Below are positions 1 through 64,000 of a stretch of 64,000 nucleotides of DNA, one piece after another. This stretch comes from Fructobacillus fructosus KCTC 3544 (GTDB lineage: Bacteria; Bacillota; Bacilli; Lactobacillales; Lactobacillaceae): the NCBI RefSeq assembly GCF_001438695.1, contig NZ_JQBH01000001.1, forward strand, positions 127,248 through 191,247, given 5' to 3'. Positions within the stretch are counted from its first letter, which is position 1. Each line of letters begins with the position of its first letter. Position numbers and translations under genes: made by a program. The notes under the pieces are model-generated. The model saw only the letters and a list, made by a program, of their open reading frames with translations. It was not told where the DNA came from and searched no databases.

Positions 1-597
1 TGCGCCAGATAAGTCACCAAAGGGATACTGACCCTCCGGGTGCCGTGGATGAATCACGGCAACGGCATCTGGTAGTTCCTCTGGTAAGGCGTGGTGATCG
101 GTGACCACCACGTCAACCCCTTGTTCCTTCGCCCAGGCAATCGGTTCTTTACCAGAAACACCATTATCCACCGTGATAATTAAGCTAGCACCCGTTTTAT
201 CAATTAACCGTTCGTAAGTTGCCTGATTGGGCCCGTAGCCATCCGTAAACCGGTTCGGAATGTAGGGAACGACGTCAGCACCGAGAGAAACTAGCGCCTC
301 CGTCATGATGGTCGTAGCGGTCAGACCATCCACATCATAATCGCCATAAACTAAAATGGTCTCTCCCGAAAAAACAGCCTCCTGGATACGCGAAACGGCT
401 TGATCCATTTGGTAAAACTCGGCAGGATCATGTAGTTGGGAAAAAGCCGGGTGCAAAAAAGCCTTCGCTTTTTCGACCGTGTCAATTCCTTTTTGAACCA
501 AAAAACCAGCCGTAACTGGAGTTAATCCTAATTTTTCTTGTAATTGTTGGCGTTTTTTTTCGTCTGGCTGCGCCAGCACCTGCCACTCTCTAGTCAT
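1..597 (-). CDS. recJ: Single-stranded-DNA-specific exonuclease RecJ, N-terminal part (runs off the left edge)
   Basis: RecJ is a 5'-3' single-strand DNA exonuclease of recombination and mismatch repair. The visible 199 codons carry the DHH-family metal motifs YGDYDVDG (about residues 84-91), TVDNGVSG and VVTDHH. The start ATG at 595-597 follows AAGGAG and lies inside the 3' end of rnz (8-bp overlap), so the two are translationally linked at the end of rimM-trmD-rnz-recJ. The C-terminal DHHA1 and OB parts lie outside the window. Confidence 0.93.
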
Positions 598-1540
598 GCT
601 GCTCCTTTTCAAATGGCACGTCAATCACATCAAGGTCCCGCGCAACGTACACCTGACCAAACACGTGGTGAACATCCCCAATAAAACGTTGCAGAAGCGG
701 GCCGATGTAGCGAGCTGAAATATGCGTTAAGACAAGTTTCTTTGCACCGGCCTTCACCGCGAGGTTGGCAGCGTCTCTTGAGGTTGAGTGCCCGTGGGCC
801 CGGGCCATTTTACTTTCTTCCTTGGACATGCCATAGGTTGCTTCATGAACGAGAACGTCAGCCCCCTTGGCTAATGCCAATTCACTGTCTGAGGGCATGG
901 TGTCAAAAATAATGGTAATCACTCGACCGGGTTGTTCAGGCCCCAAGTAGTCCTTCCCATTCACCACCCGACCATCTGCTAACTGAACCGTTTCACCGGC
1001 TTTCAACTGTCCATAGACCGGACCAGCGGGAATCTTATCCGCCTTGACTTTATTAATCAGTAACTCGCCTTGATGGGGTTTTTCTTCCACACGAAATCCC
1101 CACGATTCCATGCGGTGCCGCAACGGTGCCGCAATAACTTTGAAAGTTTCGTCTTCAAAGATGACCCCTTCTTCAATTTCCACGTAGTGAATGGGGTAAG
1201 AGAGGTGCGTTTCAGAAACACGTAAGGCAGCAGAAATAAAGGAACGAAGACCCTTAGGGCCATAAATGGTCAAGGGTTCATTCCGGTCTGCTCCTTGAAA
1301 CGAACGGGAAGAAAGTAAACCAGGCAACCCAAAAATATGGTCCCCATGTAGGTGAGAAATAAAGATTTTTTCGATTTTCCGTGGTCGAATCGTTGTCTTT
1401 AATATCTGATGCTGGGTTGCTTCACCCACGTCAAAGAGCCAGACGGCATTTCGCTCATCTAGCAAGCGAAGGGCGACACTGGCAACATTTCGAAATTTTG
1501 ATGGCTGACCGGATCCGGTCCCTAAGAATTCTAATTCCAT
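590..1540 (-). CDS. rnz: Ribonuclease Z (tRNA 3' endonuclease)
   Basis: Metallo-beta-lactamase-fold endonuclease that trims the 3' trailer of tRNA precursors lacking an encoded CCA. The 316 aa match the usual short RNase Z form. The zinc motif HLHGDH is at about residues 63-68, and the later His/Asp ligands (HEATYG, FDTMPSD, GHST, THIS) are present. It sits 27 bp after trmD and overlaps recJ by 8 bp, giving an RNA-processing/DNA-repair operon. Confidence 0.95.
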
Positions 1541-1567
1541 CTTTCAATCTCCCTATTGACGAATGCT

Positions 1568-2311
1568 TTACTCTTCCGCCAACTCTGTTTTAATATCGTC
1601 GAGCAAATCACGCTCTTCCTTGGTTAATTGGCGATTTTCGAGCAAATCTGGTCGGCGTAAGTACGTCTTTTTCAAAGATTCCTTTAAACGCCAGTCCGCA
1701 ATCTTCTGATGATTACCAGAAATCAAAACATCAGGCACCCGCATCCCACGAAAATCGGCCGGACGAGTATATTGTGGATATTCCAAGAGACCATCTTGGA
1801 AAGAATCGCCACTGGCTGATTCACGATTGCCCAGAACATCGGGCAAGAAGCGAACCGTGGCATCAATCATTACCATGGCGCCCAGTTCGCCACCAGTCAA
1901 GACATAGTCGCCCAACGACAGTTCCTCATCCACAAGTGTTTTAATCCGCTCATCATAGCCTTCATAATGGCCACAGATAAAAGTCAAGTGATCATGCTTA
2001 GCCAAACGTTCTGCTACCTGATGATCAAACTTAGCCCCCGCAGGATCCAATAGAATCACGTGACCAGCAGACTGCGTCTCATCCCGCTCCTTAATTGAAG
2101 CAATGGCATCAAAAATCGGCTGGGCCGTTAAGAGCATACCCGCACCACCACCAAATGGATAATCATCCACGTTGTTGTGCTTATTGGTCGTATAGTCACG
2201 AAAATCCGTCACGTTGAAAGACAAAGCTCCTCGTTCAATGGCCTTCCCGATGATTGATTCTTGCATTGGGGCGAACATCTTTGGAAAAAGTGATAAGACA
2301 TCAATTTTCAT
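1568..2311 (-). CDS. trmD: tRNA (guanine-37-N1)-methyltransferase
   Basis: SPOUT-family methyltransferase that makes m1G37 next to the anticodon and so prevents +1 frameshifting. Full length (247 aa), starting [10 protein letters not shown], with the knot motifs [10 protein letters not shown] and [10 protein letters not shown] that bind S-adenosylmethionine and the dimer-partner loop. The start codon shares one base with the rimM stop, so translation is coupled. The usual partner rplS is not adjacent here; it lies about 56 kb away. Confidence 0.97.
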
Positions 2312-2829
2312 TAATCTAACAATCCTTCCAAAACATCGATCGTAATGACCTGATCCGCTATATTCACATCTTTCACAACGTCAGCGATTACCGGAATTAG
2401 GGCATCTGGGCCCTTTGGTCGTTTCACAATCCAAACATCATTAGCACCGGTCTCCATGATTTCTTTGACCTGACCAATCACTTGACCGCTTTCATCTTGA
2501 ACCGTGCAGTCGATAATATCAGAGTAGTAATACTCCCCATCGTCCAGGTCTTCTCGGTCTTCGGCCGCCACGAAAAGATCTTGCCCCTTGTAGGCTTCCA
2601 CCTCATTAATGTTGGTCACACCTTTAAAAGTCAGCAACCACATCCCCTTATGGACACGGGCCTTCTCAATGGTTTCTTCGTGATATTTTCCATCTGCCAG
2701 GCGATAAACCTTGGCTCCCTTTGCAAAACGGGTTTCGCCAAAGTCAGTAATGGCTTTTACCTTTAGCTCGCCACGAATCCCGTGGGTATTGACAATGGTT
2801 CCAATTTTAAAATAGTTTTCAGTTTCCAT
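2311..2829 (-). CDS. rimM: 16S rRNA processing/ribosome maturation factor RimM
   Basis: Assists 30S head assembly through binding of S19. It has the N-terminal RimM beta-barrel ([16 protein letters not shown]) and a C-terminal PRC barrel (about residues 97-172). The ATG at 2827-2829 is forced: an in-frame TAA lies upstream and no other start is near the conserved N-terminus. There is no Shine-Dalgarno sequence; instead a TATAAT box lies 7 nt upstream, so the mRNA is probably leaderless. It heads the rimM-trmD-rnz-recJ operon, separated from rpsP by a terminator. Confidence 0.95.
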
Positions 2830-2842
2830 ATCGTCTATTATA
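2827..2842 (-). promoter_or_regulatory. Extended -10 promoter abutting rimM start (predicted leaderless)
   Basis: On the minus strand TGCTATAAT (extended -10; TATAAT at 2837-2842) is followed by AGACGAT and then the rimM ATG. Transcription would begin at about the base before the ATG. No AGGAGG-like site fits in the 7 nt. Confidence 0.65.
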
Positions 2843-2910
2843 GCAAATTATTCGCCACTCCTCCTGTCAAAAGCAGTTCAGCTTATCTTCTGCTAGTGTA
2901 CATACAAAAG

Positions 2911-2941
2911 AAAAAAGAACCACCGAAAGGTAGTTCTTTTA
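2911..2941 (-). terminator. Intrinsic terminator after rpsP
   Basis: Minus-strand hairpin AAAGAACTACC-TTTC-GGTGGTTCTTT with one mismatch, followed by a run of T. It ends the short rpsP transcript before the rimM promoter. Confidence 0.85.
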
Positions 2942-2949
2942 TCGCTTAA

Positions 2950-3393
2950 TTAAACCAATTCCAACAAGTCAGCCTTCTTAGCTGATGATGGGTACTTAAC
3001 ACCGGCTGCGTCCAAGTATTCCTTGATTTCTGCAACAGTGTTCTTAGTCGTTGGCTTTGAAGATGAAGCAGCAGCTTCCTTCTTTGCGGCTGGCTTAGCA
3101 GCGGCCATCTTAGTAGCAGGCTTCTTGCCGGCCTTTGATTCAGCATACTTAGTCATGATGCCGGCCTTTGACAACAAGTTACGAACCGTGTCAGAAGGTT
3201 GTGCACCGTTTTGCAACCAACCCATGATCTTTTCTTCGTCCAACTTAACTTCTGCTGGAACCGTAATTGGGTTGTAAGTTCCAACCGTTTCAATGAAACG
3301 GCCGTCACGAGGTGAACGTGAGTCTGCAATAACTACACGATAGAAAGGACGCTTCTTAGCACCCATGCGCTTCAAACGAATTTTAACTGCCAT
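2950..3393 (-). CDS. rpsP: 30S ribosomal protein S16 with C-terminal SAP/HeH-like extension
   Basis: Residues 1 to about 84 are canonical S16 ([20 protein letters not shown], later [14 protein letters not shown]), a 30S assembly protein. The start at 3393 follows TACGGAGGAA; an upstream in-frame extension has no such site. S16 is normally about 80-100 aa, but this one is 147: an Ala/Lys-rich linker (85-117) leads into residues 118-147, [14 protein letters not shown] then [14 protein letters not shown], which looks like a HeH/SAP nucleic-acid-binding helix-extension-helix. It is monocistronic, with its own promoter and terminator. Confidence 0.95.
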
Positions 3394-3426
3394 GAATAAT
3401 TTCCTCCGTATTTCTTTACAAGTTAT

Positions 3427-3455
3427 AGTATGCCAGACATTAAAAAGCATGTCAA
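3427..3455 (-). promoter_or_regulatory. rpsP promoter, -35 inside the ileS terminator stem
   Basis: TTGACA (3450-3455), a 17-bp spacer ending in TGG, and CATACT (3427-3432) on the minus strand form an extended -10 promoter. The TTGACA is part of the 3' arm of the ileS terminator hairpin. Confidence 0.6.
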
Positions 3456-3478
3456 GTAAAATTACTTGACATGCTTTT
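3443..3478 (-). terminator. Intrinsic terminator after ileS
   Basis: Perfect 16-bp stem (AAAAGCATGTCAAGTA paired with TACTTGACATGCTTTT, 4-nt loop) followed on the minus strand by TTTTTA. Confidence 0.9.
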
Positions 3479-3515
3479 AACTTTGGTTTTATTTTAGCAA
3501 AAAACGTTAAAATAC

Positions 3516-6314
3516 TTACTTTTCAAAACCTTCTTCAACAGCTTCTGGGTAAAAGTCACGAACAATCTTTGCTTCATATGCTGCCAATTCTGGGAAAGCA
3601 CTGTCTGCTCCCAAATCTTCGTGGTAGCGACGGTCACGTGGTGACAAACCACCACGAGCCTTTTCAACTTGAATTTGAACGCCATCAAAGCTTGGTACAT
3701 CAGCAGGAGCTTCGCTCGATTTTTTCAAATCTAACTGCGAAACCATCAACATCAAACGGAGATCCAACCCAAGGGCTTCGACGGTCGCCAACTGTTCATC
3801 TGACAAATACAAAGTCATCGCTGCTTCTGCATTTTTACCAATCAAGTTCGCCTCACGAGCCATTTCAATGGCTTTGTTGGCCGCTGAACGGATGGCAAAG
3901 ATTGTTTGCCACTTTGACTTGATATCAGCGGCTTCTGGGAATTCCTTGGCCTCTGGCATATCTTGCAAGTAGGCAAACTTTGTCGAATCGTCTGGTAAGT
4001 ACGTCCAGATTTCTTCAGCAGTGTGTGGCAAGACTGGCAAAATCAACTTCGTCAAAGCCTGCACGGTTTCATAGAAAACCGTTTGCATTGAACGACGTTG
4101 CTTGGAGTCAGGTGCTTCCACATAAACGACATCCTTGGCCACATCCAAGTAGAAGGCTGACAAATCAACGTTAATAAAGTTAATCAACTTTGAGAAAACA
4201 TCGTTAAAGCGGTAATTAGCGTAAGCCTCTTCAATCCCCTTAATCAAATCGTTCAAGACGATCGTTGCATACTTGTCGTGTGCTTCACGCTTCTCAAATG
4301 GGACGGCATCCTTAGCGTAATTGAAATCCGACGTGTTGGCCAACAAGAAACGCATCGTGTTACGAATTTTGCGGTATGAATCAGCCACCTGTTTCAAAAT
4401 TTCTTGTGAAACCGGCATGTCCTGTGACGTATCAACGGTAATGGTCCACAAACGGAGAATTTCAACCCCGAGCTGGTCACCGACTTCTGCAGGAGAAATC
4501 GTATTACCGAGTGACTTTGACATCTTGTTACCCTTACCATCCAACGTAAACCCTTGGGAAAGTAAGTTCTTGTAAGGTGCCTGCCCCGTGACGGCAACAG
4601 AGGTAATCAATGATGAGTTAAACCAACCACGGTACTGATCAGACCCTTCCAAGTATAGGTCAGCTGGGAAATCCAAATTAGGACGTTGACGCAAGACACC
4701 ATTCCAAGAAGAACCAGAGTCGAACCAAACATCCATGATGTCTTCTTCCTTCTTGAAAACACCGTTTGGTGAGTGCACGTTTGTGTACCCTTCTGGCAAG
4801 AGTTCCTTAGCTTCCTTTTCAAACCAAATGTTTGATCCGTGCTTTGCAACTAATTGAGCGACGTGTTCAATTACATCGGCATCTAAAATGGCGGTTCCAT
4901 CTTCCGCGTAGAAGATTGGCAATGGAACACCCCAAACACGTTGCCGTGAGATGACCCAGTCCCCACGACCGGCAATCATGTTGTGCAAACGCTTCTGACC
5001 CCATGCAGGATAGAAGTTCACGTTATCCAACTGGTCCAAAATTTCTTGACGGAAGCCATCGATGGAAGCAAACCATTGGGGAACGGCACGCCAGATAATT
5101 GGCTTCTTTGTTCGCCAGTCAAATGGGTAGGAGTGGGTAATGCTTTCCTTAGCCAAGAAAAGCCCAGCTTCCTGCAACTTGGTAATCACCGTTCCGGTAA
5201 CGTCATCGTAAAAGCGGCCTTCAAAGTCGGGTCCTGCTGACTTGGTCATCATTCCCTTTTCATCAACCGTCACGGCCACTTCCAAGCCGTATGGCTTAGA
5301 AACGTTGTAATCGTCTTCACCAAAACCAGGCGCCGTGTGGACTAAGCCCGTTCCAGAATCAAGGGTAACGTGATCACCCACCATAACGACTTCGTCGACG
5401 TCCTTGTCCCATGGGTGGTAAGCCGTGATGTTCTCGAGTTCGGATCCTTTGTGTTCTTCGAGCACTTCGTAGTCTTCCCAACCGAACTTCGGCGCCACTG
5501 TTTCAAGCAAGTCCTTCGCCACTACGTACTTCTTGTCTTGACCAGCTGGCTTAACTACTACATAGTCAAAGTCAGGTCCGACCGTCACACCACGTGAAGC
5601 GGTCACCGTAAATGGCGTTGTCGTCCAAACCACGAGATAGGTATCGTTGTCCAAGACACCCTTACCATCCTTAACACGGTTTGCGTAAAAGAGTGACGTT
5701 GACTTCAAATCATGGTATTCAATTTCGGCTTCGGCCAGAGCAGATTCAGATGACCATGACCAGTAAACCGGCTTGGCTCCCTTAAAGATATAACCCTTCT
5801 TAGCCATCTCACCAAAGACGCGCAACTGCGCTGCTTCGTATTCCGGCTGCAAAGTAATGTATGGATGGTCCCAGTCCGCCAAAACCCCAAGACGCTTGAA
5901 GTCCTTCTTCTGCTTCGCCACTTGTTCCAAGGCAAAGTCCTTGGCCAAGTTACGCCATTTTGCCTTTGGCATTGATTTGCGATCGTAGCCTGCCTTCGTC
6001 AATTGTTGCTCAATTGGCAAGCCGTGTGTATCCCAACCAGGAACGTATGGTGCGTAAAAACCAGACATGTTCTTGAAACGAACAATGATATCCTTTGTGA
6101 TTTTATTCAAAGCGTGTCCCAGATGAATGTTTCCGTTGGCGTATGGTGGTCCATCATGGAGGTTAAAATGGGGCTTCTTTTCATTTTGCGCCAATCGTTG
6201 ACCGTATAGGTCTTCGTCAAACCAGACTTTTTCACGTTCTGGCTCCGTTTTAGGCAGCGAACCACGCATTGGAAAAGCGGTCTTGCCAAGGTTCAATGTC
6301 TCTTTGTACTTCAT
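3516..6314 (-). CDS. ileS: Isoleucyl-tRNA synthetase (cysteine-free form)
   Basis: Class I synthetase that charges tRNA-Ile. It has HLGH (in [12 protein letters not shown]), KMSKS ([10 protein letters not shown]), the CP1 editing domain and an anticodon-binding C-terminus; 932 aa is normal. Odd points: I find no cysteine in the whole protein. The C-terminal segment that normally holds two CxxC zinc pairs reads [20 protein letters not shown]..., and the editing-site motif is TTTPFT rather than TTTPWT. Expression is under a T-box leader just upstream. Confidence 0.96.
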
Positions 6315-6340
6315 GAACTTTCTCCTTTATTAATCAATTG

Positions 6341-6571
6341 TAATAAAAAAGCCCTGTCTACCTCATCGGTAAACAGGACGAATGAACGTGGTACCACCTA
6401 TTCTTTCACTGGTGAAACCAGTGCTCAACGCAGCTCTAACGGGCTGCCCTTCGCCAGAACCTACTTCGTTCAGATCTGGAATTGCGTCAGTGATACCCCA
6501 CCTTAAGGAATTGGCCATCTTCCACCAGACATGGCTCGCTTACAATGTTAAGGTGATGCGCGTCTCACGCT
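6341..6571 (-). promoter_or_regulatory. Isoleucine T-box leader of ileS
   Basis: The tRNA-sensing leader has the T-box core AGGTGGTACCACG at 6387-6399 and, on the 3' side of stem I, the specifier codon ATC at 6492-6494 (context GGTATCACTG), matching Ile. The terminator hairpin is GTCCTGTTTACC...GGTAGACAGGGC plus TTTTTT at 6345-6379. Uncharged tRNA-Ile should favour the antiterminator formed with the T-box. A likely promoter lies inside the 3' end of divIVA. Confidence 0.93.
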
Positions 6572-6577
6572 TTAATA

Positions 6578-6607
6578 ATTATTTCTCTTCTGATTCTGGG
6601 AAGACAA
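6578..6607 (-). promoter_or_regulatory. Probable ileS promoter inside the end of divIVA
   Basis: Minus-strand TTGTCT (6602-6607), 18-bp spacer, AATAAT (6578-6583), about 10 bp before T-box stem I. Read-through from divIVA is an alternative source of transcript. Confidence 0.45.
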
Positions 6608-7292
6608 CAACCGTTGGGTCCGCAGACTTTTCAGGGTTCGCATTGGCTTCTTCTGCGCTAATACTAACCGTTTCGTTGCCGGCTGGTTCAATCGGTCCCT
6701 TAGCAAAGTCAGGAATGTCCGTTAAATCAGTTGGTAAATCTAGCGACTCTTCGGTTTCTTCGAGGACCTTGTTTGACAAAGCAGAAGCAGGCAAGGACTC
6801 AACGGCTTTCGCCAATTCATCCTTTTCCAAAAGGGCCTTTTGCTCATCAATTAATTGGATGAAGGACTGCTTAAAGGAATCAACGTGTGAACGTAGTTCG
6901 TTTTGTTCGTCAATTAAATCAACGTTTTCTTGCGCCAAACGTCGTGACTCTGCTTCCGCTTCATTACGGGCCGTTTCAACAATTTCCTTCGCTTCTTGTT
7001 GTGCCTTTTCAAGCTGAATCTTCACTTCCTCTTCCGTTTCAGAACGAAGTCGAGAGGCCGCGGATTGGGCAAAAAGAATGGATTCATTCACTTGATCCTT
7101 TTGTCCTTCTAACTGGTCAATTTTTTCTTGCTGCTGACGAATCTGCTTTTTCAGCTCTTCGTTTTCAACAATCATTGCCCGGTAATCATTATTGACTTCA
7201 TCAAGGAATGAGTCGACTTCACGGGCGACATAAGCGCGTGATCCCTTTCGGGTAAATTCATGATTCAAAATTTCATCAGGTGTTAATGCCAT
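6579..7292 (-). CDS. divIVA: Cell-division/pole-targeting protein DivIVA
   Basis: Coiled-coil scaffold that senses negative membrane curvature at septa and poles. The N-terminal lipid-binding module MALTPDEILNHEFTRKG...YVAREVDSFLDEV is diagnostic. Residues about 30-150 are Glu/Gln/Lys-rich coiled coil, followed by an acidic, probably disordered tail ending FPESEEK. It is the last gene of the dcw-ylm operon; its 3' end seems to contain the ileS promoter. Confidence 0.94.
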   Translation of the reverse strand: MALTPDEILNHEFTRKGSRAYVAREVDSFLDEVNNDYRAMIVENEELKKQIRQQQEKIDQLEGQKDQVNESILFAQSAASRLRSETEEEVKIQLEKAQQEAKEIVETARNEAEAESRRLAQENVDLIDEQNELRSHVDSFKQSFIQLIDEQKALLEKDELAKAVESLPASALSNKVLEETEESLDLPTDLTDIPDFAKGPIEPAGNETVSISAEEANANPEKSADPTVVVFPESEEK

Positions 7293-7319
7293 GTTGTCTC
7301 CCTCTCTATATCATTCTAC

Positions 7320-8114
7320 TCAACGGCGAATGATTTGAAAAACTGCCTTTATTTTATCCCTTTTACTCTGCCCTGCCAAGCTTTGTAAACGAATTCGACC
7401 ATATTTTCGAACTGATACAACATCTTGACGATGCATTAGACGACTAGCGTCGTCATTTTTGACCCAATTAACGCTAACAAACCCCCTGCTAATCATCTCA
7501 CTAACTTGCGTTCGTGAAATACCAAAGCAAGCAGCAATCACAGCATCCAGACGTAAAGAAGGAATTAAAACAAATCGTTCCTCCTCGTCGACAGCGGGCA
7601 CAAGTGCCTTTGAATCAGCCACTTGTTCAAAATGGACCTTAGCCTTTCCAATCTGATCAACAGTCTGTGTCAAAAAAATTTGATGACTTTTCTCCACAGC
7701 GAGCTGAGCTAACCCAAGGTCCTGATCAACGACAATGTCACCAATCACGCTTCGGTTAACCCCTGCGGCTAATAAAGCCCCGAGTAGATCCTTATGGCGT
7801 AAGTTAATGAACTTCTTGGCAAAACGAATCTGTAAAAGCAGTTCTTCAAAATCTTGACGACCAACTTCGAAGAATTCGGGTGCAATGACCAGTCGTTTCT
7901 TTTCAGCCCGGTCAAAAATACCATAAGAGCGAACTTGGATATCCGTTCGGTCGCCAACAATGATTGAAACGATGTGTCGTTCTCGTGGGTTTAAAAAATG
8001 TGTCAAAACAAGCTGATAATCCTGACTAGCCTGTGTTAACCAATCAAGTACTTGTGCAACAAAGGCCCGCTCTTCATCATCGAAGTGCTGGGCCACTGCT
8101 TGATTTTCTGACAT
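7320..8114 (-). CDS. ylmH: YlmH-family S4-domain RNA-binding protein
   Basis: YlmH is conserved between sepF/yggT and divIVA in Firmicutes, and homologues act in ribosome-associated quality control. The 264 aa include an N-terminal alpha/beta region and a C-terminal S4 RNA-binding domain (about residues 185-245, with RLDAVIAACFGISRTQVSEM followed by SRGFVSVNW). It starts one base after yggT ends and is separated from divIVA by 27 bp. Confidence 0.9.
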   Translation of the reverse strand: MSENQAVAQHFDDEERAFVAQVLDWLTQASQDYQLVLTHFLNPRERHIVSIIVGDRTDIQVRSYGIFDRAEKKRLVIAPEFFEVGRQDFEELLLQIRFAKKFINLRHKDLLGALLAAGVNRSVIGDIVVDQDLGLAQLAVEKSHQIFLTQTVDQIGKAKVHFEQVADSKALVPAVDEEERFVLIPSLRLDAVIAACFGISRTQVSEMISRGFVSVNWVKNDDASRLMHRQDVVSVRKYGRIRLQSLAGQSKRDKIKAVFQIIRR

Positions 8115-8115
8115 A

Positions 8116-8382
8116 TTAGCTCACCAGATTGCTGACATAAGCCAGCAAATAGAGCAAACCTTGCAGACCAAACCAGGCCACTAAAGGACGAAAATCAAAA
8201 ATCCCAAGTGGTTTAACAAATGAAAAAATAGCTAAGTAAGGTTCAATAATTTTACCGAGCTCCCTTCCAAACCAAGTATGGTAAAGACCAGGGAACCAAG
8301 ACATCAGAATATAAACCAGCAAGGCGTAAGAATAAATCTGAATCGCATAACCTAAAACGATAAAAATAATTGATAAAGCCAT
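8116..8382 (-). CDS. YggT-family (YlmG) small membrane protein
   Basis: An 88-residue protein with two transmembrane segments around a short loop (IQIYSYALLVYILMSWFPG ... FRPLVAWFGLQGLLYLLAY), typical YggT. Homologues in dcw clusters are linked to division and envelope organisation; the exact role is not settled. I chose ATG 8382 by alignment to the family start; a GTG at 8415 inside sepF would add 11 residues and also has only a weak ribosome site. It overlaps the sepF region closely. Confidence 0.85.
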   Translation of the reverse strand: MALSIIFIVLGYAIQIYSYALLVYILMSWFPGLYHTWFGRELGKIIEPYLAIFSFVKPLGIFDFRPLVAWFGLQGLLYLLAYVSNLVS

Positions 8383-8383
8383 A

Positions 8384-8821
8384 TTAATACCGCGATTGGT
8401 TATCCAAGTTTTCACTCATTGATCCAGCCACCTCATAGGTAGAAGGCGTCAATAGAAAAATCTTTTCACCAATTCGTTCCATCGAACCATCGACAGCGTA
8501 TACAGCACCACCAATATAATCCAAAATTCGGCGTGCAGGTTCTTCTTCCAGTTGGGAGAAGTTAACAATCACGGCATCCCCTTCGATTACCTGTGATGCA
8601 ATGGCACGAGAATCAGCGTAAACCTTTGGTTCAAACAGCGCAATGCGTGTGGATGAACCGGCAACGTTTCCCTGGTTAGCTACCGTTTTGGCTTGCTTTT
8701 TGACCGCTGTCATTGGCTTTGCTTGCTTGGCAACAGGTTCTTGTTCTTGCACTTCTTCATACTCTTCATCGTAATAATCATCATCACCAGAAAAGAGTGT
8801 TTTAATTTTATCAAAAGCCAT
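8384..8821 (-). CDS. sepF: Cell division protein SepF
   Basis: SepF forms rings that bundle FtsZ and tether it to the membrane. The layout is an N-terminal amphipathic membrane-binding stretch (MAFDKIKTLFSG), an acidic/low-complexity linker, and a C-terminal FtsZ-binding core from about residue 57 (RIALFEPKVYADSRAIASQV ... VIVNFSQLEEEPARRILDYI). It lies 13 bp after ftsZ. The ylmE gene often found in between is absent. Confidence 0.95.
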   Translation of the reverse strand: MAFDKIKTLFSGDDDYYDEEYEEVQEQEPVAKQAKPMTAVKKQAKTVANQGNVAGSSTRIALFEPKVYADSRAIASQVIEGDAVIVNFSQLEEEPARRILDYIGGAVYAVDGSMERIGEKIFLLTPSTYEVAGSMSENLDNQSRY

Positions 8822-8834
8822 GGATTACTCCTTC

Positions 8835-10103
8835 TTAGCGCTTCTTAAAGAAAGGTGGCTGGTCGTCATCTTCTGAGGATAAGTCAAGATCAATATTTTG
8901 ATTCTTTGGTTCAATGGGGTCAAAAGCTTGCTTTTGAACGCCATCAAATTGCTTATCATCTTGCTTGGCTTGTTGCTTCGTCGTGATGTCCCAATCAGCA
9001 AACGGATCATTCTTAGCGTCAGATGCTTCTGAACCGTTTCCGGCTGTTCGTGCAAATAAACCGGATTGAGCATTTTCTTGATCCTTTGGTGCAGCAGTTG
9101 CTTCTTTCTTAGCTGCCGCTTGGTGAATAACGGGGCCCTTCTTACCATCCTGCAAGCCAGTGGCAATCACTGTGACACGAATGGCATCGTTCATATCCAT
9201 ATCAACAGAAGTTCCGAAAACAACGTTCACGTCACGTCCAGCTTCTTGGTTAATCACGTCCGCAGCCGATTGGGCTTCGAAGACGGACAAATCAGCACCA
9301 CCGGTAACGTTCAACAACACTTCAGAAGCACCCGTCATATCAACTTCGAGTAGCGGTGACGAAATAGCAGAGCGCGTTGCGTCAACAGCACGTGATTCAC
9401 CGGTGGCCGTTCCAACACCCATGAGGGCTGGTCCCGCATCTTCCATCACAGTCTTCACATCAGCAAAGTCCAAGTTGATGAAACCAGGGTTCGTAATCAA
9501 CTCTGAAATTCCTCGAACACCTTGTGCGACAACGTCATCAACAACGCGGAAAGCTTCAATAATTGGTAGCTTCAAGTCAATTTGATCCTTCAGACGTTCG
9601 TTCGTAATCACGACGAGGGAATCAACTTGTTCGGAGAGTGCCTGTAATCCTTCAGTAGCATACTTGGAACGCTTAGGGCCTTCCCATGCGAATGGACGAG
9701 TCACAACGGCCACGGTCAAAGCCCCCATATCCTTGGCAATCTTTGCCACGATTGGTGCGGCACCGTTACCAGTTCCACCACCCATACCAGCAGTGATAAT
9801 GACCATGTCGGCGCCCTTTAAGGCCGCCTCAATTTCTTCTGTCGACTCTTCAGCCGCTTTCGCCCCACGTTCAGGGTTTGAGCCAGCTCCAAGGCCGCCG
9901 GTCAACTTAGGACCAATTTGAATCTTTTGCTTAGCAGCGGACTTGTCAAGTGCCTGAACATCCGTGTTTGCAACGATGAAGTCCACTCCCTGGATATCAT
10001 CTTCAATCATGTGGTTAATGGCGTTTGAACCACCACCACCGACACCGATGACCTTAATTACCGCGCCGGTTGATGCCTGCGTCTCGTCGATTGTAAAGTC
10101 CAT
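8835..10103 (-). CDS. ftsZ: Cell division GTPase FtsZ
   Basis: Tubulin-like GTPase forming the cytokinetic Z ring. N-terminal Rossmann-like GTPase ([12 protein letters not shown]), the tubulin signature as [10 protein letters not shown] (Asn where the general consensus has Thr), the synergy loop region [11 protein letters not shown], then a disordered linker and the conserved tail [11 protein letters not shown] that binds FtsA/SepF. 422 aa is ordinary. The start follows AAAGGAG. Directly downstream of ftsA in the operon. Confidence 0.98.
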
Positions 10104-10124
10104 GAAAATACTCCTTTGGAATGG

Positions 10125-11468
10125 TTAGTCTTCGTCGTCTGTTTCGGCAAATAGTGAACTCAAAGAATTTTTCATCCGTTTAAAGATGCCTTCCTTTGGA
10201 ACTTCTTCGTCAATATATGTTTCGTCTTCTTCAGTCGTTTGAATGAGCTCTTCACCCTTATTGGGTTGATGGTAGGGCTTTGCTTCAACTGCTTGATAAC
10301 CCTTTTTGCCCATCACGACCGCTTTAATTGTTCGTTGTAATTCTGACTGAAATGCTTCGTAGGAAGCAAAGGCCAATGCGCGTGCAAATGATGGGTGGCG
10401 CAAACCAATTTGGTTGGGCCGGGCCACCTGAACATTTTCGCCGAAGTGTTCACGAGCTTTTGCCAGTAACCCTGGCGTGGCGGCAGAACCACCGGTGATG
10501 ATGTAACCACCCGGCAAGTCATCGGCACCGACATTATCAAGTTGTTGATCCAAACGATCAAAAATCTGATCAAAACGGGCAGCCATGATTTCAGAAAGAT
10601 ATTGTTCGTCAACCGGCTTCTTTTCGGAACGACCAACAGCATCAACATAAAAAATCTGTTCTGGTGAAGCTTGCTCAGGATCAGCTGCTCCATACTTTAC
10701 CTTGACTGCTTCGGCCTCGTTTTGTGAAATACTCAAAACGGTTGAAATGTCTTTAGTAACTGAAACACCACCTTCATAATCAACCGTCATGTACTTGACC
10801 TTGTGATCGTGAATGACAGAGGCGGTTGATTGTCCACCGGCTAAATCAATTAAAATCGCGCCAAAGTTTTGTTCAGCGTCGGAAAGAAAAGCAGGTGCCA
10901 GAGCCATCGGCGCCAAATCAAGGGCAGTAATGTGTAAGCCAGCTTTCTTAACAGCTGTCTTAATACCATCAACCACTTTGTTTGGTGCTAAGTATACCAA
11001 GCCCTGAACTTCAAGCCGGACACCAATCATATCCGTTGGGTCCTTAATACCGTCAAAACCGTCCACGACAAATTGGCTTGGAATGAATTCAACCGGCGTT
11101 TGTTCGGCTAATGAAAGTGAATCCAAAGCCTGCGTCGTCACATTTACGACATCTTGTCCTGTAATCTGTTTGTTTTGGTTTTCGATCGAAACCAAGCCGG
11201 AAACTTTTTGAATCGTCACTTGGTTAGCTGGCAGTCCAACGACCACCTCGTCAATACGAACATTTGCCTTTGCTGCTGCTTGGGAAACGGCTTGCTTAAT
11301 CGCTTCTGCCGTTTGGTTAATATCAACGATTACACCACGTTTCAAACCTGCTCCGGCTGCCGAACCCGTTGCAATGACGTTGAATCGGCCACCATTATTC
11401 TGGGCAACAACCACTTTCACCATGGTTGTTCCGATATCTAATCCAACTATCATGCCATCTTGGGTCAT
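10125..11468 (-). CDS. ftsA: Cell division protein FtsA
   Basis: Actin-fold ATPase that anchors FtsZ to the membrane. N-terminal phosphate-1 motif GLDIGTTMVKVVVA, SHS2 (1c) insertion, ATP motifs LIDLAGGQSTASV and ITGGSAATPG. A C-terminal amphipathic helix (IFKRMKNSLSSLF) precedes an acidic end. Start ATG follows AAAAAAGGGG. The 111-bp gap to divIB holds only AT-rich sequence; an internal promoter there is possible but not clear. Confidence 0.97.
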   Translation of the reverse strand: MTQDGMIVGLDIGTTMVKVVVAQNNGGRFNVIATGSAAGAGLKRGVIVDINQTAEAIKQAVSQAAAKANVRIDEVVVGLPANQVTIQKVSGLVSIENQNKQITGQDVVNVTTQALDSLSLAEQTPVEFIPSQFVVDGFDGIKDPTDMIGVRLEVQGLVYLAPNKVVDGIKTAVKKAGLHITALDLAPMALAPAFLSDAEQNFGAILIDLAGGQSTASVIHDHKVKYMTVDYEGGVSVTKDISTVLSISQNEAEAVKVKYGAADPEQASPEQIFYVDAVGRSEKKPVDEQYLSEIMAARFDQIFDRLDQQLDNVGADDLPGGYIITGGSAATPGLLAKAREHFGENVQVARPNQIGLRHPSFARALAFASYEAFQSELQRTIKAVVMGKKGYQAVEAKPYHQPNKGEELIQTTEEDETYIDEEVPKEGIFKRMKNSLSSLFAETDDED

Positions 11469-11579
11469 GCACTTACCCCTTTTTTAATAAAATTTTAAAC
11501 TAAACCTAAAGATAATCTTAACATATTGACAGCCGGTCTGGTAGGATTTCAAGCGAATTCCTTGGATATTTTCTCACCT

Positions 11580-12281
11580 TCACGACCCGTATGCGTAGGA
11601 ATACGAACCAACTTGTAAATCGATAATTCCAGACTGAGTCATCGACTGGGCAATTCCACCGTAATAACGCATTTTTTCCGCCATTGTTTTTTGACTAGCA
11701 TACACGGTGTTCCCGTCGTTCATCACAAGAATCAGTTTGCTGTCGTTGTTGCTGTCAGGAGCAAACTGAATCTCACCAATGTCATCCCGAATGACTTTAT
11801 CAAGTGACGAAACAGATTTCGCTACTTTCTTCACCTGACTGTCTGATTTAAAGCCTGTGTATACCGGTCCACGACCATCTGGCTTAGCAACCTGCTGCTT
11901 ATTACCGTTCGAATCTAACTGGTACCAGTGACCTTTTTCCTTAATAAAGCCTGCATTAATCTTTTCAGCAACCGTGATGGTGACTTTTTGTCCCTTCAGT
12001 GAAACATCAGCCTTTGACACTTTGCTATTTGCTTTTTGCAATTTTCTTTCGAGAAAACCCTCTTGTAGATAAACGTCATAGCGCTTACTTCCTTGGTGAA
12101 GACCGATTTGTTTTTCAATGGTTTCAGTTGGGATATTACCTGAATCAACCGTAACCGTTGTAATCGTGGCCCACGGACGCCAAACAAGAAGTAAAATCCC
12201 TGCCATGGCAAAAAAAGCCAGGGCCCACCAGGCACTGGTTAAGAAATTTTCTTTTGTTATCCCACGGACGTTTTCTTGCAC
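11580..12281 (-). CDS. divIB: Cell division protein DivIB/FtsQ
   Basis: Single-pass divisome protein forming a complex with FtsL and DivIC. One N-terminal transmembrane helix (about residues 15-35, WWALAFFAMAGILLLVW), a POTRA domain (VTVDSGNIPTETIEKQIGL...), then the DivIB beta domain (GHWYQLDSNGNKQQVAKPDG). At 233 aa it is short, lacking the long cytoplasmic N-terminus of many Firmicutes homologues. It lies 9 bp after murG. Confidence 0.92.
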   Translation of the reverse strand: MQENVRGITKENFLTSAWWALAFFAMAGILLLVWRPWATITTVTVDSGNIPTETIEKQIGLHQGSKRYDVYLQEGFLERKLQKANSKVSKADVSLKGQKVTITVAEKINAGFIKEKGHWYQLDSNGNKQQVAKPDGRGPVYTGFKSDSQVKKVAKSVSSLDKVIRDDIGEIQFAPDSNNDSKLILVMNDGNTVYASQKTMAEKMRYYGGIAQSMTQSGIIDLQVGSYSYAYGS

Positions 12282-12290
12282 GGTCTTCTC

Positions 12291-13388
12291 CTAATCAATC
12301 ACTTCTTTAATCAAGTGGTAGAATCGGTCCCCCGCGTCTCGGATACCGACTTTTTTCGATTGACCTTCCATAGCCTTAGCCTGCGCATCATTGGTTAATA
12401 GTGCATCAGCAGCCTTCACGAGGCTTTCACCGTTCAAATCAGGTTCCTTAATCGACAGTGCGGCGCCTGCATCGACAAGCGACTTGGCGTTTTTGGTTTG
12501 ATGATCACCTGTGACGAATGGTGACGGCACCAAAATCGAGGGCAGACCCAAGGCAGTTAATTCTGCAATCGAGGTAGCACCAGCACGTGATACCAAGACG
12601 GAGGCCTTCTGCATCACGGCCGGCATGTTATCGATGTATGGGAGGACTTTAATGTTAGCGGATAAAGTCTTTCCCTGCTCATCCAGCATGCGCATGAAGT
12701 TATCGATGCGCTTTGGACCAGCAACCAAAACCACTTGGTAGTCTCGTTTGTTAAAAGCTGGAATGGCTTCTAGGGTTGCTAAATTAATGGCAGGCGCTCC
12801 CTGAGAGCCGCCAAAAATCAAGAGCGTTTTTTTATCATCGGACAAGCCATAAGTCTGCCACGAAAAATCAGACTGCATCTTCGCTACTTCCTGGGCCCGT
12901 GGATTACCAATCAACTCGGTTTTCCCTGCTGGAAAGAAAGCTTCGGCATCTGGAAAAGCAATGCCAATTTTCGTGGCACCCTTTGCCAAAAACTTATTCG
13001 TCACACCAGCCACTGAATTTTGTTCGTGAATGACCGTTGGAATATGTAGTTCCTGAGCTGCCTTCAACACCGCCCCCGAAACATAACCACCAGTTCCCAC
13101 AACAACATCTGGTTGAAAGTCCTTGATGATGTTTTTCGCTTGCTTGACCGCCTTCAAAAACAACCAAACGGTTTTGAAGTTATCGAGTGACAATGACCGC
13201 TTAAAGCCTTGCACGTGTAATTGTTTGAATGGAATACCCGTCTTAGGAACAATGTTTTTTTCAACACCGCGAAAAGAGCCAACATAGAGAAACGCTGTCT
13301 CCGGCTCCTTTTCCTTAATCACGTCGGCAAGTGCCAAAGCTGGATAAATATGGCCGCCAGTACCGCCACCTGATAGCATGACTTTCAT
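12291..13388 (-). CDS. murG: UDP-GlcNAc:lipid I N-acetylglucosaminyltransferase
   Basis: Adds GlcNAc to lipid I to make lipid II on the inner membrane face. Glycine-rich motif GGGTGGHIYPALALA at the N-terminus, second G-loop FGGSQGA, and the donor-binding region VSRAGATSIAELTALGLPSILVP. 365 aa, full length. Three bases separate it from murD, and divIB follows closely. Confidence 0.97.
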   Translation of the reverse strand: MKVMLSGGGTGGHIYPALALADVIKEKEPETAFLYVGSFRGVEKNIVPKTGIPFKQLHVQGFKRSLSLDNFKTVWLFLKAVKQAKNIIKDFQPDVVVGTGGYVSGAVLKAAQELHIPTVIHEQNSVAGVTNKFLAKGATKIGIAFPDAEAFFPAGKTELIGNPRAQEVAKMQSDFSWQTYGLSDDKKTLLIFGGSQGAPAINLATLEAIPAFNKRDYQVVLVAGPKRIDNFMRMLDEQGKTLSANIKVLPYIDNMPAVMQKASVLVSRAGATSIAELTALGLPSILVPSPFVTGDHQTKNAKSLVDAGAALSIKEPDLNGESLVKAADALLTNDAQAKAMEGQSKKVGIRDAGDRFYHLIKEVID

Positions 13389-13391
13389 CGA

Positions 13392-14750
13392 TTAATCCTT
13401 CTTTCCTAAAGCTTTTTTCAATGCGGCAACGTACTTGTCCCCGCGAATTTCAAAGTTGGGATATTGGTCCCAAGATGCAGCAGCAGGTGAGAGCAAAACG
13501 ACATCACCCGGCTGAGCCATCTTAACAGCAAGTGGTGCTGCCTCTTCTACGTTTTCGACCACGGTTACCGGCAAATTTGCCTGCTTGGCCATCTCAACTA
13601 CTTTGTCCTTAGTTTGCCCAAAAGCAATGACCTGGGTCACATTCCCCAAATCCGGCACGAGCCGGTTCAAATCATCGCCACGATCCAAGCCACCAGCCAA
13701 TAGAATGGTTGGTTCCTTAAAAGCAGACAAAGCCGCCTGCGTGGCTTCAATGTCCGTTGCTTTGGAGTCGTTGTAATAAATCACGCCATTATCTTTAAAC
13801 AAAAACTCCAAACGGTGCTTCACACCTGCAAAAGTCTTCAACACAGCGCGCATCGCTTCGAAATCACAACCAGCAACAGTCGCCGCTGCCGTGGCGGCCA
13901 AGGCGTTTTCCAAGTTTGGCCGGCCGACTAACTTGACTTGGTCAAAGGGCATCAGATCCTGACCATTCAAAATTAAGTCTCCAGCCGTTTCATGCGCATA
14001 GGCGGATTGGTCTTCCGGATTGAAGGTCAAAACCTGGGCCTTCGTCACTTGAGCAATCGCCGCTGTATCTTTACCGTTACCGTTCAAAATCAAGGTTTGA
14101 TCCGCCCGTTGATGAATGGTAACCCGTTCCTTTGCCGCTAAGTAATTGGTTCGATTATGGTGAAAGTCTAAGTGGTTAGCAAAGACGTTGGTAATCACCG
14201 CAATGTCTGGTGCAATTTCTGGAATCCCGACTAACTGGAAAGTCGACAATTCAAGCACTAGCGTATCCGCTTCTGTCATGTCCCCAACAACATCGCAAAC
14301 CGGCGTTCCAATGTTTCCTGCAATCACGACTTTTCCCTGTTTGGCATCGTGTTGAAGCATCAAACCAAGCAACGAAGTGGTCGTCGTCTTCCCGTTCGAT
14401 CCCGTCACGACAATCAAACGACCTGTAAAAGTCGAAAGTGCGACCGCTACCTCTGTTAAGACAGGCACTCCCAAGGATTCAGCCTTTTCAACTAAGGGGT
14501 GATTATAAAAGATACCCGGGTTCTTAACGACGTAATCGGTGTTTGCCACTAGCGCATCTGGCCCATCGTTTTCAATAAAAGTCACGCCCGCTTTTTTCAA
14601 AGCCAACACATCGTCGTCTTCCTTGATGGCATCGCGATTAGCCACCGTCACCTTCGCACCGAGCTGAACCAAACGGTTGGCTGCCGCACGACCCGACTTG
14701 GCCCATCCTAGAACCAATACTTTTTTCCCATGAAACGCTAAGGCTGTCAT
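13392..14750 (-). CDS. murD: UDP-N-acetylmuramoylalanine--D-glutamate ligase
   Basis: Mur ligase adding D-Glu to UDP-MurNAc-L-Ala. N-terminal Rossmann domain (VLGWAKSGRAAANRL), ATP P-loop VVTGSNGKTTTTSLLG, the central NHLDFHHN and the C-terminal ligase domain with YYNDSKATD and LLAGGLDRGDD. 452 aa. In this genome type murE and murF are not part of the cluster. Confidence 0.97.
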   Translation of the reverse strand: MTALAFHGKKVLVLGWAKSGRAAANRLVQLGAKVTVANRDAIKEDDDVLALKKAGVTFIENDGPDALVANTDYVVKNPGIFYNHPLVEKAESLGVPVLTEVAVALSTFTGRLIVVTGSNGKTTTTSLLGLMLQHDAKQGKVVIAGNIGTPVCDVVGDMTEADTLVLELSTFQLVGIPEIAPDIAVITNVFANHLDFHHNRTNYLAAKERVTIHQRADQTLILNGNGKDTAAIAQVTKAQVLTFNPEDQSAYAHETAGDLILNGQDLMPFDQVKLVGRPNLENALAATAAATVAGCDFEAMRAVLKTFAGVKHRLEFLFKDNGVIYYNDSKATDIEATQAALSAFKEPTILLAGGLDRGDDLNRLVPDLGNVTQVIAFGQTKDKVVEMAKQANLPVTVVENVEEAAPLAVKMAQPGDVVLLSPAAASWDQYPNFEIRGDKYVAALKKALGKKD

Positions 14751-14805
14751 GTACTTCCCCCTTATTTTTTATTTCAATTATGTACGGTGGCGAGCCACCT
14801 TATAG

Positions 14806-15759
14806 TTAGAAGAGCCATAACCCAATTAGAGCGCAGCCCAATCCAAAGAGCCAAAAGGCTGTATCAATTTGCCATTCAGACCAACCAAATTTCTCAAAGG
14901 AGTGGTGAATGGGTGCCATCGGAAAGACACGCACTTTGAAGAAGTGGTATGAAATGGTCTGAATAATGACCGACAGTGTCTCAATGACAAAGACCAAACC
15001 AATGATTAGTAGGGAAATGACGGCGTGCAATTGGATTGATTCAACCGCTAAACCTGCCCCAATGGCTAAGGAACCCGTATCACCCATGAAGATCTTTGCT
15101 TTTGGCTTGTTGAAAAGCAAGAAACCAACCAAGGACCCCATTAAAACGATGTTGAAGGAAACCATTGCCCAATTTTCGGCACGGACGGCCATGAGGGTGT
15201 AGGCACCGTAGGCAATCAAGGCCAAGCCGGTCAATAACCCATCCAATCCATCTGTCAAGTTGGTGGCGTTTGACCAGCCGACCAACCAGAACCAAAGAAA
15301 GACCAAGTAAAAGACACCAAGATAAACAACCCCAACGAAAGGTAAGTTTAACCCGGCCGGCACGTGCATTGCCCAGAGTAACAGCATCACCAAGAAGGCC
15401 GAAACAGTCTGAGCCAATAACTTGGGCTTAAAAGCAAAACCATCGTCAGCGTGATTAACCAACTTCAAAACATCATCAACGGCCCCAATTAATCCGTAGG
15501 AAGCAAAGCCAACAGACAAAGCCAAAATAGTTGTCAACGAACGACTATCATGATAAGTACTTGGCAAACAAAAGACGATAATTAAGGTCACCAGACCGAA
15601 AACCGCTCCACCAAGTGACGGTGTTCCGGCTTTTTGCTGATGATCCGGTCCGAGCACACGAATAACCGCCTGCTCCTTACTCTGTTTCAACTTTTTAATA
15701 ACCGTTGGCATGATGACTGCGGTGAGCACCATCCCCAAAAGAAACTCTAATACAAGCAT
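14806..15759 (-). CDS. mraY: Phospho-N-acetylmuramoyl-pentapeptide transferase
   Basis: Polytopic enzyme (about ten membrane segments) that transfers phospho-MurNAc-pentapeptide to undecaprenyl phosphate, making lipid I. Signatures: GAVDDVLKL, NATNLTDGLDGLLTG and MGDTGSLAIGAGLA, then the His motif APIHHSFEKFGWSE. 317 aa. It starts four bases after pbp2X. The 55-bp gap before murD holds a short GGTGG/CCACC stem without a T run. Confidence 0.97.
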   Translation of the reverse strand: MLVLEFLLGMVLTAVIMPTVIKKLKQSKEQAVIRVLGPDHQQKAGTPSLGGAVFGLVTLIIVFCLPSTYHDSRSLTTILALSVGFASYGLIGAVDDVLKLVNHADDGFAFKPKLLAQTVSAFLVMLLLWAMHVPAGLNLPFVGVVYLGVFYLVFLWFWLVGWSNATNLTDGLDGLLTGLALIAYGAYTLMAVRAENWAMVSFNIVLMGSLVGFLLFNKPKAKIFMGDTGSLAIGAGLAVESIQLHAVISLLIIGLVFVIETLSVIIQTISYHFFKVRVFPMAPIHHSFEKFGWSEWQIDTAFWLFGLGCALIGLWLF

Positions 15760-15762
15760 TGC

Positions 15763-17904
15763 CTAACCCTTCTCTTTAAACGTAATTTCAATGGTTTGAT
15801 TATCAAATGTCTCCGTTCCAACTTTAACGGACTGCTTTGTCGCAAAACCAGAACCAGATAAGTTCATTTTAACACCCGCAAGGTTTCCCCATGACAAAAT
15901 TTCATTTTTTGTCCAACCGGTAAAGTCTGGCACTGTCGACTGACCAGAAGCTGTCAACAACACAAGTTGCCCCTTCACGGCTGATTGACCGCCCTTAATC
16001 GACTGTGCGGTCACCTTTCCGCTGTTTCCAATTGAGGCAACTTTCATGCCCAAATCGCTCAATGATTTTTCGGCATCCTGTACGGATTGCCCCCGAACGT
16101 CCGGCATTTCAATGGTCTTGGTGGCCGATTTCACTGTGGAATCTTCATCATTGAGGGCTTGAAGCATCACTGGTCGGAAGACATTATTTAGGGTAATTTG
16201 AATGTTCGCATCTGGAAAGACCTGTGGCTGACGGACAACGATGTACATAATGTAACGTGGGTCATCACCTGGAACCAGCGCCATGACGGAGTGAACAGCA
16301 TTCGTCAAACCATCCAGATATTTTCCATTTTCAGCAATCTGCGCCGTTCCGGTTTTCGCCGCTACTTGATAACCAGCATCCGAAAGGGAGTACTGCTTGG
16401 CCGTTCCGTCATCAGCATTGACCACCCCTTCAAGGTTTGAAAGCACTTCCTTGGCTGTCGCTGCTGAGACAGGCGAGCCCACCTTCTCAGTCTTACCAGC
16501 AGACACTGTCTTACCAGTCGTTGGATCCGTCGTTTTCTGCACGAGGTATGGTTTGACCATCGTCCCCTTATTTGCAAAAGCTGAATACGCCTGCAACATT
16601 TGGGCAGGTGTCGTTCGAATGGCCTGTCCATACGAAGTGTTTGCCTGATCAATTGGCTGTTCAAATGAAATTGATCCGCTTTGCTCATTTGGTAATTCCA
16701 TTCCCGTCTTTTTGAGGAAGTGGAAGCGATCGAGATAGGATTTCCAGGTTTTGGCTCCCAATGATTGCTCAATCTTAGCAAATCCAACGTTGGAAGAACG
16801 TTCAAAGGCCTGACGATAAGTGAGTACACCAGCATTGTTACCGAAGGCATCGGTGACTTTCTGACCATCGATGTTTAAAGTACCGGATTGGTAGGTGGCA
16901 TTTGGTTGCCACTTTTTCTCTTGGATAGCAGCTGCCAACGTAATGGTTTTCATTGTTGAACCAGGTTCAAAGGCTGCCTGGTTTAGCATGTTTTCCCAAG
17001 CATCCGACAAACCATCTTGCGTATTCGGGTCAAAGTTTGGCCGCTGGGTGGCCGCCACAATTTTACCTGTCTTGGCCTCCATAACGAAAGCCGCAGCAGA
17101 CTTGGCCTTGGTACCGGCATACAAAACATCCATCCGGTTTTCAAGCGTCGCTTGCAATTTTTCGTCAATGGTTAGCGTGACGTTATCGCCATTCTTAACC
17201 TGGTTCTTTTTGCTATCCTGAACCTCTGATCCCAAAGTCGTGGTCAGTCCATCTTTACCTCGCAGCGACTTATTTTTATAGGCTTCAATCCCCAAAACGC
17301 CGTTCAACGTTTTCTGACCAACGTTATTTGAAACCGAATTCGTTAAGCCAATGATATGGGAAGCCATTCGATTGTTTGGATAATAACGGGCGGGTTGTGC
17401 AGTAAATTTAATTCCAGACAGCTTTAATTTCTTAATTTGGTTGTATTGGTCAACCGAAAGATTCTTGGCTTTTGTTCCCAATTCAACTTGCAACTTATTA
17501 GACGAAAGTTGTTGGTACAAATCATTTTCATCCGCCCCTAAAATGGGTGCCAATGCAGCAGCCGTTTTTTTAGCATCCGTGACGTAGTCGGGTTTACCAT
17601 TCACTTTTTGCTTTTTATCTAAGACAGCATACATATCGTAGACAGTTGAATTATCAGCAAGCACTGATCCATTCGAGGATAGAATCTGTCCTCTCGTAGC
17701 TGGTACCGTCGACTTTTGCATGAAAGTCAAACGGGTTGCCGCCGATAAGTCATGGTTGTTGACGTTTTTAATGGCAGCAATTTTAAAAAGACGACCACCC
17801 ATTATCACAATAATAATCAACGAAAAAAGGCCTAAAAATAGACCAAATTTTTTTGCGTTACCTGTGATTCGTTTTCCGAGTTGTCGTCTTTTATTTTTTT
17901 TCAT
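15763..17904 (-). CDS. pbp2X: Penicillin-binding protein 2X (division transpeptidase, FtsI class)
   Basis: Class B PBP that cross-links septal peptidoglycan. One N-terminal membrane helix, a dimerisation domain, then the transpeptidase with STMK (EPGSTMKTI), SSN (RSSNVGFA) and KTGTA (AAKTGTAQIA). The C-terminus has two PASTA modules (MPDVRGQSVQDAEKSL..., TVPDFTGWTKNEIL...). 713 aa fits PBP2x of Lactobacillales. It starts two bases after ftsL ends. Confidence 0.96.
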   Translation of the reverse strand: MKKNKRRQLGKRITGNAKKFGLFLGLFSLIIIVIMGGRLFKIAAIKNVNNHDLSAATRLTFMQKSTVPATRGQILSSNGSVLADNSTVYDMYAVLDKKQKVNGKPDYVTDAKKTAAALAPILGADENDLYQQLSSNKLQVELGTKAKNLSVDQYNQIKKLKLSGIKFTAQPARYYPNNRMASHIIGLTNSVSNNVGQKTLNGVLGIEAYKNKSLRGKDGLTTTLGSEVQDSKKNQVKNGDNVTLTIDEKLQATLENRMDVLYAGTKAKSAAAFVMEAKTGKIVAATQRPNFDPNTQDGLSDAWENMLNQAAFEPGSTMKTITLAAAIQEKKWQPNATYQSGTLNIDGQKVTDAFGNNAGVLTYRQAFERSSNVGFAKIEQSLGAKTWKSYLDRFHFLKKTGMELPNEQSGSISFEQPIDQANTSYGQAIRTTPAQMLQAYSAFANKGTMVKPYLVQKTTDPTTGKTVSAGKTEKVGSPVSAATAKEVLSNLEGVVNADDGTAKQYSLSDAGYQVAAKTGTAQIAENGKYLDGLTNAVHSVMALVPGDDPRYIMYIVVRQPQVFPDANIQITLNNVFRPVMLQALNDEDSTVKSATKTIEMPDVRGQSVQDAEKSLSDLGMKVASIGNSGKVTAQSIKGGQSAVKGQLVLLTASGQSTVPDFTGWTKNEILSWGNLAGVKMNLSGSGFATKQSVKVGTETFDNQTIEITFKEKG

Positions 17905-17906
17905 GG

Positions 17907-18275
17907 TTATTGATTAACATTGCGAACGTTCGTGGTGCTCTGCTCCATGTTAGCTGATTTCGCAACCTTTTCCAAGTTATCTTTGTTCGTCTTTGCCTGA
18001 ATATCCCCACGGTAGGAATCGTTTTCTTCCTTTACCTTGTCGATTTTCTGGCTAACGGCTTGGTTTTTAGCCTCAACACGTTGCATCGATACCGTGGTCC
18101 AAACCGTCGCTAACATCATGAAGAGAACCGTTACCGCCATCACAATGACCAGCGAACGTTCTTGCTTAGTCCAAACGGCCGGTTGATAACGTTTTCTAAC
18201 CTTTGTTTTTACTTGCGCAGGTCGCTTGGGAACTGTGCGTGCTGCATCTTGGTAATGATAGGCGTTTTGTGCCAT
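17907..18275 (-). CDS. ftsL: Cell division protein FtsL
   Basis: Bitopic divisome protein. Basic cytoplasmic N-terminus, one transmembrane helix (about residues 42-62, LVIVMAVTVLFMMLATVWTT) and an extracellular leucine-zipper-like coiled coil (AVSQKIDKVKEENDSYRGDI). 122 aa. Position between rsmH and pbp2X is the normal one. Sequence identity is low in this family, so assignment leans on context and topology. Confidence 0.9.
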   Translation of the reverse strand: MAQNAYHYQDAARTVPKRPAQVKTKVRKRYQPAVWTKQERSLVIVMAVTVLFMMLATVWTTVSMQRVEAKNQAVSQKIDKVKEENDSYRGDIQAKTNKDNLEKVAKSANMEQSTTNVRNVNQ

Positions 18276-18334
18276 TCGCTTCTCTCCTTTTTAATCAATA
18301 GTCGTTGCCATTCTCTGTTTCAAAAGTTACCCGT

Positions 18335-19282
18335 TCATTGAACCCGTAGGCGTTCAATACCACGTAATTGAGCAGATGCGGAACGATGGTTCTCTCGTTG
18401 TTCCTTTTCACTTGGCTTAATCGCCTTGCGTGTTAGGAGCTTATAGTCAGGTGCCATTTCATCCGGCATAATCGGCAAACCGCGCGGTAAGTCTGGTAGC
18501 TGTGTTTTTTCTTTAAACATTTGCTTAATCAATCGGTCTTCTTGCGATTGGAAGGAAATGGCCGCAATACGACCACCCTGATCCAGCAAATCCAACGCCT
18601 GGCCAAGGGAATCTTCCAAAGCACCCAGTTCATCATTAACCGCGACGCGTAACGCCTGAAAAGACCGCTTCGCTGGGTGTCCACCATGTCGCCGAGCTGG
18701 TGCTGGAATGGCTTCCTTAATGATTTCCACCAAGTCAAAAGTTGTCTCAATTGGCGCCTGTTCGCGAGCTTGCTCAATCTTTCGAGCAATGGCCTTACCA
18801 AAACGATCTTCACCATAACGAGTCAACACACGGACCAAATCATTAAAAGGCCAGTCATTGACAATCGTCTTCGCCGTCAACTCCTGCCGCTGGTCCATCC
18901 GCATGTCAAGTGGCGCATCGTGGTTGTATGAAAAGCCACGGTCTCCTTGATCAAATTGAACAGAAGAAACGCCCAAATCATAAAGTACACCATCAACGTA
19001 CTCAACCCCTTCGTCAGCGAGTGAAGCACGGAGCGTACGAAAGTTATTAAAGATTAACACCAACTTACCGGCTGCAATCTCATCTTTGTACTGTTCCTTG
19101 TTATAGGCAATGGCCGTTTCATCTTGATCGAAAGAGTACAGACGTCCGGTTGTTAAACGTGATAACACAACACCAGTGTGACCACCCCCACCTAAGGTAG
19201 CGTCAACGTAAATGCCATCGGGCTTTACATCAAGTAAATCGACCGCCTCTTTTTGAAGAACGGTAATATGTTCAAATGTCAT
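18335..19282 (-). CDS. rsmH: 16S rRNA (cytosine-1402-N4)-methyltransferase
   Basis: Also called MraW; methylates C1402 of 16S rRNA in the P site. SAM motif [21 protein letters not shown], and the substrate motif [22 protein letters not shown] chose ATG 19282 (MTFEHITVL), which follows AAAGGAGG; a GTG nine codons upstream has no such site. 315 aa. It lies 51 bp after mraZ, the usual order. Confidence 0.96.
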
Positions 19283-19333
19283 TGCCGGCCTCCTTTCAAA
19301 GTCAGTCACAAGGTGTCACGGGACAACTGCCCA

Positions 19334-19765
19334 TTAAAAGTCAAAATCAACCAATCCTTCGGCGATGTCATCGAAGTTTTCAGCGGTTTCTTCCGTATAA
19401 GCCTGCCAATTATCAGCTGACCAAATTTCAAAAGAATCGCCAACACCGGTCACCACAACTTCTTTTTCAAGTTCGGCGTGCTCTTTTAAATTCGAGGCAA
19501 TAATGACTCGCCCTTGCTTATCAAATTCCGCCTGCATGGAACCAGCCATCACAAAGCGCTTAAAAGCTCGGGCATCTTTTTTCCCGATTGGTAAATTATT
19601 CAACTGTTCTTCCAGCTTATTCCATACATCCAGAGGCATGGCGCGCAGTGAATGTTCCATCCACTTCGCAATGACGAAAGTCTCACCCAGTTGGTTTCGA
19701 AACTTCGCGGGAATCGTGAGCCGGCCCTTGGGATCTAAGTTATGTGTTGATTCGCCCATGAACAT
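19334..19765 (-). CDS. mraZ: Transcriptional regulator MraZ
   Basis: AbrB-like DNA-binding protein, dodecameric in homologues, that represses its own dcw operon. Two swapped-hairpin repeats: MFMGESTHNLDPKGRLTIPAKFR and, around residue 80, SMQAEFDKQGRVIIASNLKEHA. 143 aa. Ribosome site GGGAGGAG. Three 10-bp-phased GTGG repeats directly upstream look like its operator. Confidence 0.96.
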   Translation of the reverse strand: MFMGESTHNLDPKGRLTIPAKFRNQLGETFVIAKWMEHSLRAMPLDVWNKLEEQLNNLPIGKKDARAFKRFVMAGSMQAEFDKQGRVIIASNLKEHAELEKEVVVTGVGDSFEIWSADNWQAYTEETAENFDDIAEGLVDFDF

Positions 19766-19809
19766 AATGGCCCACTCCTCCCTTCTGTGGATTACTTAAA
19801 TACAATTTA

Positions 19810-19833
19810 CCACATTCCCCCACTTTCCACCAC
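19810..19833 (-). promoter_or_regulatory. MraZ operator: three GTGG repeats with 10-bp period
   Basis: On the minus strand GTGGTGGAAA, GTGGGGGAAT and GTGGTAAATT follow each other exactly 10 bp apart (CCAC on the plus strand at 810, 820 and 830 of this kilobase block). MraZ binds such phased repeats. The last repeat runs into an extended -10-like TGGTAAATT, so binding would block the dcw promoter. Confidence 0.75.
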
Positions 19834-19865
19834 TTTTCTTTAAGACTTTTTTAAATTAAGGCAAC

Positions 19866-19903
19866 AAAAAAGGACAAAAGGTTGATAAATCAACTTTTTG
19901 TCC
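19866..19903 (-). terminator. Intrinsic terminator after the DUF3397 gene
   Basis: Stem GGACAAAAAGTTGAT/ATCAACCTTTTGTCC on the minus strand followed by TTTTTT. It isolates the DUF3397 gene from the mraZ promoter. Confidence 0.85.
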
Positions 19904-19928
19904 AGGTGGGGAAGTTTCCCTATTTTAA

Positions 19929-20273
19929 TTAATGTACCAGTATCAATGAAGCAAAAACGGTGATCAGCAACAGTAGCATCGCCACCAGGCCTGAGATGCG
20001 CCAGAATTGGTGAAGAAAGCCAGTCACCGTTAGTCCGTTCTTTCCCAAACGTAAAAAGGCCCAGAAGCCACCGATAACGAGGTAGGCCACAATCACCGCC
20101 AAAATATCCGAACGGTTAAAAGCCGCCCCCTCAACAAAATAAAGGGCCAACCACGTTGGTAAAGTCGCCAAATCAACAAAAGACAGCCACGGAAAGGCAC
20201 GGTACAAAAAGCGCCAAATCATTAATAACAGTAACACCGCCAGCCAAAGACCAGCCCAAAAATACCAAACCAT
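19929..20273 (-). CDS. DUF3397-family membrane protein
   Basis: 114 aa with about four hydrophobic segments and a long hydrophobic N-terminus (VWYFWAGLWLAVLLLLMIW). DUF3397 proteins are typically encoded directly before mraZ in lactobacilli and relatives, which is the position here. Function unknown. It has its own terminator, so it is not strictly part of the dcw transcript. Confidence 0.75.
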   Translation of the reverse strand: MVWYFWAGLWLAVLLLLMIWRFLYRAFPWLSFVDLATLPTWLALYFVEGAAFNRSDILAVIVAYLVIGGFWAFLRLGKNGLTVTGFLHQFWRISGLVAMLLLLITVFASLILVH

Positions 20274-20377
20274 TTGTTTTCACCTCGTAAACACTTTACC
20301 AAGCCGTTCGGTAAATTTCAATTTTAGGAGGAGCTATGTTAAGATAATCCTAGTAAATTCAGGAGAGTTGCGAAACT

Positions 20378-20605
20378 ATGCTAAAGAAGAAAAAGAAACA
20401 GGTAGCCGAAAAGGCCCCTGTCTCCCCCACTGTTGATCAGGCACTAGAGGACGAAGTGAACCGCCAACTTGCCAAAAAGCCACTTCCAAAGGTCGAAAAG
20501 AAAAAGAAAACCCGCTACCAGCGCTGGACGCTTTTCATGGCTCTTTTTATGGTCATCGTCTTCGTTGGAACCGCCATTTACGCGGCCATCTCAGCCATTT
20601 TTTAA
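20378..20605 (+). CDS. Small basic single-pass membrane protein (DUF4044-like)
   Basis: 75 aa: a very Lys-rich cytoplasmic N-terminus (LKKKKKQVAEK, then PKVEKKKKTRYQRW) and one C-terminal transmembrane helix (TLFMALFMVIVFVGTAIYAAI). Start ATG follows CAGGAGAG. It resembles the small DUF4044 proteins found near mraZ in lactobacilli; the call is by general shape and place. Divergent from the DUF3397 gene, with a bidirectional terminator after it. Confidence 0.65.
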   Translation: MLKKKKKQVAEKAPVSPTVDQALEDEVNRQLAKKPLPKVEKKKKTRYQRWTLFMALFMVIVFVGTAIYAAISAIF

Positions 20606-20610
20606 AAAAT

Positions 20611-20647
20611 AAAAACAGGACGTGCAAAACGCACGTCCTGTTTTTTT
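20611..20647. terminator. Bidirectional terminator between convergent genes
   Basis: Perfect 11-bp stem ACAGGACGTGC/GCACGTCCTGT with A and T runs on both sides, serving the plus-strand small gene and minus-strand fakA. Confidence 0.9.
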
Positions 20648-20653
20648 ATAAAC

Positions 20654-22354
20654 TTATTCAACGGATAAGAGGAATGGATACAGTGCTTGACCACCATCAT
20701 GAACTTCAATTTCAAGGTCATCATCAATTTCGGAAACCGCTTCTTCTAAGGCCTTTTCATCCTTAGGTTTAGCACCTTCACCAGAGATAATGGTAACGAT
20801 CTCAGAATCATCATCACACATCTGTTCCAAAAGGGACTTCGCCGTTTCAGCCAATTTCTTGCCAACGACAACAATCTCGCCGTCTTTCATGCCGAGCCAG
20901 TCACCCTTCTTAATGTCATGACCCTTCAAAGTCGTTTCGCGCACCGCTTGCGTCACAGCCCCCGATACAACGGTGTCCAATTCCGCCGTCATATCCTGCT
21001 CGTTATCAAGCAAAGTGGCGTCGGGATTGTAACCTAACATGGCTGTCAAACCTTGTTGAATCGAACGAGATTTAATAACTGAAACGGGCACGCCCGCCAC
21101 TTCCTTGGCTTGATCAGCAGCCAGGAAAATGTTTGAATTGTTTGGCAAAATAATGGCTTGTTCGGCACCAGACGCCGTAATCGCATCCACAAAATCCTTC
21201 GTAGAAGGATTCATCGTCTGTCCGCCAGTAATCACCTGATAGACACCCAGCGAATCAAACAGCTTTTCGATTCCCTTTCCTGAAGCAACAGCAAAAACAG
21301 CTAACTTAGGAGCCTTCTTAGGCTTAGCCTCCGCCCGTTCTTCTTGCTTCTCTTCTTCCTGTCGATCAATCACCGCTTGTTGCTGATCACGCATGTTATC
21401 GACTTTGACCTTGCGAAGGGAACCAAATTCAGTTCCCCAATGAATGATTGTTCCAGGATCTTCGGTGTGGACGTGCACTTTAACAACATCATCATCGTTG
21501 ATGACAAGGAGAGAATCCCCCTTATCGGCGATGAAGTTGTAGAAGGTATCATAATCAAACTTGTGGTCCCAAGTCGTCCCCTCAGCCAAATCAACCATGA
21601 TTTCTGTACAGTAACCATATTTAATATCTTCAGGGTTCAACGATTCGTCAGCCTGTGCACCAGCATGCAGTTTCGAAACCATTTGGTCTAATTCAGCATT
21701 ATCGGGCGTTGTTAGATTCTTATCATCAAACGTCCCCAACACCACGTCCGTAAAGGCTGAAAGAACCATCACCAGCCCTTGTCCACCAGAATCAACAACG
21801 CCAACCTCCTTTAACACGGGAAGAAGGTCGGGTGTGGAATCCAAAGCTTTTTGAGCAGCTTCTTTCACCTTTGTCATTAGAGTTGGTAGATCATCGCCAG
21901 CACTGGCTGCCTGATCGGCCTCGGTGGCCGCCATTCGAATGACCGTTAAGATGGTTCCTTCGGTTGGCTTCATCACGGACTTATAGGCTACCTTGGCCGC
22001 TTCCATCAGGGCATCGGCCATGTCTCGTGCTGACAAAGTTTCCTTGTCCGCCATCGCCGTAGCCATCCCACGGAAAATTTGAGACAAGATGACACCAGAG
22101 TTACCACGAGCCCCCATCAACAAGCCCTTAGCCGTTGCTTTTGAGAGCAATCCAACACTTTGGTCTTGCGATGCTCGTTCATATTCGGCACCAGAAGCCA
22201 TCGAAAGCGCCATGTTCGTCCCCGTATCGCCATCCGGCACAGGAAAAACGTTTAATTTGTTAATGTTTTCAGCATTAGCAGACAACCTAGCTGCCGCCGC
22301 ATTAACCATTTTACCGTAAACGAGCGGCGTAATGGTGGTGATTTTTTCAGTCAT
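20654..22354 (-). CDS. fakA: Fatty acid kinase catalytic subunit FakA-like (YloV, DAK2 domain)
   Basis: FakA phosphorylates fatty acids held by a DegV-type FakB protein, feeding exogenous acids into phospholipids. N-terminal DhaL/DAK2 domain (FPVPDGDTGTNMALSM with the metal-binding aspartates, GARGNSGVILSQ), a middle linker, and a C-terminal DegV-like domain (AVASGKGIEKLFDSLGV). 566 aa. No fakB is seen in the window. Four bases after the asp23-like gene, a standard pair. Confidence 0.9.
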   Translation of the reverse strand: MTEKITTITPLVYGKMVNAAAARLSANAENINKLNVFPVPDGDTGTNMALSMASGAEYERASQDQSVGLLSKATAKGLLMGARGNSGVILSQIFRGMATAMADKETLSARDMADALMEAAKVAYKSVMKPTEGTILTVIRMAATEADQAASAGDDLPTLMTKVKEAAQKALDSTPDLLPVLKEVGVVDSGGQGLVMVLSAFTDVVLGTFDDKNLTTPDNAELDQMVSKLHAGAQADESLNPEDIKYGYCTEIMVDLAEGTTWDHKFDYDTFYNFIADKGDSLLVINDDDVVKVHVHTEDPGTIIHWGTEFGSLRKVKVDNMRDQQQAVIDRQEEEKQEERAEAKPKKAPKLAVFAVASGKGIEKLFDSLGVYQVITGGQTMNPSTKDFVDAITASGAEQAIILPNNSNIFLAADQAKEVAGVPVSVIKSRSIQQGLTAMLGYNPDATLLDNEQDMTAELDTVVSGAVTQAVRETTLKGHDIKKGDWLGMKDGEIVVVGKKLAETAKSLLEQMCDDDSEIVTIISGEGAKPKDEKALEEAVSEIDDDLEIEVHDGGQALYPFLLSVE

Positions 22355-22357
22355 TTT

Positions 22358-22717
22358 TTAATCCTCGGTTTCAATCCCTTGAACAATGACGTTCACTTCA
22401 GGTACTTGTAGGCCTAGGTAGGCATTTAAATAATACTTCACGCGACTTTGAACCGAAGCCGCAATGTCAGCCAACTTCATGCCGTGTTGCACAACGATAT
22501 AGACATCAATCGTCAGCCCCTGTGGTTGCTGTGAAACCACAACACCACGACCATAGTTCTCTCGGTTTAGAATCTGGTTAACGCCATCTTTGAAAGCGGA
22601 ACGAGAAGCCATACCAACCACACCAGGGTTAGCAATGGTTGCCCCACCAACAACAGATGCGATTACGTCGTTTCCAACCGTGACATCACCGTTCTTTGTT
22701 CGAATTTTAATTGCCAT
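22358..22717 (-). CDS. Asp23/Gls24-family envelope protein YloU
   Basis: Alkaline-shock-type protein: MAIKIRTKNGDVTVGNDVIASVVGG aligns with the B. subtilis YloU start (long string shortened: begins MAIKIRTKNG). Gene pairs yloU-yloV are conserved. I chose ATG 22717 by homology though it lacks a clear ribosome site; GTG 22753 with GAAAGGA just before it, or TTG 22765, would add 12 or 16 residues. Exact function unknown; probably envelope stress or fatty-acid kinase partner. Confidence 0.85.
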   Translation of the reverse strand: MAIKIRTKNGDVTVGNDVIASVVGGATIANPGVVGMASRSAFKDGVNQILNRENYGRGVVVSQQPQGLTIDVYIVVQHGMKLADIAASVQSRVKYYLNAYLGLQVPEVNVIVQGIETED

Positions 22718-22844
22718 CGTATTTGTCGTGTGAAGCTGTGTTGCATGCTCCACTTTTCCTTTCAAATTACTTACTACTTATTTTAACATGATTAGGGAAA
22801 AGCCCCAAAACGAAAGAGCATAAAGGACAGTGTGTCTTATAAAA

Positions 22845-22873
22845 TAAAAAAACCACCCAGTGGAGTGGTTTTT
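22845..22873 (-). terminator. Intrinsic terminator after rpmB
   Basis: Minus-strand AAACCACTCCACTGGGTGGTTT hairpin followed by TTTTTATTTT; it overlaps the rpmB stop codon. Confidence 0.8.
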
Positions 22874-23072
22874 ATACACGTTCGATTGAGCCGTTCTTCA
22901 AACCGGCCTTCAAAGTACGTGCAGTCAAGTAAACTTTCTTAGGTGCGGAACCGTTAATCTTAACCGTTACCTTTTGCAAGTTTGGCTTCCAGCTACGACG
23001 ACTTGAGTTCAAGGCGTGTGAACGTTGGTTACCAAAACGGGTACGTGCACCGTTAATTGCATCTTTTGCCAT
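22872..23072 (-). CDS. rpmB: 50S ribosomal protein L28
   Basis: [21 protein letters not shown] is the L28 start; basic throughout, 66 aa. There are no CxxC zinc pairs, as in the C-minus paralogue type. Ribosome site GGAGGG. It is transcribed alone from a promoter that begins at the trxA stop codon and ends in its own terminator, leaving it separate from the yloUV genes. Confidence 0.96.
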
Positions 23073-23130
23073 GTGTGACCCTCCTATCCGAGCCGCACGA
23101 TGTGCCTGCTCTTCTTATCAACAATACAGT

Positions 23131-23159
23131 ATTTTACCAGAGCATTTGCACTTTGGCAA
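23131..23159 (-). promoter_or_regulatory. rpmB promoter
   Basis: Minus-strand TTGCCA (23154-23159), 17-bp spacer, TAAAAT (23131-23136) with an extended TGG. The -35 touches the trxA stop region, leaving a leader of about 50 nt. Confidence 0.65.
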
Positions 23160-23163
23160 GATA

Positions 23164-23481
23164 TTAAGCATATTTATGCAAAATTTCACTCAACTGTTCC
23201 TTGTTGTGAAAGCCAGTCAAACGTTCAACCGCCTGGCCATCCTTCATGACCACCATTGTTGGGATGGCACGGATACCAAAGTCAGCTGGTACCTGCTTAT
23301 TGGCGTCGACATCGACTTTGTAAAAAGCGACGTCCTTCAGTGAATCATCCTCTGACAATGCATCCATTACAGGTGATTGCATCTTGCAAGGACCACACCA
23401 AACCGCCCAAAAATCAGTGATTGAAACACCGGTCTTTGTCTTTTCTTCAAAGTTCGCGTCTGTTAATGCTGTTACTGCCAT
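23164..23481 (-). CDS. trxA: Thioredoxin
   Basis: Disulfide reductase of the cytosol. Active site WCGPCK (FWAVWCGPCKMQSP), cis-Pro in IRAIPTMVVM, and full length at 105 aa. It starts three bases after thiN ends, so it is cotranscribed with thiamine pyrophosphokinase, and has no clear terminator before the rpmB promoter. Confidence 0.96.
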   Translation of the reverse strand: MAVTALTDANFEEKTKTGVSITDFWAVWCGPCKMQSPVMDALSEDDSLKDVAFYKVDVDANKQVPADFGIRAIPTMVVMKDGQAVERLTGFHNKEQLSEILHKYA

Positions 23482-23484
23482 TTA

Positions 23485-24132
23485 TCAGTACCTCCGATCA
23501 GTTGATTGGGTCGCCAGTACGATGCCTCGTTCAATCGAAACATGTACCAATTCCCCAACAAATTCATTCGATGAGTACATGATACCGCTATTTTCCTTTA
23601 AGGTCAATGGGTATTCCGCATCGATAATTGAAAAATTATCAACTATACCTAATGGCATAAAACCAAGATAATGGTGACCAGGAAGTCGTTTGACAGCATT
23701 GTGGCTGTGATCGACATAAGTGATGGTGTTTTGTGCATCCACAATTGAAAAACGGCCGACCAAGCCAGCAAATCCAGGCAACAACGGAATGGTTAAGTTT
23801 GAAAGCTCGTGATCCAACCGCCCTCCTGTTGCACCATACAAGACAATCTCATCCGCCCCGGCTTTCATGGCATACTGAACCGCTAAGGCAGTGTCAGTGT
23901 AATCTTTTCTAGCCGGATAAGACTCAAAACCGCGATTGCGTTGGTAGTCCGCTAACTCAAGCCGTTCCTTTTCCGAAAGCGAATCAAAGTCGCCCACTGC
24001 AAAGAGGGGGTGAATCCCAGCTTCCATTAAAAAATAAGCACCGCGATCGGCACCAACCCACTCACCAGGTTGCTGAAACAAATCATCAGGACGGTTTTCT
24101 TTTGGCCCACCAGCCAAGACATTAATTCGCAT
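23485..24132 (-). CDS. thiN: Thiamine pyrophosphokinase
   Basis: Transfers pyrophosphate from ATP to thiamine giving TPP, the cofactor of phosphoketolase in heterofermenters. Motifs: GADRGAYFLMEAGIHPLFAVGDFDS, ARKDYTDTALAVQYA and LYGATGGRLDHELSN (runs quoted in parts), typical of TPK. 215 aa. Preceded by the rpe terminator and followed by trxA. Confidence 0.93.
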   Translation of the reverse strand: MRINVLAGGPKENRPDDLFQQPGEWVGADRGAYFLMEAGIHPLFAVGDFDSLSEKERLELADYQRNRGFESYPARKDYTDTALAVQYAMKAGADEIVLYGATGGRLDHELSNLTIPLLPGFAGLVGRFSIVDAQNTITYVDHSHNAVKRLPGHHYLGFMPLGIVDNFSIIDAEYPLTLKENSGIMYSSNEFVGELVHVSIERGIVLATQSTDRRY

Positions 24133-24143
24133 AACTCCTCCTA

Positions 24144-24189
24144 GAAAAAAAGCGAACCGAAAGTCAGTTCGCTAACGCCTTATGGCGCT
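24144..24189 (-). terminator. Intrinsic terminator after rpe (tandem hairpins)
   Basis: Minus strand: AGCGCCATAAGGCGTT hairpin followed by AGCGAACTGACTTTCGGTTCGCT and TTTTTTT. Confidence 0.85.
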
Positions 24190-24191
24190 CT

Positions 24192-24848
24192 TTATTTCGT
24201 GACCTCTAACAATGTCTGCACCTTAGCAGCTGGGTCTTTTTTATCATAAACGTATGAACCCGCAACAAAAACGTTCGCTCCTGCATCAGCAGTTAGCTTA
24301 GCCGTTTCATTGTTAATACCACCATCAACCTCGATATCGAAGTCCAAGCCAAGTTCCTTCTTGTAAACCATCAATTCCTTGATTTTATCAACCATTTCAG
24401 GCAGGAAGGCTTGTCCACCAAAACCAGGATTAACCGTCATGACCAATACCTGATCAACCATCGACAAAACGGGAACAATGGCGGACACCGGCGTTCCCGG
24501 ATTAATCACAACCTCCGCTTTTACGCCAGCCTTCTTAATCATTTGAAGGACACGGTGAATGTGTGGCGTTGCCTCGACGTGAACCCCAATGAGGTCAGCG
24601 CCAGCTGCAGCTAGTGCTTCCACATGGTTTTCTGGGTGAACAGCCATCAAATGAACGTCCAAGAATAGGTTAGTCATCGGACGAAGTTGTTTGACCCATG
24701 CAGGTCCATAAGCCATCGAAGGGACAAAAGAACCGTCCATTAAATCAATGTGCAAATACTTTGCACCAGCCTTTTCGACCAAAGTCACGTCAGCGCCAAG
24801 CTTGGTTACGTCGGCACTCAAAATTGATGGAGCAATAATTCCAGCCAT
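24192..24848 (-). CDS. rpe: Ribulose-phosphate 3-epimerase
   Basis: Interconverts ribulose-5-P and xylulose-5-P, a key step before phosphoketolase in heterolactic fermentation. TIM barrel with IAPSILSADVTKLG, HIDLMDGSFVPS, TVNPGFGGQ and VDGGINNETAKL. I chose ATG 24848 after GAGGAAAG; a start seven codons earlier has no support. 218 aa. It follows rsgA, as in many Firmicutes. Confidence 0.96.
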   Translation of the reverse strand: MAGIIAPSILSADVTKLGADVTLVEKAGAKYLHIDLMDGSFVPSMAYGPAWVKQLRPMTNLFLDVHLMAVHPENHVEALAAAGADLIGVHVEATPHIHRVLQMIKKAGVKAEVVINPGTPVSAIVPVLSMVDQVLVMTVNPGFGGQAFLPEMVDKIKELMVYKKELGLDFDIEVDGGINNETAKLTADAGANVFVAGSYVYDKKDPAAKVQTLLEVTK

Positions 24849-24872
24849 ATCTTTCCTCTTTCTTCTCAAAAG

Positions 24873-25790
24873 TTAATTTAAGCGATCCTGTTTCCACTTT
24901 GAAGAATTCTTCTGGTAGACAGGCCGCTTGCCCTTAATAATCTGGTAAAACAATTCATAGCTATTATAGCGCGCTGCACTAATGCTGCCAAGCTCGACCG
25001 CTTCTTTCACGGCACAGCCAGGCTCATTTAAATGCGAACAAGTTCGAAAACGGCAGTTCGGTGCCACTCGGCGAATTTCTGGGAAATAATCCCCCAGTTC
25101 TTCCGCCGGAAAATCAAAGACCTCGTAGGACGAAAAGCCAGGCGTATCAGCGATTAAGGTTTGGTAAACCTTTACCGGAATCAACGAAACCTGACGCGTC
25201 GTGTGCTTACCCCGTGATAGTGCTTGGGAAACTTCACCAACCGCTAACTTCAAATTTGGTGCTAATTCATTGAGGAACGTTGATTTCCCAGCCCCGGTTT
25301 GACCCATGACAACGACCACTTGATTTTTTAGTAAGGACTGAAAGGTATTTCGCCAATCATCCTTTGAAAAAATCACTGTATAGCCAATCGTTTCATACAG
25401 TTGAACTTGCTTTTGAAAGGCCACTTGGTCCGTTTCCGACAGTAAATCCAGCTTTGAAAAGTACAAAACCGGCTGAACTTTGGCGGCTTCAAGCGCCACC
25501 AACTGTCGGTCCAACAAGTTCTGTGAAAAAGCCGGCTCAATGACAGACGTCACCACGATGGCCAAATCAACGTTCGCAATGGGCGGACGCACCAAGCTAT
25601 TTTCCCGAGGATGTAAAGACCAGATTAAGCCCTCCCCGTTTTCAGATTCGAAATCGGCCCAATCGCCAACCAAAGGCTTTTGACCATTTTTGCGAAACTG
25701 TCCCCGAGCCCGTGTTCGTTCAACGGACCCATCGGACAGCATCAAATCATAATAACCGGCCAAAGACCGAATAATTCTTCCTGTTTTCAT
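24873..25790 (-). CDS. rsgA: Ribosome small-subunit GTPase RsgA
   Basis: Circularly permuted GTPase of late 30S maturation. N-terminal OB fold, permuted G motifs with P-loop [12 protein letters not shown] and [10 protein letters not shown], and C-terminal zinc knuckle [14 protein letters not shown]. The conserved start is [10 protein letters not shown] at 25790; an in-frame ATG 11 codons upstream lies across the promoter. TATAAT sits only 6 nt before 25790 and no ribosome site exists, so the mRNA looks leaderless. Confidence 0.95.
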
Positions 25791-25802
25791 AGCCCCATTA
25801 TA
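25788..25802 (-). promoter_or_regulatory. Extended -10 promoter abutting rsgA start (predicted leaderless)
   Basis: Minus-strand TGGTATAAT (TATAAT at 25797-25802), GGGGCT, ATG. The expected +1 is the A of the start codon. It follows directly on the prkC terminator region. Confidence 0.6.
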
Positions 25803-25830
25803 CCATGGGTCTGGAGTTGGCATTCTAATA

Positions 25831-25860
25831 AAAAAGGATTCCCCATGGGGAATCCTTTTT
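25831..25860. terminator. Bidirectional terminator after prkC
   Basis: Perfect 30-bp palindrome AAAAAGGATTCCCC/GGGGAATCCTTTTT with T runs on both strands; ends the prpC-prkC transcript. Confidence 0.88.
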
Positions 25861-25864
25861 AAAA

Positions 25865-27700
25865 TTAACGATTGGTTGTACTCATTGAACTACTTGCACT
25901 ACTACTTGAAGTAGTTGTCGAGTTTGAGCTACTTCCTGAAGAAATCACGACTTTCAATGTTTTATCGAGTCCAAACTTTGAACCTGCCACTGGTGACTGT
26001 GAAATAACAGTCCCCGCCGTTTTATTCGAATCTTGTATATCAAAATTCAACGACACCTGGTTATCGTTTGCCCAATCAAGAACCGCCTGCTGACTTTGCC
26101 CCGTAAGGTCGGGTAAAGTAATGGTCTTCGGTCCATCTGAAACGGTCAGCGTGACAGTGCTATCCGATGGATCAATGGCCGACCCAGCGGCAATTGACTG
26201 GGAAATCACTTGACCGGAAGCAACACTGTTGGAATTTTCGGTCTTCTTCTTGACGGTAATCCCCTTATTGCTCAACTGATTAGCCGCACTTGAATAGGTC
26301 CAACCCGTGTAATCCGATAACGTGATAGTGGCACTTCCTGATGAGATCACCAGTTGAACCGAACTGCCTTTCTTAACGTGACGACCAGCGCCAGGGCTTA
26401 GTTTGATGACATCCCCCTTATCCACTGACTTGGAACTAGCCGTTGTCGTGGATGATACATCTAAACCAGCACTACCCAACTTACTCTTGGCAGTGCTTTC
26501 GGCTTGGTTAGTGACATCTGGTACCGTCACATAATTATTCTCGGCATAGGCAAAACTACCGAGACCAAGTAGTAACAAGAAAACAACAAAGCCGAGCACG
26601 TACCATTTCTTGTTTGAACGGAACTTAATTCCGTTCTCACTCAATATCTGGCGAACATATTTTGGTGTCCGATCGACTCGAACAGCAATGTCCTTGACAG
26701 AATAACCCTGTTTCCCGAGATCGATAATTTGCTCTTTCACGTCGCGGTTCGCTTGCTCATCGTCAGCTTCAGCATCGTCCGGATCTCTCTCAACAAAGGG
26801 ATGGGCCGTCCAATCCGGCGTCACGAGTTTCGTTTCATCCGAAGCTTCCGGAACAAAGCGCCCTTCACCAGCCCGACGTTTTGAAAGCGAGGTCTTTAAA
26901 TCCTCCGCCATCGCTTTCGTTGAAAAATATCGGTCCTTAGCATCCTTAGTCGTTGCCCGGAGCACAACGTTTTCAAGGGGTTGCGGAATCTGCGGATCAA
27001 AGTCACGCACATAGGGCATCGGCACCTCGGCGTGTTGATAAGCAATACGGTCAGCGGAATCCCCCTGATAAGGCAACTTATTCGTCAGCAATTCGTATAA
27101 AATCACCCCTAACGAATAAATATCAGACTTCTGCGAGGCACTCTGTCCCCTCGTCAATTCGGGTGCTAAATAGTGAATTGAGCCAATAATCGGCTCCTGT
27201 CCCTGCTGTCGACCCGTTCGTTTTTGAGCTAAGGCAATTCCAAAGTCCGTGATCTTAACGTGCCCCTTTTGATCGATTAAAATATTCTGGGGTTTCAAAT
27301 CACGGTGGATGATGCCCGCTTGGTGGGCTGCGGTAACCGCGTCAAGAACCTGCTCCATAATGTCGACCACTTCTTGGTAAGGAATTGGAAAATGGCTTTT
27401 GGTATAGGCTTTCAAATCCATCCCATCCACATATTCCATCACCAAGTATGGACAACCATCAGCTTCCCCGGCATCGTATAGCTGCACGATGTGGTCATTT
27501 ATCAGTGCCGTTGCCGCCTTCGCTTCTTTTTGAAAACGAAGAAGGGCCTCCGGATTATTTTGAATGGCTAAGCGAATCATTTTCAGCGTGACGTCTCGCT
27601 TCAAATAGGTATCGAAAGCTTGGTAAACATTAGCCATTCCGCCTTCACCCAATGGGCGAACAATTTGATAGCGGTTATCAATGATGGTTCCTGCTTCCAT
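25865..27700 (-). CDS. prkC: PASTA-domain Ser/Thr protein kinase with an HTH-like juxtamembrane segment
   Basis: Membrane kinase sensing cell-wall fragments or lipid II. Kinase domain residues 11-270 ([17 protein letters not shown] at 132, DFG at 152, APE at 179), acidic linker, a helix-turn-helix-like stretch at about 320-362 ([20 protein letters not shown] then [18 protein letters not shown]), one transmembrane helix 366-386, three PASTA repeats from 391, and a Ser/Thr-rich end. The HTH-like part is not usual for this family. The start overlaps the phosphatase stop by one base. Confidence 0.94.
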
Positions 27701-28569
27701 TAGTCCAACCTTCCTTTCAATCCATTCTTAACAAACACTTCCGTTGCTTTCTTTGGGACCTCAACCGTCTTGGTTAACTGCTGCTTGCGACCGTCTTGCT
27801 CGTCTTCAGTTAAGTTCGTGACAAGCAAGGAGGTGACGTTATCTGGAACGTTTCGCATAATTGCCGCTTTGGTCAGCGCAGCTAACCGTTCGGCAATATC
27901 TAGCGCCGACCCTAGCGCTGGCTGATTACCAGGACGGCGAATGCCTGGTTGGAGTATCTGGAGCTGCTCATCTAAAGTCAGGACTTTGGACAAACCATCC
28001 GATGTCAGGTAAAGCCAGTCGCCCACCTGTGGCGTCACAACCGTCCATTCCAAATCAACCTGATGATTAACACCGAGGTAACGGGTCAATGAATCACCCT
28101 CAGGAATATTTTCAGAAACACGTTGCCCAGACTGTCTTTCTAACTCATTTTTCAATGTATGGTCAAAAGTCAACTGCTTCGCTTCGTGCCGGCGCAAAAG
28201 GTACGCGCGCGAATCGCCAGCATTAGCAACCAAGATTCTGTTTGGTAGACAAACGGCAACAACGAGAGTGGTCGCCATTTGACTACGCCCTTCATCGTGT
28301 TCGCCAACCAGTAGAATCGCTTGGTTAGCCAAATCAGCTTGATGAATCAACCACTCCTTGACCCGCTCATCTTCGCTGAAGGTAACCTGTTCCCAGGCAC
28401 GCCCTAACGTTTGAATCACTAATTGAGCGGCTTTTTTGGAGCCCTTTTGTGAAGCAACACCATCAGCGACCAACACTAAGGGATCGCCAGAGCGGTTGTA
28501 GAAAGCGCCCACGGCATCTTGATTGTCAGAGCGCTTCGGCCCCTTGTCACTTTGGTAGGCAATTGCCAT
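27700..28569 (-). CDS. prpC: PP2C-type Ser/Thr protein phosphatase
   Basis: Metal-dependent phosphatase opposing PrkC. Motifs SDNQDAVG (metal Asp), LVLVADGVAS (DG), TTLVVAVC, ANAGDSRAYL and VPDNVTSLLV. 289 aa, longer than the typical 245, with a polar C-terminal tail (ending VFVKNGLKGRLD). Translationally coupled to prkC (one-base overlap) and five bases after rsmB. Confidence 0.93.
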   Translation of the reverse strand: MAIAYQSDKGPKRSDNQDAVGAFYNRSGDPLVLVADGVASQKGSKKAAQLVIQTLGRAWEQVTFSEDERVKEWLIHQADLANQAILLVGEHDEGRSQMATTLVVAVCLPNRILVANAGDSRAYLLRRHEAKQLTFDHTLKNELERQSGQRVSENIPEGDSLTRYLGVNHQVDLEWTVVTPQVGDWLYLTSDGLSKVLTLDEQLQILQPGIRRPGNQPALGSALDIAERLAALTKAAIMRNVPDNVTSLLVTNLTEDEQDGRKQQLTKTVEVPKKATEVFVKNGLKGRLD

Positions 28570-28574
28570 AGCGA

Positions 28575-29921
28575 TTAGTCCTTTCTTTGAAAGGTTGCAA
28601 TATAAAAACCATCGGTTTGAAAATCATCAGGGTAGAGTTTCAATGCCAGCGTTTCACGAGAAGACTTAATGGACCGGCTCGTTTCCGTCTTGACCTGAAT
28701 AAAGTCAGGGTGTTTAGCCAAAAAGGCAGCCACTACCTCATCGTTTTCCTGATTCAGAATGGTACAAGTTGAGTAAACTAAGTACCCATCCTTCTTTAAC
28801 TTTGTGGCTGCTGCCTCAAGAATCGCCAATTGCAACTTCGATAGATGACGCACATCATCCATCGTTTTATCGTAACGAATCTCGGGCTTACGGCGCAGCA
28901 ACCCCAAACCAGAACAAGGGGCGTCAACGAGAATTCGGTCAAACTCTTCTGCTAACTTTTCTGGAATTTCACGGGCATCCATTTCCATCGCCCTCACTCG
29001 ATCAGCCAGACCAAGGCGAGCAGCGTTTTGCGCGATTAACTGCACTTTGTGTCGGTGAATATCCAAAGCCGTCACAAAAGCTCCCTCAGGCAAATCCTGT
29101 GCGATTTGCGTTGTTTTGCCACCCGGAGCCGCCGCGGCATCCAAGACAGACCGCACACCTTGGTCAATGTGCATAGCCTCAACGGGTAGCATCGCAGACT
29201 CATCTTGCACTGTTAGCAATCCTTCTTGATAAGCCTTCGAAGAAGCCACATGACCCCCAGAAACAATCAATGCATCGGTTGCCAACTGGCCATCCCTGAC
29301 GGTGTATCCCTCATCTTCCAGTTGTTTTCGAACCAGCGCCTTAGTCGCACGGACTGTGTTAACACGAACCGACTGCTCCGGAGCGTGATTCAAGGACTGC
29401 AAGATGCTGGCTGTCTTTTCGGTCCCAACCTGGTCTTGTAATTCTTCGACAAGCCAAACGGGTACCGAATAGGTAATGGACAGCCGTTTCAAATCATCTT
29501 GAATTTTTTCAGGATCAGGTAGGCCATGACGGTCCATGTTGTGCAAAATCGCTGTCACGAACTTCGCTGCCCCAACGTTACCAAGTGTTTTCGCCACTTC
29601 GATTGTTTCGTTAAAGAGGGCGTGCTTGGGAATCCTGTCCAACTTTTGCCACTGGTAAAGCGCCGTCAGCAAAAGTTCCTTCAACCAAGGCTCCATTTTC
29701 TTGCCTTTAACGAAGGGAGCCAACCAATATTCCAGAAGCAATCGGTATTGAATGGTTCCATAAACAAGCGAGGTCAACAATCCCTTATCTTGGTCCTTCA
29801 AGGGATTTTGCTTAATAATTTGGTTTAATTGTAAGTTTGAATAGGCCCCGTTTTTAACTTTAGCCAGTGTCACAGCAGCTAATAAACGGGGATTATCGGA
29901 ATGTAACGTTTTCTTAGGCAT
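28575..29921 (-). CDS. rsmB: 16S rRNA (cytosine-967-C5)-methyltransferase
   Basis: Also Sun. N-terminal NusB-like RNA-binding domain (residues about 1-145), then a Rossmann methyltransferase with SAM motif LDAAAAPGGKTTQIA and two active cysteines in VDAPCSGLGLLRRKPEI and VYSTCTI. 448 aa. The start overlaps the fmt stop by eight bases, the usual fmt-rsmB-prpC-prkC order. Confidence 0.96.
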   Translation of the reverse strand: MPKKTLHSDNPRLLAAVTLAKVKNGAYSNLQLNQIIKQNPLKDQDKGLLTSLVYGTIQYRLLLEYWLAPFVKGKKMEPWLKELLLTALYQWQKLDRIPKHALFNETIEVAKTLGNVGAAKFVTAILHNMDRHGLPDPEKIQDDLKRLSITYSVPVWLVEELQDQVGTEKTASILQSLNHAPEQSVRVNTVRATKALVRKQLEDEGYTVRDGQLATDALIVSGGHVASSKAYQEGLLTVQDESAMLPVEAMHIDQGVRSVLDAAAAPGGKTTQIAQDLPEGAFVTALDIHRHKVQLIAQNAARLGLADRVRAMEMDAREIPEKLAEEFDRILVDAPCSGLGLLRRKPEIRYDKTMDDVRHLSKLQLAILEAAATKLKKDGYLVYSTCTILNQENDEVVAAFLAKHPDFIQVKTETSRSIKSSRETLALKLYPDDFQTDGFYIATFQRKD

Positions 29922-30885
29922 CGGCCTCTCCTAAATCAATCCAGGCATCGCCAACCGCCAAGTGCTGCCCAGCGCCATTTAAGAAGGCGGCAATCGGCAT
30001 GGCAGCCTTTCCAGCCGGTTGTATCTCCAAAACGGCTAATTGACTGCCATCAGCGGCTGCCAGGTGTAGATGCTTCTTATCCTTTTGCGTAATGACACCT
30101 GGTTTTGCATCGGTCTTTTCTTGTAAAGGCGCCACTTTAATGAATTTAACGGTTTGACCAGCAGCCACTGCGTGCGCCGGATGAGTTGGGTACAAACCGC
30201 GAATATGCCAATCGATTTCCTGAGCGGTTTCTCGATCAAAGTGCAGAATCTGCTGATCACGTGCAATGTTTGGTGAAAAAGTCACGTCATCAGGGTTTTG
30301 CGCCGTTCCCTTCAGCTCCCCCTTAGCGATTTTTGGTAAATTATCGGTCACTAAGTGGACTGCCGCCTGGCCCAACTTCGTAAACATCGTCCCAACATTA
30401 TCGTCTTTTGTGATGGGCACCTTAACCACTGCTAAAACATCACCAGCATCCATCTTTTTAACCATGTACATCAGCGACACGCCGGTTTCCTGGTCACCAT
30501 TCATAATGGCGTAGTGGACGGGTGCGCCGCCACGGTACTTAGGTAGTAAGGAGGCGTGGGCGTTGACCGCACCGTACTTGGCAGCGTGCAGTAGCTTTTC
30601 CGGTAGGAACTGACCAAAAGCAGCCGTCACGATAAAGTCGGGAGCCAATTCAATGATTTTTGCCATCTCGTCAGAACCCGAAATCTTTTCAGGCTGTAAA
30701 ACTGGTAAGCCGAGCTTCGAGGCCGCCTCCTTAACTGGACTCGCCTTCAACTGCCGCTTCCGACCAAATGGGCGGTCCGGCTGAGTCACCACGGCCAAGA
30801 CATCAAAAGAACCATCGGCCGCCAAAGCCTCCAAAGTTGGAACCGCAAACTGGGGGGTCCCCATAAAAACGATTGATAATGCCAT
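29914..30885 (-). CDS. fmt: Methionyl-tRNA formyltransferase
   Basis: Formylates initiator Met-tRNA using 10-formyl-THF. Motifs FMGTPQFAVPTLEAL, TAAFGQFLPEKLL, NAHASLLPKYRGGAP and GVSLMYMVKKMDAGD; C-terminal OB-like domain. 323 aa. Unlike in many Firmicutes no def gene is adjacent. A TATAAT with TGT extension lies about 50 nt upstream and a GAGG ribosome site precedes the start. Confidence 0.96.
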   Translation of the reverse strand: MALSIVFMGTPQFAVPTLEALAADGSFDVLAVVTQPDRPFGRKRQLKASPVKEAASKLGLPVLQPEKISGSDEMAKIIELAPDFIVTAAFGQFLPEKLLHAAKYGAVNAHASLLPKYRGGAPVHYAIMNGDQETGVSLMYMVKKMDAGDVLAVVKVPITKDDNVGTMFTKLGQAAVHLVTDNLPKIAKGELKGTAQNPDDVTFSPNIARDQQILHFDRETAQEIDWHIRGLYPTHPAHAVAAGQTVKFIKVAPLQEKTDAKPGVITQKDKKHLHLAAADGSQLAVLEIQPAGKAAMPIAAFLNGAGQHLAVGDAWIDLGEADA

Positions 30886-30932
30886 GTATTTGAAACCTCA
30901 TTACGCTTTCTACAAGTATTTTACTTGCTCTT

Positions 30933-30938
30933 ATTATA
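30933..30938 (-). promoter_or_regulatory. fmt promoter -10 element
   Basis: Minus-strand TGTTATAAT (extended -10) located just after the priA terminator and about 50 bp before fmt. No good -35 is visible, in keeping with an extended -10 promoter. Confidence 0.55.
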
Positions 30939-30949
30939 ACAAAAATAAA

Positions 30950-30991
30950 AGAAAAGACCCAAAGGCAGCACAATGACTAGCCTCAGGTCTT
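30950..30991 (-). terminator. Intrinsic terminator after priA
   Basis: Minus strand AAGACCTGAGGC...GCCTTTGGGTCTT then TTCTTTTATTTTT; a small internal bulge is present. Confidence 0.75.
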
Positions 30992-30994
30992 CGC

Positions 30995-33418
30995 TTACAT
31001 AAAGGAAACCGGGTCCCGCCGAACCTCCAAGTGAAAGTCCTTCTCGGCATGTTGCGAACGATCAACGAGTTCTCGTAACTGTTCATCCGCTTCATCCGGC
31101 TTCTTCATCTTCAAAATCATTTGGAAGAAGTACCGTCCCTTTAGCTTGGCAATCGAACGGGGTGATGGGCCGAGAATCAAGACATCTTCCGGTAATCTTT
31201 TTTTCAACCAGGCAGCGATTTTAGCACTTTGTAGGGCGACTTTGGCCTCATCCGGATCCGAACATTGGATTTGCACCGTATAGAAGTAAGGTGGAAACTC
31301 CGCGGCATGCCGAATGGCCATTTCTTGCCGGTAAAAGCCTTCATAATCGTGCTGCTGGGCAAATTTCAGGGCATAGTGGTCAGGGTTAAAGGTCTGAATC
31401 ACCACCTCGCCACGCGCCTTGGATCGGCCGGCTCGACCAGCCACCTGCGTCAGTAGTTGGAAGGTCTTTTCTGATGCCCGAAAATCCGGTAATCCCAGTC
31501 CCGTATCGGCATTCAGCACACCAACGAGGGTCACATCTGGAAAGTCGAGTCCCTTCGCCACCATTTGAGTGCCCAAGAGAATCTGCGCCTTCTTCTGACC
31601 AAAGTCAGCCAGCGCCTTAGCCATGGCCCCTTTCTTACGGGTTGTGTCCTGGTCGAGGCGAATCACTCCATATTCAGGCAGTCGCTTTTGCAGTTCCGCC
31701 TCGACTTTTTCGGTTCCAGTCCCATAGTAGCGAATCCGTTTGGAACCACAGACAGGACAGACTTGCGGGATTGGCGCCTGGTAGTCGCAATAATGGCACT
31801 TCAACGTATGCGTATCCATATGCAAAGTCATTGCTAAATTACAGTTGGGATCCCTCGGAACATAGCCACAGTCCCGACACATAACAAAGGAGGAAAAACC
31901 GCGCCGGTTCAACAAGAGCACGGCCTGTTCCCCCCGAGCGAGGTGTTCCTTCAACTTTTCCAACAACTCCTTTGAAAAATTGGTGTCGCCGTTGTCCAGA
32001 AATTCTTGCCGCATATCAACAATATCAACCTTGGGGAGCTGTGCCTCCGGGTTTGCCCGCTTCGTCAAGGACAACAAGTCATAAACCTCCTTTTGTGCCC
32101 GGGCCCGACTCTCCAAGGAGGGCGTTGCCGAACCAAGAACAACCGGAGCATTGTGATAACTCGCCCGCCAGAAAGCAACATCGCGAGCAGAATAGTGTGG
32201 ATTTTCACTCTGGCTGTATGAACTTTCATGCTCCTCATCAACGATAATCAGCCCAAGACGATTCAGTGGCGCAAAAACCGCGGACCGGGCACCGACAACA
32301 ACTTGGACTGCCCCCTCTCGGATTCGCCGCCATTCATCGTAACGTTCACCGTTCGAAAGGCCCGAATGCAAGAGGGCAGTCTGATCGCCGAAGCGGTCCT
32401 GGACACGCTTTTGCATCTGTGGTGTTAGGGCGATTTCCGGCACTAAAAACAGTACCTGTTTCCCCTCATCGATGGCCTTTTGCGCGGCTTGCAAGTAGAC
32501 TTCGGTTTTACCCGAACCGGTGATTCCTTCCAGGAGAAAAACCTTGTTGTCGTCTTTTTCAATGGCTTTTGTAATCCTTGTGTAGGCTCTTTCCTGCTCG
32601 TCATTTAAGGTCTTAGCGCTTTCTTTTTGGCTGGTAACAGCGCCCAGCGGTCGCCGCTTCACTTCTACCTGAACCTTGTCTAAAACGCCTTTCCCAACGG
32701 CGGTATTTAATGAAGAAGGCGAAACATCGACCAATTCGCCCCATTCCTGCTTTGAAAAAGTCTGACCCGGATGGGCAAGGGCAAAGTCCAAGATTGCCCG
32801 TTGCTGCTTCGCCCCGCTCTTCATCTGGTCAGCCTTTTCGGCTAACTCAGCCTCATTATCGATCACTTTAAAGGCTAATTGTGTCTTAACCTTTCCCTTG
32901 TTTTCGATGACGTTTCGAACGGCCAGTACCCCATCCTTTTGCAAACGAAGGATGGTCCGCCAACCCTTGGCCGAAAAGTCCTTCGTCTTCACCAAACGAC
33001 GACTTTGGCCATCTAAATAAGTCACCCGATCAGTATCTGAAAGCCCAGGAAGGGCCGTTAATTCTTTCCGATAATCAGCTTTGAGCGCCGTTGGCAGCAT
33101 CAACGCCAAGAAGGAAACCCAAAAAGAAAAGTTCTTTTCAGCCAAGTCCTTGGCTAGAGCCAGCAATTCCTTTGACAAAACGGGCTGTTCATCTAAGACG
33201 GTGAGCACATCCTTCAGCTGATCAACCGTTAAATCCTTGGGTAGCTCATCCGACAACCCAACCACGTAGCCCAAAACGGACCGGTGGCCAAAAGCCACAA
33301 GTACACGAACACCCGCTTGTACTTGCTCCGCCAATTCAGCAGGTATCAAGTAACTATAGGGTTGATTCGTCTGCTGGGTGGGCACATCAACGATAACTTG
33401 TGCGTACTTTTTGACCAT
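30995..33418 (-). CDS. priA: Primosomal helicase PriA
   Basis: Restarts stalled replication forks; 3'-5' helicase. N-terminal 3'BD fold (VDVPTQQTNQPYSYLIP), Walker A GITGSGKTEVYLQA, DEEH, the zinc cluster MCRDCGYV ... CHYCDYQAPIPQVCPVC, and motif QVAGRAGR. I chose ATG 33418 after AAAGGAGGAAG; an upstream in-frame start adds 16 unlikely residues. 807 aa. The usual upstream gmk-rpoZ-coaBC genes are not here; nadR precedes it. Confidence 0.96.
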   Translation of the reverse strand: MVKKYAQVIVDVPTQQTNQPYSYLIPAELAEQVQAGVRVLVAFGHRSVLGYVVGLSDELPKDLTVDQLKDVLTVLDEQPVLSKELLALAKDLAEKNFSFWVSFLALMLPTALKADYRKELTALPGLSDTDRVTYLDGQSRRLVKTKDFSAKGWRTILRLQKDGVLAVRNVIENKGKVKTQLAFKVIDNEAELAEKADQMKSGAKQQRAILDFALAHPGQTFSKQEWGELVDVSPSSLNTAVGKGVLDKVQVEVKRRPLGAVTSQKESAKTLNDEQERAYTRITKAIEKDDNKVFLLEGITGSGKTEVYLQAAQKAIDEGKQVLFLVPEIALTPQMQKRVQDRFGDQTALLHSGLSNGERYDEWRRIREGAVQVVVGARSAVFAPLNRLGLIIVDEEHESSYSQSENPHYSARDVAFWRASYHNAPVVLGSATPSLESRARAQKEVYDLLSLTKRANPEAQLPKVDIVDMRQEFLDNGDTNFSKELLEKLKEHLARGEQAVLLLNRRGFSSFVMCRDCGYVPRDPNCNLAMTLHMDTHTLKCHYCDYQAPIPQVCPVCGSKRIRYYGTGTEKVEAELQKRLPEYGVIRLDQDTTRKKGAMAKALADFGQKKAQILLGTQMVAKGLDFPDVTLVGVLNADTGLGLPDFRASEKTFQLLTQVAGRAGRSKARGEVVIQTFNPDHYALKFAQQHDYEGFYRQEMAIRHAAEFPPYFYTVQIQCSDPDEAKVALQSAKIAAWLKKRLPEDVLILGPSPRSIAKLKGRYFFQMILKMKKPDEADEQLRELVDRSQHAEKDFHLEVRRDPVSFM

Positions 33419-33472
33419 TACTTCCTCCTTTCCCGAAGGGAGTGACTCACCATCCCCTTCGTTCATTTCTTA

Positions 33473-33497
33473 TAAAAAGCCTGCCAAACGGCAGACC
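33473..33497 (-). terminator. Intrinsic terminator after nadR
   Basis: Minus-strand GGTCTGCCGTTTGGCAGGC hairpin followed by TTTTTAT. Confidence 0.8.
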
Positions 33498-33501
33498 TTT
33501 C

Positions 33502-34617
33502 TCAAACCTTTGTCAGGTTTACCCCAACTCTTTTTTCAATAATTTCTAACGCCTGTAAGTAACGTGCGTAGTAGCCAGCAGGGTCATCAGCCCCACCAAC
33601 ACGGTCAAGCAAAACGGCTTTGTCATCAAAACCATAGTCTTCAATCACCTGCCACAAGTGTTGATCAAACAGTTTTGTCCTGGCTTCATCGGCCCCGTTC
33701 ATGACCGCAACGGCTGGTGGAATGACCAAGATCAAATCCAGCTCTTCTTCCCCGATGGTGTTATCAAAGAGGGCCTTCAACTTCGCCGCATCCTCGTCCG
33801 GTAACCAAGCTCTTGTTTCGGCCATGGTCACCATGGCATCGGTATCAAAAAAAGTCAGTCCGTTGTTGGCCGGTGAATTGATTTCAGCCGAGTTCGCATC
33901 GTACTGCCCCTGAATAATGCGGGTGTAGTCCTTTAGCAACAGCTCTGAATCAAACACGTTCGACTTTTCCTGGTAAGCCCTCGAAAACTCCAATGAAAAC
34001 GGCGAGTTCGACGTTCTGGCCAAACGCCGAGTTAACGTAGACTTCCCAGTTTGTGGAGCCCCGACGACCAAGATTTTCTTCGCAAAATGTCGACGAAAGA
34101 CACGGTTAATGTAATCCCAATTGCCAAGCGGATCCTTTCGAACGGCCGTAGCCGAAACTTTCAAAATCGTTCGATCCATCAATGAAACGGACCAATGGCC
34201 ATCATTCGGTAATAGTTTTTCTAGCATTGACTTATAGTCGGCTTCTCCCGTGTAGAGAGTGATGTGGGCATTGGGATTTTTAATGTTTCGTTTAATCGTT
34301 TTGACCAAACGATCCGTCCACTCTTGCCAACCATTCGGCATCTGGGGAATGTCATCTTCGTTGATGTAATCGACCTTGATGCTTTTTTCGTCATTAAAGG
34401 CTTCCCGAAGGTAGCGAAAGCGCTTCTCAACTGGAAGACCAATCTGGTCCCCACGATCACCAGTGTAGCCAGAGGTAATCACGACCACCCCATCGTTTAG
34501 AGCCGCCGCTTTGTAAATTTCGGCCTGATGCCCAATATGCATGGGCGCGAGGGTTCCAAAAAAAACACCAATTTTATCGCCCATCAAATTGTCTTTGACT
34601 AAGTTTGCTTTAACCAT
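33502..34617 (-). CDS. nadR: NadR-type NMN adenylyltransferase / ribosylnicotinamide kinase
   Basis: Bifunctional NAD salvage enzyme. N-terminal nucleotidyltransferase (VFFGTLAPMHIGHQAEIY, with the HxGH motif; later ILKVSATAVRKDP) and a C-terminal P-loop kinase (VVGAPQTGKSTLTRRLA). There is no sign of a DNA-binding repressor domain. ATG 34617 follows CGGGAG. 371 aa. No PnuC-type transporter or other NAD gene is next to it. Confidence 0.9.
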   Translation of the reverse strand: MVKANLVKDNLMGDKIGVFFGTLAPMHIGHQAEIYKAAALNDGVVVITSGYTGDRGDQIGLPVEKRFRYLREAFNDEKSIKVDYINEDDIPQMPNGWQEWTDRLVKTIKRNIKNPNAHITLYTGEADYKSMLEKLLPNDGHWSVSLMDRTILKVSATAVRKDPLGNWDYINRVFRRHFAKKILVVGAPQTGKSTLTRRLARTSNSPFSLEFSRAYQEKSNVFDSELLLKDYTRIIQGQYDANSAEINSPANNGLTFFDTDAMVTMAETRAWLPDEDAAKLKALFDNTIGEEELDLILVIPPAVAVMNGADEARTKLFDQHLWQVIEDYGFDDKAVLLDRVGGADDPAGYYARYLQALEIIEKRVGVNLTKV

Positions 34618-34657
34618 GTTCTCCCGCTTGTTTTGATTACTAGATTGAATTGACCCC

Positions 34658-34663
34658 ATTATA
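34658..34663 (-). promoter_or_regulatory. nadR promoter -10 element
   Basis: Minus-strand TTGGTATAATGGGG, an extended -10, giving a leader of about 34 nt with a normal ribosome site. Confidence 0.55.
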
Positions 34664-34681
34664 CCAAAAATACCCACTAAA

Positions 34682-34708
34682 ACGAAAAAGTCGACCAGCG
34701 GTCGACTC
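34682..34708 (-). terminator. Intrinsic terminator after the DUF4097 gene
   Basis: Minus-strand AGTCGACCGCTGGTCGACT hairpin followed by TTTTCGTTTT. Confidence 0.85.
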
Positions 34709-34717
34709 GTTCATTGA

Positions 34718-35425
34718 TTATCTTAAGGCAATGTCTCCATTAATTGTGCGAATAATAAAGTCTGCTTTGTTCAAATGAACATTTTGGTAGTTTTTATCAA
34801 TCTGAACATTTCCTTGGCGACTGACGGTGGCCAATTTAGGGAGGGTCGATTTACGAATCGTCACATCACCATTGCGACTATCAATCAGCCCTGACTTTTC
34901 CAGCTTACTATCGAACACCGTCACTGCTCCATTCACATTTGTCAGGGAGAAAACGTTGCTGTGCTGGTTTTTGACTTTTAGCGAACCATTCACATTGGAT
35001 AACGATAATTTATCAAAAGTCATTTTATCCGGAACTGTAATAATAATCCGGTGTTTATTGCGGTTTTTAATTCCAAATGTCCAATTATTTTTCTCTTCAG
35101 CCGTCACGGTGACCAAACCATCATTTGATGAAACCGTTACCGAAGACTTTTCTACCGGATCCGTTAAAATCGAGAAACGGGTCCCCTGCTCCACCACCAC
35201 ATCAGCCTCTTTAGTGGCCACAACCAGGTTCTTCACCTCTTGTTTGCCCGAACTAATTTGGTCTGGTGTAATGTCCAAACTACCGCGCTCGTCTTGATCT
35301 GAAATGTAGACAGGACCATTGTTCCAGTAGACTTCTCCCGGTAAGCCCCCCTTCCAGACCGAAAAAGCCGATAAAGCCAAACCGACAAACACGAGGAAAA
35401 AACCAGTCATTATTTTACTATTCAT
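34718..35425 (-). CDS. DUF4097-family (LiaG/YvlB-like) beta-helix envelope protein
   Basis: 235 aa: an N-terminal membrane anchor (MTGFFLVFVGLALSAFSVW) followed by an extracellular repeat of short beta strands (KLSLSNVNGSLKVKN, SLTNVNGAVTV, DSRNGDVTIRKS, VSRQGNVQID, RTINGDIALR), the DUF4097 pattern. Such proteins occur with PadR and HAAS proteins in envelope-stress modules; molecular function unknown. It overlaps the HAAS gene by eight bases. Confidence 0.85.
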   Translation of the reverse strand: MNSKIMTGFFLVFVGLALSAFSVWKGGLPGEVYWNNGPVYISDQDERGSLDITPDQISSGKQEVKNLVVATKEADVVVEQGTRFSILTDPVEKSSVTVSSNDGLVTVTAEEKNNWTFGIKNRNKHRIIITVPDKMTFDKLSLSNVNGSLKVKNQHSNVFSLTNVNGAVTVFDSKLEKSGLIDSRNGDVTIRKSTLPKLATVSRQGNVQIDKNYQNVHLNKADFIIRTINGDIALR

Positions 35426-35984
35426 GATTCATCACCCTCCTTGCTGTGTGTTGAATTTTCAGCAAAAGAGCCTTCGTCCAGTCCGTCGCCTTCATGACCA
35501 ACCAAGTCGCGCATGGGGAAAACATAATGGACAAGCCAATTGAGATCACTGCCATGCCAATGTAGAAAAGACCGCCCCAGAAATTCTGAGTTAACACGAC
35601 GGCACCGGCAATCCCTGAGAACGCCGATACGATAATTAACGATAAGGCAATACCCCAAGCCAACAATGGCAATGACGCAATACCAAGAAAGCTAATTAAC
35701 GTAACCAGTAGCCAAATTGGGGAAGTCAAAATAACCAGAATAAATTGACCACGGGTCAACGGTTGTGTCTGCTTTGCCCGAGTGGTAACCTCATCCCCAT
35801 CTTCTTGGTCAAAATCAGCTTTCAATTTTTCGGCTAAGACAGCGGATTCGCCCAACTTCACTCGCGCCTCTTCATCCGACAACCCGCCATCCGCTAGATA
35901 GTTCCGGTAATACTCAATAATGTTTTCTTGTTCGTTTTTGGGCAGACCAACCAGGGCCTGCTCGAGTTCATTCAAATAGGTCAT
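35418..35984 (-). CDS. HAAS/DUF1700-family membrane protein
   Basis: 188 aa. N-terminal HAAS helical domain (MTYLNELEQALVGLPKNEQE then IIEYYRNYLADGG and LGESAVLAEKLKADF), then about three to four membrane segments. HAAS domains are thought to signal to partner PadR or membrane proteins. ATG 35984 was chosen because the family starts there; upstream in-frame codons run into padR. One base separates it from padR. Confidence 0.88.
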   Translation of the reverse strand: MTYLNELEQALVGLPKNEQENIIEYYRNYLADGGLSDEEARVKLGESAVLAEKLKADFDQEDGDEVTTRAKQTQPLTRGQFILVILTSPIWLLVTLISFLGIASLPLLAWGIALSLIIVSAFSGIAGAVVLTQNFWGGLFYIGMAVISIGLSIMFSPCATWLVMKATDWTKALLLKIQHTARRVMNHE

Positions 35985-35985
35985 C

Positions 35986-36294
35986 CTAGTGTTCTCCCAA
36001 CAGTGCATTGATTTGATTAGAAAAAAGCTGCCAATCAGCACAGGCTTCTTTCAAATAAAGCTGGCCACTATCCGTTAATTCATAATACTTTCGCACTCTT
36101 TCCGCAAAGACTTTCGAACGGGTCGTCACCAGGTCTTTTTGCTCAAGACGCCGCAAAATCGGATAAGTAGTGGAATCTGAAATTGGTAGCTGCAACTGAA
36201 TCTTTTTGGTCAGTGCGTACCCATACAGTGGTTCTTCTTTTAATACCGAAAGCACAACAGCCTCCAGCACTCGATTCGGAATTCTAATCGCCAT
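35986..36294 (-). CDS. PadR-family transcriptional regulator
   Basis: 102 aa winged-helix repressor: AIRIPNRVLEAVVLSVLKEE then PLYGYALTKKI, with the wing ISDSTTYPILRRLEQKDLV. First gene of padR-HAAS-DUF4097; probably controls this operon in response to envelope or drug stress. ATG 36294 follows GGAGGGAAGG. A promoter with an AT-rich dyad between its boxes lies directly upstream. Confidence 0.92.
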   Translation of the reverse strand: MAIRIPNRVLEAVVLSVLKEEPLYGYALTKKIQLQLPISDSTTYPILRRLEQKDLVTTRSKVFAERVRKYYELTDSGQLYLKEACADWQLFSNQINALLGEH

Positions 36295-36312
36295 ACCTTC
36301 CCTCCAGGCAAT

Positions 36313-36340
36313 ATTATATAACATATAGTATAGAAGACAA
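36313..36340 (-). promoter_or_regulatory. padR operon promoter with internal dyad (possible PadR operator)
   Basis: Minus-strand TTGTCT (36335-36340), 16-bp spacer, TATAAT (36313-36318). The spacer and -10 hold an imperfect TATACTATATG/TTATATAATA dyad like many PadR sites, so autorepression is likely. Confidence 0.6.
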
Positions 36341-36353
36341 AATTTTTCTAAAT

Positions 36354-36379
36354 AAAAAAGTCCCAGCCAAAGCCGGGAC
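36354..36379 (-). terminator. Intrinsic terminator after msrB
   Basis: Minus-strand GTCCCGGCTTTGGCTGGGAC hairpin followed by TTTTTTATT. Confidence 0.85.
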
Positions 36380-36395
36380 CAAAAATTTTATTTCA

Positions 36396-36836
36396 TTACT
36401 TATCGAACAACTTCAGGTACTTACCGTACCCCTCTTTTTCCATATCAGCCTTTGGGATGAAACGCAGAGCGGCTGAGTTAATGCAGTAACGCAAGCCCCC
36501 CTTGTCTTGAGGGCCATCTGGAAAGACGTGGCCCAGGTGGGAATTAGCATCACGCGAACGCACCTCAGTACGGGTCATTCCGAACGAATGGTCCGTGTCT
36601 TCCTTCAAATCAGCATCATCGATTCCCTTTGTGAAGGCTGGCCAACCACAGCCAGAATCATACTTATCCGTTGATGAAAACAACGGTTCTCCCGAAACCA
36701 CGTCAACAAAAATGCCATCATCCCACCACTGGTCATACTTTCCAGTAAAGGGACGCTCCGTTGCGGCGTTTTGAGTAACTTCATACTGTTCTGGTGTCAA
36801 GCGAGCCTTTAATTCTTCTTGGTTATACTTCGTCAT
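36396..36836 (-). CDS. msrB: Peptide methionine-(R)-S-oxide reductase MsrB
   Basis: Reduces Met-R-sulfoxide in proteins. Conserved [24 protein letters not shown] and catalytic [11 protein letters not shown]. The two CxxC zinc pairs seen in many MsrBs are absent ([15 protein letters not shown]), the non-zinc type common in lactic bacteria. 146 aa. It overlaps msrA by 14 bp. Confidence 0.96.
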
Positions 36837-37359
36837 GTGCTTTATCCTCCCAATACTTTTCCTGATAACGCTTGCGGGGAACCATCATCATCGCTTCGCG
36901 AAGGGGGTCCTTCTTATAAAAGTCTTGGTGATACTCCTCGGCCTCGTAGAAAGGCTTGGCGTCTTCAATAGACGTCACAATTGGTCGATCAAAACGACCG
37001 GATTCTTCAAGTTCTTTCTTGGACTCTTCCGCTATCCGCCGTTGTTCGGGTGAATTAACAAAGATGACTGGCCGGTAACTATCTCCGCGATCCGCAAACT
37101 GACCGGTGGCATCCGTTGGGTCTGCCACCTGCCAATACAAATCCACCAGCTCCTTGTAGGAAATCACATCTGGATCAAACCAGATTTTAACGGCTTCCGT
37201 ATGTCCCGTTGTGTGGGAACAAACTTCTTCGTAGGTTGGATTGGCAACATGCCCACCGGTATAACCGGAACGAACCTTCTCAATTCCCGGTAAGGAATCA
37301 AACGGTTCAACCATGCACCAAAAACAACCACCTGCAAAAATTGCTGTATCTTCTGCCAT
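36823..37359 (-). CDS. msrA: Peptide methionine-(S)-S-oxide reductase MsrA
   Basis: Reduces Met-S-sulfoxide. Catalytic motif [12 protein letters not shown] near the N-terminus; [16 protein letters not shown] and [14 protein letters not shown]. 178 aa. The start has a perfect AGGAGG 8 nt upstream, but this site lies in the 3' arm of an 18-bp hairpin, so translation may be gated by RNA structure. First gene of msrA-msrB, downstream of clpX-engB. Confidence 0.96.
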
Positions 37360-37361
37360 GT

Positions 37362-37401
37362 AAAAGACCTCCTAAGTACTATTGTACTCAGAAGGTCTTT
37401 T
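37362..37401 (-). terminator. 18-bp hairpin burying the msrA Shine-Dalgarno site (attenuator/terminator)
   Basis: Minus strand: arm AAAAGACCTTCTGAGTAC (37401-37384), loop AATA, arm GTACTTAGGAGGTCTTTT (37379-37362). All 18 positions pair (two G-U). The second arm contains AGGAGG (37368-37373) and ends in TTTT only 2 nt before the msrA ATG. It could terminate engB transcripts, repress msrA translation, or both. Confidence 0.8.
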
Positions 37402-37462
37402 TCGTCAATGGTCTAGTTGCTTTTTTTCAAAACAAATCGATAAAATCCATAGCAACCAGACA

Positions 37463-38047
37463 TTACATTTTACTTTCAATCCACTCCCAGACCTTTTCTT
37501 TACCGGATTTCGTTACCGATGAAAAGAAACAGAAGTCGGAATTACTTGGGTCGAAATCAACTGCTTTTTTGATGATTGATTCTGATTGGTTTAGTTTTCC
37601 ACGAGCGATCTTATCCGCCTTGGTCGCCACCAACAGCACCGGAATGTTGTAGTAAGCCAACCACTGGTACATCATGATGTCTTCTTGGCTTGGCTTATGA
37701 CGGGCATCCACAAGGGAAATCACACCCCGTAACTGTTTACGGGTACTAATATAGGTTTCAATCATTTGGCCGAAAGCTTCTCGTTTCTTTTTTGAAACCT
37801 TAGCGTAGCCATACCCAGGGACATCGACAAAGTACAGGGCATCCTCAACTGAGTAAAAGTTCAATGTTTGCGTCTTACCCGGCTGCCCGGAAGTCCGGGC
37901 GAAGTTTTTACGGTTAATTAGCGTGTTGGTTAACGATGACTTCCCAACGTTTGACCGCCCAACCAGCGCAAATTCTGGCCGCCCGTCTTCTGGGTATTGG
38001 CTTGGTGAAACGGCCGACATGACCATTTCGACGTTATGCACATCCAT
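37463..38047 (-). CDS. engB: Ribosome biogenesis GTP-binding protein EngB (YsxC)
   Basis: TrmE-Era-like GTPase needed for 50S assembly. P-loop [12 protein letters not shown], switch region [15 protein letters not shown]3 [10 protein letters not shown]4 ATKADK. 194 aa. It sits five bases after clpX, the normal pair. Its 3' flank holds a second possible stem (GTCTGGTTGC/GCAACTAGAC) before the msrA hairpin. Confidence 0.96.
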
Positions 38048-38052
38048 GATGC

Positions 38053-39297
38053 TTACCCTTCCTTTTTCAGAACCAACTTCGGTTCCTTACCGTTTTCAAC
38101 GGCTGCCTTTGTAATGACAACTTTTTCAACATCATCACGTGATGGAATTTCGTACATCACGTCCTTCATCACTTGCTCAATAATGGAACGTAGTCCACGA
38201 GCTCCGGTTCCACGCGCAATAGCCAAGTCAGCCATCGCCTTCAAAGCCGTTGGCTGGAATTCAAGATCCACGCCGTCCAAGCCAAGCAGGGCCTTATACT
38301 GTTTAACCAGTGCGTTCTTTGGCTTCGTCAAGATGTGGGTCAAGTCTTCCACAGTCAATTCATCCAAAACCGTAATGATTGGCAACCGACCGATAAATTC
38401 AGGAATCAGCCCGAATTTCGACAAGTCCTCCGGCTCCACGTTTTGTAAAATATTCTTCTTACTCAATGCCTCCGCATTGTCCGAGGAAGCGGAACCAAAG
38501 CCAATCACCCGCTTACCCAAACGCTCTTTGATGATCGTATCAAGACCGGCAAAGGCCCCACCGACAATAAAGAGAATGTTAGTGGTATCAATCTGAATCA
38601 TCTCTTGGTTCGGATGCTTACGACCACCCTGAGGTGGTACAGAAGCAACCGTTCCTTCTAACATCTTCAGTAGGGCTTGTTGAACACCTTCACCTGAAAC
38701 GTCTCGTGTAATCGAAACGTTTTCAGACTTTTTCGCAATCTTATCAATTTCATCCACGTAGATAATGCCACGTTGTGCGGTCTCAACGTCAAAATTAGCT
38801 GCTTGCAACAGCTTCAACAAGATGTTCTCTACGTCTTCACCAACATAGCCCGCTTCTGTCAAAGTCGTGGCATCGGCAATGGCAAAAGGCACCTGCAAAA
38901 TCTTAGCAAGCGATTGCGCAAGATAAGTCTTCCCCGAACCAGTTGGACCAAGCAAGGCGATGTTCGACTTTTGAAGCTCCACATCCGTCGTCTTCAACGC
39001 GTTTTCGTTAACGCGCTTGTAATGGTTGTAGACCGCGACGGCCAAGGTCTTCTTGGCATCTTCTTGACCAATTACATAGTCACCTAGTGATTCAACAATT
39101 TCCTTTGGCGTCGGCAATTCCAATTGTTCACCCTCTGCATCTAGGGCTAAGTCTTCTTTGATGATTTGCTCAGCCAAATCCGTACATTCATTACAAATAT
39201 ACAGACCATCAGGCCCAGCGACCAGTTTTTTAACCTCATCGGCGCCTTTTCCACAGAACGAGCAGTGAATCATTGGTCCTTGATTTTCTTCAGTCAT
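38053..39297 (-). CDS. clpX: ATP-dependent Clp protease ATP-binding subunit ClpX
   Basis: AAA+ unfoldase feeding ClpP. N-terminal zinc-binding domain with CSFC and CNEC, Walker [18 protein letters not shown], Walker B YVDEIDKI, pore loop GYVGEDVE, sensor FIGRLP and ClpP-binding loop IGFGS. 414 aa. Downstream of tig, but with a terminator between. Ribosome site GAAAGGA. Confidence 0.98.
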
Positions 39298-39365
39298 TGA
39301 TCATCCTTTCAGCTTTATCCAAATTAACGCCGTTTTAGCACGACGTTTGTCAAAGTCTCTCTAAG

Positions 39366-39386
39366 AAAAAAAGCCCGCAAGGGGCT
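39366..39386 (-). terminator. Intrinsic terminator after tig
   Basis: Minus-strand AGCCCCTTGCGGGCT hairpin followed by TTTTTT. Confidence 0.85.
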
Positions 39387-39397
39387 CTTCATCTTGT

Positions 39398-40690
39398 TTA
39401 CTTTGCCTTTGCAGTCGAAACAATCTTATCAACAGCAGACTTCATCGCAATGTCATGCTTCAACAAAGCATCTGACAATGACTGCTTAACTTGCTCTTCA
39501 GAAATGTTGTACTGTGAAGCCAAGTCCTTTACTTCAGCGGCAACTTCTTCATCTGAAGGTTGGAAATCTTCCTTCTTAACGATGGCTTCCAACACCAAGT
39601 TCGTCTTCACACGAGTATCGGCACCTTCAGCAAACTGCTTCTTTAATGAATCTTCTGTTTGACCAGAGATTTGGAAGAACATTTGTGGTGAGATACCTTG
39701 TTGCTGCAATTGACCAAGATACTGTTGCATCTGGCGATGAACATCTTCGTCAATCATTTCTTGTGGAATGTCACCACCAACAACTTCGGCGTTCTTAACA
39801 GCAGCTTCAACGGCTGCGTCTTCGAATGCATCGTCTGCTGCTTGCTGGCGAGCTTCTTCCAAGTTCTTCTTGGTCTTTGCCTTCAATTCGTCAAGCGTGT
39901 CAACATCTTCGTCAACATCCTTGGCAAATTCATCATCCAATTCTGGCAAAGACTTGCGCTTGATTTCGTGAAGCTTAACTTCAAACAAAGCTTCTTTACC
40001 AGCCAAATCCTTGGCCTGGTAATCTTCTGGGAAGGTAACCTTCACATCAACATCATCGCCGGCCACATGACCAACCAATTGTTCTTCGAAACCAGGAATG
40101 AATGAACCTGAGCCCAATTCAAGTGAGTAGTCCTTTGACTGACCACCTTCAAAGTGGTCACCGTCAATTGAACCGTCAAAGTCAATAACGACCGTGTCAC
40201 CGTTTTCAGCCTTTGTGCCTTCAGGTTGCAAAACCAATTCCGCTTGATTTTCTTGCATACGCTTGATTTCAGCATCAACATCTTCGTCTGATACCTTGGC
40301 ATCTTGCTTTTCAACAGTCAAACCAGTGTAGTCACCCAACTTGATTTCAGGCGCAACGGCAACTTCGGCCTTCATTTCCCAATCGGCACCCTTTTCCATT
40401 GAAACAGGAGCGATGTCAGGCTGTCCAACAACCGTAATGCCGGCATCGGCAACGGCTGCTTGGTAAGCAGCTGGCAAAACAATGTCCATGACGTCTTGGT
40501 ACAAGGCTTCTTCACCAAACTTTTGCAAGAAAAGTGCCATTGGAACCTTTCCCTTACGGAAACCAGGAACCGCAATCTTGTCCTTGTTCTTTTCAAAGGC
40601 TGCCTTTAAGCCCTTTTGCACATCTTCTTGTGCGATTGAAAATTCTAACGTACCACGGTTTGCATCCGCAGCTGCTGTCCATTTAGACAT
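39398..40690 (-). CDS. tig: Trigger factor
   Basis: Ribosome-bound chaperone and prolyl isomerase. N-terminal ribosome signature PGFRKGKVPMALF, FKBP-type PPIase domain in the middle (GDTVVIDFDGSIDGDHFEGG), acidic C-terminal chaperone arms. 430 aa. Ribosome site GGAGG; strong promoter just upstream; its codons (TTG, AAG, CAA) suit a highly expressed gene. Confidence 0.97.
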   Translation of the reverse strand: MSKWTAAADANRGTLEFSIAQEDVQKGLKAAFEKNKDKIAVPGFRKGKVPMALFLQKFGEEALYQDVMDIVLPAAYQAAVADAGITVVGQPDIAPVSMEKGADWEMKAEVAVAPEIKLGDYTGLTVEKQDAKVSDEDVDAEIKRMQENQAELVLQPEGTKAENGDTVVIDFDGSIDGDHFEGGQSKDYSLELGSGSFIPGFEEQLVGHVAGDDVDVKVTFPEDYQAKDLAGKEALFEVKLHEIKRKSLPELDDEFAKDVDEDVDTLDELKAKTKKNLEEARQQAADDAFEDAAVEAAVKNAEVVGGDIPQEMIDEDVHRQMQQYLGQLQQQGISPQMFFQISGQTEDSLKKQFAEGADTRVKTNLVLEAIVKKEDFQPSDEEVAAEVKDLASQYNISEEQVKQSLSDALLKHDIAMKSAVDKIVSTAKAK

Positions 40691-40721
40691 ATCAAATCCT
40701 CCAAGTCATTTCTTCCTACTA

Positions 40722-40750
40722 ATTTTAGACTAAATACCAGATTTTCACAA
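40722..40750 (-). promoter_or_regulatory. tig promoter
   Basis: Minus-strand TTGTGA (40745-40750), 17-bp spacer, TAAAAT (40722-40727), about 30 nt before the tig start. Confidence 0.65.
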
Positions 40751-40869
40751 GGTTTTGACTCATGAAATTTAGAAAAGGACACGGATTAAATGTTTTTATC
40801 TAAATTTAATGCTCAATTGATTCATCTTTGTTATCATATTGGAAACATCAATGGTTAGAGAGAATGCCA

Positions 40870-41292
40870 ATGTTAAAAAGACTGCTAAAAAAATATGATC
40901 GAATCATCCGATACTTAGTTTTAGGATTTGGTACTTTCCTTGTGAACATGTGGTCCTACGGCTTCATTTCTAAATTCGCCAACTATTCCATTTCCTACAC
41001 CTTAGCTTGGGGAATCGCCGTCCTGTTCGCCTACGTGACCAACCGTCAATGGGTCTTTGATTCCAAAGTCCGTGGGTGGAAAATCATCCCCGAAATTGTG
41101 AACTACTATTTATCACGTGCCCTGACTTTTTGGCTCGGCCTTGGAATTATGTGGATTGGGGTCAAACACCTCTCCTTCAATGATTTTTACGTTAACATTG
41201 CACGTAATGCCATGTTGTTAATTCCAAACTACTACCTCTCCAAGCTTTACGTTTTTCGCGACAAGCAAAAGAAAAATAACACAGCAAAATAA
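40870..41292 (+). CDS. GtrA-family membrane protein
   Basis: 140 aa with four transmembrane segments (YLVLGFGTFLVNMWSYGFI, LAWGIAVLFAYVTNRQWVF, LTFWLGLGIMWIGV, NAMLLIPNYYLSKLYVF) and the GtrA hallmark TNRQWVF. GtrA proteins are thought to help flip lipid-linked sugars for cell-surface glycosylation. The start at 40870 is set by AGAGAG 7 nt upstream; ATG 40864 is two codons earlier. Alone on the plus strand; no glycosyltransferase is next to it. Confidence 0.82.
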   Translation: MLKRLLKKYDRIIRYLVLGFGTFLVNMWSYGFISKFANYSISYTLAWGIAVLFAYVTNRQWVFDSKVRGWKIIPEIVNYYLSRALTFWLGLGIMWIGVKHLSFNDFYVNIARNAMLLIPNYYLSKLYVFRDKQKKNNTAK

Positions 41293-41307
41293 GCAACAGA
41301 AAACAAC

Positions 41308-41346
41308 AAAAAGCATGAATCGCAAGTAGTCGATTCATGCTTTTTT
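41308..41346. terminator. Bidirectional terminator between gtrA-like gene and pepV
   Basis: AAGCATGAATCG ... CGATTCATGCTT perfect stem with A/T runs on both sides. Confidence 0.88.
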
Positions 41347-41370
41347 GTATAGTTTCGGGATTGAAGCCCA

Positions 41371-42786
41371 TTATTCTGGCAGATTTGCCAACTCAACGAT
41401 TGCTTGACCGTAAATTCCCATTGAACGAACTAAATCATCAACTAGGGCAAATTCGTTGACTTGGTGCATCGTTTCAGGTGAATCTGGGAACAGCGCTCCA
41501 AAAGCAACACCGCGTTCCATCAAACGTCCATATGTCCCCCCACCAATCACCTGATCGTAAGCCTTCAGACCAGTCTGATCATGGTAAATGTTCAACAAAG
41601 TCTTGACTACTGGGTCCTTAGGTGAAACATAGTGCGGTACCTGAGCATGGCCACCAATCTCGGCCTTGTGACGCCACTCCGGCATCGCCTTCGCCAATTG
41701 TTCACGGATAAAGTCCGGCGTAATGCCCTTTGGATAACGGAAGTTATAGTTAATGAAGACGCCGTTTTCTTCATCAAACCGAATAATTCCAACATTCATG
41801 GACAAAGCGCCCATGACTTCGTCTTTGTACGCCACGCCTAATTGACGACCCGTTGGGTCATCGTGTGACCACGTACCAAGATAAGTCAAGAAACCAGCTG
41901 CACTACCACCAAATTCGTATCGATCCAAGAAGTTGGCCAAGTAGGTTCCAGCATTTTCCCCCGTTTCGGGTAATGAACCGTGCACCTGTTTTCCAATGAC
42001 TTCTAACTGAATCTCATCGCCATCCTCGGCGACTTTTCCTGATACCTGTGGATGGTCAGCTAAGTAGTTTGAAAAATCATCGTCCACTTGGTCAAAAGTC
42101 AAGCCGGCAACCGTGGCACGGGCAACACCTGGTACCATGTTTGTCCGTAAGCCTGATTCAAAGTTCAGCAATTGTGCCTTGTCTCCGTTCGTCCCTTCAG
42201 ACGTGACGTTAACCTGTACATTCCCCTTTTCCCCATTGATGATGGGGTACTCAGCATCGGGTGAGAATCCAAATGCCGGAGCTGGTTCAACTTCGAAGTA
42301 ACGCGTCATGCCCGTCCAGTCGTTTTCTTCATCCGTTCCGAAAATCAAACGAACACGACGCTTCAAAGGCAAGTTCATATCGCGAATCATCTTGAAAGCG
42401 TAGTAGGCGGCAAGACCAGGTCCCTTATCATCGGAAGCACCGCGGGCAATGACTTTACCATCCTCAATCACGGCAGTGAAGGGATCCGTATTCCATCCTT
42501 CACCAGCTGGCATCACATCAACGTGGGCCAAGAGTGCGACATATTCCTCGCTGTCCTTGGGTCCAATTTCAATGTAACCGACAACGTTATCGATGTTTTT
42601 TGTCACAAAACCATCACGATCTGCCAACGACAAAATGTGTTCCAAGGCGGCCTTTGGTCCAGGTCCCAATGGCGCTTCTTTGGTTGCCTTACTATCATCT
42701 CTGACGGAAGGAATGGCTAAATAATCAGCCAAATCTGCCAAATAAGCACTTTCCTCTTCCTTTGCTTTCAACTGCCAATCGACCAT
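41371..42786 (-). CDS. pepV: M20-family dipeptidase PepV
   Basis: Zinc dipeptidase releasing amino acids from dipeptides, typical of lactic acid bacteria. Motifs ALLAHVDVMPAG, GASDDKGPGLAAY, FGTDEENDWTGM and a lid domain between about residues 190 and 370. 471 aa from ATG 42786, which follows CGGAGG; the longer in-frame start adds 17 residues without a ribosome site. Divergent from nnrD. Confidence 0.95.
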   Translation of the reverse strand: MVDWQLKAKEEESAYLADLADYLAIPSVRDDSKATKEAPLGPGPKAALEHILSLADRDGFVTKNIDNVVGYIEIGPKDSEEYVALLAHVDVMPAGEGWNTDPFTAVIEDGKVIARGASDDKGPGLAAYYAFKMIRDMNLPLKRRVRLIFGTDEENDWTGMTRYFEVEPAPAFGFSPDAEYPIINGEKGNVQVNVTSEGTNGDKAQLLNFESGLRTNMVPGVARATVAGLTFDQVDDDFSNYLADHPQVSGKVAEDGDEIQLEVIGKQVHGSLPETGENAGTYLANFLDRYEFGGSAAGFLTYLGTWSHDDPTGRQLGVAYKDEVMGALSMNVGIIRFDEENGVFINYNFRYPKGITPDFIREQLAKAMPEWRHKAEIGGHAQVPHYVSPKDPVVKTLLNIYHDQTGLKAYDQVIGGGTYGRLMERGVAFGALFPDSPETMHQVNEFALVDDLVRSMGIYGQAIVELANLPE

Positions 42787-42909
42787 GAAAATACCTCCGT
42801 TAATAGTTTCCGGAAAAGCCACACGGGACTTTTTCATAATTTTCTAATGATTTAATTTTAATTATACACAAGTCCGCGGTAAAATGTGTGCAGGAGGTTG
42901 AATTTTTTT

Positions 42910-43770
42910 ATGATAAATCTATCCCATGAACTCGCAGCAAATGTCATCACCCCCAGAAACCGCGATAGTTTCAAAGGGACGTACGGACACGTTTTAATTG
43001 TTGGTGGCAACGCCAATCTTGGCGGAGCCGTTATTATGAACGCACAAGCGGCGGTCCAATCGGGCGCTGGCCTCGTCACTGTGGCCACCGACTTAACCAA
43101 TAAAACCGCCATCCACGCCCGCTTACCCGAAGTCATGGTGGTGGATTACCAGTCTGACCTCACACAAACAATCAAAAAGGCTGACGTCGTCCTTGTCGGG
43201 TCAGGATTGGGCGAAGAAATTGGGGTTTTAAACCAAGTCTTGGCTCATATTCAACCAAAACAAACTTTGATTATCGACGGATCAGCGCTGACGATGATGG
43301 CTGAGCAAAACCTTTCCCTCCCTAATGCCAAAGTCGTGCTGACTCCTCACCAAATGGAATGGCAACGCTTCGGCGAAGTCACCATTGCTGATCAAGCCCG
43401 GGAAGATGCTAACTGGGAGGCCCTCATTAATTTCAAAACTGAACCCATTCTCGTTTTGAAATCTTCTGCTACCCAGGTATACTTGAAGGATGACATGTAT
43501 CAACTAACCGTCGGCGGTCCTTATCAGGCCACCGGTGGGATGGGTGACACCCTAGCCGGAATGGTTGCGGGTTTTGCTGCACAATTTCAACCACTGGGGC
43601 CAGCTGTCCTGGCCGCTGTTTATTGCCATTCTGCTATTGCAGAGAACCTAAGCAAAACAGCCTACGTTACCCTACCATCCACGATTGCCGCCGCCATTCC
43701 GGCCTACATGCAACGGTTGGCACAAGAAAGCATCAGCAAGGACCCCGTTGATACCAAGCAAGAAGAATAG
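42910..43770 (+). CDS. nnrD: ADP-dependent NAD(P)H-hydrate dehydratase
   Basis: Repairs damaged NAD(P)H hydrates. Ribokinase-like fold: YGHVLIVGGNANLGGAVIMNA, VGSGLGEE, LTPHQMEW, and the C-terminal GGPYQATGGMGDTLAGMVAG nucleotide/catalytic loop (Asp of GMGD). 286 aa; the N-terminal epimerase half (NnrE) is not fused. Start ATG 42910 with CAGGAGG a rather long 12 nt upstream. Cotranscribed with exoA. Confidence 0.92.
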   Translation: MINLSHELAANVITPRNRDSFKGTYGHVLIVGGNANLGGAVIMNAQAAVQSGAGLVTVATDLTNKTAIHARLPEVMVVDYQSDLTQTIKKADVVLVGSGLGEEIGVLNQVLAHIQPKQTLIIDGSALTMMAEQNLSLPNAKVVLTPHQMEWQRFGEVTIADQAREDANWEALINFKTEPILVLKSSATQVYLKDDMYQLTVGGPYQATGGMGDTLAGMVAGFAAQFQPLGPAVLAAVYCHSAIAENLSKTAYVTLPSTIAAAIPAYMQRLAQESISKDPVDTKQEE

Positions 43771-43796
43771 ACTTTGACTAAAGGAAGAAAAGGCAA

Positions 43797-44615
43797 ATGA
43801 AACTGATTTCCTGGAACATCGATTCCATTAATGCAGCTGTTGAGCACAAATCCGACCGTGGCTTGATGACTTGGGGCGTTCTCGAAAAGATCGCAGAAGC
43901 AAAACCCGACGTCGTCGCCATTCAAGAAACGAAATTAAAAGTCGATGGTTTAACTAAGAAGCAAAAGGCTGCACTGGAAGCTCTTTTTCCCGACTATCAT
44001 TTCTACACGAATTCATCGTCTGCCCGTAAATCTTACGCCGGTACCATGTTAATGACGAAGGAAGAACCCCTCAACGTTGATTATCCCGCAATTGGAGCTC
44101 CAGGCGAAATGGATCAGGAAGGTCGTATTGTCACCGCTGAATTCAACGATTGCTTCGTTTCAACCGTCTACACACCAAATGCCGGTGGCGAACTTGCCCG
44201 CTTAGATGATCGTCAGCTTTGGGACGATGCCTACCGTCAGTACATCAACGGGTTAAACGAGCAAAAGCCAGTTATCTTCTCCGGTGACTTTAACGTCGCT
44301 CACGAAGAAATTGATTTGAAGCATCCAAGTGCCAACCACCATTCGGCTGGCTTCACGGACGAAGAACGTTCACACTTCACAAAGTTGCTTGATGCTGGCT
44401 ACACAGACACGTTGCGGGCGATGCATCCTAATGAGGCTGGTATTTATTCTTGGTGGGCACAGCGTTCTAAGACATCTAAAATCAACAATTCCGGCTGGCG
44501 GATTGACTACTACCTCGTGTCAAACCGCATTGCCGATAAAGTTCAAAAGATTCAAGTCGTGGACACCGGCGCCCGCCAAGACCACGCTCCCTTGGAATTA
44601 GATATTGAAATGTAA
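43797..44615 (+). CDS. exoA: Exodeoxyribonuclease III (AP endonuclease)
   Basis: Base-excision-repair nuclease. KLISWNIDSINA, AIQETKL (catalytic Glu), STVYTPNAGG, SGDFNVAHEEIDL (Asp/Asn pair), YSWWAQRS and the final RQDHAPLELDI with the catalytic His. 272 aa. 26 bp after nnrD with AAAGGAAGAAAAGG; closes the plus-strand pair. Confidence 0.96.
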   Translation: MKLISWNIDSINAAVEHKSDRGLMTWGVLEKIAEAKPDVVAIQETKLKVDGLTKKQKAALEALFPDYHFYTNSSSARKSYAGTMLMTKEEPLNVDYPAIGAPGEMDQEGRIVTAEFNDCFVSTVYTPNAGGELARLDDRQLWDDAYRQYINGLNEQKPVIFSGDFNVAHEEIDLKHPSANHHSAGFTDEERSHFTKLLDAGYTDTLRAMHPNEAGIYSWWAQRSKTSKINNSGWRIDYYLVSNRIADKVQKIQVVDTGARQDHAPLELDIEM

Positions 44616-44648
44616 AAAATTCGCCAAATATTGGCGAATTTTTTTTTA
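44614..44648. terminator. Bidirectional terminator between exoA and the exporter operon
   Basis: AAAAATTCGCCAA/TTGGCGAATTTTT stem with long T runs both ways. Confidence 0.88.
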
Positions 44649-44663
44649 CGCAATGAATGCTAA

Positions 44664-45767
44664 TTATTTCGCCAGTATTAATTCTCTTAAATAATTTAGC
44701 CATGTCTTCTTTCCAGTGATAATCGACACCGTTCCCTCCACGCCATATCGAATTTCTTCAAGTTCAGACTGTGTCGGCATCAATCTAGCCCGAATAGTGT
44801 AAACATTACCTTGTTTTGTATTAGTTGGTGTTTCATCAATCTGATTAATGGTTCCATTAAGTAAAAGAGGCTTAGGTCCGGATTGATTAGCGTGAAAGCG
44901 AATTTTTTGATTACTTTTCAAGCTGTTCATTTGATTAGCAGGAACGGCAAAACTAACTTCAAGCTTGGTCTGCTCATTCAAAACAGGATAGATTTCTGCA
45001 ATCTCCGTCCCACTTGGTAGGTATTGAGAGTTTGTCGTAGCCCCTTTTAAATGTAATACGCCATCCGTTGGAGCTTTCAAGACAGCGTTATTCGCGGCAT
45101 TTACCAGCGAAATTTGGTTACTGTTTAAATCTAGTTTGCTGTCCTTTAAGCTCTGAATTTCTTGATTAATGCTAGCCAGGGTTTTAGCTTTTAATGATTG
45201 GATTTTTTGATTCGCTTCTTGTTGACTTTGATTAATCTTTTTTTCTTTATTCTTTTGTTCTGCGTCGCTTTGATTGATTTCGTCAATACCTTCCTGATTG
45301 GACCGATTCAGATTATCTAACTGGCTTTGATAGTGAGTATATTGCTCTGAGTAGCCGTAATCGTCATTTGTTGTAAACAAATTTTTACCTTGTTCAACAC
45401 TTTTCTTAAAGGTGTTCAGCGCTTGTAAATGGCGATTCGTTCGATCAATTTTTTGCTGATTATTAATCTGGCTGATGGTAGTGTCTTGATTATTGAAGAC
45501 GACGAGGGTTTCACCACGGTGGACCACTTTGTTTTCCTTCAGGTTGTTTTGAGTGATGACCGAATTATTGGCTGATTGAATTGTGGTTAAGGTACTTTGG
45601 GGTATGATTTGCCCGACAGCTTTTACCGTGATTTCTTTTTTTGTAAAGCATAAGAAAAGAACAGTCAACAGTACAGCAATCATGATTGGCCAAATCAGTT
45701 TTGTCGTAAAAGTCCCGTAACGACGATTATAAAATTCAGCACTTTCGAGTTGATTTTCTTTAAACAA
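44664..45767 (-). CDS. Bacteriocin/peptide exporter accessory protein (HlyD/LcnD/MesE type)
   Basis: 367 aa membrane-fusion-like protein. N-terminal membrane helix (about residues 23-42), lipoyl-like half (TVKAVGQIIPQSTLTTIQSA, GETLVVFNN), a long Asn/Gln/Lys-rich coiled coil (about 95-215), then the second lipoyl half (NAVLKAPTDGVLHL) and a beta barrel. It pairs with the C39-peptidase ABC transporter 14 bp upstream. Codons and base content are AT-richer than the flanking genes, suggesting transfer. Confidence 0.85.
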   Translation of the reverse strand: MFKENQLESAEFYNRRYGTFTTKLIWPIMIAVLLTVLFLCFTKKEITVKAVGQIIPQSTLTTIQSANNSVITQNNLKENKVVHRGETLVVFNNQDTTISQINNQQKIDRTNRHLQALNTFKKSVEQGKNLFTTNDDYGYSEQYTHYQSQLDNLNRSNQEGIDEINQSDAEQKNKEKKINQSQQEANQKIQSLKAKTLASINQEIQSLKDSKLDLNSNQISLVNAANNAVLKAPTDGVLHLKGATTNSQYLPSGTEIAEIYPVLNEQTKLEVSFAVPANQMNSLKSNQKIRFHANQSGPKPLLLNGTINQIDETPTNTKQGNVYTIRARLMPTQSELEEIRYGVEGTVSIITGKKTWLNYLRELILAK

Positions 45768-45781
45768 TTGGTCTCCTCACT

Positions 45782-47947
45782 TTACTGCTGTACCAGGTTT
45801 GTATAGGCCTCGTTAGTCCCGAGTAAGGCCGCATGCTTTCCATCCGCTACGATTCTTCCATGATCTAACATGACCAGCCGGTCCGCTCGTTCGGCAACGG
45901 TTAAACGATGAGCGACAAAAATAATGGTTTTATCCTCTAGAGCTAGTAGATTATCAATCACTTTCTTTTCGGTTAGCAAATCAAGATTACTAGTGGATTC
46001 ATCCAAAATAAGGACCTGGGAATCAGTTAAAAGTGCCCGGGCTAACGAGAGGCGTTGTCGCTGTCCGCCGGAAAGTGTCCCCGCATCGTTAATTTCAGTA
46101 TGAAAACCCTGTGCCATTTTTTCGATATCTTCTTTAATGCCAGCGATTTCTACTGCTCGATAAATTGCTTCTGGTTGGACTGGCTCTTTAACCCCTAGGA
46201 GTAAGTTTTCAATGATGGTTCCAGTAAAAAGATGGGCCTCCTGAGGAACATAGGTAATGCTTGAACGAAGGGTTTCCTTTTTAAACTGGCAAATATCATG
46301 GTGGTTAATCGAGATTTTCCCGTGATTGGCTTCGAGGTCAAAAAAACGAACCAACAGTTTAGCTAAGGTTGATTTTCCAGATCCAGAAACGCCAACCAGC
46401 GCAATTTTTTCATTGTTTTGTATGGTTAAATCTAAGCGATCGAAAATTGGTTGATTGTATTGATACTCAAAGGAAATGTTTTCAAAGCGAATGGTTAAAT
46501 CCTGCTTTTCTATTGATAGCAGGTTTTCTTCACCGTCAAACTCAGACGAAACGGCATAGATTTCTTGCAAGCGGTGAGCGGCGACAATGGCGGACTGAAT
46601 CTTACTTTGTAGGTTAATGATGGTTTGCAGTGGTTCCGTAAAATAACCAAGCAAAGCGTTATAAGCCATTAATTCCCCAATGGTCAGACGATTTTGCACG
46701 ACTAAATTGGCGCCATACCATAAAACAAACACTTGAAAAACAAGTTTTAAAGTCCCCTTTAAGGATTCTTGAATCGCTGTTAAGCGTTCTTTGGAAAAAG
46801 AACGCTTTAAAAAACGGACATAGTTTTGATCAATTTCATCATAACCAGACTGTTCAGCACCAAGCGCTTTAATTGTTTCCATGCCAGTTAATCGTTCAAT
46901 AACCGCTGCTTCTAGATTAGCTCCCGCGCGCATGGTTTCGTGATTTAAACGTGAAAAGACTTTAACAAAGACCAAGATAACAAAAGTGTAAACAGGAATC
47001 GATAAAGCCGTAATTAGGAATAACTGAGCATTATAGCTCAATAAAACAACAGCCATAATGATCACAATGACCAGGTCAATGAATAGAGACAGTATGGATG
47101 AAGCAACTGCTTCAATCACGGAATTGGCATCATTAAAGCGAGAAGTTAGTTCGCCAACCCGTCTGGTGTAAAAGAAGCTCATTGGTAATTTAAACAAATG
47201 CCGGACATAGGAAAGAATGATGTCAATTGATAATCGTTGTCCCAGAATAATAAGCAAATACTGTTGTACATAGGCCATGACCTGTTGCAAAAGATAGGCT
47301 GAAATCAGGCCAAGACTAACAATGGCCAGGGTGCTCATCATACTATTGGGAACATACTCATCAACTAAGAATTGCAGAAAATAAGAGCCAACAATGCTAA
47401 TCGAGATCACAAACAGCGAAGCCGCCACAATATTGGCCACTAACCCTTTTTGCTTTATGATCACGGATGAGAGACCACTGAAACCACGCCAACTCTCTTT
47501 TTCTGGTTTGAACTCTGAGTTGGGGGCAAAAAAGAGGGCCACGCCTGTCCACTGTTCTTCAAATTCGGCATGGGTCATGGTTCTCTTTTTGACGTTTGGA
47601 TCCGGGTCAGCAATTTTAATTTTATTTTTTGTTACACCGTACACGACGTAGTAGTGTTCGAGTAGCTGACTATGATCGGGCTTTTGGACATGCACAATAA
47701 ATGGAAAGGGTTTTTGATTATCTTTCTCAAATAGAGTCATATCCGCTCGAATGGCCTTTGCATCAAAGTTCATTCTTTCGGCCGCTTTTTTTAGACCAAG
47801 TGCCGTTGATCCTTCTAAGTTAGTTTTCGCTAAGCGACGTATTTTTGCAATGGATACGTCATAGCCGTATGTCTTCGCAACCATGGCCAGACAGGCAGTG
47901 CCACAATCGCGTTCATCAACTTGTGCTCTGTATCGAAAATGTTGCAT
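45782..47947 (-). CDS. Peptide ABC exporter with C39 leader peptidase (LcnC/MesD/ComA type)
   Basis: 721 aa, all three parts present: N-terminal C39 cysteine protease with Cys15 (DERDCGTAC), His98 (LEHYYVVYG) and Asp114 (IADPDP); six-helix transmembrane domain (about 160-450); ATPase with Walker A GVSGSGKSTLAKLL, signature LSGGQRQRLSLARALL, Walker B VLILDEST. Such proteins cleave double-glycine leaders while exporting bacteriocins or pheromones. Catalytic residues are intact, so it looks functional, but no substrate gene is recognised nearby. Confidence 0.92.
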   Translation of the reverse strand: MQHFRYRAQVDERDCGTACLAMVAKTYGYDVSIAKIRRLAKTNLEGSTALGLKKAAERMNFDAKAIRADMTLFEKDNQKPFPFIVHVQKPDHSQLLEHYYVVYGVTKNKIKIADPDPNVKKRTMTHAEFEEQWTGVALFFAPNSEFKPEKESWRGFSGLSSVIIKQKGLVANIVAASLFVISISIVGSYFLQFLVDEYVPNSMMSTLAIVSLGLISAYLLQQVMAYVQQYLLIILGQRLSIDIILSYVRHLFKLPMSFFYTRRVGELTSRFNDANSVIEAVASSILSLFIDLVIVIIMAVVLLSYNAQLFLITALSIPVYTFVILVFVKVFSRLNHETMRAGANLEAAVIERLTGMETIKALGAEQSGYDEIDQNYVRFLKRSFSKERLTAIQESLKGTLKLVFQVFVLWYGANLVVQNRLTIGELMAYNALLGYFTEPLQTIINLQSKIQSAIVAAHRLQEIYAVSSEFDGEENLLSIEKQDLTIRFENISFEYQYNQPIFDRLDLTIQNNEKIALVGVSGSGKSTLAKLLVRFFDLEANHGKISINHHDICQFKKETLRSSITYVPQEAHLFTGTIIENLLLGVKEPVQPEAIYRAVEIAGIKEDIEKMAQGFHTEINDAGTLSGGQRQRLSLARALLTDSQVLILDESTSNLDLLTEKKVIDNLLALEDKTIIFVAHRLTVAERADRLVMLDHGRIVADGKHAALLGTNEAYTNLVQQ

Positions 47948-47980
47948 AGGTGCTTTCTCCGAATAAGGATTATGAATTGC

Positions 47981-48088
47981 TCAAAAGCGGTTAGATTCAT
48001 CAATGTTTTCTTCACTTAGTATTACGTAAAAAGGATGATACTCACTCAAAATCAAATGATCACGATGAACAAAACAAGCTTTCCCCAT
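47981..48088 (-). CDS. 35-codon ORF upstream of the exporter, possible small peptide
   Basis: ATG 48088 follows GAGGTG; the product begins MGKACFVHRDHLILSEYHPF and ends EENIDESNRF. It ends 33 bp before the exporter start, in the same orientation, in an otherwise empty 220-bp gap. It has no double-glycine leader, so it is not an obvious exporter substrate. It could be a real accessory peptide, a decayed gene, or chance. Confidence 0.3.
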   Translation of the reverse strand: MGKACFVHRDHLILSEYHPFYVILSEENIDESNRF

Positions 48089-48097
48089 TAACACCTC

Positions 48098-48115
48098 GTA
48101 AATTCCAAAATTTAC
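48098..48115. repeat. Perfect inverted repeat before the 35-codon ORF
   Basis: GTAAATT-CCAA-AATTTAC, seven-base arms, 10 bp before the 35-codon ORF. It could be an operator or a small mRNA hairpin at its ribosome site. No confident promoter hexamers are seen around it. Confidence 0.5.
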
Positions 48116-48145
48116 CTTGTCATTACTTGCCCTCATGGACATGAA

Positions 48146-48182
48146 AAAAGGCGCTAACAACGTTTCGTTGTTAGCGCCTTTT
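48146..48182. terminator. Bidirectional terminator, 17-bp perfect stem
   Basis: AAAAGGCGCTAACAACG-TTT-CGTTGTTAGCGCCTTTT; ends the tsaE operon and overlaps the last codons of its final gene. Confidence 0.9.
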
Positions 48183-48359
48183 ATTTAGAAATGATGACGA
48201 TAAATTCCGCCACAGTCCATACGAAATCATGACAGCCCCCAAGCCGGCAAAGAAAGCCGCAATTGGTTTATCGGTTGTCAGCATTGTGTGGAGGGCCAGC
48301 AGCACTAAGAATAGTGCTGGAACATTTCTCGCTATTTTTTTTCGTTTCAAACCGTTCAT
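48171..48359 (-). CDS. Small two-helix membrane protein, function unknown
   Basis: 62 aa: basic start (MNGLKRKKIARN), two hydrophobic helices (VPALFLVLLALHTMLTT and IAAFFAGLGAVMISYGLW) and a basic end. 17 bp after the exonuclease gene and before the operon terminator, whose 5' arm encodes its last residues. I do not recognise a family. Confidence 0.6.
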   Translation of the reverse strand: MNGLKRKKIARNVPALFLVLLALHTMLTTDKPIAAFFAGLGAVMISYGLWRNLSSSFLNKRR

Positions 48360-48376
48360 CTGTGAAAGCTTTCCTT

Positions 48377-48910
48377 CTACTTATACCGGACCGCTTTTTT
48401 CAACGGTTCCGTTCCAAAGAGCTGTCCCTGACGAATTAAAATTTCAGCACAGGCAATGGCATCCGCGAGCGCATTGTGGTGGTTTTTGAGGGAGATATCA
48501 AGAGCAGCAGAAACGGTGTTCAATTTGTGATTAGGCAAATCAGGCATTAATTTCCGTGAAGTTTTTAAGGTGTCCAAAACCTGAAAATGAGCATCTGGCA
48601 AGTCGTAATAATCCAAGCACGCCTTTAAAACGGACACATCAAACGTCGCGTTATGAGCAACCACCATTTTCTCCTCTGTAAAAAACGGCGCAATGGTAGG
48701 CCAAATTTCTTTAAAAGTCGGGGCGTTCACGACATCTTTCTTATAAATGCCGTGAATTTGCGAATTACGTGCGGAAAACGGTGTATCGGGCTTCAATAGC
48801 GTATAGAATTGATCCACGATTTCATCGTTACGAACAACGACTAAGGCCAGCGAGACAGCCGAGTGGCGCTGGCCAGACGCTGTTTCAAAATCAATGGCAA
48901 CAAAATTCAT
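48377..48910 (-). CDS. DnaQ-like DEDDh 3'-5' exonuclease
   Basis: 177 aa exonuclease domain alone: FVAIDFETASG (DxE), VAHNATFDVSVLKACL and HNALADAIACAEIL (final His-x-Asp). Relatives are annotated as DNA polymerase III epsilon-like proteins, but with PolC present in Firmicutes it is more likely a repair or RNA-trimming nuclease. Four-base overlap with the GNAT gene upstream. Confidence 0.88.
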   Translation of the reverse strand: MNFVAIDFETASGQRHSAVSLALVVVRNDEIVDQFYTLLKPDTPFSARNSQIHGIYKKDVVNAPTFKEIWPTIAPFFTEEKMVVAHNATFDVSVLKACLDYYDLPDAHFQVLDTLKTSRKLMPDLPNHKLNTVSAALDISLKNHHNALADAIACAEILIRQGQLFGTEPLKKAVRYK

Positions 48911-49464
48911 CTTAGCACCAATTCCCTTCGTTCAAGCGTGGCAGTTCGACCCGTCGGTAAGACAACCGTTTGTTCACCGCCAGGTTGAATAGCAAAGCCA
49001 AGTTCATCATAAAGATGACGGGCGGCCGCATTCGTGACATCCACATCTAGCCACAATCGCTCATAGCCGACTTTTTCGGACCAATCAACCATGGCTTGTA
49101 TTGTTAAGCGGCCCAATCCCTGATTCTGATAGTCTTTTAAAACCGCAATGCCCACTTCCCCTTCTGATATGGAGCCGATACCAACTGGGTAGGCCACAGC
49201 TGGATAGTCCTCAGAATCATTATTGCTGGAAGTCTCTGCCCAGATAAGCCAGGTTTGGGCAGGCAAAGTTGCCTCAGCATCCAACTTTTCTTCGTCAATA
49301 CTCGTTGACTGTTGCCGTGCTAACTCATCCGCTAACAAAAAAGTATCCGACTCTTTTTTCAAGACCGATAGTAGTTCCTGTGAGAAGGCAGCTTGTTGCA
49401 AGTCAAGCACCTTTAAACTGTAAGACAACGTCACCTTGTTCTCATCCGGGTTTTCCGCCATCAT
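48907..49464 (-). CDS. GNAT-family N-acetyltransferase
   Basis: 185 aa acetyltransferase: acetyl-CoA loop VLKDYQNQGLGRLTIQAMVDW, then LDVDVTNAAARHLYDELGF. Start overlaps the tsaE stop (ATGATGA arrangement). Location after tsaE recalls RimI, but the sequence is longer and does not show the clear RimI pattern, so the acceptor is unknown. Confidence 0.85.
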   Translation of the reverse strand: MMAENPDENKVTLSYSLKVLDLQQAAFSQELLSVLKKESDTFLLADELARQQSTSIDEEKLDAEATLPAQTWLIWAETSSNNDSEDYPAVAYPVGIGSISEGEVGIAVLKDYQNQGLGRLTIQAMVDWSEKVGYERLWLDVDVTNAAARHLYDELGFAIQPGGEQTVVLPTGRTATLERRELVLR

Positions 49465-49916
49465 GATAATTCCTCTTCAAGTTCGGCAACTTTTCCCAAA
49501 CCCTTGATGGTGATTAAACGCTCGTCTTCGCCATTACCAGTGCGTTCAAAAGTCATGACTAAACGATCGTTAGGCAGCAAATCAGCCATGAACTGTGGCC
49601 ATTCAATCAGCGTTACACCGTCCGTTCCAAGGTAGTCCTCAAAGCCCTGGTCAGCCGCGCCCGACTCTTCCAAGCGGTAGGCATCAAAATGATACAAAGG
49701 AAGCCGACCACTATCGTAGGTGTTCAGAATGTTAAAGGTTGGGCTCTTGACCCGATCGAGTACACCGAGTGCTTCCGCAAACCCCTTGGTAAAAGTCGTT
49801 TTCCCCGCACCAAGATCACCATTTAACGTGATGACTAGGCCGGCATCGGCTAAAGCAGCCATTTTTTTTGCCAGCTCCTTTGTTTGGGCTGGATTTGTGC
49901 TTTTAAATCTTTTCAT
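49461..49916 (-). CDS. tsaE: tRNA threonylcarbamoyladenosine biosynthesis ATPase TsaE
   Basis: ATPase of the t6A37 tRNA modification complex with TsaB and TsaD. P-loop NGDLGAGKTTFTKGFAEALG, SPTFNILNTYD, HFDAYRLEE and LIEWPQ. 151 aa. A TATAAT with TGG extension lies 7 nt before the ATG and no usable ribosome site is present, so the mRNA is probably leaderless. First gene of tsaE-GNAT-exonuclease-small membrane protein. Confidence 0.94.
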   Translation of the reverse strand: MKRFKSTNPAQTKELAKKMAALADAGLVITLNGDLGAGKTTFTKGFAEALGVLDRVKSPTFNILNTYDSGRLPLYHFDAYRLEESGAADQGFEDYLGTDGVTLIEWPQFMADLLPNDRLVMTFERTGNGEDERLITIKGLGKVAELEEELS

Positions 49917-49929
49917 ACCCTCTATTATA
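49914..49929 (-). promoter_or_regulatory. Extended -10 promoter abutting tsaE start (predicted leaderless)
   Basis: Minus-strand TGGTATAAT (TATAAT at 49924-49929), AGAGGGT, ATG. The purine stretch is too close to the ATG to act as a ribosome site. Confidence 0.6.
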
Positions 49930-49992
49930 CCATGTACCGATTTTTAAGAGCTGCGGAGCACCCACCGCATGAACAGACGCCACACAGCCTAA

Positions 49993-50307
49993 TCAGGTAA
50001 AGGCAATCGCAATGACTAAAGCCATGCTAATGGCCAAACGAATCATATGCTGGTGAAATTGAAAATCATCCAATAAATAGCCACGATAGGCTCCCTGCAG
50101 TTGATAAATGACGATACCAAGACCGCCAACCCAGCGAAAAGTTGACCATGAATGACTAACAAAGAACAGAATGGTCAAACTACTGGCAATATTGATGGCA
50201 TAAAATAACCAATACTTATCTTCATCAACAATACTTGCATGTACCGTTGCCACGAAAACAACCACGGCGTATAACGAAATAACTACTCTTAAGATTAATG
50301 CTAACAT
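49993..50307 (-). CDS. Small polytopic membrane protein, function unknown
   Basis: 104 aa with about four hydrophobic helices (MLALILRVVISLYAVVVFVA, WLFYAINIASSLTILFFVS, WVGGLGIVIYQLQGAY, IRLAISMALVIAIAFT). Ribosome site GGGAGGG. It stands alone between queA and tsaE; a TGTTATACT extended -10 is about 65 nt upstream. I do not recognise a family. Confidence 0.65.
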   Translation of the reverse strand: MLALILRVVISLYAVVVFVATVHASIVDEDKYWLFYAINIASSLTILFFVSHSWSTFRWVGGLGIVIYQLQGAYRGYLLDDFQFHQHMIRLAISMALVIAIAFT

Positions 50308-50422
50308 CCCTACCCTCCCGTATTTAAGAAAGCAATCCTAAAAAATTTATTGAAACCAAAAAATCCCATTATCTTGCAGTATAACAAATTTCTTCCAAAA
50401 GTTACCGATGCATTTTGACAAT

Positions 50423-50447
50423 AAAAAAAGGCCAAGGGGCCTTTTTT
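50423..50447 (-). terminator. Intrinsic terminator after queA
   Basis: AAAAAAGGCC-CCTT-GGCCTTTTTTT on the minus strand, symmetric. Confidence 0.85.
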
Positions 50448-50450
50448 CCA

Positions 50451-51512
50451 TTACTTGTGGACAAACATCGCATCCCCAAACGAGAAGAAACGGTACTTGT
50501 CCAAAACAGCGTGTTGGTACGCTTTTAAAATATTATCACGACCAGTGAAAGCGGCCACTAGCATAACCAACGTCGACTTTGGTAAGTGAAAGTTAGTAAT
50601 GAAAGCATCCACAACCTGCCAGTGATAACCCGGCTTAATGAAAATGTCCGTCCAGCCAGAATCGGCCTGCAGTTCCCCATTAAACTTTGTTCCAATGGTT
50701 TCCAAGGTACGAATCGAAGTGGTTCCCGTGGCAACGATTCGACCACCATTTGACCGAACTTTGTTCAGCTTGGCCGCAGCTTCGGCTGATAACTGGTAAA
50801 ACTCCGAGTGCATCTGATGATCTTCAATGTTTTCTTCATCAACCGGACGGAAGGTTCCGAGTCCCACGTGCAAAGTCAGCTCGACTAATTCGACACCTTT
50901 ATCAGCGACTTTTTGAAGTAGCTCAGGTGTCCAATGGAGCCCAGCAGTTGGAGCAGCGGCCGAACCATCGACTTTGGAATACACCGTTTGGTAACGTTCC
51001 TGATCGTCCAGCTTTTCCTTAATGTATGGAGGTAACGGCATTTCACCCAGTTCCTCCAGACGTTCCATAAAGATTCCTTGATAGTCGAATTGGATATAGC
51101 GACCACCGTGGTCCAGTTCCTTCACAATTGTTCCGGTCATAACGGGGTGCTTTGGATCATCTCCAAAGACAATGGTTGAACCAACTGGTGACTTTTTAGC
51201 CGGTTTAACTAAAACTTCCCAGACGTCATCATGGTCTTGACGTAGTAACAAGACTTCCGCATGGCCACCCGTGCTTGGCCGAACACCATGCAAGCGAGCT
51301 GGTAACACGCGGGAATTATTCATCACCAGGGCATCACCCGGGTTTAAATATTCCAAAATATCATAAAAGTGCTTATCCTCATAGTTACCAGTCAAGGCAT
51401 TTAAAACCAGCAAACGCGAGGAAGAACGGTCTTTCAACGGTGTTTGTGCAATCAGTTCTTCCGGCAAATCATAATCAAAGTCTGATAATTGGTAATGTGG
51501 CGCATCCCCCAT
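50451..51512 (-). CDS. queA: S-adenosylmethionine:tRNA ribosyltransferase-isomerase
   Basis: Makes epoxyqueuosine in wobble position 34 of GUN tRNAs. [17 protein letters not shown] start, [36 protein letters not shown] and [18 protein letters not shown]. 353 aa. Fifteen bases after ruvB, the standard ruvB-queA order; tgt is not in the window. Confidence 0.97.
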
Positions 51513-51527
51513 GGAAGTTTCCCCCTT

Positions 51528-52583
51528 TTAATCCTGATGTTCATATGGTCGATTCAAATGATGGTAAGCCGTTTCTGTCACAACGCGTCCACGTGGCGTT
51601 CGTTTCAAAAAACCAATTTGCAACAGGTAGGGCTCGACCATCGATTCAATCGTATCTTGTTCTTCACCGATATTAGCAGCAATTGTGGCTAAGCCGACTG
51701 GGCCTCCATGATAGAGATCAATCATGGCTAGTAAAAGTTTGTGGTCGGTTTCATCCAAACCCTTTTGGTCAACTCGCAACTTATTCAAGGCCATATCCAC
51801 TAATTCCGGTTCAATCGCGGACTGGCCGGCAACCTGAGCAAAATCACGGACACGCTTTAACAAACGGTTCGCAATTCGTGGCGTTCCTCTCGAGCGAAGG
51901 GCCACTGCCAACGCCCCCTCTTTGGTAATTGGGGCTTCAAAAATCGCGGCCGTTCGGCTGACAATTTCGGCTAGGTCTTCCGGCTCGTAATAGGCCAGCG
52001 AATTAATGATACCAAACCGGTCGCGGAGTGGCTTCGATAACATACCAGGCCGGGTTGTGGCTCCTACCAACGTAAAGGGTGGCAGGGGAAAGTGAACGGC
52101 CCGGGCCGTTGGTCCTTGTCCAACCATGATGTCGATGTAAAAATCTTCCATGGCTGAATACAACATCTCTTCAATGTTCATCGGTAAGCGATGAATTTCA
52201 TCAATAAAGAGGACGTCCCCAGGCTCCAATCCGTTTAGCAAGGCTACCAAGTCCCCGCCCTTTTCAATCGCGGGTCCTGAGGCCGTTTTAAGGTGCACCC
52301 CTAATTCATTCGCGATGATCATGGCCAAAGTTGTTTTTCCAAGACCTGGAGGTCCAAACAACAAGACATGGTCCAACGCTTCCTCGCGCATTTTAGCCGC
52401 CTGAAGGTAGACAGCCAATTCTTCTTTCAGCGCTCGTTGTCCAATGTATTCCGACAACTTTTTGGGACGTAACGAGAGCTCACTTTCCTGCTCTTCTTGG
52501 TTTGCCTTGGCATCTTTTAGTAACTCATCTGTTTGATTTTGTCCTTCAAACCAGGCATTAAATTGTGGATTTTCATCAGTCAT
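51528..52583 (-). CDS. ruvB: Holliday junction branch migration ATPase RuvB
   Basis: AAA+ motor of branch migration. [14 protein letters not shown], Walker [21 protein letters not shown], Walker B FIDEIHRL, sensor GATTRPG, arginine finger LRDRFG and winged helix. 351 aa. ATG 52583 is the only possible start before the conserved region (in-frame TAA directly upstream), yet there is no ribosome site; TATAAT lies 7 nt before it. ruvA is not adjacent. Confidence 0.96.
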
Positions 52584-52596
52584 TATGTTTATTATA
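52581..52596 (-). promoter_or_regulatory. -10 element abutting ruvB start (predicted leaderless)
   Basis: Minus-strand TATAAT (52591-52596), AAACATA, ATG. The spacer has no G at all, so no Shine-Dalgarno pairing is possible within it. Confidence 0.6.
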
Positions 52597-52646
52597 GCTT
52601 ATTTATGGGTTGATTGGGGCTGCCGACTCGTTATTGTGACTAACTT

Positions 52647-52669
52647 AAAAAAGTCGGTTCCCCGACTTT
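52647..52669 (-). terminator. Intrinsic terminator after rdgB
   Basis: Minus-strand AAAGTCGGGGAACCGACTTT hairpin followed by TTAAG; short T run; overlaps the rdgB stop. Confidence 0.75.
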
Positions 52670-53273
52670 ATTCGGCCAACCAGGCCGGTAGTTCGTTCAC
52701 TAATTCTTGCAAGGCACGTCCCCGGTGTGAAAGGCTGTTCTTTTCCGAAAGCGTCATTTCTGCAAAGGTTTTTTCAGCCGGTGCATAGTAAAAAATCGGA
52801 TCATAACCAAAACCCGCTTGCCCATCCCAGCTTTCTGTAATGAAGCCATCAACACGACCAACTGTTTCTAAATTGCGTCGGTTAGGACCAACCATAACCA
52901 TCACGGTCGTGAAAAAAGCTTCTCGTTCAATCCCGCGACAACCCGCTAATTTTGCCAGGACTTTTCGGTTATTAGCGGCATCATCATGGTCACCAGCGTA
53001 ACGAGCTGAATAGACCCCCGGCTCACCATTTAAAGCGGGAATTGTTAGACCAGAATCATCGGCCAAAACGAAATCATCTGGGTATTTAGCCGAAATGGTT
53101 TCAGCCTTTTTACTGGCATTTTCCACAAAGGTTTTGCCATCCTCGACAATGTCTGGTAAATCGGGTAAATCGGCCAGCGAAAGTACCGTCAAGTTGATGG
53201 TAGCTGCTGCTAAGGCAGCCTTAATCTCTTGGATTTTATGTGCATTTTTGCTAGCAATAATCAATCGAGCCAT
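52668..53273 (-). CDS. rdgB: XTP/dITP diphosphatase (RdgB/HAM1 family)
   Basis: Cleans the nucleotide pool of deaminated purines. LIIASKNAHKIQEIKAAL, DGKTFVENASKKA, FVLADDSGLTIPAL, GVYSARYAG, GFGYDPIFYY and LSHRGRAL. 201 aa. It starts 10 bp after murI; murI-rdgB is a usual pair. Confidence 0.96.
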   Translation of the reverse strand: MARLIIASKNAHKIQEIKAALAAATINLTVLSLADLPDLPDIVEDGKTFVENASKKAETISAKYPDDFVLADDSGLTIPALNGEPGVYSARYAGDHDDAANNRKVLAKLAGCRGIEREAFFTTVMVMVGPNRRNLETVGRVDGFITESWDGQAGFGYDPIFYYAPAEKTFAEMTLSEKNSLSHRGRALQELVNELPAWLAE

Positions 53274-53283
53274 TCACCTTCTC

Positions 53284-54111
53284 CTATTCCTTTTCGAGCT
53301 TTTGCAATGATAGGTGTTCAAACTGCCAATCACCAACCCCGAGCCAGTCGGTGGCGATGGTCTTAAAGTTCGAAACAGATCCAGTTGTGTAAAGTTCGTA
53401 CTTTACCGAATGCTTTTGTTCATCATCTAATAAATTCAATTGACGCAAACGGTCAGCCAAATCCTTTGCCGTAGCAGCACCAGCGTCAACTAACGATACG
53501 TCTTTCCCGACGGCTAGTTGAATAGCAGGTGTCAAGAGTGGGAAGTGGGTACAGCCGAGGATAAGCGTATCAATCTGGTCATTTTTCAATTGTTTCAAAT
53601 GACTAGCAACCAACCGTTCCGCTTCAGTACTGTGGTAGTGGTTTTTTTCAACAAGTTGAACAAAATCGGGTTCAGCTTGTGCAAAAATTTTTGCGGATGG
53701 TTCTAATTCATTGATATCTTCTTGATAGCGATTCGATTTCACCGTGCCTTCCGTTGCAATCAAGCCAATTCGACCCGTCCTAGAGGCCGAAACGGCCGCC
53801 TTCGCACCGGATTCAATGACACCAATTACTGGAATATCTAATTCAGACTGCAGAACCGGAAGTGCGCAGGCTGTCGCTGTATTACAGGCGATGGCCAACA
53901 CCTTAATATCGTGCTCTTTGACAAGAAAACGGGCAATTTGCCGGCTAAACTCAATTACTTCTTCGGAATTGCGTGGCCCGTACGGGTTGCGAGCGTTGTC
54001 ACCAACAAAGACGATTGATTCGTTTGGTAACAACTCCTTCGTGGCTTTTAGGACGGTCAGCCCCCCAATACCAGAATCCATCATTCCAATTGCATTTTGT
54101 CGTTTTTTCAT
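53284..54111 (-). CDS. murI: Glutamate racemase
   Basis: Makes D-Glu for peptidoglycan. IGMMDSGIGGLTVLK with the DSG motif, GDNARNPYGPR, catalytic Cys in ACNTATA and LGCTHFPLL. 275 aa. GATAAT lies 6 nt before the ATG, leaving no room for a ribosome site, so the mRNA looks leaderless; TTGCTT about 16 bp further up is a fair -35. Divergent from yslB. Confidence 0.96.
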   Translation of the reverse strand: MKKRQNAIGMMDSGIGGLTVLKATKELLPNESIVFVGDNARNPYGPRNSEEVIEFSRQIARFLVKEHDIKVLAIACNTATACALPVLQSELDIPVIGVIESGAKAAVSASRTGRIGLIATEGTVKSNRYQEDINELEPSAKIFAQAEPDFVQLVEKNHYHSTEAERLVASHLKQLKNDQIDTLILGCTHFPLLTPAIQLAVGKDVSLVDAGAATAKDLADRLRQLNLLDDEQKHSVKYELYTTGSVSNFKTIATDWLGVGDWQFEHLSLQKLEKE

Positions 54112-54123
54112 ACCCTTATTATC
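54109..54123 (-). promoter_or_regulatory. -10 element abutting murI start (predicted leaderless)
   Basis: Minus-strand GATAAT (54118-54123), AAGGGT, ATG, with a TTGCTT -35 at about 16-bp spacing. The expected +1 is the A of the ATG. Confidence 0.55.
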
Positions 54124-54176
54124 GTTGTTTCAAGAAAAAAAGCAAGAGAGGACCGCTCGTAGGGGTTTCCTTTTGT

Positions 54177-54182
54177 TATAAT
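54177..54182 (+). promoter_or_regulatory. yslB promoter -10 element
   Basis: TGTTATAAT (extended -10) 26 bp before the yslB ATG; the transcript would carry a short leader with AAAGGA. Confidence 0.55.
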
Positions 54183-54207
54183 GTTTAGAAGAAAGGATTT
54201 TTGCCAC

Positions 54208-55035
54208 ATGACAAATGATCACGCCAATCAAACCATCGGTTCAAACCGGTCTGAAAACGCCTTTGCCTCCCTCCTACTACGGGATGGCTTGCTTCAAAAC
54301 TTATTAACTGATGACTACGCTACCATTACTTACTGGGCTGGAAAAGAACTTGCCCGTCAGTTTCCACTAGAATCAATTACCGAAGTTAGCGAATTTTTCG
54401 AAACCGCTGCTTTTGGTCAAGTGGAAATCATTTACCAAAGCGAATCAGAACAACAGTGGGTACTATCTGGACCGGTGGTAGCAGACCGTTTAAAGCTAAA
54501 CCGACAAGCGGACTTTTCTCTTGAAACCGGCTTCCTAGCTCAGCAAGTTGAATTACAAAACGAAGCAGTTTCGGAAGGTTATTTTCAGGTTATTACACGG
54601 AAAAACGCCGTCACCATCACCATTATGGTTGATAATGAACATAAGATTCATTCACTTACCGCTGCCGAACAAGTCAGCTTACGCGATGCCTACTTTGACA
54701 CAATGGCAGATAAGAACGAAAAATCACAGGACGTCGTTGAACAAGCTGCAGAAGCGCCACAAACAACGACTTTCGTGGATAAGAAAATCAACAACCCAGA
54801 CATTGCCGAAACGAACGAAACAACCGTTATCGAGGATTCCGAAGTCGATGAACCAGTCGCTGACAATCATTCCTATATAGAAGAAGTCGAAACGCCTTCA
54901 CTTGATGAAGATCATCAAGCACTTGAATCCGAAGAAGAAGAACTATCGGTCGAACAATCCATTACTAATTCTCTACTAGCATTCGATCCGAAATTACGTA
55001 AAAACCGTGATTCTACATCGTCCATTGATTTCTAA
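54208..55035 (+). CDS. DUF2507/YslB-family protein with acidic C-terminal extension
   Basis: 275 aa. Residues about 15-165 fit the YslB fold (LLRDGLLQNLLTDDYATITYWAGKELARQFPL in outline, then EVSEFFETAAFGQVEI and ETGFLAQQVE). From about 170 the protein is an Asp/Glu-rich low-complexity tail not found in the roughly 150-aa B. subtilis form. ATG 54208 follows AAAGGA. yslB near murI is conserved; the function is unknown. Confidence 0.82.
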   Translation: MTNDHANQTIGSNRSENAFASLLLRDGLLQNLLTDDYATITYWAGKELARQFPLESITEVSEFFETAAFGQVEIIYQSESEQQWVLSGPVVADRLKLNRQADFSLETGFLAQQVELQNEAVSEGYFQVITRKNAVTITIMVDNEHKIHSLTAAEQVSLRDAYFDTMADKNEKSQDVVEQAAEAPQTTTFVDKKINNPDIAETNETTVIEDSEVDEPVADNHSYIEEVETPSLDEDHQALESEEEELSVEQSITNSLLAFDPKLRKNRDSTSSIDF

Positions 55036-55051
55036 AAAATCTTGATTCATC

Positions 55052-55084
55052 AAAAAAGCAAGCCCAATTGGCTTGCTTTTTTTG
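55052..55084. terminator. Bidirectional terminator between yslB and the helicase gene
   Basis: AAAGCAAGCC-CAATT-GGCTTGCTTT with A/T runs on both sides. Confidence 0.88.
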
Positions 55085-55090
55085 GTTTAA

Positions 55091-56449
55091 CTAACCCTGT
55101 TTATTTTCACGGCGGGTGTTTCTTCTTTCCTGCCGTTGTTCAATTCGACGGTCCATCTGTTGCTTACGCTTCAAATTATTCTTAATCTGACGTTTATAGC
55201 CTGGCTTGACCTTTTTCTTCTTTTTCTTAACCATGCCAACCATTTCAGGATCAAGCTTCTTCGTCGTTGCCTGACGTTGGTAACGGGCTTTCCGGTCTTT
55301 GACAGCCACAATGTCACCATTTTTAATTTGCTTATTTTGAAAAACAATGCCAAGTTTTTCTAGTTCAGCAATCTTATTTTCTTCATCTGGTCCATACAAA
55401 GTGACAGCCGTTCCAGACAAACCGTTTCGCCCTGTTCGTCCAACACGGTGAACGAAAAATTCGAGTTCTCCAGGGACCCCGTCATTAATCACGTGCGAAA
55501 CCCCTTCGATATCAATTCCTCGAGCAGCCAGATCAGTCGCCACAACATATTGATAATCGAGGTTCATAATTCCCTTCATGACGCGACGGCGTTCACGAGG
55601 TGGAATATCACCATGAATTTCAGCAACCTTTAGTCCTTGATGACGAAGGTGTTTAGCTAATTCCTTTACTCGTTCCTTTGTGTTAGCAAAAATCAGCGCT
55701 AAGTATGGATTGAAAATCGAGAGCAACTGATCAATCACTTCTTCCTTATCCTTGGAACGCGTTGAGATTAACCAATTATCAATGGTATCCGCAATGGTTG
55801 CTGACGTAGGAATGGTTGTAAAGGAAGGATTTTCAAGATATTTCCGTAAAAACGGCTTGAGTTTCTCAGGCATTGTTGCAGAAAAGACGAGTGTCTGCAA
55901 ATCCTTTGGCATCGCAGCAGCTAAAAAGTCCACGTCCGGCAGAAATCCCATGTCCAGGGTCATGTCGGCCTCATCGACCACAAGGGTCTTCACTTGGTTC
56001 ACCACCAAGGCACCAGTCTTCACCAGATCAGCCAATCGGCCAGGTGTCCCAACCACTAACTGTGGTTGGTGTTTTTCTAATTGACGAACCTGGCGAGCTT
56101 TATCCGTTCCACCGACATATTCCACAATAGAAACCTTTTCCATTGCCATTGCTTCAGCAAACGTCCGAGCAGCCTTAGCAATTTGAGCAGCCAATTCACG
56201 AGACGGGGTTGTAATCACCACCTGTGTGCGTTGTAACTCTGGTTTTAATTGATTAAAAATTGGCACCAAAAAAGTGTGCGTTTTACCCGAACCGGTTTGC
56301 GATTGACCAACTACATCACCACCCCGTAAAACGGTTGGAATCAATTTCGATTGAATCGGTGTCGGGTGTTCAAACCCAATTTTTTTCAACGCAGCAAGTA
56401 CAGCCGGTTTTAAATTAAACTGGCCAAATTGTTGGTTTTCTTCTGACAT
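55091..56449 (-). CDS. DEAD-box RNA helicase (CshB-like)
   Basis: 452 aa. Q motif FNLKPAVLAALKKIGFEHPTPIQ (in part), Walker A SQTGSGKTHTFLVP, DEAD as VDEADMTLDMGF, SAT, helicase C with VATDLAARGIDIEG and HRVGRTGRNG, and a Lys/Arg-rich tail (KKKKKKVKPGYKRQ) for RNA binding. The length and basic tail fit CshB, a cold-adaptation and RNA-decay helicase, over CshA. It lies downstream of the nrnA-like gene. Confidence 0.9.
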   Translation of the reverse strand: MSEENQQFGQFNLKPAVLAALKKIGFEHPTPIQSKLIPTVLRGGDVVGQSQTGSGKTHTFLVPIFNQLKPELQRTQVVITTPSRELAAQIAKAARTFAEAMAMEKVSIVEYVGGTDKARQVRQLEKHQPQLVVGTPGRLADLVKTGALVVNQVKTLVVDEADMTLDMGFLPDVDFLAAAMPKDLQTLVFSATMPEKLKPFLRKYLENPSFTTIPTSATIADTIDNWLISTRSKDKEEVIDQLLSIFNPYLALIFANTKERVKELAKHLRHQGLKVAEIHGDIPPRERRRVMKGIMNLDYQYVVATDLAARGIDIEGVSHVINDGVPGELEFFVHRVGRTGRNGLSGTAVTLYGPDEENKIAELEKLGIVFQNKQIKNGDIVAVKDRKARYQRQATTKKLDPEMVGMVKKKKKKVKPGYKRQIKNNLKRKQQMDRRIEQRQERRNTRRENKQG

Positions 56450-56502
56450 ATTTGTCCTTACTTTCTGGCTCAGCTGTGATTGAATTTTTCCAAATGCTGA
56501 GC

Positions 56503-57465
56503 TTACTTTTCATTTTTAAGGGCAGTATCCACACGATCAATGACCTCTTGAATCTGCTCTTTACCATATGCCCAAGCTCCTGAAGCAAGTGGGTGCCCCC
56601 CACCATCAAAATCTTGTGCAATTTGGTTAATTACGATGGAACGGGAACGCAAACGCACCCGATAATCGCCGTTATCTTGTTCTTCAAAAATGGCCCAGGC
56701 CTTCACGCGATCAATTCGTGAGGGAATCGAGACCGTGTATGATGTCCCCGCATCCCCCAAATGAAAAGAATCGAGCAAATCACGGTTCAAGACCACGTAG
56801 GCAAATCCTGAATCGAGCACCGTGATGTGCTGCATGACCCATCCGGACAATTTCACCGCTGCTTCCGGTAAAGTCGTCATCTGCGTATACATGCTTTGGT
56901 AATCAAAACCGTAAGAGACCAACTTACCGGCAACTTCAAAAACCTCGTCGTTTAATGAATACATGAACCGACCAGTATCCCCGATAATGCCGATATAAAG
57001 GTAGCGAGCCGCTTCCTTTGTCATTCTTAATCCCTGATTCTTCAATAGGTCGAAGAATTTATAAATTAAAACAGCCGTTGCCGACGCTTCATCTTCGACC
57101 CATTGCCAGTCACCATACGGTTCCACGTTTGGATGATGATCAATCTTGACCACTTCCATTCCATTGCGCCAACGCTGATCGTCCACACGAGGATCGTTAG
57201 CCGTGTCCACGACAATCACCAAAGCTTTCTTATAAGCAGAATCCGGCACTTCATCCGCAATGGGATTCCCGTCACCAATCCATGCGAGACCAGGAATCGC
57301 TTTTCCGGCTGCATAAATCTTTTTTTCGGGAAACGAAGCTTTCAAAATTGCCTGTAAGCCCAGTTGCGATCCATAGGCGTCCGGATCAGGTCGTTGATGA
57401 CGGTGAATGATGATAGTATCATACCGCTTAATTTGTGCCAAAATATCTTCTTGGATGCTTGCCAT
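56503..57465 (-). CDS. DHH/DHHA1 phosphoesterase (NrnA-like oligoribonuclease/pAp phosphatase)
   Basis: 320 aa. DHH domain with HRHQRPDPDAYGSQ, VIVDTAND and KIDHHPN, then a DHHA1 domain ending DFDGGGHPLASGAW, the substrate-binding glycine motif. NrnA enzymes degrade nanoRNAs and pAp. ATG 57465 follows AAGGA; an upstream in-frame start adds 11 residues. A GGGTATAAT -10 about 45 nt upstream gives a normal leader. Confidence 0.9.
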   Translation of the reverse strand: MASIQEDILAQIKRYDTIIIHRHQRPDPDAYGSQLGLQAILKASFPEKKIYAAGKAIPGLAWIGDGNPIADEVPDSAYKKALVIVVDTANDPRVDDQRWRNGMEVVKIDHHPNVEPYGDWQWVEDEASATAVLIYKFFDLLKNQGLRMTKEAARYLYIGIIGDTGRFMYSLNDEVFEVAGKLVSYGFDYQSMYTQMTTLPEAAVKLSGWVMQHITVLDSGFAYVVLNRDLLDSFHLGDAGTSYTVSIPSRIDRVKAWAIFEEQDNGDYRVRLRSRSIVINQIAQDFDGGGHPLASGAWAYGKEQIQEVIDRVDTALKNEK

Positions 57466-57534
57466 GTTATTATCCTTGCTTTTTTCTCTACCTTTCATTA
57501 TACCCTAGAAAAGCGTCTCAAAGAAAGAGCAGTT

Positions 57535-58629
57535 CTAGAGCGAATCAAAAAGAGAAACAGCTTCATATTTTTGTTCAACAATGTTCGAGAAGGTTAATCC
57601 CAGTAAACGGATAGAAAAATTATCAGGATAGGCTTCGTCAAAAATCAGCATGGCTTGGCGAGCCAAAAAGGCGGCATCAAGTTCAAAGGGAACGGCCTGC
57701 GTCATGCCTTTCGTCTGTGTCTTAAAGTCGTCATCGCGAATCTTCACCGTGAGTGTCCGACCGAGTAGTTTTTTCTTTTTCATATTCAAAACGACTTTTT
57801 CAGCCAAGGTTTTAAAAGTCATTTCCACCTCACTGCGATCATGTAAGGCTAACTCAAAAGTCGATTCCTTCCCCACAGACTGGCGTACCGACCGGTCCTT
57901 AACTGGACTAAAGTGGGTCGCCCGCGCCTGCCAGTATAAAACATCCCCAAACGAACCAAACTGGACACGTAATTCATCTAAGGACATGGCATATAGGTCA
58001 CGACCATCCGTCACCCCCATTTTTTCGAACTTTTCCAAGGTCTTTTTACCCACCCCTCTGAAGTCCTTAATCGGGAGGTTTAACACAAAGTCCTGTGCCA
58101 ATTCATGGGGAATGACGGTCACACCATTTGGTTTATGGTGCTCAGAGCCGAGTTTTGCCAAAACTTTGTTATAGGAAACGCCAACGGAACAAGTTAACTG
58201 GGTTTCCTGCCAGATACGATGACGCAGTTGAGCAGCTAACGTTGGAGCGGCCATTTTATTGGCCGTCACGTCCAGGTAAGCCTCATCTAAAGCCACCGGC
58301 TCAATCATATCCGTAAATTCATGAAATATTTGATGAATTTGTCCAGAAATTGCTCGATACTTTTCAAAGTCAGGTGCCACAAAAACTAAGTTCGGACAGG
58401 CCCGCTTGGCTTCAATGGATCCCATGGCTGAATGAACGCCAGCCCGACGAGCAATGTAATTGGCTGTTGCAATCACCCCGTGTCCGTGGTGTAGGTCCGG
58501 ATCGCGACCAATACCAAGGGGAACCTTACGTAAAGCCGGATTATCACGCATTTCAACTTGAGCGTAGAAAGCATCAATATCAACGTGTAAAATCCGTCGA
58601 TTATCCTTAGCCTGTAAGAATTCCGCCAT
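57535..58629 (-). CDS. dinB: DNA polymerase IV (Y family)
   Basis: Error-prone translesion polymerase. ILHVDIDAFYAQVEMRDNP, metal-binding PVALDEAYLDVT, HhH domain (FRGVGKKTLEKFEKMGV) and little finger. ATG 58629 was chosen after AAAGGAG; the longer in-frame start has no support. 364 aa. Cotranscription with rplS is prevented by a terminator between them. Confidence 0.95.
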   Translation of the reverse strand: MAEFLQAKDNRRILHVDIDAFYAQVEMRDNPALRKVPLGIGRDPDLHHGHGVIATANYIARRAGVHSAMGSIEAKRACPNLVFVAPDFEKYRAISGQIHQIFHEFTDMIEPVALDEAYLDVTANKMAAPTLAAQLRHRIWQETQLTCSVGVSYNKVLAKLGSEHHKPNGVTVIPHELAQDFVLNLPIKDFRGVGKKTLEKFEKMGVTDGRDLYAMSLDELRVQFGSFGDVLYWQARATHFSPVKDRSVRQSVGKESTFELALHDRSEVEMTFKTLAEKVVLNMKKKKLLGRTLTVKIRDDDFKTQTKGMTQAVPFELDAAFLARQAMLIFDEAYPDNFSIRLLGLTFSNIVEQKYEAVSLFDSL

Positions 58630-58663
58630 AACATCGGCTCCTTTCAATAACATTTTTTCAAAA

Positions 58664-58693
58664 GAAAAAGTCCCCACTAAGTAGTGGAGACTC
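58664..58693 (-). terminator. Intrinsic terminator after rplS
   Basis: Minus-strand AGTCTCCACTACTTAGTGGGGACT hairpin followed by TTTTCTTTT. Confidence 0.85.
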
Positions 58694-58703
58694 GAACTCG
58701 AAC

Positions 58704-59063
58704 TTAAACGTCGCGACGACGTTCCTTGATACGAGCTGCCTTACCTTGCAATGCACGCAAGTAGTAAAGCTTGGCACGGCGAACTTGACCAAAGCGAGTT
58801 ACTTCGATCTTTTCAACACGTGGTGAGTGTACTGGGAAGGTACGTTCAACACCAACACCAGAAGAAATCTTACGAACCGTGTAAGTGGCCTGGATACCAG
58901 TTCCCTTACGCTTGATGACAACTCCTTCAAAGAGCTGAACACGTTCGCGAGTTCCTTCAACAATCTTGGCGTGGACACGAACCGTGTCACCAGCGCGGAA
59001 TTCAGGAATATCGTTCCGCAATTGAGCTGAGGTAACTTTTTCTAACAAAATGTTTTGACGCAT
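58704..59063 (-). CDS. rplS: 50S ribosomal protein L19
   Basis: Located at the 30S-50S interface. [21 protein letters not shown] then [20 protein letters not shown] and RRAKLYYLR; 119 aa. In many Firmicutes it ends the rpsP-rimM-trmD-rplS operon, but here it is separate, with its own promoter, an 80-nt leader that may carry an autoregulatory L19 leader structure (not verified), and a terminator. Confidence 0.96.
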
Positions 59064-59150
59064 GTCATTCTCCTAATCGCCAATCGTATGCTTGCCGAAC
59101 CGACTTACGCACAGCGGATTACCGTTAATTATGGCTTATTGCCTTCTACT

Positions 59151-59179
59151 AGTATAGCAAAGGATGCTTTGCTATGCAA
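59151..59179 (-). promoter_or_regulatory. rplS promoter with a perfect inverted repeat between -35 and -10
   Basis: Minus-strand TTGCAT (59174-59179), 17-bp spacer, TATACT (59151-59156). ATAGCAAAG-GATG-CTTTGCTAT (59154-59175 on the plus strand) fills the spacer and reaches into both hexamers, like an operator. Confidence 0.65.
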
Positions 59180-59184
59180 TGGGA

Positions 59185-60891
59185 TTATCCCTGCACTTTA
59201 GCAGCCATTTCCTTTTCATAGGCAGCCAGCTTCTCATCGGCTTCCTTCTTTGAGTCAGCCACCACACCCAGGTAGAGTTTCAACTTTGGCTCCGTTCCGG
59301 AGGGACGCAAGGCAATCCAAGAACCATCAGCCAACCAGTATTTCAAAACGTTGGCCTTGGGCTGTGGCATCTTCTTTTCAGCACCAACTCGATCAATCTG
59401 AGTCTGACTCGCAAAGTCCTGTGTAGCCAGAACCAGTTGTCCGGCGACTTTTTCGAGCTTTTCATTACGGAACTTCGTCATCAAGTCCGCCATCTCTTGG
59501 TGGCCAGAAACGCCTGGGAACTCGTAAGCAATGGTCTTTTCTTCAAAGTAACCAAATTGTTCATACAAGTCATTCAAACCATCAGCAAAGGACCGACCCG
59601 CTTCCTTATAGTAGGCGGCCATTTCGGCAAAGAGCACTAACGCCTGAATCGCATCCTTATCATGGGCAAAGGGCTTAATTAAGTAGCCATATGATTCTTC
59701 AAAACCAAAGAGATAAGTGTAATCTTTCTTCTCTTCAAAACGGTCAATCATGGCCGCAATGTACTTAAACCCGGTTAGAACATCAAAAGTCGTTACGCCG
59801 AATGATTTAGCAATCTCTGAAGCAAAGCGAGAAGAAACGATTGAAGTCACAATTGCACCGTTGTCAGGCAATGTATTCGTCTTTTTCTTTGCCGTTAACA
59901 GGTAATTAACCATCAGTGCCGCAATCTGGTTCCCAGTCAACACTTGGTAAGAACCATCTGCCAGACGAACCGCGGCGCCCATTCGATCGGCATCCGGGTC
60001 GGTCGCGACAACTAGGTCAGCTTGTTCCTTCTTGGCGTATTCGATTCCAAGTGCCATCGCTGCTGGGTCTTCCGGATTTGGCTTCTTAACCGTTGGGAAA
60101 TCACCATCGAGTTCGGCCTGCTCCTTGACGATTGTATAGTTGGTAAAGCCTGCCTGCTGCAGGGCTTTTTCGCCAATGTATTGTCCAGTCCCATGGAGTG
60201 GCGTATAGACAAACTTGAGTGCGGCACCTTCTCGTTCAATCAATTCATGATCAACCGAGATGGTTTTTACTTCTGCTAAGTAAGCATTGTCAACCATGTC
60301 ATCAATGATTTGAACGTTTTCTTCGTTCACATCCTTTTGAATGGCAAAAGGATTCTCAATCGCCGCACGTGCATCGATAACTGCCTGAACGGCTTCGGGA
60401 ATCATCTGTCCGCCATCTTCACCATAGACTTTGTACCCATTGTCCTCCTTCGAATTATGTGAAGCAGTAATCATAATGCCGGCAAAGGCCTTTAAAAAAC
60501 GAACCGCAAAGGACAATTCTGGCGTAGGACGCAAAGAAGAGAAACGATAGACTTTGATACCATGTGCCGAAAGCACCTGGGAGGCTTCAATGGCAAATTC
60601 CGTTGAGTGATGACGAGAATCAAAGGCAATCACCACACCACGATCTTTTGCAGCTTGACCCTGCTCATCAATGTAGCGAGCCAACGCCTCCGTGACTTTA
60701 GCAACCGTCACCACGTTGATATGGTTGGTACCGGCCCCCATGTGGCCACGCATTCCTGCTGTTCCAAAGGCCATATCTTGGTAGAAAGCCTCTTCCATCT
60801 GCTCTTCCGACATGTTAGCCAGGTCGTTTTTTAAATCAACAGGTAAGTCGGCCGATTGCCATGTCTGAAAGGTCTCTTTGTAATCCGTCAT
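59185..60891 (-). CDS. pgcA: Alpha-phosphoglucomutase (phosphohexomutase family)
   Basis: Interconverts glucose-1-P and glucose-6-P for UDP-glucose and wall polymer synthesis. Four-domain enzyme with the phosphoserine loop MITASHNSKEDNGYKVY, metal loop ATDPDADRMG, sugar loop GFEESYGY and phosphate loop RPSGTEPKLKLYLG. 568 aa, the long Firmicutes form. Two bases after dedA; no terminator is seen before rplS. Confidence 0.94.
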   Translation of the reverse strand: MTDYKETFQTWQSADLPVDLKNDLANMSEEQMEEAFYQDMAFGTAGMRGHMGAGTNHINVVTVAKVTEALARYIDEQGQAAKDRGVVIAFDSRHHSTEFAIEASQVLSAHGIKVYRFSSLRPTPELSFAVRFLKAFAGIMITASHNSKEDNGYKVYGEDGGQMIPEAVQAVIDARAAIENPFAIQKDVNEENVQIIDDMVDNAYLAEVKTISVDHELIEREGAALKFVYTPLHGTGQYIGEKALQQAGFTNYTIVKEQAELDGDFPTVKKPNPEDPAAMALGIEYAKKEQADLVVATDPDADRMGAAVRLADGSYQVLTGNQIAALMVNYLLTAKKKTNTLPDNGAIVTSIVSSRFASEIAKSFGVTTFDVLTGFKYIAAMIDRFEEKKDYTYLFGFEESYGYLIKPFAHDKDAIQALVLFAEMAAYYKEAGRSFADGLNDLYEQFGYFEEKTIAYEFPGVSGHQEMADLMTKFRNEKLEKVAGQLVLATQDFASQTQIDRVGAEKKMPQPKANVLKYWLADGSWIALRPSGTEPKLKLYLGVVADSKKEADEKLAAYEKEMAAKVQG

Positions 60892-60892
60892 G

Positions 60893-61570
60893 TTATTTTT
60901 CCTCTTTCTCTTGAGTAGGTTTTGTAATCAATTGAATAATGGATTGGCGAAAACGCTTTGAACGCAGGATTAAGATGGCAGCCACCAGTCCCACGATAAT
61001 AATAGTCGGTAATACACCCTTTGGCAAAGTCAAATGACCAAAGAAGTAGCCAATCGTCACCATGGTCAAAGCCCATAGAAATGAAGCGAGCGCCGACATA
61101 TGGAAGTACGTTTTAAAGGGCAACTTCAAACGGTGGGCTGACAATGGCACAATGGTTCTGATGTATGGAATAAAGCGGCCCATAATGATGAAGAGTAACC
61201 AACGCTTTGGATTGAGGTTGTGGGCAATTTTATCCGACAAATCTTCATTAAGGTGCCGTTTGACCCACGGAATTTTATCAACCTGTTTCACAATCCAGGC
61301 GCCCAGCCAATAATTAATCGAATCTCCGATAGCGGAAGCAACTGTGAATAAAATAACTAACACAATGAATTCTGTCGGAGAATGGTGCCTACCAGCAAAA
61401 CCAGCAGCTGTCATGACTAGGGCATCACCAGGGATGAATCCGGCAATAATCGCCCCCGTTTCGATTAAAATAAGTAAGAACAAAATCGACAATTCCGTCA
61501 CGGAAAAATTCGCTTCTGCTTGACCAATATGCGCTAACCAATCAGCCATAAAATCTAAGGCTAAGACCAT
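60893..61570 (-). CDS. DedA-family membrane protein
   Basis: 225 aa. IETGAIIAGFIPGDALVMTA is the DedA E..P.PGD-type signature, followed by GDSINYWLGAWI and GRFIPYIRTIVPLSAHRLKLP with the conserved Arg; four to five membrane segments. DedA proteins recycle lipid carriers such as undecaprenyl phosphate or phosphatidylethanolamine. ATG 61570 is preferred over GTG 61573, with GGGAG 6 nt upstream. Confidence 0.9.
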   Translation of the reverse strand: MVLALDFMADWLAHIGQAEANFSVTELSILFLLILIETGAIIAGFIPGDALVMTAAGFAGRHHSPTEFIVLVILFTVASAIGDSINYWLGAWIVKQVDKIPWVKRHLNEDLSDKIAHNLNPKRWLLFIIMGRFIPYIRTIVPLSAHRLKLPFKTYFHMSALASFLWALTMVTIGYFFGHLTLPKGVLPTIIIVGLVAAILILRSKRFRQSIIQLITKPTQEKEEK

Positions 61571-61934
61571 CACACTCTCCCTTTTAAGCTAACTACAACT
61601 ATCGATAATGTAAAATATTCTCAAATTTATCTTATTTTGACTAGATTAACTTGAGATAAAATACACGACTTTCTTTAATCATACCCTATGCCCATAGGAA
61701 AGTCTGCTTTTGAAAAGCCTTTTTAAGAAAATTAAACAATTAAATTCTTTTCGGCCAAAGTTTTAAACAAAACACCAGATTAATGTGTTTTTTTCAACCT
61801 ATTTATAGAAGAAAAAATCTCAAAATACATCTTTAAAAAAATAAAAATAAAAAAGCGAATTTGCTTGACAGTCACTTGCTCAAGGTTTATCATACATTGT
61901 GTAAAGAAGAACAAAGAATATTGGAGGACAAGTC
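61571..61934. other. 364-bp AT-rich intergenic region
   Basis: Divergent control region between dedA and mannitol dehydrogenase. It holds the mdh promoter and ribosome site, an exact dyad CCTATG-CC-CATAGG (61685-61698) flanked by GACTTTC/GAAAGTC, a small GCTTT/AAAGC stem followed by CTTTTT (61706-61724), and a weak AAAACAC/GTGTTTT stem (61769-61791). No ORF of note. Confidence 0.7.
61865..61893 (+). promoter_or_regulatory. Mannitol dehydrogenase promoter
   Basis: TTGACA (61865-61870), exact 17-bp spacer, TATCAT (61888-61893); ribosome site GGAGG 8 nt before the ATG. A near-consensus, strong promoter. Confidence 0.8.
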
Positions 61935-62951
61935 ATGGAAGCACTTGTATTAACTGGTAAGAAGCAATTGGAAATCAAGAACATTGATAAGCCAGAAGTT
62001 AAGCCTAATGAGGTTTTGATTCACACAGCCTTCGCTGGTATCTGTGGAACCGACCACGCATTGTACGCAGGATTGCCTGGTTCAGCCGACGCTGTTCCTC
62101 CAATCGTTTTGGGACACGAAAACTCTGGTGTCGTTGCAGAAGTTGGTTCAGCCGTAACCAACTTGAAGGTCGGCGATCGCGTTTCTGTTGACCCTAACAT
62201 TTACTGTGGTCAATGTAAGTACTGCCACACAGATCGTCCAGAATTGTGTGAAAACTTGTCAGCCGTTGGTGTTACACGCGATGGTGGTTTTGAAGAATAC
62301 TTCACTGCACCTGCATCTGTTGTTTACCCAATCCCTGATAACGTTGACTTGAAGTCTGCTTCAATCGTTGAACCAATCTCATGTGCCGTTCACGGTATCA
62401 AGTTGTTGAAGGTATCACCTTACCAAAAGGCTTTGGTTATCGGTGATGGCTTCATGGGTGAATTGTTTGTTCAAATCTTGCAAGCTTATGGTATTCACCA
62501 AGTTGACTTGGCCGGAATTGTTGACGAAAAGTTGAAGATGAACAAGGAACAATTCGGTGTTAAGAATACTTACAACACAAAGAACGGTGACAAGATTCCT
62601 GCTTCTACTTACGACGTTGTCATCGAAGCCGTAGGAATGCCACAAACTCAAGAATCAGCTATCGAATCAGCTGCCCGTGGTGGTCAAGTTTTGATGTTCG
62701 GTGTTGGTGGACCCGATGCTAAGTTCGAAATGAACACTTACGAAGTCTTCCAAAAGGAATTGACGATTCAAGGTTCATTCATCAACCCTAACGCCTTCGA
62801 AGATTCATTGGCATTGTTGTCATCAGGTAAGCTTAACGTTAAGCCATTGATGTCACACGAATTAGACTTCAACCAAGTTGACGACTTTGTTAATGGACGT
62901 CTCGGTGTTGTCTCAAAGGCCGTTGTTAAAGTCGGTGGCGAAGAGGCCTAA
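61935..62951 (+). CDS. mdh: Mannitol 2-dehydrogenase (zinc-dependent MDR)
   Basis: Reduces fructose to mannitol with NAD(P)H, the electron sink of heterofermentative fructose users. 338 aa. Catalytic zinc Cys in GICGTDH, GHENSGVV, structural zinc CGQCKYCHTDRPELC, and cofactor loop VIGDGFMGELFVQIL. From memory the sequence closely matches Leuconostoc mannitol dehydrogenase throughout. Codons are strongly biased (TTG for Leu, AAG, CAA), marking very high expression. First gene of a plus-strand operon. Confidence 0.92.
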   Translation: MEALVLTGKKQLEIKNIDKPEVKPNEVLIHTAFAGICGTDHALYAGLPGSADAVPPIVLGHENSGVVAEVGSAVTNLKVGDRVSVDPNIYCGQCKYCHTDRPELCENLSAVGVTRDGGFEEYFTAPASVVYPIPDNVDLKSASIVEPISCAVHGIKLLKVSPYQKALVIGDGFMGELFVQILQAYGIHQVDLAGIVDEKLKMNKEQFGVKNTYNTKNGDKIPASTYDVVIEAVGMPQTQESAIESAARGGQVLMFGVGGPDAKFEMNTYEVFQKELTIQGSFINPNAFEDSLALLSSGKLNVKPLMSHELDFNQVDDFVNGRLGVVSKAVVKVGGEEA

Positions 62952-62954
62952 CCC

Positions 62955-63677
62955 ATGCAGAAGAGTAACCGTACCATCAGCTGGGGGACAGCCATTGCTT
63001 ACTTCGCCTTCTCCCTTGTGATTAACTCGATGGGAAACGTCTTGACAATTGCGACTAGTCAAAAAATTCACCCGGCCTTCCTAGGTTCTGCCTACTGGAC
63101 GGCTGCTGAAAACGGTTGGAACATGTCTTTCATGGGCAACACAGCATCTGGTCTTTCTTGGGTCTTCTTCATCGTTGGTGTTTTAATCGCCGTTTTGAAC
63201 ATGATTTTAGACCGCAAAATTAACCTCTGGAAGTTCTTTGGAAACATTGCCTTCATGGTGCCGTTCTCACTCTTGATTAATGTTTTTTCAACCTGGTTCA
63301 ACAGCATCATGCCAGAAGCGCATGGTTTCGGAATGATTATCTTCTACGTCTTCCTAAACTTCTTGGGTGTTTCCTTAATTGCTGTTGCCATCTCAATTTA
63401 CCAGCGAGCAAACGTTGTTTTGCACCCTGCCGATGACTTAATGCAGATCTTACGTTTCAAGTACTTCAAGGGTAACGCTGGAATCGCGATGTGGGTTTCC
63501 TATATTCCACCAACGATTATTGGGGTTGTCGCTTTGATTGCACTACCAAACTTCTCAAACTATGGTTTAGGAACTGTCTTTGCCTTCCTCTTCCAAGGAA
63601 GCATCACAGGTTGGGGTGACAAGCATATCTTCCCTAAGTTAAAGCACCAAGGGATTAGCGCTTCAACTGAAGTTTAA
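62955..63677 (+). CDS. Polytopic membrane protein (YczE/YyaS/YitT-like), possible mannitol-operon transporter
   Basis: 240 aa with about five to six hydrophobic helices (IAYFAFSLVINSMGNVLTIA, SWVFFIVGVLIAVLNMIL, IIFYVFLNFLGVSLIAVAI, VSYIPPTIIGVVALIAL) and a basic end. The N-terminal SLVINSMGN recalls YczE-like membrane proteins. It starts three bases after mdh, so is cotranscribed; this suggests a role in fructose or mannitol handling, which is inference only. Confidence 0.6.
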   Translation: MQKSNRTISWGTAIAYFAFSLVINSMGNVLTIATSQKIHPAFLGSAYWTAAENGWNMSFMGNTASGLSWVFFIVGVLIAVLNMILDRKINLWKFFGNIAFMVPFSLLINVFSTWFNSIMPEAHGFGMIIFYVFLNFLGVSLIAVAISIYQRANVVLHPADDLMQILRFKYFKGNAGIAMWVSYIPPTIIGVVALIALPNFSNYGLGTVFAFLFQGSITGWGDKHIFPKLKHQGISASTEV

Positions 63678-63714
63678 TTAATGGATTGACTGTCTTAGAA
63701 AGGACGTTAAAATC

Positions 63715-64000
63715 ATGGCATTTACTGATTATTTTGATGACGTACAACACATCGGTATTCCTACGAAGGACTTGGCTAAGGCCGAGAAGTTCTGGGAATC
63801 ACTTGGTTTCAAAAAGATTGGTGACTTTCCTTCAAACGAAGTTATCTTCATGAATCGCGGTCACTTGACCATTGAAACTTGGCATGATGAAAGTGCTACT
63901 GGTAAGCCAGGTGCAATCAACCACATCTCAATGAACACGACCGATGCTGACGCTGCCTTCAAGGAAGCTAAGGCTGCTGGCTTCGATATGATTGACTCAG
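63715..64000 (+). CDS. VOC/glyoxalase-family protein, N-terminal part (runs off the right edge)
   Basis: First 95 codons of a vicinal-oxygen-chelate fold: VQHIGIPTKDLAKAEKFWES then LGFKKIGDF, with the first metal-type His in VQHIG and a second half beginning NHISMNTTDADAAF. Start follows AGAAAGGA. 37 bp after the membrane gene, in the mannitol operon. Could be a lactoylglutathione lyase-like or epimerase-type enzyme; the rest is needed to tell. Confidence 0.8.
   Translation, partial: MAFTDYFDDVQHIGIPTKDLAKAEKFWESLGFKKIGDFPSNEVIFMNRGHLTIETWHDESATGKPGAINHISMNTTDADAAFKEAKAAGFDMIDS

What the first reader, a model, noticed from the sequence alone, without database searches (positions are those of the whole stretch)
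37357..37401. msrA ribosome site locked in an 18-bp hairpin
Every base of AAAAGACCTTCTGAGTAC pairs with GTACTTAGGAGGTCTTTT around a 4-nt loop. The AGGAGG of msrA lies in the 3' arm, and the stem ends 2 nt from the ATG with TTTT. It reads as both terminator of clpX-engB and translational lock on methionine sulfoxide reductase. Opening by heat, oxidation-sensitive RNA-binding protein, or an upstream alternative stem (GTCTGGTTGC/GCAACTAGAC, also present) could switch msrA-msrB on.
Basis: partly seen in the sequence, partly recalled or inferred. Interest (0 to 1): 0.6.

Follow-up and report, generated by a model that had tools for sequence, protein, structure and literature searches.

The report
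msrA start hairpin containing its promoter
A strong RNA hairpin at the start of a protein-repair gene probably forms only in messages that run in from the genes upstream, blocking or ending them, while the gene's own conserved promoter sits inside the hairpin and probably starts a shorter message that escapes it.

Summary
The hairpin is real: 18 uninterrupted pairs (two G-U) on the msrA strand, the longest such stem in the window, with AGGAGG in the 3' arm. ATTGAC, TACAAT and AGGAGGT are invariant upstream of msrA in all 13 same-genus genomes searched. RNA entering from clpX-engB should fold it and bury the ribosome site. Seven of 13 genomes have a strong hairpin (14-19 bp) with a T-run behind it; the other six keep the promoter but have only weak or no such pairing and no T-run. 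Best reading: a combined terminator and translational lock for readthrough RNA, insulating msrAB from clpX-engB. Heat opening and the 'alternative stem' are not supported. The principle is known (phage T4 gene e, I-TevI; proposed at Bacillus subtilis sigG): a new member of a known kind. No transcript start, 3' end or translation was measured.

The parts
37362..37401 (-). 18-bp hairpin: 5' arm 37401-37384, loop 37383-37380 (AATA), 3' arm 37379-37362
   Evidence: pair counts over 7 genomes
37403..37408 (-). -35 element TTGACG of the msrA promoter (ATTGAC invariant in 13 of 13 same-genus genomes)
37381..37386 (-). -10 element TACAAT; TAC lies in the hairpin's 5' arm and AAT in its loop (present in 13 of 13 same-genus genomes and 4 of 4 loci of two nearby genera)
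37387..37402 (-). 16-nt promoter spacer; all but its first base is hairpin 5' arm
   Evidence: 0 of 2000 spacer shuffles fold as well
37372..37376 (-). predicted msrA transcription start region, inside the hairpin's 3' arm (about 5-9 nt after the -10; inferred, not mapped)
   Evidence: position relative to the -10 element; rule recalled
37368..37373 (-). Shine-Dalgarno AGGAGG of msrA, in the hairpin's 3' arm
   Evidence: AGGAGGT invariant
37362..37365 (-). T-run at the hairpin foot (terminator-like tail); a T-run is present in 7 of 7 strong-hairpin genomes and absent in the 6 other same-genus genomes
   Evidence: not listed by the terminator scan
36823..37359 (-). msrA, peptide methionine sulfoxide reductase A
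   Evidence: Pfam PF01625
36396..36836 (-). msrB, overlaps the end of msrA
   Evidence: Pfam PF01641
37463..38047 (-). engB/ysxC-type GTPase, upstream gene whose readthrough would carry the hairpin
   Evidence: MMR_HSR1 (gene name recalled)
38053..39297 (-). clpX
37411..37461 (-). separate upstream stem GTCTGGTTGC/GCAACTAGAC; does not compete with the lock

Best explanation
The hairpin is a readthrough-specific block laid over the msrA promoter. RNA polymerase coming from clpX-engB transcribes both arms; the 18-bp stem folds, should terminate part of the RNA at the T-run next to the ATG, and locks the AGGAGG of any RNA that continues. RNA polymerase starting at msrA's own promoter (-35 TTGACG, -10 TACAAT in the hairpin's arm and loop) begins within the 3' arm, makes a leader of about 15 nt, has no 5' arm to pair with, and is translated. 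Net effect: msrAB output follows its own promoter and is insulated from clpX-engB transcription. Shown from sequence: hairpin, promoter motif and its conservation, pairing kept through changes on both sides, co-occurrence of T-run and strong hairpin. Computed: ribosome site closed in long RNA and more open in short RNA. Inferred: the start site, that readthrough reaches msrA, termination, and the effect on translation.
For: TTGACG-16-TACAAT matches 10 of 12 consensus bases at 37408-37381; ATTGAC, TACAAT and AGGAGGT are invariant in 13 of 13 same-genus msrA upstream regions, and 17 of 17 loci with engB upstream (13 plus 4 of two nearby genera) fit TTGNNN-16-TACAAT, against 1 of 97 msrA loci without engB upstream. 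Strong hairpin in 7 of 13: 96.8% of 126 cells paired, 3 pairs with changes on both sides, covariation score reached by 0 of 500 shuffles, sliding the partner drops pairing to 43-59%. A T-run follows AGGAGGT(C) in all 7 (tail score 3.2-4.2) and not in the 6 others (0.5-1.1). With RNA starting 7 nt after the -10, computed cost of opening the window's SD is 17.2 kcal/mol in readthrough RNA and 0.6 in own-promoter RNA. The arm pattern occurs once in each of 6 genomes and nowhere else in 13; among 248 SD-bearing candidate starts on the window's contig msrA alone has an uninterrupted stem over 11 bp holding the SD. Mechanistic precedents: PMC3014915, PMC2988022, PMC5942855 (passages).
Against: No start site, 3' end or translation data. 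Consensus promoters are common by chance (4 found in the region, 3.9 expected in shuffles), so the promoter rests on its conservation. The T-run is only four T in the window and the terminator scan did not list the hairpin. Six of 13 same-genus genomes and the 4 nearby-genus loci do without the strong lock, so it is not essential; in five of those six a weaker pairing over 4-5 of 6 SD bases is predicted, in G009 as an uninterrupted G-U-rich 12-bp stem, none better than spacer shuffles, so the contrast is strong versus weak rather than all or none. The both-sides-changed pairs come from few lineages (5 cells: G002 and the close pair G004/G010); 24 of 500 shuffles also reach 3 such pairs, 384 of 500 reach as many pair types, and the shuffles do not keep relatedness. 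In four hairpin genomes (G007, G006, G004, G010) the own-promoter RNA's SD is computed as unpaired only 23-26% of the time, and with a start one base before the SD the window's own value is 0.50 at 37 C rather than 0.81. Readthrough from engB is assumed.
Confidence: 0.72

Rival explanations
1. Plain intrinsic terminator of clpX-engB squeezed into a short intergenic gap; burying the msrA ribosome site is an incidental by-product with no function of its own.
For: T-run and strong hairpin occur together in 7 genomes and the T-run is missing in the 6 same-genus genomes without the strong hairpin; stems with A-run/T-run flanks are common in the window.
Against: The T-run is short and the terminator scan did not list it. 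The stem is built from the msrA promoter spacer and ribosome site, and uninterrupted pairing over the SD is kept in all 7 genomes.
Confidence: 0.17
2. One reading: the hairpin sits in msrA's normal message and is opened by heat, an oxidation-sensitive protein or an alternative upstream stem.
For: The SD is wholly paired in RNA that carries both arms.
Against: A conserved promoter should start RNA inside the hairpin; computed SD accessibility in long RNA is only 0.4% at 60 C; the upstream stem shares no base with the lock, and forbidding it leaves lock pairs at 0.99 probability. A protein partner was not testable.
Confidence: 0.04
3. DNA operator: the inverted repeat over the -10 is the binding site of a repressor of msrAB and the RNA pairing is secondary.
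For: The repeat is centred on the -10/start region, where repressors often bind (general knowledge).
Against: The inner half-site GAGTAC-N4-GTACTT is not enriched in the genome: 54 matches with up to 2 mismatches on both strands against 98 for the reversed control. The dyad changes sequence and loop length between subclades and the strong form is absent in 6 genomes that keep the promoter. All 9 wobble cells within the inner 14 pairs are G-U on the msrA strand and none is an A-C mismatch, but at only 4 pair positions.
Confidence: 0.06

Closest known systems
Phage T4 gene e (lysozyme) leader, and the T4 I-TevI leader (PMC3014915, PMC2988022; passages read)
   Same: Long upstream-started RNAs fold a helix over the ribosome site and are poorly translated; a promoter just upstream of the ribosome site starts shorter RNA that lacks the 5' strand and is well translated.
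   Different: Phage late promoters give temporal control there; here a sigma-70-type promoter of a chromosomal repair gene, with a terminator-like T-run at the stem foot. Reported from experiments there, predicted here.
Bacillus subtilis sigG large upstream hairpin (PMC5942855; passages read)
   Same: Chromosomal gene of the same phylum; [quoted passage not shown]
   Different: Forespore sigma factors and a sporulation gene there; here sigma-70-type hexamers upstream of msrAB, with the -10 in the arm and loop. No homology was tested.
Readthrough-protected transposase genes (IS10/IS50; recalled only; the search gave no paper that describes it in the passages seen)
   Same: Transposase ribosome site locked in RNA entering from outside and free in RNA from the element's own promoter.
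   Different: Mobile elements protecting against activation; here a single-copy chromosomal operon.

Membership tests
Readthrough-specific ribosome-site lock (T4 gene e / I-TevI / sigG type) | Helix covers SD and/or start codon in upstream-started RNA | tested here: met
   (6 of 6 SD bases paired in all 7 strong-hairpin genomes; computed)
Readthrough-specific ribosome-site lock (T4 gene e / I-TevI / sigG type) | Promoter whose RNA starts after the 5' arm of the helix | tested here: met
   predicted promoter, hexamers conserved in 13 of 13 same-genus genomes; start site not mapped
Readthrough-specific ribosome-site lock (T4 gene e / I-TevI / sigG type) | Upstream transcription that reaches the gene | not testable with these tools
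   clpX and engB lie upstream on the same strand; no RNA data
Readthrough-specific ribosome-site lock (T4 gene e / I-TevI / sigG type) | Reduced translation of the long RNA | not testable with these tools
   needs reporter fusions
Intrinsic (Rho-independent) terminator | Stable stem followed at once by a U-run | tested here: inconclusive
   Stem very stable and a T-run accompanies it in 7 of 7, but only TTTT in the window and not listed by the scan
RNA thermometer | SD becomes accessible in a physiological temperature range | tested here: not met
   SD unpaired 0.06% at 37 C, 0.4% at 60 C (computed)
Riboswitch or attenuator with alternative stems | Mutually exclusive upstream stem | tested here: not met
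   The named upstream stem shares no base with the lock and both form together
Riboswitch or attenuator with alternative stems | Match to a known family | tested here: not met
   No Rfam family reaches its gathering score in the window
Repressor operator | Dyad sequence conserved across species at the promoter and recurring in the genome | tested here: not met
   Arms vary and the strong dyad is absent in 6 of 13 genomes; half-site not enriched

The most novel reading that the evidence does not exclude
One 47-bp element (37408-37362) is at once promoter, ribosome site, terminator and readthrough lock: the free bases of the promoter spacer have evolved to complement the ribosome site, so a housekeeping operon is insulated both transcriptionally and translationally from its neighbour, and related species with and without the strong form make a natural experiment on operon insulation.
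Probability: 0.5. Interest if true: 0.55.

Novelty: new member of a known kind. Interest (0 to 1): 0.42.

Why it matters
Translation that depends on which promoter made the RNA is documented in phage T4 and proposed at B. subtilis sigG in the papers seen here. A compact example on a repair operon, strong in 7 of 13 genomes of one genus and weak or missing in 6 that keep the same promoter, would let one ask directly why a cell insulates one gene from its neighbour. It is also a caution: a 'ribosome site locked in a hairpin' read from DNA may never occur in the gene's own message.

Tried and rejected
Rfam scan of the window: no match at gathering scores. RNA thermometer: rejected on computed accessibility from 20 to 60 C. 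Alternative stem switch: rejected, no shared bases. Repeated element: rejected, the arm pattern is single copy where it occurs. Regulon box upstream of the -35 (AACTAKACCATTGAC): not enriched, 7 matches with up to 2 mismatches against 8 in the reversed control. Weak pairing in the six same-genus genomes without the strong hairpin: in five the fold is no better than spacer shuffles (446 to 1608 of 2000 as good); in the sixth (G011) 52 of 2000, but only 1 of 6 SD bases is paired. The four nearby-genus loci: 501 to 1406 of 2000. Stems of 12 bp or more holding an SD-like sequence upstream of msrA in more distant relatives: 0 of 17 loci of other genera of the family and 0 of 80 named loci. Trees: 2 changes of the hairpin label on both; the number of gains or losses is unresolved. 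In one search some rows lacked clpX (G011 and the four outgroup rows) or msrB (G050, G082). Paper searches with no hits: msrA, terminator, ribosome binding site, Lactobacillus, methionine sulfoxide reductase; readthrough transcripts, internal promoter, transposase and others; Fructobacillus, methionine sulfoxide reductase; terminator overlapping promoter terms; translationally inactive readthrough terms; msrA, msrB, Leuconostoc, promoter, terminator. Searches with listings: 2 papers, passages of both read; 3 papers, passages of one read; 14 papers, passages of three more read. PMC5942855 was used; PMC3890552, PMC12428005 and PMC6562991 gave nothing of direct use. Plasmid searches gave only distant matches.

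Full report
What is there. On the minus strand, between engB (ends 37463) and msrA (starts 37359), lies AAAAGACCTTCTGAGTAC-AATA-GTACTTAGGAGGTCTTTT (37401-37362), followed by AC and the msrA ATG. Every position pairs, two of them as G-U. RNA folding of 37320-37470 gives -50.5 kcal/mol, z -6.85 against 200 shuffles, none as good. Scanning both strands of the 64 kb for uninterrupted stems with loops of 3-8 nt, this 18-bp stem is the longest; the next is 17 bp. Pfam confirms MsrA, MsrB, a ribosome-binding-type GTPase and ClpX. No Rfam family reaches its gathering score anywhere in the window.

The same bases carry a promoter: TTGACG (37408-37403), 16 nt, TACAAT (37386-37381), 10 of 12 consensus matches. 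By itself that is weak, since shuffles of the 3.1-kb region give 3.9 such hits on average and 4 were found. But msrA was found in 13 of 13 genomes of the genus (the window's own included), and in the aligned upstream regions ATTGAC, TACAAT and AGGAGGT are invariant in all 13. Two loci of each of two nearby genera also fit TTGNNN-16-TACAAT, one pair with TTGTTT as the -35. An engB-type motif lies within 1.5 kb upstream in 17 of these 17 loci; in 97 further msrA loci (17 of other genera of the family, 80 named contigs) it is found in none, and the promoter pattern in 1 of 97. The -10 occupies the end of the hairpin's 5' arm and the loop. A start 5-9 nt after it falls in the 3' arm (37376-37372), so RNA from this promoter cannot contain the 5' arm, whatever the exact start in that range.

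Is the pairing selected? Seven of the 13 genomes have a strong hairpin, with uninterrupted stems of 14 to 19 bp. Of the other six, G009 has a G-U-rich 12-bp stem over the SD, and weaker pairing over 4-5 of 6 SD bases is predicted in five including G009; G011 has almost none. Shuffling only the 16-nt spacer, with the -35, -10 and ribosome site fixed, gave as good a fold in 0 of 2000 trials for six of the seven strong-hairpin genomes and 1 of 2000 for the seventh (G006). For five of the six others it was 446 to 1608 of 2000, for G011 52 of 2000, and for the four nearby-genus loci 501 to 1406 of 2000. On the alignment of the seven, 96.8% of 126 cells are paired, three pairs have changes on both sides and the covariation score is reached by 0 of 500 shuffles. 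On the other hand 24 of 500 shuffles also reach three such pairs, 384 of 500 reach as many pair types, the shuffles do not keep relatedness, and the five both-sides-changed cells come from G002 and from the close pair G004/G010. Two genomes have a 6-nt loop. The four unpaired cells lie in the outer A-U part of the stem; the inner 14 pairs are never broken, and their nine wobbles, at four pair positions, are all G-U on the msrA strand.

Terminator. A T-run follows the SD arm in all seven strong-hairpin genomes, with tail scores of 3.2-4.2 (scoring formula recalled); the six other same-genus genomes lack it (0.5-1.1) and the four nearby-genus loci score 0.7-1.9. Strong hairpin and T-run thus occur together, which speaks for termination of clpX-engB RNA. 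But the window has only four T, and the tool's scan, which needs five in a window of eight after the stem, did not list it.

Lock. In RNA containing both arms the computed cost of opening the SD is 14.9-20.4 kcal/mol in the seven strong-hairpin genomes. In RNA started 7 nt after the -10 it is 0.3-4.2 kcal/mol. For the window the values are 17.2 and 0.6. In the six other same-genus genomes the long-RNA cost is 1.7-6.3 and the short-RNA cost 0.7-1.5 kcal/mol, so a mild lock may exist in some of them too. In four of the seven (G007, G006, G004, G010) the short RNA's SD is still computed as paired about three quarters of the time by weak structures, so 'open' is relative there. With about 390 nt of RNA before the SD it is unpaired 0.06% of the time at 37 C and 0.4% at 60 C, against about 50% for RNA starting next to the SD. 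The named upstream stem (37461-37452 with 37420-37411) shares no base with the lock; both form together, and forbidding it leaves the lock at 0.99 pair probability. Neither a thermometer nor an alternative-stem switch is supported.

How widespread. The arm pattern occurs once in each of six of the 13 genomes and nowhere else in the 13; G006, the seventh strong-hairpin genome, differs from the pattern in its arm. On the window's contig, 248 SD-bearing candidate starts (spurious frames included, frames under 80 codons left out) gave only msrA with a stem above 11 bp holding the SD in its 3' arm. In samples of 100 kb and 120 kb of two hairpin relatives the only such stem of 10 bp or more is again at msrA (109 and 123 starts). 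The rest of these genomes was not scanned this way. On trees of EngB+MsrA and ClpX+EngB+MsrA+MsrB (some rows incomplete) the six genomes without the strong hairpin are one clade; the strong-hairpin genomes are not resolved as one. Two changes of state are needed, and gain versus loss is open.

Explanation. The hairpin acts on RNA arriving from clpX-engB, ending part of it and hiding the ribosome site in the rest. RNA from the msrA promoter starts inside the 3' arm and escapes. msrAB is thereby insulated from its neighbour. That readthrough occurs, that termination occurs and that translation differs are inferences.

Known relatives in mechanism. Phage T4 gene e and I-TevI work this way: long RNAs form the inhibitory helix, while RNAs from the late promoter lack its 5' part (PMC3014915 and PMC2988022, passages read). 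Closest in kind is B. subtilis sigG, where a hairpin of 20 or more pairs is proposed to block translation of readthrough RNA from spoIIG and cannot form in RNA from PsigG (PMC5942855, passages read). IS10/IS50 are recalled only. No paper on msrA of this kind was found, searches of an open-licence library only, with narrow terms. Hence a new member of a known kind.

Organism. The genome is 1.48 Mb with 45.7% GC in the window. The nearest named protein matches are lactobacilli (very near records may be left out there). Size and relatives suggest Fructobacillus; that is inference from recall and was not tested, although the name was looked up.

One search was added; it showed the 12-bp stem of G009, so 'no hairpin' in the six was softened to weak or no such pairing.

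Noticed in passing
window 37410-37418 and L001-L011, L094-L097: A box AACTATACC/AACTAGACC directly upstream of the -35 is kept in 11 of 13 same-genus genomes and 4 of 4 nearby-genus loci but lost in G004/G010; possibly an activator site of msrA. The box plus -35 is not enriched in the genome.
   Followed up: partly
window 25780-25830 (minus strand): rsgA-like ORF (name recalled): a terminator-like hairpin (25831-25860) ends 7 nt before the listed ATG, but TGGTATAAT followed by GGGGCT and an in-frame ATG suggests the true start is further in, with leaderless or near-leaderless mRNA.
   Followed up: no
window 2829-2845 (minus strand): rimM-like ORF starts 7 nt after a TATAAT, again suggesting a leaderless or very short-leader mRNA (gene name recalled).
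   Followed up: no
window 36823-36836: msrA and msrB overlap by 14 nt, and a terminator-like stem with a T-run follows msrB at 36380-36359, so msrAB looks like its own unit.
   Followed up: no
L094, L095 (G050, G082): In one nearby genus no msrB-like frame (SGCGWP motif) was found within the 1.5-kb flanks of msrA, unlike the other 15 loci.
   Followed up: no
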